The notes under the pieces: generated by a model
Database searches by the model: none
Seen by the model: only the letters and a program-made list of their open reading frames with translations
Told to the model about the DNA's origin: nothing
Translations under genes and position numbers: made by a program
Shown here: positions 1 to 34,172 of the stretch, one piece after another
Position numbering within the stretch: position 1 is the first letter of the stretch
Layout: each line of letters opens with the position of its first letter
Origin: Crocinitomicaceae bacterium
Lineage (GTDB): Bacteria > Bacteroidota > Bacteroidia > Flavobacteriales_D > Crocinitomicaceae
DNA length: 34,172 nt
Direction of reading: 5' to 3'
NCBI GenBank assembly: GCA_029247685.1
Contig: JAQWKT010000059.1
Coordinates: 1 to 34,172 of the forward strand

Positions 1-1
1 T

Positions 2-304
2 CATTCTTTAGGAAGAAGTTATTTTCCAAATGTAGATTTAAATCAATTTAATGATCAAATAAAAAAAGAATTAGAACTCGATATTCTAAACGATTTTGAA
101 CATGGATACAAAGGAATAATAAAACTTCCTAAAAATTCTAAAATGGGGGTTTACATTGCTTACATCTATTATTATAAATTATTTAAGAAAATAAAAAAAA
201 CCTCTGCTAAAGAAATAATGAACAAACGAATTAGAATTTCAAACAAAAGAAAAACCACGCTTCTTTTTGTTTCCTATTTGAAATTAAAACTAAAGTATAT
301 ATAA
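2..304 (+). CDS. crtB: Phytoene synthase, C-terminal fragment (5' end outside window)
   Basis: The frame is open from the window edge and ends in TAA at 302-304, giving the last 100 residues. Phytoene synthase condenses two geranylgeranyl-PP into phytoene, the first committed carotenoid step. The fragment reads LGRSYFP near its start, then HGYKGIIKLP, GVYIAYIYYYKLF and a basic RIRISNKRK stretch before the end. This order matches the C-terminal third of bacterial CrtB (squalene/phytoene synthase fold). The catalytic Asp-rich motifs lie outside the window, so activity cannot be judged. The idi gene begins 4 bases after the stop, so the two are probably co-transcribed in a carotenoid operon whose other genes would lie upstream. 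A squalene-synthase-like relative is possible, but the tail looks like CrtB. Confidence 0.82.
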   Translation, partial: HSLGRSYFPNVDLNQFNDQIKKELELDILNDFEHGYKGIIKLPKNSKMGVYIAYIYYYKLFKKIKKTSAKEIMNKRIRISNKRKTTLLFVSYLKLKLKYI

Positions 305-308
305 GTTT

Positions 309-827
309 ATGACTGAAGTAATTCTTGTTGATGAAAAAGACGAACCTATCGGGCAAATGGAAAAAATAGAAGCCCATCAAAAAGGAAAATTACATCGCGC
401 ATTTTCCATTTTTTTACTCAATGATAAAATGCAGATTCTCCTTCAAAAAAGAAAATTGGATAAATATCACTCTGGAGGGCTTTGGTCAAACGCTTGTTGT
501 AGTCATCCCCTACCTAAAGAACCAACTATTGATGCTGCTCACCGAAGACTAATAGAAGAGTTAAACATGGATTGTAAACTAGATTTTGTGTTTTCATTTA
601 TCTATAAAATTAGACTCGAAAATGTAATCGAAAATGAATATGACCATGTCTATGTTGGAAAAACAAATGAAACTCCTAATTTTAACCCTAACGAAATAAG
701 TGAAATAAAATGGGTTGAACTTGATTTTTTACTTAAAGACGTAAAATTAAATCCAAAAAAATACTCCTATTGGTTTCATCATATTTTGACTCAAAATTTT
801 AAAAAAATAGAAAGACATTTTAAATGA
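309..827 (+). CDS. idi: Isopentenyl-diphosphate delta-isomerase, type 1 (Nudix fold)
   Basis: This cytosolic, metal-dependent enzyme interconverts isopentenyl-PP and dimethylallyl-PP, feeding the prenyl chain elongation that supplies phytoene synthase. At 172 residues it is about the usual bacterial length. Visible features are HQKGKLHRAFSIF (His23 and His29 as probable metal ligands), the active-site Cys in NACCSHP (Cys64, His66), the Nudix-like helix AAHRRLIEEL (residues 76-85) and EYDHVYVG, whose Glu is the expected second catalytic acid. The start is 4 bases after the crtB stop. The stop overlaps the start of the next gene in an ATGA junction, so translation of the two is probably coupled. 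Its neighbour supports a role in carotenoid supply. The dxs gene at 31040 shows that the cell makes its C5 units by the MEP pathway. Confidence 0.93.
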   Translation: MTEVILVDEKDEPIGQMEKIEAHQKGKLHRAFSIFLLNDKMQILLQKRKLDKYHSGGLWSNACCSHPLPKEPTIDAAHRRLIEELNMDCKLDFVFSFIYKIRLENVIENEYDHVYVGKTNETPNFNPNEISEIKWVELDFLLKDVKLNPKKYSYWFHHILTQNFKKIERHFK

Positions 828-1228
828 AAGTATGTAGAATAGCCTATTTCAATGCTGCGCATCGACTTTTTAACCCCGAATGGGATGATGCAACTAATAA
901 TGAAATTTTCGGGAAATGCAACAATCCTAACTATCATGGACATAATTATAAAATAGAAGTTTGGATTGAGGGAAAGGTGAATGAAAAAACTGGCTATGTT
1001 GTCGATTTAAAAGAAGTGAAAAACATCCTTAAAGAAAAAATCACCGATAAGTTTGATCATAAAAACTTAAATCTGGATTGCATTGAGTTTGAAGGACTGA
1101 TTCCAACAGCAGAAAACATTGCTATCGTTTGTTGGAATATTTTAAATAAATCTTTTGATAAATCTTACGGATTAACTGTAAGATTATGGGAAACTGAAAA
1201 AAACATGGTCGAATATAATGGAGACTAA
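824..1228 (+). CDS. 6-pyruvoyl-tetrahydropterin synthase / 6-carboxytetrahydropterin synthase family
   Basis: The 134-residue protein has the full PTPS/QueD signature. Zinc ligands are His13 (FNAAHRL), His38 and His40 (HGHNY); the catalytic Cys is Cys32 (GKCNNPNYHGH), with DHKNL (Asp78-His79), PTAENI and the pterin-anchoring Glu123 (WETEKN). The family converts dihydroneopterin triphosphate to 6-pyruvoyl-tetrahydropterin (biopterin route) or 6-carboxytetrahydropterin (queuosine/folate routes). The Cys sits five residues before HGH, as in animal PTPS, rather than three as in E. coli QueD. This leaves the product open. The start overlaps the idi stop by 4 bases. The stop overlaps that of the convergent phosphodiesterase gene. 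I saw no queuosine or biopterin gene nearby, so context does not settle the pathway. Confidence 0.85.
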   Translation: MKVCRIAYFNAAHRLFNPEWDDATNNEIFGKCNNPNYHGHNYKIEVWIEGKVNEKTGYVVDLKEVKNILKEKITDKFDHKNLNLDCIEFEGLIPTAENIAIVCWNILNKSFDKSYGLTVRLWETEKNMVEYNGD

Positions 1229-2088
1229 ATCTTTTCAATCAAATTTGGATAGTCTGTTATAATTCCATCCACTCCTTTTTTTATCAAATCAATCATTACA
1301 TCTTTAGAATTAACGGTCCATGGGATTACCAACAATCCTTTTTTATGTAATTTTTTAACATGGCATTTTTTTAAATATTTATAATTCGGACTATATGCAT
1401 ATGGAGTAAAAGATAGGCTTTTCAGTTTTTTTTTGAGTCCAAAAGCATTTTCAGTTAAAAAAACTAACTTAATCTTATTTTCTTTTTCATGAAGCGCTTC
1501 AAGAACTCTAGAATCAAAAGATTGAAGTGTAACCGAATTTTCCAAGCCAAGGTCTTTTATTTCCTTAATTACAATAGAAGCAAACAAATTCGGATTTGGA
1601 ACATAGATGTCTTGCCAGTTTTTTTTAGATTTTAATTCAATATTAAAACGCACATCATCTCTATCATTAGTTCTACAATAATTTCTAACTTCTTCAACAA
1701 CTTCAGCTAAAGTAGGTTTATGGGTGATCATTTTTTTTTGAGATAAAAATCGCTTATGTGGTTTACTTCCACAATCAACCGATTGAATCTGATCTAAATT
1801 AAGTCTGTAGATATTGTTTTCATAGGGGCATTCTTCACAAATCTCGTCTGAAAACCAAGGTTCATGTGAAACTACAAGCTGATGATCTTTTGAAACAACA
1901 ACATCTAATTCTAATGTAGTAACTGGATATTTTAAAGCATTAACAAAAGCCAAAACACTATTTTCTGGAAACAGCCCCCGAGCTCCTCTATGTCCCTGCC
2001 AATCAAAAAGATTTTTTTGAGAAAAAAAAGAAAACGAAGAGGTACTAAAAAGCACAACAAGAACAAAGTAAAAAGAAGTAAATTTCAT
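1225..2088 (-). CDS. Exported glycerophosphodiester phosphodiesterase (GDPD)
   Basis: The 287-residue protein starts with a hydrophobic signal sequence (about residues 1-22), so it probably acts in the periplasm or at the outer membrane. The GDPD TIM-barrel signature follows: QGHRGARG with His33, PEN with Glu42, LELDV with Glu60 and Asp62 as metal ligands, and the second catalytic His75 in VVSHEPW. The C-terminus has PWTVN and GVDGIITDYP, which are also typical. The family hydrolyses glycerophosphodiesters to glycerol-3-phosphate and an alcohol, salvaging phospholipid head groups. Its TAG stop overlaps the TAA of the convergent PTPS gene within the shared tetranucleotide CTAA (1225-1228). I saw no exact TAnnTTTG box in its upstream region, so its promoter is unassigned. 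Substrate choice cannot be read from sequence. Confidence 0.92.
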   Translation of the reverse strand: MKFTSFYFVLVVLFSTSSFSFFSQKNLFDWQGHRGARGLFPENSVLAFVNALKYPVTTLELDVVVSKDHQLVVSHEPWFSDEICEECPYENNIYRLNLDQIQSVDCGSKPHKRFLSQKKMITHKPTLAEVVEEVRNYCRTNDRDDVRFNIELKSKKNWQDIYVPNPNLFASIVIKEIKDLGLENSVTLQSFDSRVLEALHEKENKIKLVFLTENAFGLKKKLKSLSFTPYAYSPNYKYLKKCHVKKLHKKGLLVIPWTVNSKDVMIDLIKKGVDGIITDYPNLIEKI

Positions 2089-2096
2089 TGTTTTTT

Positions 2097-2115
2097 ATTT
2101 TATTACTAATAAAAT
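2097..2115. repeat. AT-only inverted repeat in the leader of the GDPD gene
   Basis: ATTTTATT (2097-2104) and AATAAAAT (2108-2115) are exact reverse complements around a 3-base loop. On the minus strand the hairpin ends 9 bases upstream of the GDPD start codon, so it could affect translation initiation or mark a protein site. All pairs are A-T, and in DNA this AT-rich it may be chance. Confidence 0.3.
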
Positions 2116-2171
2116 CAGGAATACATAATATTTTATAGAAAAATAAGAATCTAAAATGCCCCGTATTTTTC

Positions 2172-2179
2172 TAATTTTG
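2172..2179 (+). promoter_or_regulatory. -7 promoter box TAatTTTG of the ABC-F gene
   Basis: This is an exact match to the Bacteroidota housekeeping -7 consensus TAnnTTTG. Its last base lies 4 bases before the ATG at 2184, which would put the transcription start at or next to the start codon and give a leaderless mRNA. No clear -33 TTG element is visible. Confidence 0.6.
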
Positions 2180-2183
2180 CAGC

Positions 2184-4076
2184 ATGATAACTTTAAACCA
2201 GCTTGGCATTCATCTACCACAAGGCTATTTATTTAAATCTATTAATTTACAAATTAATAAATCAGATAGAATTGGATTAGTAGGGAAAAATGGTGCTGGA
2301 AAATCCACCCTTCTTCGAATTATATCGGGTTCTCAATCTCCAAGTGAAGGAAAAATACATCTTGCAAAAGATACCTCTATTGGTTTTCTAACACAAGACA
2401 TTCACATCCAATCTTCCAATAGTGTTTTTGAATATTTGAATAATTCTAATAAGGCATTAAAAAAAATAACAGATCGACTAAATGAAATAAACAAAGAGCT
2501 AGTTACAAGAGTGGACTACGAATCAGAATCATATCTATCTCTGCTGGATGAATTAAGTGATTTAAACGAATCTTTTTCCTTATTAGATGGATACACATGG
2601 GAAGAGCGAATCTCGGTAACGCTTAAAGGACTTGGATTTAAAGAAGAGGAATTAAATAAACCATTAAATGAGTTTTCTGGAGGATGGAAAATGAGAGCAG
2701 AATTAGCAAAAATATTGGTTAATCAACCGGATATATTGCTTTTAGATGAACCAACAAATCATTTAGATATTATATCCATAAGCTGGTTAGAAAGTTACCT
2801 TCAAAAGTTCGATGGAATTGTTATTCTTATCTCTCATGATCGATTATTTCTTGATAATATTACTCAAAGAACACTAGAAATAAGTATGGGTAAAATTTTG
2901 GACTATCCCTTTCCATATACGAAATACAAAAAAACACGCGAAGAGGAAATAGAAAGAACACAAAGCGCCAAAAAACAACAGGATAAAGAAATAAAACAAA
3001 CCGAAATTTTAATTAATAAATTCAGAGCAAAAAAAAACAAAGCTGCATTTGCCCAATCTTTGATTAAAAAATTAGAAAAAACAGACCGCATAGAAATAGA
3101 GAAAGATCAAAATGCAAAAATGAAATTAACATTCCCTCTTAGTGTTCAACCTGGAAAATGGGTTCTTGAACTTAATGATATGGGGAAAAAATACGGGGAT
3201 AATTTAATTTTCAAAGACATTAATATTACGGTTGGTAGAGGAGAGAAAATTGCTCTCCTTGGACCAAATGGGGTTGGAAAAACAACGCTTCTTAACCGAA
3301 TAATGAAAAAAGTTGATGGACAAGGAAATGTGAACTACGGTCACAATGTAAATATCTCCTATTTTGCACAAAACAAAGCTGAAGAGTTAAATCCAGAACT
3401 AAGTGTCTATGAAACTGTTGATTCTATAGCTATAGGAGAAATACGAAAGGAACTTAGAACTGTTTTAGGTGCCTTTTTATTTGAAGGAGAAGATGTTTTT
3501 AAAAAAGTAAAAGTTCTTTCTGGTGGAGAAAGGACAAGACTTGCTTTGTGTCAATTACTTTTAAGCCCATCAAATTTTTTAATCCTCGATGAACCTACCA
3601 ATCATCTAGATATTGCTAGCAAAGAAATTTTAAAAAAAGCGCTAAAGAGCTATAAAGGAACATTTGTAGTTGTTTCTCATGATAGAGAATTTCTTTATAA
3701 TTTAACCAACAGAATATGGGAGATTGATAACAAAACACTTAAAATACATCATTTTTCAGTCAAGGAATTTCTGGAAATGAAAAACACAAATCCAGAAAAA
3801 GAAAAAAAGAAAAAACCACTTGCTATTCCATCGAAAAAAAAGAAAAACTCTTCTAATAAAAACAAATCAAACATTGAAAAAGAAATAAAAAAAGTAGAGT
3901 TAAAGATTAATCAACTAGAACAAAAACAAAAAGATCTACAACTAGAAATAAACAATTTAGATTATAGTGATAAAAAAAACGCCTCAGAAACTCTTAATAA
4001 GTATGATGCATTAAAAAGTCAAATTGACGAATATCTAAAAAAATGGGAAACGCTTCTTGAAGAAGAAGGAGTCTAA
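2184..4076 (+). CDS. ABC-F family ATPase (Uup/EttA-like, ribosome-associated)
   Basis: The 630-residue protein has two ABC ATPase domains and no membrane segments, which defines ABC-F. Domain 1 has Walker A GKNGAGKST (about residues 34-42), the signature FSGGWKMR and Walker B DEPTNHLD. A charged Lys/Glu-rich linker (about 240-320) follows, then domain 2 with GPNGVGKTT, LSGGERTR and a second DEPTNHLD. Residues of about 530 to the end form a Lys-rich spacer and a coiled coil, as in Uup-like members. ABC-F proteins bind the ribosomal E site and help with stalled translation or, in some subfamilies, antibiotic protection. Nothing here points to a resistance subtype. The promoter box sits 4 bases before the ATG. 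The stop shares CTAA (4073-4076) with the convergent small lipoprotein gene. Confidence 0.93.
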   Translation: MITLNQLGIHLPQGYLFKSINLQINKSDRIGLVGKNGAGKSTLLRIISGSQSPSEGKIHLAKDTSIGFLTQDIHIQSSNSVFEYLNNSNKALKKITDRLNEINKELVTRVDYESESYLSLLDELSDLNESFSLLDGYTWEERISVTLKGLGFKEEELNKPLNEFSGGWKMRAELAKILVNQPDILLLDEPTNHLDIISISWLESYLQKFDGIVILISHDRLFLDNITQRTLEISMGKILDYPFPYTKYKKTREEEIERTQSAKKQQDKEIKQTEILINKFRAKKNKAAFAQSLIKKLEKTDRIEIEKDQNAKMKLTFPLSVQPGKWVLELNDMGKKYGDNLIFKDINITVGRGEKIALLGPNGVGKTTLLNRIMKKVDGQGNVNYGHNVNISYFAQNKAEELNPELSVYETVDSIAIGEIRKELRTVLGAFLFEGEDVFKKVKVLSGGERTRLALCQLLLSPSNFLILDEPTNHLDIASKEILKKALKSYKGTFVVVSHDREFLYNLTNRIWEIDNKTLKIHHFSVKEFLEMKNTNPEKEKKKKPLAIPSKKKKNSSNKNKSNIEKEIKKVELKINQLEQKQKDLQLEINNLDYSDKKNASETLNKYDALKSQIDEYLKKWETLLEEEGV

Positions 4077-4342
4077 TTCCGGTGTTTTTTTCTTAATCGT
4101 TTTTTGTTTCTTTTTATACTTTTTTTAACCTGTTTGGATTGAAGTTTCCAATACGCTCTATATGCCCTTTTCTTTTGCCTATTAAATTTTCTTTTTTCTT
4201 TTCGTTCTATTCTTAATATTTTATTTTTTGTTCGGCGAATGTTTCTTTGTTCATTTGACAATTTAGAGGACTTGCATGAACAAAAGCACATACATAAAAA
4301 TGAAATAAGTAGAATGTGAACACGAAAGAATTTAGGTATCAT
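4073..4342 (-). CDS. Very basic small lipoprotein, function unknown
   Basis: The 89-residue protein has a short N-region, a hydrophobic stretch and a lipobox-like FCSC-K near residues 20-24, so it is probably exported and lipidated. The mature part is almost only Lys, Arg, Asn and Gln, with many aromatic residues in its middle (RAYRAYWK). No acidic or globular domain is apparent, and I recognise no family. Such a charge could bind nucleic acid, LPS or other polyanions, but that is inference. The gene looks real for two reasons: a plausible signal peptide, and a TAG stop that overlaps the ABC-F TAA in a CTAA junction exactly as at 1225-1228. Its start codon lies only 18 bases from that of the divergent lipoprotein gene at 4361. 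No TAnnTTTG box is visible on its strand. Confidence 0.68.
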   Translation of the reverse strand: MIPKFFRVHILLISFLCMCFCSCKSSKLSNEQRNIRRTKNKILRIERKEKRKFNRQKKRAYRAYWKLQSKQVKKSIKRNKKRLRKKHRN

Positions 4343-4347
4343 TTTTG

Positions 4348-4355
4348 TATCTTTG
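4348..4355 (+). promoter_or_regulatory. -7 promoter box TAtcTTTG of the Rieske-like lipoprotein gene
   Basis: An exact TAnnTTTG match ends 5 bases before the ATG at 4361, again predicting a leaderless or nearly leaderless transcript. It also supports the ATG at 4361 over the in-frame ATG at 4316, which lies upstream of the box. Confidence 0.6.
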
Positions 4356-4360
4356 CACTT

Positions 4361-4786
4361 ATGAAGATAATTGTTTTTTTACTTTGTTCATTTCTTTTAT
4401 TAAGTGGTTCATGTATTAAAACCCCAAATCATCCTGTCCCTTACATTCCATTTGACATAACTATCGATCTTAATTTGCCAAGCTACAGCCCTCTAAATGG
4501 GGTTGGTTCATGGGCTTATGTTAATGGCGGATCAAAAGGAATCATTGTATACCGAAGATCAATAGATGAGTTTATTGCTTTTGATAGACATTCTCCTGCG
4601 GATCCAGACGGGACTTGTGCATACCCTTTATTTCCAGACTCACAAAATTTCTTGTTATTAAAAGACAGTTGTTCTTCTGCTGTTTTTTCTTTGTATGATG
4701 GGTCTCCCATTAGTGGAAGCAGTTTTGGGTTAAGACAGTATGCGACATCATACAACGGAAGCAACCAAGTTCGAATTTACAATTAG
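4361..4786 (+). CDS. Rieske-like lipoprotein with incomplete cluster ligands
   Basis: I place the start at 4361, not at the in-frame ATG at 4316. From 4361 the 141-residue product begins with a clean lipoprotein signal, LLLSGSC with lipidated Cys18, and the promoter box lies just upstream. The mature part resembles Bacteroidota Rieske-like lipoproteins: GGSKGIIVYR, then EFIAFDRHSP, a lone Cys86, a lone Cys104 in KDSCSSAVF, a YDGSPISG turn and the ending VRIYN. A true Rieske protein has two CxH-type boxes that bind a 2Fe-2S cluster. Here each box has one Cys and no paired His in the usual place, so cluster binding is doubtful. The family resemblance is from recall of flavobacterial proteins. 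The next gene, a ferredoxin, begins 2 bases after the stop, so they form an operon. Confidence 0.6.
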   Translation: MKIIVFLLCSFLLLSGSCIKTPNHPVPYIPFDITIDLNLPSYSPLNGVGSWAYVNGGSKGIIVYRRSIDEFIAFDRHSPADPDGTCAYPLFPDSQNFLLLKDSCSSAVFSLYDGSPISGSSFGLRQYATSYNGSNQVRIYN

Positions 4787-4788
4787 AA

Positions 4789-5106
4789 ATGTCTGATATT
4801 AAAGTAACCATCATAGATCGAGAAGGAAAAACCCATAAGTTAATTGGTCCTACTGACATGAACATGAACATCATGGAATTATGTAAAGCATATGATCTTC
4901 CTGTTATTGGAGAATGTGGCGGCATGGCTCTTTGTGCTACTTGTCAATGTTACCTTGAATCAGAAACAAACTTACCAGAACAAAGCGATGACGAACTAGA
5001 TATGCTAGATCAAGCTTTTTATGTAGAAGAGAATAGCAGACTTGGTTGTCAAATTCATCTTAATGATTCCATCAACGGAATTGTATTAAGATTAGCACCA
5101 GAATAA
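4789..5106 (+). CDS. 2Fe-2S ferredoxin, adrenodoxin type
   Basis: The 105-residue soluble protein has the adrenodoxin/Isc-ferredoxin cluster pattern Cys43-x5-Cys49-x2-Cys52-x34-Cys87, seen as ECGGMALCATC and later LGCQIHL. The N-terminal half has the beta-grasp pattern (KVTIIDREGK), and the acidic stretch SDDELDMLD is the usual partner-binding helix. It is a small electron carrier for Fe-S cluster assembly or redox enzymes in the cytosol. It is the second gene of a probable operon with the Rieske-like lipoprotein (2-base gap). Its stop abuts the stop of the convergent SDR gene with no intervening base. The electron donor and acceptor cannot be assigned. Confidence 0.92.
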   Translation: MSDIKVTIIDREGKTHKLIGPTDMNMNIMELCKAYDLPVIGECGGMALCATCQCYLESETNLPEQSDDELDMLDQAFYVEENSRLGCQIHLNDSINGIVLRLAPE

Positions 5107-5883
5107 TTATTGTTTTTGAAGTTTCTGAATAAGTTTTAATACAGATCGTCTTGGCATAAAAGAAAGTATCCCATTAATAAATACACTTAATGATTTTTCA
5201 GTAATTGCTACCAATCGACCTTTCAGCATTGCTCGATAACCGATTAAGGCAACATAACGTGCTGATTTGGCTCGTTTACTAAACAAACGATTATCTTTCA
5301 TGCCAGCAACATTTTGAAACTCCGTTACCACAGGCCCAGGACACAAGGCCGTAACCGTTATTCCATAAGGCTTCACCTCTTGATCAATTGCTTGAGAAAA
5401 AGAAACAACAAAAGCTTTACTAGCAAAATATACCGCCTGAAGAGGACCTGGCAAAAACCCTGCGACACTTGCTGTATTTAGAATTTTACCTTTTTTTCTT
5501 TTGATCATTCCCTGTAATATTCCATGCGTTATTTCCACACATGCTGTAATGTTCAAGCGAATCATCTCCTTTTCTTTTTCAAGATCTCTTATATGAAATT
5601 CTCCATAACCTCCAAAACCCGCATTGTTCATCAAGTAATCAATTTCAAGCCCTCTTTTTTCTACCTCATTTACAAGAGCTGTTCCAGCACCGTATATACT
5701 AAGGTCTAATGAGATTACAAGCACTTTAATTTTATAGGTTTTTTCTAGGTCAATTTTAAGATTTTCTAATTCATCCTCTCTTCTAGCAACAATAACTATG
5801 TCTCCCCCATTTATGGCATGGATTCTAGCAAGTTCTTTTCCTATTCCACTTGATGCACCGGTAATTAAAGCAATGTTTTTCAT
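5107..5883 (-). CDS. Short-chain dehydrogenase/reductase (SDR), substrate unknown
   Basis: This is a classical SDR of 258 residues. It has TGASSGIG (residues 8-15, NAD(P) binding), NNAG (86-89), Asn111, Ser139 in NTASVAG, and the Tyr152/Lys156 pair in YFASK, followed by CPGPVVTEF. ARRED at about 33-37 suggests a basic pocket and NADPH preference. The family member is a cytosolic oxidoreductase; closest in appearance are the DltE/YqjQ-type SDRs often linked to lipid or ketone substrates, but this is only a resemblance. The basic C-terminal tail (RRSVLKLIQKLQKQ) could touch a membrane. It is convergent with the ferredoxin gene (stops adjacent) and divergent from the endonuclease gene at 5955. 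Confidence 0.9.
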   Translation of the reverse strand: MKNIALITGASSGIGKELARIHAINGGDIVIVARREDELENLKIDLEKTYKIKVLVISLDLSIYGAGTALVNEVEKRGLEIDYLMNNAGFGGYGEFHIRDLEKEKEMIRLNITACVEITHGILQGMIKRKKGKILNTASVAGFLPGPLQAVYFASKAFVVSFSQAIDQEVKPYGITVTALCPGPVVTEFQNVAGMKDNRLFSKRAKSARYVALIGYRAMLKGRLVAITEKSLSVFINGILSFMPRRSVLKLIQKLQKQ

Positions 5884-5926
5884 ATTATTAAAACGATTTT
5901 ATAATGGTGATATTATAACAATATCC

Positions 5927-5934
5927 TAAATTTG
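5927..5934 (+). promoter_or_regulatory. -7 promoter box TAaaTTTG upstream of the exported nuclease-fold gene
   Basis: An exact TAnnTTTG match lies 20 bases before the ATG at 5955, giving a short predicted leader. No clear -33 element is seen. Confidence 0.5.
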
Positions 5935-5954
5935 ATTATTATTATTGTAAAATC

Positions 5955-6899
5955 ATGCGTAAATTTCTCTTTTTTATTTCTTTCATTCTTGTATTTAATT
6001 CGCATGCACAAAATGAATTAAAAATATGCTCATTTAACATACAGTTTTTAGGCCATTTTAAAAATAAAGAAAATAAAATAATGGCAAGGTTTCTTGAGCC
6101 ATATGACATTGTCGTTATTCAAGAAATGGTTGCTCCCCCTGTAAAAGGAAAATATCTAGATAAAAGCTTGTATAAAAAAGACCTAGAAAGTGCATTATTT
6201 GTTAATGAAATGTTGTCAAGGGGATTTAGTTTATGGCTTTCAACAGAGGATACTGGACCCACAAAAAACCATTCCGCTTCTCCAGCTAGCGAGTGGTGGA
6301 TTATTTTTTATAAAAACAATAAAATAAAGGCGGATTCATCCAGGTTTTATGGCTTTATCTCTTCTCCGTTAAGTGCAAACCCGTCCTATGAACGCGTTCC
6401 CTTTGCATTTCCGTTTCAATCAGTAAATGAAAAAACTACCTTTACCTTGATTCCAGTTCACTTAAAGCCTGGAAACAGAAAAGAAGACCAATTAAGAAGA
6501 CAAGAGGAGTTAAACAGTATTTTTAATTGGACAGCATCTCAAAAAGAAAAAAACAAAGACTTTATTGTTCTTGGGGATTTTAATATTTATAAAAAAGAAG
6601 AATTTCTTCATTTTGAAAAAGACAAAATATACAGTTTAAATAAAGCCTGTTTACCTACAAACACAAAGCTTTATGAAACCCTAAAAAAAGGAAAACCATA
6701 CGATCATGTTTTTTACAATAACTCAACAAAAGAAGACATTAAAGAAAACTCTTTTAAAGTAGTTGACATTAGAAGGGAACTTATGCAAATGAATCCTTCA
6801 AATGTCGTAATGCCATATGATCACAAAAGCTTTCGAACCAGGTATTCAGATCATTTGCCTATTTCTTTTGAGTTGCTTCTCAATAAAGATTCAGATTAA
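5955..6899 (+). CDS. Exported endonuclease/exonuclease/phosphatase (EEP, DNase I-like) family protein
   Basis: The 314-residue protein starts with a signal peptide ending near SHA-Q (residues 1-18). The EEP fold follows: ICSFNIQFLG (Asn28), VVIQEM with the metal-binding Glu57, LGDFNIY (Asp and Asn of the active site), YDHVFYN, and SDHLPISFEL with the catalytic Asp-His pair near the C-terminus. The family includes extracellular nucleases, sphingomyelinases and inositol phosphatases, and the substrate cannot be read from these motifs. Export fits phosphate or nucleotide scavenging. The stop is 1 base from that of the convergent pyrophosphohydrolase gene. Confidence 0.87.
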   Translation: MRKFLFFISFILVFNSHAQNELKICSFNIQFLGHFKNKENKIMARFLEPYDIVVIQEMVAPPVKGKYLDKSLYKKDLESALFVNEMLSRGFSLWLSTEDTGPTKNHSASPASEWWIIFYKNNKIKADSSRFYGFISSPLSANPSYERVPFAFPFQSVNEKTTFTLIPVHLKPGNRKEDQLRRQEELNSIFNWTASQKEKNKDFIVLGDFNIYKKEEFLHFEKDKIYSLNKACLPTNTKLYETLKKGKPYDHVFYNNSTKEDIKENSFKVVDIRRELMQMNPSNVVMPYDHKSFRTRYSDHLPISFELLLNKDSD

Positions 6900-6900
6900 A

Positions 6901-7293
6901 TTAATCAGTAAGAATTTTTTGAATGTCTGGTTTAAAATATAAGTCTGACTTTAAAACCTTTCCATCTTCTCGGTAAATTGGATTTCCATCGGTATCCAAT
7001 TTACTCATATTTGAACGTTGAATTTCTTCAAAAATCTCCACAATTTTATCTTGCATTCCATGCTTTAATATCGTTCCGCAAAGTATATACAATTGATCGC
7101 CAAGTGCATCAGCGACCTCTATCATATCTCCATCTTTTGCAGCATCCAGATATTCTTCATTTTCTTCACGCATCAAATTGTACCTAAGCATAATATCGTC
7201 ATTACTTAAATCGACTGTTGGTTTGTAGTTGTTTTTTATTGAAAAGGCCTTATGAAACTTTTCTACACATGTGATTATTTCTTTAAAATCCAT
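6901..7293 (-). CDS. MazG-like / PRA-PH-type nucleoside triphosphate pyrophosphohydrolase
   Basis: The 130-residue all-alpha protein has the MazG-superfamily metal site: EENEE (Glu44 and Glu47) in one helix, then DMIEVADALGD with Glu59 and Asp62 (ExxD) in the next, followed by an amphipathic helix and a short basic C-terminal region with DTDGNPIYREDGK. Members hydrolyse nucleotides to the monophosphate and PPi: house-cleaning of aberrant dNTPs, or the HisE step. The linked his genes expected for HisE are absent, so I favour a stand-alone nucleotide pyrophosphatase. A minus-strand promoter box lies at 7322-7329. The stop is 1 base from the convergent upstream-strand gene. Confidence 0.83.
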   Translation of the reverse strand: MDFKEIITCVEKFHKAFSIKNNYKPTVDLSNDDIMLRYNLMREENEEYLDAAKDGDMIEVADALGDQLYILCGTILKHGMQDKIVEIFEEIQRSNMSKLDTDGNPIYREDGKVLKSDLYFKPDIQKILTD

Positions 7294-7321
7294 AATTAAT
7301 ATTGGGGAATAAAATTTAAAA

Positions 7322-7329
7322 CAAAATTA
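7322..7329 (-). promoter_or_regulatory. -7 promoter box TAatTTTG (minus strand) for the MazG-like gene
   Basis: The reverse complement of 7322-7329 is TAATTTTG, an exact TAnnTTTG match, 28 bases upstream of the start at 7293. It is divergent from the plus-strand box at 7375-7382. Confidence 0.45.
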
Positions 7330-7374
7330 ATAAGACTTGAAAAACAATACCAACAAATCCTTAAATGAAATAAT

Positions 7375-7382
7375 TATTTTTG
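7375..7382 (+). promoter_or_regulatory. -7 promoter box TAttTTTG of the 7433-10573 operon
   Basis: An exact TAnnTTTG match lies 50 bases before the ATG at 7433. An inverted repeat (7395-7416) starts just downstream of the expected transcription start. Confidence 0.5.
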
Positions 7383-7394
7383 TGTTAGCGTATT

Positions 7395-7416
7395 TTTAAC
7401 TTGCTGTTAAGTTAAA
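7395..7416. repeat. 8-bp inverted repeat in the operon leader (possible operator)
   Basis: TTTAACTT (7395-7402) and AAGTTAAA (7409-7416) are exact reverse complements around the 6-base loop GCTGTT. It begins about 13 bases after the -7 box, where a repressor site or a 5' stem-loop would sit. It could regulate the three-gene operon that follows. No regulator gene is adjacent. Confidence 0.45.
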
Positions 7417-7432
7417 CTAATTAGAATGCACC

Positions 7433-7939
7433 ATGAAAAATTATTTTTTTCAAAAAAAAAGAACCCCACCCCTATTAATGATTTTATGTATTCTAACACT
7501 TATTAATACAAGTTTAACTTTACTAGGAGGAATTGTAAGTATTCTTTTTGGACCTCAAAAGGAAGCGCAAAGCCTAACCTTGGCGTACAAATTACCAAAT
7601 GATGCAAATCCTGAACTTATTGATTCACTGGAGCAACTAGAAACTTTTTTGGGAGCTATTAATGAACATTTCTATTTTTTTAATGTCGCTTCATTACTTT
7701 TAGCATCTATTGGAATTATTGCTGTTCAAAAAATGTTAAGTGGTAAAAATTTAGGCTTTCACCTTTATATTATCTACAGTATCATTTCTATTGCACAATA
7801 CTACATATTAATACCAATAAGCGACATCCCCTCTTTTTACATTATCACAAATTTGGCATTTAGTGTTTTTTATATTTTCCTATACTCCTTAAATTTAAAA
7901 TGGATGAATAATCACATGGAAAATGAAACTCCATTTTAA
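7433..7939 (+). CDS. Four-helix integral membrane protein, function unknown
   Basis: The 168-residue protein has about four hydrophobic helices: residues 14-38, 80-100 (after a hydrophilic loop at about 41-78), 108-127 and 133-153. The N-terminus is basic (KKRTPP) and the C-terminus is hydrophilic. I see no cleavable signal peptide, catalytic motif or known domain, and I do not recognise a named family. It is the first gene of a probable operon: the sodium:solute symporter starts 12 bases after its stop and the GlmU-like gene follows directly. It may be an accessory of the transporter, but nothing in its sequence shows this. The promoter box is at 7375-7382, with an inverted repeat in the leader. 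Confidence 0.78.
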   Translation: MKNYFFQKKRTPPLLMILCILTLINTSLTLLGGIVSILFGPQKEAQSLTLAYKLPNDANPELIDSLEQLETFLGAINEHFYFFNVASLLLASIGIIAVQKMLSGKNLGFHLYIIYSIISIAQYYILIPISDIPSFYIITNLAFSVFYIFLYSLNLKWMNNHMENETPF

Positions 7940-7951
7940 AAAATATATCAA

Positions 7952-9430
7952 ATGAGTAATCAAGTTATTATTGGGATTTTAATCGGCTATTTTGCCTTAT
8001 TAATGGGCATTTCTTTTTTTACTTCAAAAGGAGCTGATTCCAAAACTTTTTTTACCGGAAACAGAAAAAGCCCCTGGTATGTGGTTGCTTTTGGAATGAT
8101 TGGTGCTTCTCTTAGTGGCGTAACATTTATTTCTGTTCCTGGATGGGTAAACGACTCCAAGTTCAGTTACATGGTCGTTGTTTTTGGCTACTTAATTGGA
8201 TATCTGGTAATCACTTTTTTGCTTTTGCCCTTATATTATAAACTTAATGTTATTTCGATATATGAATATCTAAAAGAACGTTTTGGCAATTACAGTCACA
8301 AAACAGGAGCTTTTTTCTTTTTGATTTCTCGAATTCTAGGCGCTAGCTTTCGGCTTTATCTTGTCGCTATAGTATTGCAACAATTTGCATTTAATGAAAT
8401 TTTTATTTTTGGAAAACCGTGGCCTTTTTCATTAACAGTCATTTTATCGATTTTACTTATTTGGGTGTATACCTTTAGAGCCGGAATAAAAACCATTGTA
8501 TGGACCGACACATTACAAACACTTTTTATGCTTTTAGCAGTGGGCATTGGAGTGTTTATGATCTTAAACAAGCTTGATTTAAGTTTTTCAGAGTTTATTG
8601 TTTCTCCAGAAATATCTAAATACAACGATTTTATTATTTCAACGGATTTCCTATCAAAGAACCATTTTATTAAACAATTTTTAGGTGGGGTATTTATTGC
8701 GATATGCATGACTGGGCTTGACCAAGACATGATGCAAAAAAACTTAAGTTGCAAGAATTTAAAAGATGCACAAAAAAACATGCTTTCATTTAGCATCGTC
8801 TTACTTGTCGTTAATTTTTTATTTTTAATGCTCGGAGCACTCTTGTTTATCTATGCTGAAAAAACAGGAATCTTAATGCCTGAAAAAACAGACTTGCTTT
8901 TCCCAACAATTGCGCTTAATTCAGATCTTGGAATAGCGATGGCTATCACTTTTTTACTTGGGTTGATTGCAGCGGCTTATTCTAGTGCCGATTCAGCTCT
9001 CACCTCTTTAACCACCTCCTTTTCTGTTGATTTTTTATCCATTGAGAAAAAGAATCCAAAACAACAAAATGCAATAAAAAATAAAACACATGTTATGATG
9101 TCTTGTATATTGGTTTGTGTGGTAATCATATTTAATAATTTAAATGATAAAAGCGTAATATCTGAATTATTAACCATTGCTGGTTATACCTATGGTCCCT
9201 TATTAGGATTGTTTTCTTTTGGTCTATTTAGTAAACGAAAATTACAAGAAAAATGGGTTCCATATCTATGTGTTTTTATTACTATACTAGTCTACATAAT
9301 TAATCTTTATTCAGAAGAACTATTGTTTGGTTATCAATTTGGAATTGAATTGCTTATCTTTAATGGACTGCTTACATTTGTTTCCTTGTATTGTATTTCC
9401 TACAAGCCGATCATAATTAAAAAAAATTAG
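7952..9430 (+). CDS. Sodium:solute symporter (SSS family), substrate unknown
   Basis: The 492-residue protein is a multi-span membrane protein (about 13 helices) with the features of SSS transporters: the [21 protein letters not shown] segment in helices 1-2, [10 protein letters not shown] after helix 3, [26 protein letters not shown] in the middle, and [18 protein letters not shown], which in relatives forms part of the sodium site in helix 8. It would import a small solute with sodium across the inner membrane. Substrates in the family range from sugars and sialic acid to proline and pantothenate, and the sequence does not identify one. The following GlmU-like gene begins on the base after its TAG stop, so they are tightly co-translated. 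A hexosamine-related substrate is possible from that context only. Confidence 0.92.
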
Positions 9431-10573
9431 ATGAATATAATTCTGGATGATAGTAACTTACACGAAGCATTTGCTCCGCATTCTTTAACAAGGCCTATTG
9501 GGGATTTGAGAGTTGGTATTCTCACAAACAAAGAAAGGTGGTCACATTATTTGCCCGAAGCAATAATCTCTTTTAAAACAAAAGATTATTTATCAAAGCA
9601 ATTTGATTGTATAGATCCTACAAAAGAATCTATAATTGTTAATGCAGGAATTATTCCTAATTCGGAATTTGTTGCGACCATTATTAATCTTAATGAGGAT
9701 GAAGCACTTTATTTTAAGAAAGGAAAAGTGGCACATAAAGGCAAGGCAACAGTAAAAGTTAATTATTGTGGAGAAGAGCCCATTTGTATAAGTAAAAGAT
9801 GGCATATTTTTCAAAAAAACAAAGAGGCTATTCAACAAGATTTTGAGCTTCTGATAAAAGAACGAGTTTCTAAAAAATTATCTTCTACCAACACACTTTT
9901 AGGACCAAAAAATAATTTATTTATTGAAGAAGGAGCAGTGGTTGAAGCATGTATCCTTAACACCAATGAAGGCCCAATTTACTTAGGTAGAAACTCCATT
10001 ATAATGGAAGGTAGCCTAGTTAGAGGAGCTCTTGCATTAGGGAATAATGCAACCATCAAAATGGGTGCTAAAATATATGGAGCCACAACAATAGGACCTC
10101 ATTGCAAAGTTGGTGGAGAAATAAACAATGTCGTTTTTCAGGGATTTTCTAATAAAGGACATGATGGATTTCTTGGAAATTCAATTATTGGAGAATGGTG
10201 TAATCTTGGTGCAGACACAAATACCTCTAATCTCAAAAATAATTATGGCCATGTAGACACTTTCTGTTATGAAGAAAACAAAATGGTTAAAACCGATACT
10301 TCGTTTTTAGGCCTCTCTATGGGAGACCATTCCAAATGTGGAATCAATACCATGTTCAATACCGGAACAGTCATTGGAGTTTCTTGCAACATTTTTAACG
10401 CAGGATTCCCTCCAAAACACATTCCTTCGTTTTCTTGGTGCAATTCAAGTACAATCGTTCCATACAAATTTGAAAAAGCAGTGGAATATGCAAACAACAT
10501 GATGGAAAGAAGAGGGAGATCTTTAAATAAAAATGAAGAACTGATCCTTAAACATATCCTACAATCTAAATAA
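9431..10573 (+). CDS. GlmU-like sugar nucleotidyltransferase with left-handed beta-helix
   Basis: The 380-residue protein matches the alternative GlmU-like family of Bacteroidota. The N-terminus reads NIILDD, then SLTRPIGDLRVGILTNKERW, in place of the GxGTRM signature of classical nucleotidyltransferases. From about residue 150 to 320 there are hexapeptide repeats of a left-handed beta-helix acyltransferase: LGRNSIIMEGS, MGAKIYGATTIGPHCKVGGE, and GEWCNLGADTNTSNLKNNYG, which resembles the GlmU acetyltransferase active-site loop. The family is thought to make UDP-GlcNAc from GlcN-1-P (acetylation and uridylylation) for cell-wall and LPS synthesis. I infer this role by resemblance. It starts on the base immediately after the symporter stop. 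Confidence 0.85.
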   Translation: MNIILDDSNLHEAFAPHSLTRPIGDLRVGILTNKERWSHYLPEAIISFKTKDYLSKQFDCIDPTKESIIVNAGIIPNSEFVATIINLNEDEALYFKKGKVAHKGKATVKVNYCGEEPICISKRWHIFQKNKEAIQQDFELLIKERVSKKLSSTNTLLGPKNNLFIEEGAVVEACILNTNEGPIYLGRNSIIMEGSLVRGALALGNNATIKMGAKIYGATTIGPHCKVGGEINNVVFQGFSNKGHDGFLGNSIIGEWCNLGADTNTSNLKNNYGHVDTFCYEENKMVKTDTSFLGLSMGDHSKCGINTMFNTGTVIGVSCNIFNAGFPPKHIPSFSWCNSSTIVPYKFEKAVEYANNMMERRGRSLNKNEELILKHILQSK

Positions 10574-10679
10574 GACAATTTTTCTTAATTTAATTTTTGG
10601 CATAAGTCTTGACCTTAATTGGTTTGTATTAATTAAATAGTAACCATGTATTTTATTTTCATTAATAAGTACATGATTA

Positions 10680-10691
10680 TGACAAAATGGC
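10680..10691. promoter_or_regulatory. Imperfect palindrome TGACAAAATGGC upstream of lon
   Basis: The site reads TGACA-AAA-TGGC, a near-palindrome of the TGNCA type, 37 bases upstream of the lon ATG. Lon genes are usually stress-induced, and no TAnnTTTG box is visible in the 155-base gap, so a dedicated stress promoter or operator is plausible. I cannot name the factor. Confidence 0.25.
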
Positions 10692-10728
10692 GCAAAGTAT
10701 GTCGTTTTGAATTAAACCAAAAATTAAC

Positions 10729-13182
10729 ATGAGCGATCTATTTAAAAAGGACTTTTTAAATCTTTCAAAAATCTCTGAATCAGATGCAGAGTTTATCCCA
10801 TTAATTACTTCCGAAGAAGAACAAAATATGAATGAAGAGATCTTTCCAGAAGATCTACCAATTTTGTCTCTTAGAAACAATGTTTTATTTCCTGGAGTGG
10901 TTATTCCGATTACAGTAGGAAGAGACATGTCTATTAAATTAGTTAATGATGCAAACAAGGGAGACAAAATAATTGGGGTTATCTCACAAAAAAATCAGGA
11001 AGAAGAAAATCCAGAATTTGAAGATCTTTATAAAACGGGGACAATCGCTCAAATAATCAAGCTTCTTAAAATGCCCGATGGAAATACCACCATAATTATT
11101 CAGGGAAAAAGAAGATTTAAAATGATTGAGGAAACACAATCAAAACCATATTTAAGAGCAAAAGTTAAGGCTTACATTGAAAACAAAGTCGATACCACAA
11201 AAAAAGAAATCCAAGTGATGATTAAAAGCGTTAAAGAGATTGCTTTACAAATCATTAAAGAAAGCCCTAACATTCCATCTGAAGCCTCATTTGCACTTAA
11301 AAATATTGACAGCCCAACATTTCTAGTGAATTTTATTGCTTCAAACATGAATGCAGACGTCTATAAAAAGCAAGAAATGTTAGAGGAAATGGATTTTAAA
11401 AATAGAGTAATGAAGTTAATTGAGCACCTTTCCCTAGAAATGCAAATGCTCGAGATGAAAAATGAAATTCAAAGTAAAGTAAAAAAAGACATTGATCGTC
11501 AGCAACGAGAATATTTTCTTCACCAACAAATGCGAACTATCCAAGATGAACTTGGAGATAATCCTCAAGAGCAAGATGTAAAGGAACTTTATAATAAATC
11601 GCTGAAAATGAAATGGAATGATGAAGTAAAAACCATTTTCAGTAAAGAGTTACACAAACTTGAAAGAATGAATCCTCAAGGTGCAGAGTACAGCGTACAG
11701 TTAAATTATTTGGATTTATTACTTGATCTCCCTTGGAATATTTTCTCAAAAGACAAACTAGATTTAAAAAGAGCCATTCGTATCTTAAACAAAGACCACC
11801 ACGGCCTTGAAAAAGTAAAAAAACGAATCCTAGAATATCTAGCAGTAATTAAACTTAAAGGAAACATGAAGTCTCCAATTTTATGTTTATACGGACCTCC
11901 TGGAGTTGGAAAAACATCCCTTGGTAAAAGCATTGCAGAAGCAGTTGGAAGAAAGTATGTTCGAATGTCATTAGGAGGTTTACACGATGAATCAGAGATA
12001 AGAGGTCATCGTAAAACATATATTGGCGCAATGCCTGGAAGGATCATGAAACAGATTAAAAAATCAAAAACATCTAATCCTGTTTTCATCTTGGACGAAA
12101 TTGATAAAATAGGAAATAGTAATCATGGCGACCCATCATCTGCCCTATTAGAAGTTCTTGATCCTGAGCAAAATAAAGCCTTTTACGATAATTACATTGA
12201 AACAGAATTTGACCTTTCAAAGGTCATGTTTATTGCTACAGCCAACAATCTTTCTTCTATACAGGCTCCGCTTAGAGATCGAATGGAAATGATTGAAGTT
12301 AATGGGTATACCATAGAAGAAAAATTAGAAATTGCAAAAAAACATCTTCTTCCAAAACAAATCATAGAGCACGGACTTAACAAAACTCAAATCAAATTAT
12401 CAAAACCATCCTTAATTAAAATAATAGAGGAATACACAAATGAATCTGGAGTAAGAGGATTAGACAAGACTATCGCTAAAGTAGTTAGAAACAGAGCTCG
12501 TCAAATCGCCTCAGATGAAACCTACGAAACCTTAATTAAAGAAGACCATCTTTTTTCAATTTTAGGAGCTGGAAGAGCAAAAACGAAATATTCAAATAAC
12601 GAAGTAGCTGGTGTAGTTACTGGACTTGCTTGGACATCATTTGGTGGAGACATCTTATTTATTGAATCTTCTTTAACAAAAGGAAAAGGAAAGTTAACCT
12701 TGACGGGGAATCTAGGTGATGTAATGAAAGAGTCTGCTATTCTTGCGCTTGAATTTTTAAAAGCACACTGCAATTGGTTAAAACTACCTCAATCTGTATT
12801 TGATAATTACAACATTCACATTCATGTTCCTGAAGGAGCAACACCAAAAGATGGACCTAGTGCGGGAGTTACAATGCTTACCTCTTTGGCATCCTTATTC
12901 ACACAAAAAAAAGTAAAGAAAAACCTTGCCATGACAGGTGAGATAACACTAAGAGGAGATGTGTTGCCCGTGGGTGGAATAAAAGAAAAGATTCTTGCTG
13001 CAAAACGAGCAAACATTAAAGAAATCATCTTATCTGAAAAAAATAAATTTGATATCGATGAAATCGATGATAATTATTTAAAAAACTTAAAATTTCATTT
13101 TGTGAATAGCATGAGAGAGGTTCTTGAATTATCTTTGTCAAAAGAAAAAGTTAAAAACCCTATTGATTTAAACAAAAATTAA
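10729..13182 (+). CDS. lon: ATP-dependent Lon protease (LonA type)
   Basis: The 817-residue protein has the complete LonA architecture: LON substrate-binding domain from about residue 45 ([18 protein letters not shown]) to 250, a coiled region ([20 protein letters not shown]), the AAA+ module with Walker A GPPGVGKT (389-396, Lys395) and Walker [12 protein letters not shown], and the C-terminal protease domain with catalytic Ser711 in GPSAG and Lys754 in GGIKEK. It degrades misfolded and regulatory proteins in the cytosol. The ATG at 10729 leaves an N-terminal acidic lead of about 40 residues, typical of Bacteroidota Lon. Its TAA overlaps the ATG of the nitroreductase gene by 1 base (TAATG), indicating coupled translation. 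See the palindrome at 10680 for possible stress control. Confidence 0.98.
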
Positions 13183-13769
13183 TGCTTTACAATCTCTCTG
13201 AAATAACCGATCTAATAAAAAACAGAAGAACCGTTTACCCTGAACAATACACCGATAGAAAGGTTCAAAAAGATCAAATTGAACTAATTTTAAAAAATGC
13301 ACAATGGGCTCCAACTCATGGCAATACGCAACCTTGGAGGTTTGTTGTTTACACAGAAAAAGGCAAAGAAACATTAAGTCACTTTTTAGGACAACTATAT
13401 CTTCAAAAAGTTGAAAAAGAGAAACAAAACAGCCTTAAATTAAAGAAGTTAACACAAAGACCTCTTAACTCATCTGTGGTTATTGCGGTATGTATGTCTC
13501 GTCAAAAAGAAGAAAAGATTCTTGAAATAGAAGAAATAGAAGCTGTTGCTTGTGCCGTTCAGAATATGCAATTAACTTGTACTGCTTATGGATTAGGTTC
13601 TTTTTGGTCAACACCAAAACTCATTTACTCTAAAGAAATGAATACGTTTTTAAACCTAACAGAGAAGGATAAATGCTTGGGATTAATTTATATTGGTTAT
13701 CCAGCAATAAAATGGCCCAAAAGTCATCGAAAACCAATAAATTATAACACCACATGGATAACCCAATAG
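13182..13769 (+). CDS. FMN-dependent nitroreductase family protein
   Basis: The 195-residue protein has the nitroreductase pattern. IKNRRTVYP near the N-terminus binds the FMN phosphate. WAPTHGNTQPWRFVVYT (about residues 46-62) is a well-conserved block, and GLGSFWSTP lies in the second half of the flavin site. It probably uses NAD(P)H to reduce nitro- or quinone-type compounds; the physiological substrate is unknown. The start codon overlaps the lon stop as TAATG, and the stop region overlaps the next gene by 16 bases, so the three genes form one tight unit. Pairing with lon suggests expression under stress, but this is inference. Confidence 0.9.
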   Translation: MLYNLSEITDLIKNRRTVYPEQYTDRKVQKDQIELILKNAQWAPTHGNTQPWRFVVYTEKGKETLSHFLGQLYLQKVEKEKQNSLKLKKLTQRPLNSSVVIAVCMSRQKEEKILEIEEIEAVACAVQNMQLTCTAYGLGSFWSTPKLIYSKEMNTFLNLTEKDKCLGLIYIGYPAIKWPKSHRKPINYNTTWITQ

Positions 13770-14110
13770 ACCATACAATAGATCTTGGGTTTGTTAATTA
13801 TGTTAAACATCCTCAAAACAGCAAGTATGTTGTTTTTCGATTTAGAGATGCCAACAGAGCTAAATCTTTTGAATCAGAATTAAAAAAACAAGAATTTTGG
13901 TTTGAAAAAAACACTGCCGAATCTAAAGGGAAAAATTATCATCTTTTTGGAATACATCAAAATGACTTTAAAAAAGTTCAACAAATAAACTACAAGGTAG
14001 AAGCTTTACACAAAAAAAGAATAATTCCTGGGAAATATTTTAGAATTTTTATTTTAGTATTAGGGCTAGGATCACTAACGATGGCTATAATTGGATATAT
14101 ATTATCCTAA
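13754..14110 (+). CDS. Small tail-anchored membrane protein, function unknown
   Basis: The 118-residue protein has a soluble N-terminal part of about 90 residues with alternating charge and aromatic residues (KYVVFRFRDANRAKSFESEL resembles an alpha-beta fold). A single hydrophobic helix (about 96-116) ends at the C-terminus, so it is probably tail-anchored with the soluble domain in the cytosol. I do not recognise a named family. It overlaps the nitroreductase gene by 16 bases and so belongs to the lon unit. Its stop is 2 bases from that of the convergent rpe gene. It may tie the unit to the membrane, but no motif supports a specific role. Confidence 0.75.
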   Translation: MDNPIDHTIDLGFVNYVKHPQNSKYVVFRFRDANRAKSFESELKKQEFWFEKNTAESKGKNYHLFGIHQNDFKKVQQINYKVEALHKKRIIPGKYFRIFILVLGLGSLTMAIIGYILS

Positions 14111-14112
14111 AA

Positions 14113-14757
14113 CTACAATTCTTTTAATTCTGAAATTGTTTTTATTGGATTTGACGATTTAAAAACAAAACTTCCAGCAACTAAAATATCTGCACCAGCA
14201 TTTGAAAGTGCGGCACCTGTTTCTAAATTAACTCCACCATCAACCTCAATCAAACATTTCGAGTTGTTCTTAACAATTAACTCCTTAACTTTCTCTACTT
14301 TTTTACAACTGGAATCAATGAACTTTTGCCCTCCAAACCCAGGGTTAACAGACATAATCAAGACTAAATCGAGCTGATCAATTACTTCTTCAAGAAGCGA
14401 AACAGGCGTATGAGGATTAAGTGCTACACCAGCCTTCATCTCCAAATGTTGAATTGCCTGAATCGTTCTATGTAAATGAACACAAGCTTCATAATGAACC
14501 GTTAAAAAATGGGCGCCAGCATCTTTAAATGAAGAAAGATAAGCATCTGGATTTTGAATCATTAAATGAACATCCATTGGTTTTGTAGCATGTTTTGTCA
14601 TCGCTTTTAAGACAGGTAATCCATAGGAAATATTTGGAACAAAAACACCATCCATAATATCGATATGAAAGAAATCTGCTTTAGATTGATTTAACATTTC
14701 AACATCGCGTTGAACATTGGCGAAATCGCAAGACAATAATGAAGGGGATATTAACAT
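14113..14757 (-). CDS. rpe: Ribulose-phosphate 3-epimerase
   Basis: The 214-residue TIM barrel interconverts ribulose-5-P and xylulose-5-P in the pentose phosphate pathway. Motifs are SPSLLSCDF at the N-terminus, HIDIMDG with metal ligands His31 and Asp33, DVHLM with His64, MSVNPGFGGQKF (phosphate and lid region) and EVDGGV with Asp173, the catalytic acid. All expected metal-site residues are present and the length is normal. On its strand, a near-consensus TAaaTTTC lies 3 bases before the ATG, so it may also have a leaderless or short-leader transcript. It is divergent from the rhomboid gene (81-base gap) and convergent with the lon unit. Confidence 0.97.
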   Translation of the reverse strand: MLISPSLLSCDFANVQRDVEMLNQSKADFFHIDIMDGVFVPNISYGLPVLKAMTKHATKPMDVHLMIQNPDAYLSSFKDAGAHFLTVHYEACVHLHRTIQAIQHLEMKAGVALNPHTPVSLLEEVIDQLDLVLIMSVNPGFGGQKFIDSSCKKVEKVKELIVKNNSKCLIEVDGGVNLETGAALSNAGADILVAGSFVFKSSNPIKTISELKEL

Positions 14758-14801
14758 GTTGAAATTTAATAAAATTTAAAGAGAAAGCATTAAAATATAG
14801 T

Positions 14802-14809
14802 TAATTTCG
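14802..14809 (+). promoter_or_regulatory. Near-consensus -7 box TAatTTcG upstream of the rhomboid gene
   Basis: It matches TAnnTTTG except for C at position 7. It lies 29 bases before the ATG at 14839. The same TTcG variant occurs at 17604-17611 before the acyltransferase gene. Confidence 0.3.
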
Positions 14810-14838
14810 ATAAAAGTTTCAAAACACTTAATAAGTTA

Positions 14839-15450
14839 ATGATTGGTTTTTACTTTATTATCGCTATTACTGTTTTAGTTTCCATTAATGGATTTCAAAA
14901 CAAAACCCTAATAGATAAATGCTTGTTTTCCCCATATTTAATTAAAACATCAGGGGATTATAAAAGAATGCTTTTGCATGTTTTTATTCATGCAGATTAT
15001 GCGCACCTTGCTTTTAACATGTTTTCTTTATTTTTTCTTGGAGAAATTTTATTCGACTCACTCATGTTGTATAATGCCGATTATGGCGTAATGCACTTTT
15101 ACATTATTTATTTTGTAGGTGGATTATTTGCAACTATTGGCCCATATTATAAAAATCAAAACAACGCTTCTTACGCTTCCCTTGGTGCATCAGGCTGTGT
15201 TTCTGCAGTTGTTTTTGCTTTTATATTATGGCACCCGAGCCTTGAATTAATGCTTCTTTTTTTTCCCTTTCCTATCCCTGCATATGTTTTTGGACCAATT
15301 TATCTTGCCTTAGAATTTTTTGCTTTAAGAAGAGGAAAAGGCAATATCGCTCATGATGCACATATCGGCGGAGCTTTTTTTGGGATTATATATATATTAC
15401 TTATCAACCCACAAAAAGGAATTAATTTCCTAGAACTAATATCTTTGTAA
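14839..15450 (+). CDS. Rhomboid family intramembrane serine protease
   Basis: The 203-residue protein has about six helices and the rhomboid catalytic set. LLHVFIHADYAHLAFNMF holds His51, His56 and Asn60, of which the H-x3-N pair (His56 and Asn60) should form the oxyanion hole. LGASG has the nucleophile Ser118, and DAHIGG has the general base His175. It cleaves transmembrane helices in the inner membrane; substrates are unknown. It lacks any extra cytosolic domain. The next gene starts 1 base after its stop but has its own promoter box inside the 3' end of this gene (15440-15447). It is divergent from rpe. Confidence 0.93.
   Translation: MIGFYFIIAITVLVSINGFQNKTLIDKCLFSPYLIKTSGDYKRMLLHVFIHADYAHLAFNMFSLFFLGEILFDSLMLYNADYGVMHFYIIYFVGGLFATIGPYYKNQNNASYASLGASGCVSAVVFAFILWHPSLELMLLFFPFPIPAYVFGPIYLALEFFALRRGKGNIAHDAHIGGAFFGIIYILLINPQKGINFLELISL
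15440..15447 (+). promoter_or_regulatory. -7 promoter box TAtcTTTG of the class IV aminotransferase gene
   Basis: An exact TAnnTTTG match lies inside the last codons of the rhomboid gene and ends 4 bases before the ATG at 15452. The spacing is identical to that at the ABC-F gene (2172-2179), predicting a leaderless transcript. Confidence 0.55.
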
Positions 15451-15451
15451 T

Positions 15452-16333
15452 ATGTTCAACGCATATGTAAATAATAACGGGAAAATAACTTCTTATAATA
15501 CCCCCAGTATTTTATCAGGAAACAGAGGACATCTTTTTGGAGACGGATTATTTGAAAGCATTCGAATTATTAATGGCAAGCCTGTCAATTTAAAAAATCA
15601 CATCTCCAGATTAATGGATGGAGCAAAAGCCCTTAAAATTGAACGCCCTAATCATTTTGGAAATGATTTTTTTGAAACAGAAATTAAAACATTAATAAAA
15701 AAATCAAACCTAACTGATGGAGGGAAATGTCGGCTATCTATTGATCGATCCGCTGGAGGTACATTTTTACCTGCGGTTAATTCCTGTACTTATCACATTG
15801 AAATACAAAACCTCTCAGAAAATTATTTTGAATTAAATCCAGTAGGATTAAAACTAGATGTCTACCAAGACATTAAAATTCATAAAAACTTTCTTTCTTC
15901 TTATAAAACAAAAAACTGCTTAGCATATGTGATGGCTGCATTAAATGCAAAAGAAAAGAATTTGGATGATGTCTTTATGACCAATGAAAAAAGGCAAATA
16001 ATAGAATCTTCTAATAGTAACCTTTTCATTGTGCATAATGGAGTATTATACACCCCTAGCCTAGAGGATGGTTGTTTAGCAGGAACCATGAGGATGCAAA
16101 TAATAAATTTAGCACTAGAAAATAAAATAAAAGTTTATGAATGCAACATTATGCCCCAAAACCTTTTATCTGCAGAAGAAGTTTTTTTAACAAACGCAAT
16201 AAAAGGATTACAATGGGTTGGGAGTTTTAGGTCAAAAAATTACTCTAATGCTATGGCTCGTAAATTTGTGGTTTTACTCAATGAGTATTGGCAAAAAAGA
16301 ACCCTTTCTGAAAAGAAGAAAATCATCAAATAA
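15452..16333 (+). CDS. Class IV PLP aminotransferase (aminodeoxychorismate lyase or branched-chain type)
   Basis: The 293-residue protein has the fold-type IV pattern: GDGLFESIRI (30-39), HISRLMDGAKAL (50-61), the PLP-binding Lys152 in YKTKNCLAYV, the Glu contacting PLP in IIESSNSNLF, and LAGTMRMQII near residue 220. KxxN around the PLP lysine is the pattern of aminodeoxychorismate lyase (PabC, 4-aminobenzoate for folate). The short length also fits PabC, but branched-chain or D-amino acid enzymes share these features, so I leave the symbol empty. Its promoter box overlaps the end of the rhomboid gene. The next open frame continues in the same reading frame after one TAA (see findings). Confidence 0.85.
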   Translation: MFNAYVNNNGKITSYNTPSILSGNRGHLFGDGLFESIRIINGKPVNLKNHISRLMDGAKALKIERPNHFGNDFFETEIKTLIKKSNLTDGGKCRLSIDRSAGGTFLPAVNSCTYHIEIQNLSENYFELNPVGLKLDVYQDIKIHKNFLSSYKTKNCLAYVMAALNAKEKNLDDVFMTNEKRQIIESSNSNLFIVHNGVLYTPSLEDGCLAGTMRMQIINLALENKIKVYECNIMPQNLLSAEEVFLTNAIKGLQWVGSFRSKNYSNAMARKFVVLLNEYWQKRTLSEKKKIIK

Positions 16334-16339
16334 AACACC

Positions 16340-16891
16340 TTGAACAGAAAAAAAGTCTTAATTCTTGCCTGGATTACGTTACTTGTTTTTCCATTGCCCG
16401 TTGTGCTTTTTTTCTATTATGGAGAAGGGCAAAATTTTTATGAAATTTTTCAGATTCAAAAAATTAACCTTATTCCAATTGGATATGGACTAGAGTTTGG
16501 AATTGTATATGCTTTTTTTGCTTCCATTTTATTGAAGTCTTCTGTTTTTAAAGAACTCCCACTCAATTTAGACAAGCTAATTTCATCGATGAAAATCACA
16601 AGAACAGATGCTTTATTTATTTCTTTTTGTGCTGGATTTGGTGAAGAAATTTTATTTCGAACTGGAATGCAACATTATTTAGGCATCCTTATTACCTCTA
16701 TTTTTTTTGTTGCAATTCATGGGTATTTAAACCCATTTAACTGGCGATACTCTTTATATGGATTAATCGTTCTACCATTTATTCTTCTACTTTCAATGGG
16801 ATATGAACATTTTGGATTGTGGTTTGCTATAGCAGCACACTTTTCTTATGATGCTGTATTATTTTGGTCCTACATTAAAGACCCCAATTAA
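16340..16891 (+). CDS. CPBP/CAAX-type intramembrane metalloprotease (TTG start)
   Basis: The 183-residue protein has about five hydrophobic helices and the CPBP (Abi/CAAX protease) motifs: GEEILFR with Glu102, Glu103 and Arg107, FFVAIHGY with His127, and AAHFSYD with His167. These form the intramembrane metal site. Its substrate is unknown; relatives process prenylated proteins or serve in bacteriocin immunity. The frame has no ATG between the upstream stop (16331-16333) and residue 84, so I take the TTG at 16340, 6 bases after that stop. It is in the same frame as the aminotransferase. The 3' end overlaps the convergent ung gene by 17 bases. Confidence 0.85.
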   Translation: MNRKKVLILAWITLLVFPLPVVLFFYYGEGQNFYEIFQIQKINLIPIGYGLEFGIVYAFFASILLKSSVFKELPLNLDKLISSMKITRTDALFISFCAGFGEEILFRTGMQHYLGILITSIFFVAIHGYLNPFNWRYSLYGLIVLPFILLLSMGYEHFGLWFAIAAHFSYDAVLFWSYIKDPN

Positions 16892-17570
16892 TGGGGGATT
16901 TCCCTTTTGAAATTAAATAATTATTTGCTTTACTAAAATGGGAACACCCAAAAAAACCACGGTAAGCAGACAATGGAGATGGATGAGGAGCAACAAGAAT
17001 TAAGTTTGTTTTTGAATTAATTAAGCAGACCTTTTTTTGAGATTTATTCCCCCATAATAAAAAAACGATTCCATTTTGATTGCCAATCAATTGTATCACC
17101 TTATCTGTGAATTTCTCCCAACCCAAATTAAAATGAGAACCTGGATTTCCAGGCTCAACTGAAAGAACGGAATTTAAAAGTAAAACCCCTTGATTTGCCC
17201 ATTTTTCCAGATTTCCAGATTTTGGCATGGCAAAAGACAAATCGTTTTGTAATTCTTTAAATATGTTATTTAAACTTTTGGGATATGGATAAACATTTGA
17301 ATTAACAGAAAAACATAATCCATTTGCATACCCTTTTGTTGGATATGGATCCTGTCCTATGACAACAACTTTTACTTTTTCAAATGGACAACTATTAAAT
17401 GCATGAAATATTTTTTCTCTATTGGGGTAGATTAAATGGGGCTCGTTTTTGTAGATATCTTCAATAAAAGATTTAAGGTTTAAAAAATATTTTTTTTTAA
17501 ACTCTTTATTTAAAATATCACTCCAATTGTTTTCAATTAACTCTTCCACTATTAAACGTTTATAACACAA
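16875..17570 (-). CDS. ung: Uracil-DNA glycosylase, family 1
   Basis: The 231-residue enzyme removes uracil from DNA to start base-excision repair. It has the family 1 catalytic water-activating Asp74 in GQDPYP, FSVNSNVYPYPKSLNNIFKEL, LLLNSVLSVEPGNPGSH and the His196 motif HPSPLSAYRGFFG. All key residues are present. No ATG is available at the N-terminus: TAA lies directly before a TTG at 17570, and a GTG follows at 17549. I list the TTG because it gives a slightly longer protein, but GTG (starting VEELIENNW) is equally plausible and the true N-terminus is uncertain by 7 residues. It overlaps the CAAX-protease gene tail to tail by 17 bases. Confidence 0.96.
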   Translation of the reverse strand: MCYKRLIVEELIENNWSDILNKEFKKKYFLNLKSFIEDIYKNEPHLIYPNREKIFHAFNSCPFEKVKVVVIGQDPYPTKGYANGLCFSVNSNVYPYPKSLNNIFKELQNDLSFAMPKSGNLEKWANQGVLLLNSVLSVEPGNPGSHFNLGWEKFTDKVIQLIGNQNGIVFLLWGNKSQKKVCLINSKTNLILVAPHPSPLSAYRGFFGCSHFSKANNYLISKGKSPINWGL

Positions 17571-17603
17571 TTAAAAACTGTTTAAAGTTACTTTTAAAAA
17601 ATG

Positions 17604-17611
17604 TATTTTCG
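17604..17611 (+). promoter_or_regulatory. Near-consensus -7 box TAttTTcG upstream of the acyltransferase gene
   Basis: It matches TAnnTTTG except for C at position 7, 26 bases before the ATG at 17638. It shares the TTcG variant with 14802-14809. Confidence 0.3.
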
Positions 17612-17637
17612 TTGCAAATAAAATTATTCATCCATTC

Positions 17638-18948
17638 ATGAAGGGCTTATATTTTTTTTGTTGGTTAATGGTTCAATATCCAGTTCGATTAGTATTTAGA
17701 AAAAGACTTATTTTAAATAATCCAAAAAAACGATTTAGCACTACAATATACGTCAGTAATCATCCTGCTGCATTTATGGATCCAATAATTTTATCCATAT
17801 TAAACAAACCCGTTGTTCATTTTTTAGTTAGATCGGATGTTTTTACAAAAATAACCAACCCTTTTTTCAAGAATCTACACATGCTGCCTATATATCGTCA
17901 ACACGATGGAGTCAACACCAAAGAAAAAAACAAAAAGATCTTTAGGGCTTGTTCCAATATTTTAATAAAAAATAAAAACATTTTAATCTTTGGAGAAGGA
18001 TTTTCAGATGATGTTTTTATTCGAAGACTAAAACCACTAAAAAAAGGGGCGGTTAGAATTGGCTTTACCGCTCTAGAAAAATGCAATTGGGAAAAAAAAA
18101 TTTATATGGCAGCAATTGGATGTAATTATGCAAACCCTAATGTTTTTGATAGCGAATTAATTATCTCCAATTCAGAACCAATATGCCTCAATGATTATAA
18201 AGAAACGTATCTTGAAAAACCAATTGAAACAATCAACAAACTAAATAAATCCGTCACTAATCTGTTAAAAAAACACATTACGCATCTCGAAAATGAAAAA
18301 AACTCCTCCCTTCATGAGAATATAATGAGAATAACAGGAGAAGGAATAAATTCAAAATACTATAATAATAAAATAGCCTTAAAAAATCGATTTAAGATGT
18401 CACAGAAAATTGCATTTAAACTTAATGATGCAGATGACAAAATAAAGTCCAAATTAAACCTCATTTTAATCAATTACTTCCAATCGGTGGATGAAAAGAA
18501 AATAAACGATCTTTTTATAAATGAAAAACATTCTAAAAAAAAATATATCAGTCTTAAACTACTTTGGGTTTTTGCACTTTTACCAATTGCTACTCTTGGC
18601 TTATTTCATGCTTATTTACCTTATCTCCCATTAAAAAAATGGGTAGAACAAAAATTTAAACGACCAGCATTTTGGCCTTCTGTTAAAATAATATTAGGGG
18701 CGCTTTTAATCGCATTAATCAACATCCCAATTATCCTTTTGCTTAATTATTACCTTATTGAAAATGGTTTGATTTCTTTTATATACTACCTTTTTATTGG
18801 TGTGTTTGGCAGTGTTTTTATGTTTGTTAAAACACAAATAAAATTGGTTCTAGATCGAATTAGAATTAATCCTTTTGAGGCAAACTCTTTTTTTAATCAA
18901 CGTTTAAAGATTTTAATAGAACTTAAAAAAAATAATTTCATTGACTAA
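17638..18948 (+). CDS. PlsC-type 1-acylglycerol-3-phosphate acyltransferase, long form with membrane domain
   Basis: The 436-residue protein has an N-terminal PlsC acyltransferase domain (about 35-210). It has SNHPAAFMD with His42 and Asp48, FGEGFSDDVFIRRLKPLKKGAVRIGF as the substrate-binding block (EGxS-like), and AAIGCNYANPN. The His-to-Asp spacing is five residues (Hx5D) rather than the textbook four; from memory this is normal in the long Bacteroidota form. About 90 residues follow with no recognised domain. Three C-terminal membrane helices (about 303-325, 345-368, 380-400) then anchor the enzyme to the inner membrane. It probably acylates lysophosphatidate or a related lipid. It stands alone between ung (-) and gldF. 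Confidence 0.87.
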   Translation: MKGLYFFCWLMVQYPVRLVFRKRLILNNPKKRFSTTIYVSNHPAAFMDPIILSILNKPVVHFLVRSDVFTKITNPFFKNLHMLPIYRQHDGVNTKEKNKKIFRACSNILIKNKNILIFGEGFSDDVFIRRLKPLKKGAVRIGFTALEKCNWEKKIYMAAIGCNYANPNVFDSELIISNSEPICLNDYKETYLEKPIETINKLNKSVTNLLKKHITHLENEKNSSLHENIMRITGEGINSKYYNNKIALKNRFKMSQKIAFKLNDADDKIKSKLNLILINYFQSVDEKKINDLFINEKHSKKKYISLKLLWVFALLPIATLGLFHAYLPYLPLKKWVEQKFKRPAFWPSVKIILGALLIALINIPIILLLNYYLIENGLISFIYYLFIGVFGSVFMFVKTQIKLVLDRIRINPFEANSFFNQRLKILIELKKNNFID

Positions 18949-18956
18949 TAAGTTTT

Positions 18957-18964
18957 TAAATTTG
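18957..18964 (+). promoter_or_regulatory. -7 promoter box TAaaTTTG of the gldF operon
   Basis: An exact TAnnTTTG match lies 11 bases before the ATG at 18976. A TTG at 18941-18943 is upstream but too close (13 bases) for a standard -33 element. Confidence 0.5.
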
Positions 18965-18975
18965 CCCTTGTAACT

Positions 18976-19701
18976 ATGTTTTCACTATACAAAAAAGAAG
19001 TTCGAAATTTTTTAAGCACTATTATTGGGTATGTTTTTATTATAATCTACCTTTTAATTTCAGGACTTTTTCATTGGGTAATTGATAACGACGCTAATCT
19101 TCTTTATGGCTCAGAAGCTGACCTAATTCCCTTTTTTAACCTTTCTCCAATTATTTTCTTAGTCCTTATACCTGCTATAACTATGCGAACTATTGCTGAA
19201 GAAAAAAGAACCGGAACAATGGAGCTTCTTGCAACCAAACCAATCTCTTCATTTCAAATTCTTTTTGCAAAGTTTTCAGCTGCGGTTACTTTATTTTGTA
19301 TTTCGATAACACCAACCTTTTTATACGTATACTCCATGTTATACATTGGAGATGGAAACTTAGATACTGGTGCCGTATTAACCTCGTATATTGGACTTTT
19401 TTTACTTGGCTCTTGCTTTGTATCTATTGGGATTTTTGCTTCTTCTATTACGAAAAGTCAAATAATTGCTTTTGTCTTATCTATGTTTATTTGTTGGTTT
19501 TTATTTTATGGATTTGAATTTATTGGATCCTATGGATTTATGGGCGATTTTGATGCCATAATTCAAAATTTGGGAATCTCTTTTCATTACGAATCCATTA
19601 AAAAAGGGGTTATTGATTCTAGAGACATTATTTATTTTTTAAGCATCATTTGTATGTTCTTTTGTCTGGCGCTTCAACTATTAAAAATAAACAGGAAATA
19701 A
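18976..19701 (+). CDS. gldF: Gliding-motility ABC transporter permease GldF
   Basis: The 241-residue protein is an ABC-2 type permease of about six helices: an N-terminal LYKKEVRNFL followed by the first helix, AITMRTIAEEKRTGTMELLATKPIS (the conserved coupling segment between helices 2 and 3), and a C-terminal helix ending in basic residues. In Flavobacterium, GldF with GldG and the ATPase GldA forms an ABC complex linked to gliding and T9SS function. The gldA ATPase is not in this window. The stop overlaps the gldG start by one base (TAATG). The T9SS-sorted protein at 29195 is consistent with a T9SS in this organism. Confidence 0.93.
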   Translation: MFSLYKKEVRNFLSTIIGYVFIIIYLLISGLFHWVIDNDANLLYGSEADLIPFFNLSPIIFLVLIPAITMRTIAEEKRTGTMELLATKPISSFQILFAKFSAAVTLFCISITPTFLYVYSMLYIGDGNLDTGAVLTSYIGLFLLGSCFVSIGIFASSITKSQIIAFVLSMFICWFLFYGFEFIGSYGFMGDFDAIIQNLGISFHYESIKKGVIDSRDIIYFLSIICMFFCLALQLLKINRK

Positions 19702-21512
19702 TGGCAAAAAAATTAAATGCCCTAAAAAAAATAAAGTTTTATCATTGGATAATTCTTTCAATCGTTCTTGTTTTTATTGTCTTAATTAACATCATTAGCT
19801 CCTACAAATATGTTCGAATAGACATGACTACCGATCAACGTTACTCTATTTCTGAAGGAACAAAAGAATTTTTAAAAGACTCTTCAAACTTTAAAAACAG
19901 AATGAGTATAAAAATTTATCTCGATGGAAAATTACCCGCAGATTTAAAACTTTTTCAGAATACACTCAAAGACAAATTATTAGATTTTAAAGAAATTGTT
20001 GGCGATCGAATTGAATATATATTTATTGACCCAAATGAAGGAGAAGATAAAGACAATCAAGCCTTAAAAGAAACCATTTATGCGAATGGAAAGGGGGTCT
20101 TGCCATTAGATATTCATTTTACAGAAAAAGGCGCAAACAAACAACTAACTGTTTGGCCTGGAGCTATTATTAATTATGGAGGTGAAAATGTAAATGTTAT
20201 CCAATTACTACCTGGAACTACTCCCGAAAATCCCATTAATGAATCCGATTTAAATAATGTCGTAGTACAAGGAATAAATAATCTGGAATACGAATTAATT
20301 AGCTCCATGAAACGAGCCATGCAAAAGAAAAAACCTAGAATTGCTTTTCTTCATGGACATGGCGAATTAAAAAAAATCGAAACCTATTACGCAAGAGCTT
20401 TATTAAAATCAGATTACAACATCTCGGATGTTGAAATAAAAGATAGTATCGCAGCTTTAGATAATTTTGATGGACTTATAATAGCTAGACCTAAACGTGC
20501 ATATAGTGACAAAGATTTATATGTTATCGATCAATTTTTGTTAAATGGAGGAAAATTAATGTGTTTTCTTGATGGATTAAACATGAGCGAAGATACCTTA
20601 AGAAAACGAGGTAACACCTATACCACTAGACACAATCCCAAATTAAACAACATGTTATTTGATTATGGCATTACGCTCAATGCAGATCGGTATGTTTGGG
20701 ACAAAAAATGCAACCTAATGATCTTTCCACAATTAAAAAACCCAAAACAATCATGGCATTATAAAGTCCTTGCAAAATCAGCAAAACACCCGATTTATAG
20801 CGACTTTCTTCCTCCGGTATTATTAAATTATTCAAACGAAGTTAAATTCACCAACAAAAAGAAAAATAAATTTTTTCCCATTTTAACAAGTTCTCCAAAT
20901 TCAAGAACAACTAACATGACACCCATTATAAGTTTTCAGGAAATTAAAATTTTTAAAAAGGAGAAATTTGGAAATAAAAAAATATGCCTTGCTGGTATTG
21001 TTGAAGGAGAATTTACTTCCCATTTTAAGGATCGATTATCACCTGAGTTTGCAAATAATCCAGAATCGAAATTCATAACTAAAAGCAATAAAAAAGGGAA
21101 ATTATTACTGATTGGAAATGGACGATGGGTCGCAAATGATTATGATTCATTATACAATAACAAATCAGGGAAATACGAATACCAAACAAAAAATCCATTT
21201 CAAGGCTATAGCCCTCTAGAATATGATTTTGATTTACTTCCATACATGCATAGAAGACAACTACCGGTATCAAAAATTGGCAATCAAACTTTTCTTGAAA
21301 ATCTAGTAAATTATATGATGGGAGATCATTCATTAATTCAAATTAGAAGCAAGAATATAGAGTTTCGTCCAATAAACAGAAAAAAAGTAGAACAAAAAGG
21401 ACAAACACTTAAATTATTAAATCTTCTTATTCCGGTTTTGAGCATTCTAATTTTTGGTTTTGTAATTGACTATTTTAGAAAAATAAAGTATGCAAAAAAA
21501 GAAAAAAATTAA
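19701..21512 (+). CDS. gldG: Gliding-motility ABC transporter auxiliary protein GldG
   Basis: I start at the ATG at 19701, which overlaps the gldF stop, rather than the in-frame ATG at 19650, which would lie inside gldF. The 603-residue product begins MAKKLNALKK, has an N-terminal transmembrane helix (about residues 14-33) and a second near the C-terminus (about 572-592), with a large periplasmic part between. The periplasmic region carries the ABC-transporter auxiliary pattern: DMTTDQRYSISEGTKEFL just after the first helix, an IAFLHGHGE block and LLNGGKLMCFLDG. It is the expected partner of GldF. Its 3' end overlaps the next gene by 23 bases, so that protein is likely part of the same complex or process. 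Confidence 0.93.
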   Translation: MAKKLNALKKIKFYHWIILSIVLVFIVLINIISSYKYVRIDMTTDQRYSISEGTKEFLKDSSNFKNRMSIKIYLDGKLPADLKLFQNTLKDKLLDFKEIVGDRIEYIFIDPNEGEDKDNQALKETIYANGKGVLPLDIHFTEKGANKQLTVWPGAIINYGGENVNVIQLLPGTTPENPINESDLNNVVVQGINNLEYELISSMKRAMQKKKPRIAFLHGHGELKKIETYYARALLKSDYNISDVEIKDSIAALDNFDGLIIARPKRAYSDKDLYVIDQFLLNGGKLMCFLDGLNMSEDTLRKRGNTYTTRHNPKLNNMLFDYGITLNADRYVWDKKCNLMIFPQLKNPKQSWHYKVLAKSAKHPIYSDFLPPVLLNYSNEVKFTNKKKNKFFPILTSSPNSRTTNMTPIISFQEIKIFKKEKFGNKKICLAGIVEGEFTSHFKDRLSPEFANNPESKFITKSNKKGKLLLIGNGRWVANDYDSLYNNKSGKYEYQTKNPFQGYSPLEYDFDLLPYMHRRQLPVSKIGNQTFLENLVNYMMGDHSLIQIRSKNIEFRPINRKKVEQKGQTLKLLNLLIPVLSILIFGFVIDYFRKIKYAKKEKN

Positions 21513-22557
21513 ACAACTTATTTTTGTTATTCTAGGGGTTTCTAGCCTTGTAGTTCTTGCTTATTATGTTAGCACCCTTATTGGCAGCGATAAAAAATCG
21601 GATACCGAATTAATTTCATTTGCAGTAGAAGACACGCTCAGCATTAATAAACTTATTATTACTGATAAAGACGAAAACAAAATTAAAGTGATCCGAAATG
21701 GCAATAAATGGACACAAATGGATGGCTCTGAAATTAAGCAAGAAATGGTTAATAACATCTTGTACTTAATCAAAAACATAGAGTTTAAAGGATATTTGCC
21801 AGATGCTTCCTTAAAACGATTTGATGAAATGATGAAAACCCAACACATCAAATTGGAGATTTTCACCAAAAAGGATGGATGGGTTAAAACTTGGTATATT
21901 GGCCCCACGTCAAAAGATCGTGGACAAATCATGCTCTTGGATTCAAAAAAAGATGGAAGAAGTACTCGTCCGGTAATAATGCACGATAAAACAGAACAAG
22001 GAGGAAGGATTTTAGATGTAATGTTTACCGTAAATAAAAAGGAATGGGGAGAAACAGAAATTTTTTCATTGCAACTAAACGAAATTGAATCGGTAGAGCT
22101 CCACTTTTTAAATAATCAAAATCGAAATTTTAAAGTTATCAATTTAAAAAATGATCCGTATGTGGAATACAAAGGAACTAAATTGAAAACCGATTTAAAA
22201 ATGATCTATAAATACCTTCAATTATTTAAAAAAGTTCATTTTAACGAACCAAACTATGTTTTAAATAAATCCCAATCAGACAGTTTAAAGAAAACACAAC
22301 CTTTTGCTCAACTTAATCTAATTGAAAAATCAGGCAAATCCACTAAATTAAAAATGTATAAAATGCCAATAAAGCAAAATGCAAATCAAATAAACGAATC
22401 CATGGAAGTATTAGAAATGAACATGGATAAATTTTGGTGTGAATTAAATAATGGAGAGCTTGTAAAATGTCAATTTTTTTCTTTCAATAAAATATTAAAT
22501 GGGCATGTATATTTCCCTGAAATGAATGTCGAAGAGGTAATAGAAAATAACTACTAA
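21490..22557 (+). CDS. Membrane-anchored protein of the gldFG operon (possibly DUF4340-like)
   Basis: The 355-residue protein has one N-terminal transmembrane helix (about residues 9-27) preceded by lysines, so the rest should face the periplasm. The body is rich in beta-type segments (INKLIITDKDENKIKVIRNGNKW, WYIGPTSKDRGQIMLLD). No catalytic motif is visible. The order of short strand repeats resembles DUF4340 proteins that accompany GldG-like auxiliary proteins in other bacteria, but I could not confirm this. It overlaps gldG by 23 bases and lies just before dnaN. This gldF-gldG-unknown-dnaN order is, as I recall, conserved in Flavobacteriales. A role in the GldFG complex is the simplest inference. 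Confidence 0.72.
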   Translation: MQKKKKIKQLIFVILGVSSLVVLAYYVSTLIGSDKKSDTELISFAVEDTLSINKLIITDKDENKIKVIRNGNKWTQMDGSEIKQEMVNNILYLIKNIEFKGYLPDASLKRFDEMMKTQHIKLEIFTKKDGWVKTWYIGPTSKDRGQIMLLDSKKDGRSTRPVIMHDKTEQGGRILDVMFTVNKKEWGETEIFSLQLNEIESVELHFLNNQNRNFKVINLKNDPYVEYKGTKLKTDLKMIYKYLQLFKKVHFNEPNYVLNKSQSDSLKKTQPFAQLNLIEKSGKSTKLKMYKMPIKQNANQINESMEVLEMNMDKFWCELNNGELVKCQFFSFNKILNGHVYFPEMNVEEVIENNY

Positions 22558-22584
22558 TTAAAGGAGTATTATATAGTTTTTTGT

Positions 22585-22592
22585 TAGTTTTG
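22585..22592 (+). promoter_or_regulatory. -7 promoter box TAgtTTTG upstream of dnaN
   Basis: An exact TAnnTTTG match lies 56 bases before the dnaN ATG, so dnaN probably has its own promoter in addition to any read-through from the gldF operon. Confidence 0.5.
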
Positions 22593-22648
22593 TATGTTAC
22601 AATAAAATACGTGTTTTTTGACACATTTAATTTTTAGAAAATAAAAAA

Positions 22649-23767
22649 ATGAACTTCATCGTTTCTAGCACAATTCTTCTTAAGCACCTTCAAAGCATTT
22701 CTGGAGTATTAAGCAGTAGTAATAACTTGCCAATTTTAGATAACTTTTTGTTTGAAGTAAACAATAAACACTTAAGCATTTCTGCATCTGATCTTGAAAC
22801 TACTATCACTACTAGCCTAGAAATTCAATCGGAAGAAATAGGTAAAATAGCTATCCCTGCTAGATTGATTCTTGATATCTTAAAAAACTTACCAGAACAA
22901 CCTTGTACATTTAAAATTGGCACTGATTTCTCTGTAGAAATTGCCTATAACAATGGAAAATCTAAAATGATTGGTTTTAATGGCGATGAATATCCCAGAG
23001 TGCCAAAATTAGACAATAAAAACTCAGTAAGCATTACCGGAGAAATCTTATCAAAAGCAATTAATAAAACCATTTTCGCTGCAGGCAACGATGATTTAAG
23101 ACCTGTAATGAGTGGAGTTTTTTGTCAATTTACAGAAAAAGAAATCACCTTTGTGGCAACCGATGCACACAAATTAGTTCGGTACTCAAGAACAGATTTT
23201 ACAGCCAAAGGAAATGCCTCTTTCATTTTACCTAAAAAACCTCTAAATCTTTTAAAAAACAACATTCGAGGAGATGAAGAAGTGAAAATTGAATACAATA
23301 CTTCAAATGCAATTTTTTCATTAAATGACATTACGCTTAATTGTCGTTTAATTGATGGAAAATACCCTAATTATGAAGCAGTTATTCCAAAGGAAAACCC
23401 AAACGTTCTTTCCATTGATCGAAATCAAATTTTAAGCTCCATTAAGCGAGTCTCATTATTTTCAAATAAAACCACTCACCAGATTAAGTTAAAATTAGCT
23501 GGTTCTGATCTAAATCTTTCTGCTGAAGATGTTGACTTTTCAAATGAAGCAACTGAAAGATTAACTTGTAATTACAATGGAACCGATCTAGAGATTGGTT
23601 TTAATTCTCGGTTTTTAATGGACATGCTAAGCAATTTAGAGACTACTGACATTCAACTTTGCATGAGTGAACCAAATAGAGCAGGTTTATTAATGCCAAT
23701 TCATTCTGAGGAAAACAAAAACGAGCATATTTTAATGCTTGTCATGCCTGTTATGCTAAATAGATAA
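22649..23767 (+). CDS. dnaN: DNA polymerase III subunit beta (sliding clamp)
   Basis: The 372-residue protein has the usual clamp length and pattern: MNFIVSSTILLKHLQSISGVL, NLPILDNFLFEV, ASDLETTI, GEILSKAINKTIFAAGNDDLRPVMSGV in the middle domain, ATDAHKLVRYSR, CRLIDGKYPNYEAVIP, and the C-terminal strand ending LMLVMPVMLNR. It forms a dimeric ring around DNA that tethers the replicase. There is no sign of dnaA or recF next to it, so this dnaN is separated from the classical dnaA-dnaN-recF-gyrB cluster, and the window shows no replication origin. It lies downstream of gldFG and 53 bases before rlmN. Confidence 0.97.
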   Translation: MNFIVSSTILLKHLQSISGVLSSSNNLPILDNFLFEVNNKHLSISASDLETTITTSLEIQSEEIGKIAIPARLILDILKNLPEQPCTFKIGTDFSVEIAYNNGKSKMIGFNGDEYPRVPKLDNKNSVSITGEILSKAINKTIFAAGNDDLRPVMSGVFCQFTEKEITFVATDAHKLVRYSRTDFTAKGNASFILPKKPLNLLKNNIRGDEEVKIEYNTSNAIFSLNDITLNCRLIDGKYPNYEAVIPKENPNVLSIDRNQILSSIKRVSLFSNKTTHQIKLKLAGSDLNLSAEDVDFSNEATERLTCNYNGTDLEIGFNSRFLMDMLSNLETTDIQLCMSEPNRAGLLMPIHSEENKNEHILMLVMPVMLNR

Positions 23768-23820
23768 AAGTCTTCAATAATTCGTGTTCTTTTTTTTTAT
23801 TCTTTATTTTTAGCTGAAAT

Positions 23821-24906
23821 ATGACTATTAACAAAGTTAATATTAGAAGCAAAGACTCTATTTTTATTAGTGATTGGCTAATAAAAAATGGACATAAAGC
23901 ATTTCGACAAAAACAAATTGAGGATTGGTTATGGAAAAAGAATGCACATTCTTTTGAAGAAATGCTTAATATTGGAAAGGGCTTAATCAACGATTTAAAC
24001 AAAAACTTCTATATTGATCGAATTCAATTAAGCGATAAACAAATCAGCAATGATAGCACTGTTAAATGCGCTTATTCAGTTGGAGAAACACAAGTGGTTG
24101 AAGGAGTTTTAATCCCAACAAATAAAAGAAGCACTGCATGTATTTCCTCTCAAGTTGGATGTGGGTTAGCCTGTAAATTCTGTGCCACAGGAAAATTAAA
24201 AATGTTACGAAACCTTAGTCCAGGAGAAATTGTGGATCAAGTTGTTTCTTTAAACGAAATATCATTAAAAAATCTAAACAGACCCATTTCAAATATTGTC
24301 TACATGGGAATGGGCGAACCATTATTAAATTACAAAAATGTACTGAGATCAACAGAAATATTGTGTTCAGAAAAAGGCTTAGGCATGTCCCCTAAAAGGA
24401 TAACCGTATCAACGGCAGGAATAGCTAAAATGATTACAAAACTTGGAGATGATGAGGTGAAATTTAATTTAGCACTTTCACTTCATGCGGCTAATGATAA
24501 AAAAAGAAGTGAGATAATGGACATTAATTCCTCCAATAACTTAAATGACCTTAAAGATTCTCTTAAGCATTTTTATAATAAAACAGGTACAAGAGTTACC
24601 TTTGAGTACATCATTTTTGATCAATTTAATGACAACCCCGAAGATGCTTATGAATTAGCTAGTTTTGCAAAATGCGTTCCATGTAAAATCAATATTATTG
24701 AATATAACCCAATAGATGGTGAAGATTTCAAACAAGCTGAAATCGAAAAAGTTAATGACTTTGCAGCAATTCTTGAATCAAAAAACCTAGTCGTAAATAT
24801 AAGACGAAGTAGAGGGAAAGATATTGATGCCGCCTGTGGTCAACTTGCAAATAAAAACAAATCGGCAACAAACCGAGAAAACCAAATGAAAAGAAAACGA
24901 GTTTAA
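23821..24906 (+). CDS. rlmN: 23S rRNA (adenine-2503-C2)-methyltransferase / tRNA methyltransferase
   Basis: The 361-residue radical SAM enzyme methylates A2503 of 23S rRNA and A37 of some tRNAs. The 4Fe-4S ligands are Cys114, Cys118 and Cys121 (CGLACKFC). The two methyl-transfer cysteines are Cys107 (STACISS) and Cys339 (IDAACGQL), with the same spacing to the cluster as in E. coli RlmN. YMGMGEPLLNY and STAGIAKMI are further family blocks, and the N-terminal RQKQIEDWLWKK begins the accessory domain. The C-terminus ends in a basic tail. All needed residues are present. RlmN rather than Cfr is indicated by the housekeeping setting and the RlmN-type motifs. Confidence 0.96.
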   Translation: MTINKVNIRSKDSIFISDWLIKNGHKAFRQKQIEDWLWKKNAHSFEEMLNIGKGLINDLNKNFYIDRIQLSDKQISNDSTVKCAYSVGETQVVEGVLIPTNKRSTACISSQVGCGLACKFCATGKLKMLRNLSPGEIVDQVVSLNEISLKNLNRPISNIVYMGMGEPLLNYKNVLRSTEILCSEKGLGMSPKRITVSTAGIAKMITKLGDDEVKFNLALSLHAANDKKRSEIMDINSSNNLNDLKDSLKHFYNKTGTRVTFEYIIFDQFNDNPEDAYELASFAKCVPCKINIIEYNPIDGEDFKQAEIEKVNDFAAILESKNLVVNIRRSRGKDIDAACGQLANKNKSATNRENQMKRKRV

Positions 24907-24971
24907 GACTCCTTTTTATGTAGATTGATTTTAAATAAGAACAAAAAAGAAGCTCCTAGTGTTGTATAGAG

Positions 24972-24979
24972 TAAATTTG
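24972..24979 (+). promoter_or_regulatory. -7 promoter box TAaaTTTG of sdhC
   Basis: An exact TAnnTTTG match lies 24 bases before the sdhC ATG at 25004. Confidence 0.5.
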
Positions 24980-25003
24980 TAATAAGAAAAAAGATAAACT
25001 ATA

Positions 25004-25906
25004 ATGAGTAAATCCGCATTGTTAAAATCTTCTATTGCCAAAAAATATTGGATGGCCTTAACTGGTCTTTTCTTGTGCACCTTTTTAATAGGGCACCTTA
25101 TAGGGAATCTTCAATTAATTTTTATGGCGGGCGAAGAAGGAAGAAGAGCTTTTAATGTGTATGCATACTTTATGGCACACAATCCAGCAATTAAAATTTT
25201 ATCTTATCTAACTTATTTTTCCATTTTGTTTCACACCATAGATGGAATAATGCTTACTATTAAAAACAAAAAATCGAGACCAAAAGGCTACGCCTACAAC
25301 AATGCTGCTGCTAATAGCTCTTCCTCTTCAAGAAACATGGCACTTCTTGGCTCTTTGATTTTAGTTTTTATCGTTATGCATATGGCAAATTTTTGGTACA
25401 AAGCAAAAATTGATAACAGCGCTCCATTTCCACTACATGTTTATGAACTTGAACTTAAACAAGACGGTAAAAAGGTTCGAAATGACCAAACGATGTATTA
25501 TTTCACTCATCAACCAACGCTTCAACCAATACCTAAAAACAGAAAGCTTGTATATCGAGACACTACAAATAATATTACGGATCTATACATTAAAGGGACC
25601 AATATTAAAATTGCAGAAGGATACAAAGATTTACATTCTCTTGTATTTGCATTTTTTGGCCAAGACAAAAGCAAATACGGTTTTCCAAAAAATGAACAAG
25701 CCCTATATTTTACACTATTCTATATTATCTCCATGCTTGTTCTTTCTTTTCATCTTTGGCATGGATTCGCCTCAGCATTTCAATCTCTTGGAATAAATCA
25801 TTCCAGTTATAATAAACTTATAAAGTCTTCAGGTAAATTATTTGCCGTTCTTATTCCACTAGGATTTGCAATAATTCCTTTGATGATTTTTTTGAATCAA
25901 ATATAA
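25004..25906 (+). CDS. sdhC: Succinate dehydrogenase/fumarate reductase cytochrome b subunit with a hydrophilic insertion
   Basis: The 300-residue protein is the single membrane subunit of Bacteroidota SdhCAB, which anchors SdhA/SdhB to the inner membrane and passes electrons to or from menaquinone through b hemes. Five helices are visible: about 15-40 with His31, 63-85 with His77, 112-132 with His126, 234-258 with His250, and 272-298. These four histidines are the probable heme ligands. Relatives are, as I recall, about 210-230 residues. The excess is a 70-residue hydrophilic segment (about 134-206) between helices 3 and 4. It is adjacent to KDLHSLVFAFFG, where the family sequence resumes. 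Unlike the usual tight spacing, sdhA follows after a 228-base gap. Confidence 0.92.
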   Translation: MSKSALLKSSIAKKYWMALTGLFLCTFLIGHLIGNLQLIFMAGEEGRRAFNVYAYFMAHNPAIKILSYLTYFSILFHTIDGIMLTIKNKKSRPKGYAYNNAAANSSSSSRNMALLGSLILVFIVMHMANFWYKAKIDNSAPFPLHVYELELKQDGKKVRNDQTMYYFTHQPTLQPIPKNRKLVYRDTTNNITDLYIKGTNIKIAEGYKDLHSLVFAFFGQDKSKYGFPKNEQALYFTLFYIISMLVLSFHLWHGFASAFQSLGINHSSYNKLIKSSGKLFAVLIPLGFAIIPLMIFLNQI

Positions 25907-25916
25907 ATAGGAAACA

Positions 25917-25947
25917 AAATAGACAAAGATGGACATTTTGTCTATTT
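25917..25947. terminator. 11-bp hairpin between sdhC and sdhA, possible terminator or attenuator
   Basis: AAATAGACAAA (25917-25927) and TTTGTCTATTT (25937-25947) are exact reverse complements around a 9-base loop. It begins 11 bases after the sdhC stop. The downstream U tract is only TTT, so termination may be partial. It may instead protect the sdhC 3' end or act as a protein site. Confidence 0.45.
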
Positions 25948-26006
25948 AAAGTATTTAGAATAAATATAAATTAAATAATAAAAAAGCTGTAAAAACAAAA
26001 AGAAAT

Positions 26007-26014
26007 TATATTTG
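26007..26014 (+). promoter_or_regulatory. -7 promoter box TAtaTTTG for sdhA-sdhB
   Basis: An exact TAnnTTTG match lies 120 bases before the sdhA ATG, giving a long predicted leader. It separates transcription of sdhAB from sdhC. Confidence 0.5.
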
Positions 26015-26026
26015 TAAATAATCATA

Positions 26027-26062
26027 ATGGAAGTAAAGATGGTGTACACACAAAACCATTAA
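26027..26062 (+). other. Possible 11-codon leader peptide in the sdhA 5' region
   Basis: ATG at 26027, 12 bases after the promoter box, opens a frame MEVKMVYTQNH that ends in TAA at 26060-26062. It could be an upstream leader ORF that affects sdhA expression. It is too short to judge by coding signal, and chance is likely. Confidence 0.2.
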
Positions 26063-26091
26063 ACAATCCATTAAAATAATTGTTAAAATAT
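26056..26091 (+). repeat. Three 12-bp-spaced degenerate repeats in the sdhA leader
   Basis: CCATTAAACAAT (26056), CCATTAAAATAA (26068) and TTGTTAAAATAT (26080) follow each other with a 12-base period and share a TTAAA core. CCATTAAA is exact in the first two. They lie between the promoter box and the sdhA ATG, so they could be binding sites for the helix-turn-helix domain of SdhA itself, but AT-rich DNA makes such runs common. Confidence 0.35.
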
Positions 26092-26134
26092 TAATTTAAT
26101 TGCATTTACGCGTTTTTTTAAACACGATTAAAGA

Positions 26135-28348
26135 ATGGACAAAAAAGGACAGTTACTAAGTATTTCTCAAGTTGCTTTAATTCTAAATGTCTCTGAAAAA
26201 ACAGTGCGAAGGCACATTCAATCTGGAAAATTAATCTCAAAAAAAATTGGAGGGGTTCATCGGATAAACAAAAGTGATCTAGATCATTTTTTGAACCCAG
26301 AAAAATCGTTTAGCCTAAATGATTTAAAAGCAGAAATTGACAATTCTTTTCCAAGAGAAAATCAGGAACCAGATGGACCACTAGTAGATAAATGGTCAAC
26401 ACATAAAAGCAAAATAAAACTTGTTAACCCTGCAAATAAAAGATTAATTGATATCATTGTTGTTGGATCAGGTCTAGCAGGAGGAGCAGCATCTGCATCC
26501 CTTGCAGAACTCGGATACAATGTGAAAACATTTTGCTTTCAAGATTCCCCTAGAAGAGCGCACTCTATTGCTGCTCAAGGAGGCATTAATGCTGCAAAAA
26601 ATTATCAAGGAGATGGGGATTCCGTTTACAGACTTTTTTATGACACTATAAAAGGTGGCGATTATAGATCCAGAGAATCAAATGTGCATCGTTTAGCTGA
26701 GGTTAGTGCAAATATTATTGATCAATGCGTGGCTCAAGGTGTACCCTTTGCCCGAGAATATGGAGGTTTACTTGACAATAGATCCTTTGGGGGCGTTTTA
26801 GTTTCTAGAACTTTTTACGCAAAAGGGCAAACAGGACAACAATTACTTTTAGGAGCTTATTCGGCGATGTCCAGACAAATTGGAAAAGGAAAAATTAAAA
26901 TGTATTCTAGGCATGAAATGCTAGACCTAGTAATTGTGGATGGAAAAGCTAGAGGTATTATCGCTAGAAACTTAGTAACTGGCGAAATTCAAAAACATTC
27001 TGCACATGCAGTTGTTCTTGGAAGTGGTGGATATGGAAATGTCTTTTTTCTTTCCACAAATGCAATGGGATCAAATGTAACAGCAGCATGGAAAGCACAC
27101 TTAAAAGGAGCTTATATGGCAAATCCATGTTTTACACAAATTCATCCAACTTGTATTCCTGTTTCAGGAGACCATCAATCCAAATTGACCTTAATGTCTG
27201 AATCATTAAGAAATGATGGCAGAATATGGGTGCCTAAAAACATGGAGGATGTTTTAGCTATTAGAGAAGGAAAGCTTAAACCAACCGAAATTTCGGCTGA
27301 GAATAGAGACTATTATTTAGAAAGAAGATACCCCTCTTTTGGTAATCTAGTCCCTAGAGATGTTGCTTCAAGAGCTGCAAAAGAACGATGTGATGCGGGA
27401 TATGGAGTCAATAAAACAGGAGAGGCTGTTTATTTAGATTTTGCATCTGCAATTGAACGTTATGGAAACGAAAAAGCGCAAGTCTTAAACCTAGACAACT
27501 TATCTAAAGAAGAGATTTTATCTTTAGGACGAAAAGTTATTGAAAATAAATATGGAAACTTATTTCAAATGTACTACAAGATTGTTGATGACGACCCTTA
27601 TTTTACTCCAATGCAAATTTATCCAGCTGTACACTATACCATGGGTGGATTATGGGTTGACTACAATCTTATGAGCTCAATCCCTGGTTGTTACGTAGCA
27701 GGAGAAGCTAACTTTTCTGATCATGGAGCTAACAGACTTGGTGCATCCGCATTAATGCAGGGACTTGCAGATGGCTATTTTGTATTGCCATATACCATTG
27801 GAGATTATTTAGCTGACGACATACGAACAGGGCCTATATCCACAGAAACAAAAGAATTTGATGATGCTTTAGAAGATGTAAAAAGCAAAATTTCTAAACT
27901 AATGAAAATTCAAGGAGAAAGATCGGTGGATTATTTCCACAGAAAACTAGGAAAAGTAATGTGGAATAATGTTGGTATGGCAAGAAATGCAGAAGGTCTT
28001 AATACTGCTATTACCGAAATTCAAAAAATTAGAACTGAATTTTATAGCAATGTTCGTATACCAGGAGAAAGTAATGAACTAAATCCAGAATTAGAAAAAG
28101 CACTTCGAGTCGCAGATTTTCTTGAATTAGGAGAACTAATGGCTATAGACGCTCTCAATAGAAGTGAATCGTGTGGAGGGCATTTTAGAGAGGAATCCCA
28201 AACCGATGAAGGAGAAGCATTGAGAGATGATGAAAACTTCACCTATGTTGCTGCATGGGAATACTCTGGGAACCCATCTAAACCTAAACTAAATAAGGAA
28301 AACCTAGAATACAAAAACATCAAGCTTGTTCAAAGAAGCTATAAATAA
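26135..28348 (+). CDS. sdhA: Succinate dehydrogenase/fumarate reductase flavoprotein fused to an N-terminal excisionase-type HTH domain
   Basis: The 737-residue product has two parts in one open frame. Residues about 7-53 are a winged helix-turn-helix of the excisionase/MerR type (HTH_17-like): [20 protein letters not shown], then the wing KKIGGVHRI and SDLDHFL. A hydrophilic linker (54-78) follows. From about 79 ([10 protein letters not shown]) the sequence is a normal Bacteroidota SdhA: GSGLAGG (111-117) for [14 protein letters not shown] with His143 as the probable covalent FAD site, [31 protein letters not shown], and HYTMGGLW and [14 protein letters not shown] near the FAD/capping site. 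It oxidises succinate or reduces fumarate at the inner membrane with SdhB and SdhC. Relatives are about 640-670 residues. No ATG lies between the HTH and the FAD domain; the only alternative start is TTG at 26291 (Leu53). DNA binding is inferred, not shown. Confidence 0.92.
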
Positions 28349-28370
28349 CATTTAATAAATTTTTAACTCA

Positions 28371-29117
28371 ATGAATCTTACATTAAAAATATGGAGACAA
28401 AAAAACCCAAATGAGAAGGGTAAAATTGTCAGTTATCCAGTTAAGGATATCGATGGAGACATGTCTTTTTTAGAAATGATGGACGTTTTAAATGTAGAAT
28501 TGATTGAAAAAGGAGAAAACCCAGTTGCATTTGACCACGATTGTAGAGAGGGTATCTGTGGAATGTGCTCCATGTACATTAATGGTGAAGCACATGGACC
28601 AGACAGGGGAGTAACCACCTGTCAGTTACACATGCGAAAATTTAAGGATGGAGACACCATATACATTGAACCCTGGAGAGCCAAAGCATTTCCAATTATT
28701 AAAGATTTAATGGTGGATCGTTCTGCATTTGATAGAGTAATGAACGCGGGGGGCTTCGTATCGGTAAACACATCAGGAAATACGATTGATGCCAATGCGA
28801 CACCTATCCCAAAAGAAGATGCAGACAAAGCTTTTGAAGCCGCTACATGTATAGGTTGTGGAGCATGTGTTGCCAGTTGTAAAAATGCTTCTGCAATGTT
28901 ATTTGTATCGGCTAAAGTATCGCAACTAGCACTTCTTCCTCAAGGAAAAGTAGAAGCGAAAGAACGTGTAATTAAAATGGTAAACACGATGGATGAAGAA
29001 GGATTTGGGAATTGCACCAATACAGGAGCATGTGAGGTTGAATGTCCAAAAGGAATTTCTCTTGAAAATATTGCTAGGATGAATAGAGAATATCTAAAAG
29101 CAATGATTTTAAAATAA
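28371..29117 (+). CDS. sdhB: Succinate dehydrogenase/fumarate reductase iron-sulfur subunit
   Basis: The 248-residue protein carries electrons between SdhA flavin and SdhC quinone/heme. The 2Fe-2S ligands are Cys58, Cys63, Cys66 (CREGICGMC) and Cys84. The C-terminal half has [11 protein letters not shown] (Cys160, 163, 166, 170) and [15 protein letters not shown] (Cys215, 221, 225), matching the 4Fe-4S and 3Fe-4S clusters. All cluster ligands are present and the length is normal. It starts 22 bases after the sdhA stop, so it is co-transcribed. Nothing in SdhB is unusual, which makes the fusion in SdhA and the insertion in SdhC stand out more. Confidence 0.97.
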
Positions 29118-29164
29118 AATCTCACTTTTTTTTTCTTCAATTTTTATATAAGATACATTTGTTG

Positions 29165-29172
29165 TAAATTTG
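29165..29172 (+). promoter_or_regulatory. -7 promoter box TAaaTTTG of the T9SS-sorted protein gene
   Basis: An exact TAnnTTTG match lies 22 bases before the ATG at 29195. A TTTG at 29158-29161 is too close to serve as -33. Confidence 0.55.
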
Positions 29173-29194
29173 ATGTAATATAAATTATATAAAC

Positions 29195-30937
29195 ATGAGA
29201 AAAACACTACTTTTTATTGGCTTTCTTGGGATGACACTAATGGCTCATTCTCAAGTTATTTTTGCCGTACAATCACCTAGCAACATTGCAGGAAATTATG
29301 GATTTACTTGGGCTCCTCCAAGTGGCGGATGGGGAACGCCTGATTTTTTAATCCCTGGAACCTATGTGGAAGACACATTAATGTTTGTCGACGACTCTAC
29401 ATCAGGAACAAATCCTCAAGGAAACCCTGTTTCTGCTGAGGGATGCAACCCACTTGTAAATGACCTTACTGGAAAAATTGCAGTTATTTACAGAAATACT
29501 TGTGAATTTGGTACCAAAGCAATGAATGCTCAAAATGCAGGAGCTGTAGCATGTATTATCATCAACAGAGAACCAGGGCTTATTAATATGGGAGCTGGAG
29601 CTGAAGGTGCAAACGTTACAATACCTGTGGCATTTGTAGAGGATGCGACCGGAGCAACTATTGTTGCTGAGATGGCAAATGGACCAGTAGTTGTTTTAAT
29701 TGGAAACAAAACAGGCTTATTTAGCGATGATGCTGGTTTAACGCCAAGCACCACTTTAATTCCACGTCGTGCAGGTCAACCTGCCCTTCTTTCTCAAAGT
29801 GCTACCGAATTTAATTTTGAATTAGGAGCTAGAGTATACAACTACGGTATTGGAGATCAAACTAGTGCTTCTTTACAAGCGGTTATTACCGATCCAACAG
29901 GAGCAACAGTTTATGATGAAACAGCCGCAAACTTATCAATTGTTGCTGGAGATAGTGTAGATGTTTATCCCGCGCTAGCAAATAATTTACCTGCTTTTTC
30001 ACAAGCAACTTATGCTCCAGGAACATATACGTTAACCTACACGGTTACCGTTGATACAACTGACGAATATGTAGGTGACAATACCTTGAGTTCTACATTT
30101 ACCATAAATGACTCTATTTGGTCTTATGCGCAATTAGATAGTGCAGGAATGCCTCAAGCACAAAACTTTTATCGCCCAAGCACAAACAATCAAACTTACT
30201 CTATTTGTACAGTTTTAGATGATGCAAATGCGAATAGATTAGGTGCTGCAGGAGTTTATTTTGCAGCTTCAACAAGTGCTGCATCAGGACTTGCATTAAC
30301 TGGCGAAGAAATGGCTCTTTATCTTTATAAATGGGAAGATCAATTTAATGATTTAACCGTAGCTCCTACTTGGGATATGTTAACTCCGGTTGCTGATGGG
30401 TTTTATTATTACCCAGCTGATTTACAAAACCAAACGGTATATGCACCATTTAATCAAGCAGTAGCATTAGAAAGCAATCAACGATATTTAGCTTGTGTTC
30501 AAACCGTAAACACCGATTTATATCTTGGATTTGACGGAACTGACTATACTTGGAATGTTAATTTCTATCTTCAACCACAAACACCAATTGAAAATGATGG
30601 ATCCTATTTCTCTTCAGGATTTGGGTTAGATCTAACTGCTGGTGTTGGACTACATGTATTTGATGTGGCAAACATTGGAATTGAAGAAACATCTACTATT
30701 CCTGGTATGGCTTATCCAAACCCTGCAAATGAATTGGTTAACATTTCACTAAATGCAGAAGGTAATGCGAGTTTAATCGTAACAGATATTACTGGAAAAA
30801 CAGTTTTATCGACCTCTATTATTCTTGAAAATGGAAAATCAGCTATTGATTTTTCTTCAATCCAATCTGGATTTTACACTTTTAACATCACAACAGAAAG
30901 TGGGAAAAACTCTCAATTCAATGTAGTTAAAAACTAA
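29195..30937 (+). CDS. Secreted PA-domain protein with C-terminal T9SS sorting domain
   Basis: The 580-residue protein has a signal peptide (about residues 1-19, ending near AHS-Q). A protease-associated (PA) domain at about 85-175 is shown by GKIAVIYRNTCEFGTKAMNAQNAGAVACI and IPVAFVEDATG. An immunoglobulin-like region rich in Thr/Ser/Asp strands follows (about 205-305), then a domain of unknown fold (about 305-490). The C-terminal 75 residues are a type A T9SS sorting signal: YPNPANELVNISLNAEGNAS, VTDITGKTVLS and SGFYTFNITTESG. It is exported by Sec, then across the outer membrane by the T9SS. No protease or other catalytic domain is visible, so the PA domain may bind proteins or glycans. 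A strong terminator follows, and the gene seems monocistronic. Composition is less AT-rich than its neighbours, as is usual for this class. Confidence 0.9.
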   Translation: MRKTLLFIGFLGMTLMAHSQVIFAVQSPSNIAGNYGFTWAPPSGGWGTPDFLIPGTYVEDTLMFVDDSTSGTNPQGNPVSAEGCNPLVNDLTGKIAVIYRNTCEFGTKAMNAQNAGAVACIIINREPGLINMGAGAEGANVTIPVAFVEDATGATIVAEMANGPVVVLIGNKTGLFSDDAGLTPSTTLIPRRAGQPALLSQSATEFNFELGARVYNYGIGDQTSASLQAVITDPTGATVYDETAANLSIVAGDSVDVYPALANNLPAFSQATYAPGTYTLTYTVTVDTTDEYVGDNTLSSTFTINDSIWSYAQLDSAGMPQAQNFYRPSTNNQTYSICTVLDDANANRLGAAGVYFAASTSAASGLALTGEEMALYLYKWEDQFNDLTVAPTWDMLTPVADGFYYYPADLQNQTVYAPFNQAVALESNQRYLACVQTVNTDLYLGFDGTDYTWNVNFYLQPQTPIENDGSYFSSGFGLDLTAGVGLHVFDVANIGIEETSTIPGMAYPNPANELVNISLNAEGNASLIVTDITGKTVLSTSIILENGKSAIDFSSIQSGFYTFNITTESGKNSQFNVVKN

Positions 30938-30955
30938 TTGTTGTAAACTATTGTT

Positions 30956-30986
30956 AAAGGCCGGATATTTCCGGCCTTTTTTTTTT
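30956..30986 (+). terminator. GC-rich rho-independent terminator
   Basis: AAAGGCCGGA (30956-30965) pairs perfectly with TCCGGCCTTT (30970-30979) around a TATT loop, and ten consecutive T (30977-30986) follow. This is the only textbook intrinsic terminator in the window and ends the T9SS-protein transcript. Confidence 0.95.
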
Positions 30987-31039
30987 ACCTTGTCAAAACA
31001 TTTTTATTTAACGATTTGTTTTAAGATAAAGATTGGTTA

Positions 31040-32995
31040 ATGAGCAATTTCAACATCGGCCCAAAACTTCAAAACATAAATAGCCCTCATGATTTAAGAG
31101 CTAAATATGGCATTGAAGATCTTCCTGAAATATCTAAAGAACTTAGAGAATATATCATTGATGTTATTTCTGAAATTGGGAATAGCCATTTTGGAGCTAG
31201 CTTAGGAGTTGTGGAACTAACCGTCGCAATTCATTATGTTTTTAACACCCCTAGTGATCAATTGGTTTGGGATGTTGGTCATCAAGCTTACGGACATAAA
31301 ACTTTAACTGGAAGAAAAAACTCTTTTCACACGAACAGGCTAAAAGGTGGAATTTCAGGTTTTCCAAAAAGATCAGAAAGTGAATACGATACATTTGGAG
31401 TAGGACATTCCTCCACTTCTATTTCTTCATCTTTAGGAATGGCAGTAGCAAATAGATATCTAGGAAAACGAGACAAACAACATGTTGCGGTTATAGGCGA
31501 CGGCGCAATGACAGCTGGTCTTGCTTTTGAAGGCTTAAACCATGCTGGTATTGAAAAAGACACCAATTTGCTAGTTATTTTAAATGATAACTGCATGTCT
31601 ATCGACCCAAATGTTGGGGCCCTTAAAGAATATTTAACCGATATAACAACTTCACACACCTACAATAAAGTTAAAGATGAAGTTTGGAAATTACTGGGCA
31701 CTATTTCAAAATTTGGACCAGATGCACAAACAATCGCATCTAAAGTTACCCATGCACTTAAAAGCTCTCTTCTAAATCAAAGCAATTTATTTGAATCATT
31801 AAACTTTCGATACTTTGGACCTATAGATGGACATGACTCGATGGCTCTTGCAAGAGTGCTTTCTGACCTAAAGGATATCCCTGGACCAAAAATATTACAC
31901 TGTATCACTAAAAAAGGAGCTGGCTATAAATTTTCTGAAGAAGGGAATCCAACAAAATGGCATGCTCCAGGAGTTTTTAATAAAAAAACAGGAGAAATCG
32001 TTAACATTCTACCTAAATCCCCTCAGCCACCTAAATACCAAGAAGTATTTGGTCATACCATTGTCGAGCTTGCTGAAAAGAATTTAAAAATAATGGGGGT
32101 TACTCCAGCTATGCCAACCGGCTGTTCTTTAAATATTATGATGAAAGCAATGCCCGAAAGAGCATTTGATGTAGGAATTGCTGAACAACATGCAGTTACC
32201 TTTAGTGCTGGCCTTGCTACCCAAGGAATTATTCCATTTTGTAATATTTACTCTTCTTTCATGCAGCGTGCATACGATCAAGTACTTCATGATGTCGCTT
32301 TACAAAACTTAAACGTTGTATTTTGCCTAGATAGAGGTGGGCTTGTTGGCGCTGATGGCGCAACACATCACGGAGCCTATGATCTTTCTTATATGAGAAA
32401 TATCCCAAACATGATTGTTAGTGCACCCATGAATGAATCGGAGTTGAGAGACCTAATGTATACTGCTCAAAAAGAGAACATGGGACCATTTTGCATTCGA
32501 TATCCAAGAGGTAAAGGCGTTTTAAAAGAATGGAAAACCGTCATGAAATCAATTCCTATAGGTAAAGGAAGAAAATTAACCGATGGGAAAGATATAGCGA
32601 TGCTATCTATTGGACATCCAGGAAACTTTGCTCAAGATGCCATTAAACAGATGGACACCGAAAATGTAAGTATCGCTCATTACGACATGCGATTTGTGAA
32701 ACCTCTTGATGGAATCATGCTACATGAAATTTTTAGTAAATACAATAAAATAATTACTATTGAAGATGGTTGCTTAATGGGAGGGTTTGGTTCTGCTATT
32801 ATCGAATTTATGTGTGACAATAATTATTCAGCCTCTGTTCATCGACTTGGAATTCCTGACAAATACATAAACCACGGAACTCAAAAAGAGCTATGGGAAG
32901 AATGTGGTTTTGACACTAATTCAATTATTAAGAAAATAAAAGAAGTTCTTAAGCTAGACAATAGCAATAATAAAATGAATCAAAAATTAGGGTGA
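31040..32995 (+). CDS. dxs: 1-deoxy-D-xylulose-5-phosphate synthase
   Basis: The 651-residue enzyme condenses pyruvate and glyceraldehyde-3-phosphate to DXP, the entry step of the MEP isoprenoid pathway, using thiamine-PP. It has WDVGHQAYGHK near the N-terminus, the thiamine-PP/Mg site GDGAMTAGLAFEGLNHAG (Gly153-Asp154 and Asn of LNDN), FGPIDGHD, and EQHAVTFSAGLATQG with the catalytic Glu in the pyrimidine domain. The C-terminal transketolase domain is complete, and the last 15 residues are hydrophilic. It supplies the C5 units that the idi and crtB genes use, and also menaquinone, which SdhC uses. No TAnnTTTG box is visible in the 53 bases upstream after the terminator. Confidence 0.97.
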   Translation: MSNFNIGPKLQNINSPHDLRAKYGIEDLPEISKELREYIIDVISEIGNSHFGASLGVVELTVAIHYVFNTPSDQLVWDVGHQAYGHKTLTGRKNSFHTNRLKGGISGFPKRSESEYDTFGVGHSSTSISSSLGMAVANRYLGKRDKQHVAVIGDGAMTAGLAFEGLNHAGIEKDTNLLVILNDNCMSIDPNVGALKEYLTDITTSHTYNKVKDEVWKLLGTISKFGPDAQTIASKVTHALKSSLLNQSNLFESLNFRYFGPIDGHDSMALARVLSDLKDIPGPKILHCITKKGAGYKFSEEGNPTKWHAPGVFNKKTGEIVNILPKSPQPPKYQEVFGHTIVELAEKNLKIMGVTPAMPTGCSLNIMMKAMPERAFDVGIAEQHAVTFSAGLATQGIIPFCNIYSSFMQRAYDQVLHDVALQNLNVVFCLDRGGLVGADGATHHGAYDLSYMRNIPNMIVSAPMNESELRDLMYTAQKENMGPFCIRYPRGKGVLKEWKTVMKSIPIGKGRKLTDGKDIAMLSIGHPGNFAQDAIKQMDTENVSIAHYDMRFVKPLDGIMLHEIFSKYNKIITIEDGCLMGGFGSAIIEFMCDNNYSASVHRLGIPDKYINHGTQKELWEECGFDTNSIIKKIKEVLKLDNSNNKMNQKLG

Positions 32996-33027
32996 AAATT
33001 TTCTAACTCTTTGAATACTCAAAAACT

Positions 33028-34172
33028 ATGCCTTCAAAAACTAATAAAGGAGCATTATTTACTCTAACCTCTGTTTTTTTCTTCTGGGGGTTTATTGCTG
33101 CTGGAAATAGTGTTTTTATTCCGTTTTGTAAAAATTATTTTGATCTAGATCAATTTCAAAGTCAATTAATTGACTTTGCTTTTTACTTAGCTTACTATAT
33201 GGGGGCTCTAGCTTTGTTTATTTTTGGTTCATGGAGAAGGAAAGATATTGTTGGACGATGGGGATACAAAAAAAGCATTATCTATGGACTTCTTTTTTCT
33301 GCATTAGGGGCTATAGCAATGATTATGTCGGTTCATTTCAATGTGTTTTCAGGAATGTTATTTGGTTTATTTATAGTTGCTTTGGGATTCTCTTTACAAC
33401 AAACCTCTGCAAATCCATTTATGATTTCTCTTGGCGATGAAGCAACTGGAAGCAACCGAATTAATTTAGGGGGAGGGATAAATAGTCTTGGCACAACAAT
33501 AGGCCCTTTAATCGTAGCTCTTGCTCTATTTGGAACAGCATCTAGCATTAGCGATGAAATGATTCAAAGCCTCAGTCTTTCAAAGGTTATTGTTCTATAT
33601 GGATGCGTAGGAGCATTATTTTTAGGGATTGGCATTTTATTTAGCCTTTCAAAAAAATTACCCAAAGGAATTAATGAAGAAACTCCTGAAAAGGCTAAAA
33701 AAGCAATGGTCACTCTTTTGGTTATCACCGGCCTTTTAATCGCATGTTTTGCACCTGTTTTTAATAGCTACAGAAGTATTGAGCAAAATGAAATTGAGGG
33801 ATATAATAAACAAATCAGTAAAAAAGAATCGACGTTAAGTAAAATAAAAAATGAAAAAACAAAAAGCCAAGAACAAAAGAAGCAAATAGCTGAAACAACA
33901 AATGAAATTAATCAGATTGAAAAAGAATCTAGTAGCTTATCAAAAAAGCTAGACAAAAATAGAATGATTTGGCTAAGTGCTGGCTTGTTTGTTATAATCG
34001 GAGGTTTATTATATGCGCATTTAAAAGGAAGAAAAGAAAAAGAACAGTGGGGAGCCATGCAATATCCCCAACTAACCTTGGGCATGCTTGCTATATTTGT
34101 ATATGTAGGTGTAGAAGTTGCAATTGGCAGTAACCTTGGAGAGCTTCTTAAAAAAGATAGTTTTGGTGGATA
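33028..34172 (+). CDS. FucP-type MFS sugar transporter with an inserted TM-coiled coil-TM segment (3' end outside window)
   Basis: The open frame begins at the ATG 33028, 32 bases after dxs, and runs off the window (381 codons). TSVFFFWGFIAAGNSVFIPF in helix 1, DFAFYLAYYMGALALF, GFSLQQTSANPFMISLG and RINLGGGINSLGTTIGPLIVAL fit the FucP/glucose-galactose MFS family, which imports sugars with protons. In the family, helix 6 (VLYGCVGALFLGIGILF) is followed by a short cytosolic loop and AMQYPQLTLGMLAIFVYVGVEVAIG (helix 7). Here about 110 residues intervene: a hydrophobic helix (about 225-247), a Lys/Glu/Gln/Ser-rich coiled coil (about 250-311) and another helix (about 313-330). The substrate is unknown. 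See findings. Confidence 0.85.
   Translation, partial: MPSKTNKGALFTLTSVFFFWGFIAAGNSVFIPFCKNYFDLDQFQSQLIDFAFYLAYYMGALALFIFGSWRRKDIVGRWGYKKSIIYGLLFSALGAIAMIMSVHFNVFSGMLFGLFIVALGFSLQQTSANPFMISLGDEATGSNRINLGGGINSLGTTIGPLIVALALFGTASSISDEMIQSLSLSKVIVLYGCVGALFLGIGILFSLSKKLPKGINEETPEKAKKAMVTLLVITGLLIACFAPVFNSYRSIEQNEIEGYNKQISKKESTLSKIKNEKTKSQEQKKQIAETTNEINQIEKESSSLSKKLDKNRMIWLSAGLFVIIGGLLYAHLKGRKEKEQWGAMQYPQLTLGMLAIFVYVGVEVAIGSNLGELLKKDSFGG

Follow-up and report, generated by a model that had tools for sequence, protein, structure and literature searches.

Why should the flavoprotein subunit of succinate dehydrogenase (SdhA), an enzyme of the TCA cycle, begin with a DNA-binding domain? This question is raised by one gene of the window, i.e., the whole stretch of 34,172 nucleotides that was analyzed. 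An earlier note, made from the sequence alone, had described this gene as an SdhA fused in one open frame to a helix-turn-helix (HTH) domain, and had proposed that the protein senses the flavin/quinone state and binds the leader of its own operon. The answer favored here, with a probability of roughly 0.6, is that a portable module for autoregulation, made up of a leader with a promoter/operator and of a DNA-binding head, was captured by SdhA and became joined to it, in frame, at its start codon. The region is organized as follows:

25004–25906 (+): sdhC, cytochrome b subunit; an open reading frame (ORF) with 75% identity to its counterpart, found at the same place in the closest relative.
25907–26134 (+): gained leader, 228 bp, 20% G+C, against 4 nt in the closest relative and a median of 11 nt at standard loci.
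26135–26368 (+): N-terminal extension, SdhA residues 1–78, without counterpart in the closest relative.
26153–26296 (+): HTH_17 winged helix-turn-helix, residues 7–54 (PF12728, TIGR01764); its recognition helix and wing are common to two methyltransferase HTHs.
26291–26293 (+): TTG, the sole near-start codon from the end of the HTH up to the FAD domain, read from the sequence.
26369–28348 (+): SdhA core with all FAD-site blocks, from profile matches.
28371–29117 (+): sdhB, iron-sulfur subunit, downstream; an ORF with 90% identity in the closest relative.

The fusion gene (26135–28348, forward strand) is a single uninterrupted frame of 737 codons, and the architecture of its product is HTH_17, a linker, and a complete SdhA. 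The N-terminal domain matches the Pfam family HTH_17 (PF12728) over residues 7–54, with 50.2 bits against a cut-off of 27 (53.6 bits when only the first 89 residues are searched), and it also passes the cut-off of the NCBIfam model TIGR01764, named ‘excise’ (residues 7–53, 34.9 bits, cut-off 28.8). The profile check of the N-terminus that the earlier note had called for was, thus, positive with both models. For the remainder of the protein, Pfam gives FAD_binding_2 (106–540) and Succ_DH_flav_C (602–736), and NF005749 matches full-length (75–737), with 1163.6 bits against a curated score of 866. The fusion in one open frame and the full SdhA with its FAD-site blocks were both correctly read from the sequence, and so were the start codons: no ATG lies between the HTH and the FAD domain, the TTG at 26291 is the only near-start codon there, and reading of the codons from after Leu53 (encoded by this TTG) to the FAD domain gave no in-frame ATG, GTG, or TTG. 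The core is an ordinary member of the Bacteroidota/Bacillus-type SdhAs (NF005749, TIGR01811), from which the window protein differs by its 78-residue head and its separate leader. The gene order sdhC-sdhA-sdhB is present, and the fusion gene is the sole SdhA match in its genome (2.2 Mb, 94% complete). A full-length structure prediction was of low quality (mean pLDDT 44.5).

The closest relative indicates where the additional sequence came in. In Crocinitomicaceae bacterium EAC53 (locus L043), and in L138 (G402:C26), which is probably the same genome, dnaN, rlmN, sdhC, sdhA, and sdhB follow one another as in the window, with identities of 88, 77, 75, 90, and 90%, respectively. Their sdhA is headless, beginning with MPILNSKIPEG only 4 nt behind sdhC. 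Given this shared gene order and ordinary start, the 228-bp leader and the 78-codon head must have been gained at the start of sdhA. The conserved, clade-specific HTH fusion that the earlier note had looked to for support did not emerge: the HTH version is found in the window only, and the 90%-identical relative is without it. As the HTH head is seen in a single genome among those surveyed, and as the TTG sits exactly behind it, the window alone could be explained by an assembly error, or by translation from TTG 26291 giving a near-ordinary SdhA. This explanation deserves very little credence. Both flanks match the gene order of the relative, the HTH is intact and in frame, and a start at TTG 26291 would leave about 26 non-native residues. 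Heads of other kinds are, moreover, found elsewhere in equal architecture, one of them (type C, below) in three species; it is the conserved neighborhood, together with these parallel cases in other genomes, that makes an assembly artefact unlikely.

The window HTH can be compared with other HTHs of related bacteria. Among the matches listed for 399 genomes of the order, the best two non-self matches were G235:C25 (50.8 bits) and G358:C121 (42.1 bits), both of them C5-cytosine DNA methyltransferases matching HTH_17 and DNA_methylase. The window HTH is 56% identical to theirs, over 60 (G235) and 50 (G358) residues, and NVSxKxVRRxI (recognition helix) and KIGGV (wing) are common to all three. 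Across the class (395 genomes), other HTH matches had 31.6 bits at best. The earlier assignment to an excisionase/MerR-type HTH is, therefore, right as far as the excisionase-like profile goes, but the nearest relatives found are N-terminal HTHs of C5 methyltransferases. An excisionase/phage or a plasmid source was rejected as the best match, phages giving two weak matches, IMG/VR none, and plasmids a single match with E 1e-3; of the 55 plasmid records obtained at E 1, none reached 60% identity. A side finding was a 644-aa frame (L206:2342–4276) in which an N-terminal part of 230 residues is joined to HTH_17 and a C5 methyltransferase; it may be a fusion of a nuclease with a methyltransferase.

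C5 methyltransferases with such a domain are known as regulators. According to a 2025 review, the N-terminal HTH of regulatory methyltransferases binds an operator and competes with RNA polymerase at the enzyme’s own promoter, resulting in auto-repression (PMC12707154). The regulatory C5 methyltransferases of the EcoRII, Ecl18kI, and SsoII types are likewise enzymes with an N-terminal HTH, which represses their own gene (same source), and the closest matches of the window HTH are the N-terminal HTHs of the G235 and G358 enzymes, which may regulate themselves in this way. In contrast, the catalytic part of the window protein is SdhA, and its operator is a candidate only.

The window gene has counterparts. 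In seven other Bacteroidota genomes, SdhA carries three further kinds of N-terminal head: type A, of ~90 residues (L040, L074); type B, of ~105 residues (L102, and G134 in two near-identical contigs); and type C, of ~150 residues (G018, G305, and G406, which belong to the same GTDB genus as the window). The records of L040, L074, and L102 are titled MAGs of uncultured Bacteroidetes, as opposed to the isolate names of L040 and L102, which resemble what we take to be single-cell plate names. By sequence, the type C head is clearly an integrase Arm-type domain: in G018, it matches PF17293 (Arm-DNA-bind_5) with 24.1 bits against a Pfam cut-off of 22.6, its comparison with 13 integrase Arm domains by hhalign being weak (E 7e-4, probability 27). 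The type B head is probably one as well, from its resemblance to the PF17293 profile by hhalign (E 2e-5, probability 76); with Pfam, L102 scores below the cut-off (16.8 bits, E 0.0099) and G134 has no match. The Bacteroidota tyrosine integrases carry the Arm domain of PF17293, whose binding sites are short repeats; in both head types, SdhA stands where these integrases have their recombinase catalytic domain. The type A head has no family or profile match by sequence, and its structure model (mean pLDDT 63.2), with three long strands and helices, has no significant match in the PDB. No viral source was found for the heads of types A, B, and C, nor any phage or plasmid source for type A. Apart from the fused genes, G018, G305, and G406 contain only weak SdhA matches (26–28% identity).

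Other long frames were discarded as heads. Those of G266, G274, G115, and others are upstream read-through before ordinary starts (e.g., MTEMPKHS), and the 981-codon frames of G013 and G351 (L136, L137; G013:C34, G351:C61), considered as sdhA-sdhB fusions, consist of sdhA (670 aa) and sdhB as separate ORFs. Short extensions before the usual SdhA start were also seen in L113, L119, L126, and L127 (G075, G165, G215, G181).

These counts depend on the breadth of the survey. N-termini were read at 110 loci, namely, the window, 29 loci from a genome search, and 80 of at least 567 relatives, three of these 80 relatives having heads. At the genus level, an SdhA match was obtained in 84 of 86 genomes and a head in four (the window, G018, G305, and G406), in a screen based on frame length and query start, with some N-termini read, and with ten further genomes represented by fragments only. 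In the 399 genomes of the order, best matches only were considered, most N-termini lying outside the screen. An Arm-domain search served as a control in the genus: it yielded 79 matches in 38 of 86 genomes, two of them in SdhA frames (G018, G406) and the rest judged by frame length (60–522 codons), the third type C head (G305) falling below the threshold. Thirty Arm loci were fetched, of which 16 have a recombinase box (according to our own pattern) in a frame of at least 400 aa, seven are frames of 402–437 aa without the pattern, one (L162) is a 125-aa frame, and six were left unassigned.

The leaders supply the strongest evidence. At 141 distinct loci, a standard sdhA starts a median of 11 nt behind sdhC (95th percentile 31), as against leaders of 58–157 nt for fused sdhA genes, and 228 nt in the window (G018 not included). 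Standard leaders of at least 50 nt were found at five of the 141 loci: L143 has a frameshifted sdhC, L145 is N-rich, L198 is a matter of start choice, L030 truly has 91 nt, and the fifth has 56 nt. Each of the types A, B, and C has its own short repeats in the leader, common to the members of that type; the statistics on these repeats were devised after the repeats had been seen.

The clearest pattern is that of type C, whose leader contains ATGTCGTA-CACT-ATGTCGTA, with a period of 12, identical in G018, G305, and G406. The exact arrangement ATGTCGTA-4-ATGTCGTA is present in three of the 86 genomes of the genus, those with the type C head, once in each and in the sdhA leader. In G406, the 5′ part of the leader has diverged and the 3′ part down to the start is mostly kept, while G018 and G305 are alike throughout. 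Just downstream of the site is a sequence that fits the −7 element of Bacteroidota (consensus TAnnTTTG), so that a protein bound to the site could block RNA polymerase. When up to two mismatches are allowed, 55 of 86 genomes contain the type C site, which does not exceed the backwards control, and the near-matches in G305:C66, G018:C32, G305:C38, G009:C5, and G372:C1, considered as a regulon, are inside coding ORFs. Double sites with one mismatch and the CACT spacer were also observed at L242:3015–3034 (G026:C45) and L243:2823–2842 (G305:C12), seemingly at the same intergenic place; G026 has this near-site although its SdhA is of standard length.

For type B, all three exact matches of GTGTTACAA in the 8 kb of L102, and all three in the 12 kb of L141 (G134), are within the leader, and the word is absent from the 8 kb of L143, which belongs to G134’s genus and has no head. 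The shared-repeat score was equalled by two of 150,258 pairs of stretches of equal length, both of which are the leaders, and shuffling of shared words was significant for lengths 8–10, but not for 6 (P 0.22) or 7 (P 0.10). Since L102 and G134 are only distantly related, type B carries the greater weight. For type A, TGTACCT-5-TGTACCT is found in both leaders only, with one mismatch in L040, where the next match has three; its score was reached by 31 of 102,720 pairs, and the non-leader pairs among those listed are A/T-rich words. Comparisons across types gave values below 0.05 in four of 25 tests, on A/T-rich words. A shuffling test for any period on eight leaders was below 0.05 for L074 (0.037) and L102 (0.023) only, and the G134 leader has no period-12 signal (P 0.47).

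Three elements can be pointed out in the window leader:

25917–25947: inverted repeat AAATAGACAAA-9-TTTGTCTATTT with 11-bp arms (longest-arm shuffling P 0.02), a possible sdhC terminator or operator.
26007–26014 (+): TATATTTG, which fits the −7 consensus given above.
26056–26075 (+): candidate operator CCATTAAA-4-CCATTAAA, a direct repeat with a period of 12 bp, with no second exact copy elsewhere in the 34 kb window.

By shuffling, the CCATTAAA repeat has P 0.048 for period 12, 0.61 for any period, and 0.27 for any 8-mer repeat; it resembles the repeats of the other leaders but is weaker, and as an operator it is suggestive only. The comparison of the window leader with the upstream region of the G358 methyltransferase revealed nothing notable in common (P 0.72).

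Head types A, B, and C, i.e., three of the four types, are under purifying selection. Their pN/pS is 0.39 (A), 0.41 (B), and 0.15–0.35 (C), compared with 0.02–0.19 for the SdhA core, at a pS of 0.51–0.82 in the heads and a synonymous divergence (dS) from 0.9 up to saturation. Within type C, residues 1–50 have a pN/pS of 0.05–0.12, and the linker (119–150) 0.22–0.71. The bootstrap intervals, computed on the domain parts with linkers excluded, stay below 0.5. A relic needing only an open frame would not give such values, which argues that the heads are selected as proteins.

These results bear on two ways of doing without an operator-binding SdhA. A mobile gene (integrase, methyltransferase) or element might have been inserted at the start of sdhA, with only its promoter, start codon, and N-terminal domain remaining; the head would have no regulatory job, and the repeats would be relics of old operator or arm sites. 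Those heads that could be assigned correspond to the N-terminal domains of enzymes of mobile type, the native ATG has been lost in seven of the eight fused genes (L040 keeps one, and GTG or TTG codons are nearby in G134 and G406), and SdhAs from different clades carry the type B head, a distribution expected from repeated insertion. Nevertheless, an inert head needs its frame only, which is at odds with the pN/pS range of 0.15–0.41, and more so with that of the first 50 residues of type C; the type C repeat has remained identical in G406 despite the diverged 5′ flank; and, by eye, no mobile-looking ORF stands beside the fused genes of L040, L102, L133, L134, L141, and L142. Insertion of this kind may be the origin of the heads, for which it accounts well, but it does not account for their selection or for the kept leader words, and as a full explanation it is unlikely. 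Selection alone does not prove DNA binding either, and the heads could act through contact with proteins, the membrane, or bulk DNA, in assembly or localization, without any operator; a role in protein contact or assembly had also been considered in the earlier note. SdhA is part of a membrane complex, where a flexible N-terminal domain could serve assembly. This is less probable still, as the head types differ and come with their own leader repeats, which would be needless for protein contact.

On the preferred reading, that of a captured autoregulatory module, the heads are probably autorepressors, and the nature of the domains, the selection on them, and the repeats together suggest contact between the head and the leader repeats. 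SdhA outside the membrane complex would bind the repeats of the sdhC-sdhA leader via its head and, once bound, would repress an internal sdhAB promoter. Assembly with SdhB and SdhC, or binding to the membrane, would take SdhA off the DNA and, as the DNA would be freed by assembly, the supply of subunits would follow demand. We infer repression as the effect and assembly as the switch. The binding of the window leader by the SdhA HTH, as put forward in the earlier note, gains from the analogy with the other heads, which are selected and located beside type-specific repeats, and is weakened by the window’s own repeat, with its any-period P of 0.61. As for the switch, the redox control that had been proposed, as in PutA, is possible but unsupported; membership in the complex, i.e., free versus built-in SdhA, is simpler than flavin/quinone sensing.

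PutA was an apt parallel, being an autogenous repressor with a DNA/membrane switch (PMC5293562). The same source describes a DNA-binding head engineered onto a bifunctional PutA, with catalysis kept and DNA binding gained, which makes an N-terminal DNA-binding domain feasible on such a flavoenzyme (PMC5293562). The trifunctional PutA of proteobacteria is also a membrane-associated flavoenzyme with an N-terminal DNA-binding domain, and its autorepression and DNA/membrane switch are what is proposed here for SdhA. The two differ in that the PutA head is a ribbon-helix-helix (RHH), whereas the SdhA heads are HTH_17 and Arm-type domains, several of them gained separately; SdhA is the complex II flavoprotein, and the redox switch is a PutA feature. 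An operator near its own gene, as in PutA, may have a counterpart in the repeats of the type A, B, and C leaders and in the weak repeat of the window. The PRODH and P5CDH domains with an N-terminal RHH, which define PutA, are absent from the window protein, where Pfam gives FAD_binding_2, Succ_DH_flav_C, and HTH_17, and no DNA_methylase catalytic domain was found there by Pfam. Lacking these catalytic domains, the window protein belongs neither to PutA nor to the regulatory methyltransferases; by analogy, it may work like either.

A literature search, in which subscription journals were thinly covered, returned no report of an SdhA that is extended at its N-terminus, fused to an integrase, or equipped with an HTH or a DNA-binding domain. 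If the proposal is true, an enzyme of the TCA cycle and the respiratory chain doubles as a transcription factor for its own subunits, complex II gets a direct means of matching subunit supply to assembly, and a housekeeping gene has repeatedly taken over, at a single position, autoregulatory modules that come from mobile enzymes. Every head type is then predicted to recognize the repeat word of its own leader, but none of the words of the other types. For the broader picture, the odds are about even: the sdhA start codon in Flavobacteriales and close kin would be a recurrent landing place for operator and head modules from mobile enzymes (methyltransferase HTH, integrase Arm), through which complex II would gauge how much of it is still unassembled and repress its subunits accordingly, the type B module keeping its operator word on distant sdhA lineages.

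The phylogeny of SdhA (FastTree, 122 rows) places type A in two lineages, with a support of 0.83–0.92. The type B cores of L102 and G134 are 80.5% identical to each other; one headless SdhA shares 96.5% identity with the core of L102, and a different one 89.4% with the core of G134. The type B head of L102 is, therefore, probably a recent gain and, the two cores being distant, the type B module either moves horizontally or has been acquired on two occasions from a single family of integrases. No target duplication was discernible in an empty-site comparison of L102 with L067 and L058, whose DNA is too diverged. The window SdhA itself shares 71–76% identity with the full-length SdhAs of most species in its genus, but up to 82% with SdhAs from elsewhere in the family; two sdhA lineages seem to exist within the genus, one of which has the motif VAPNNRPKID.
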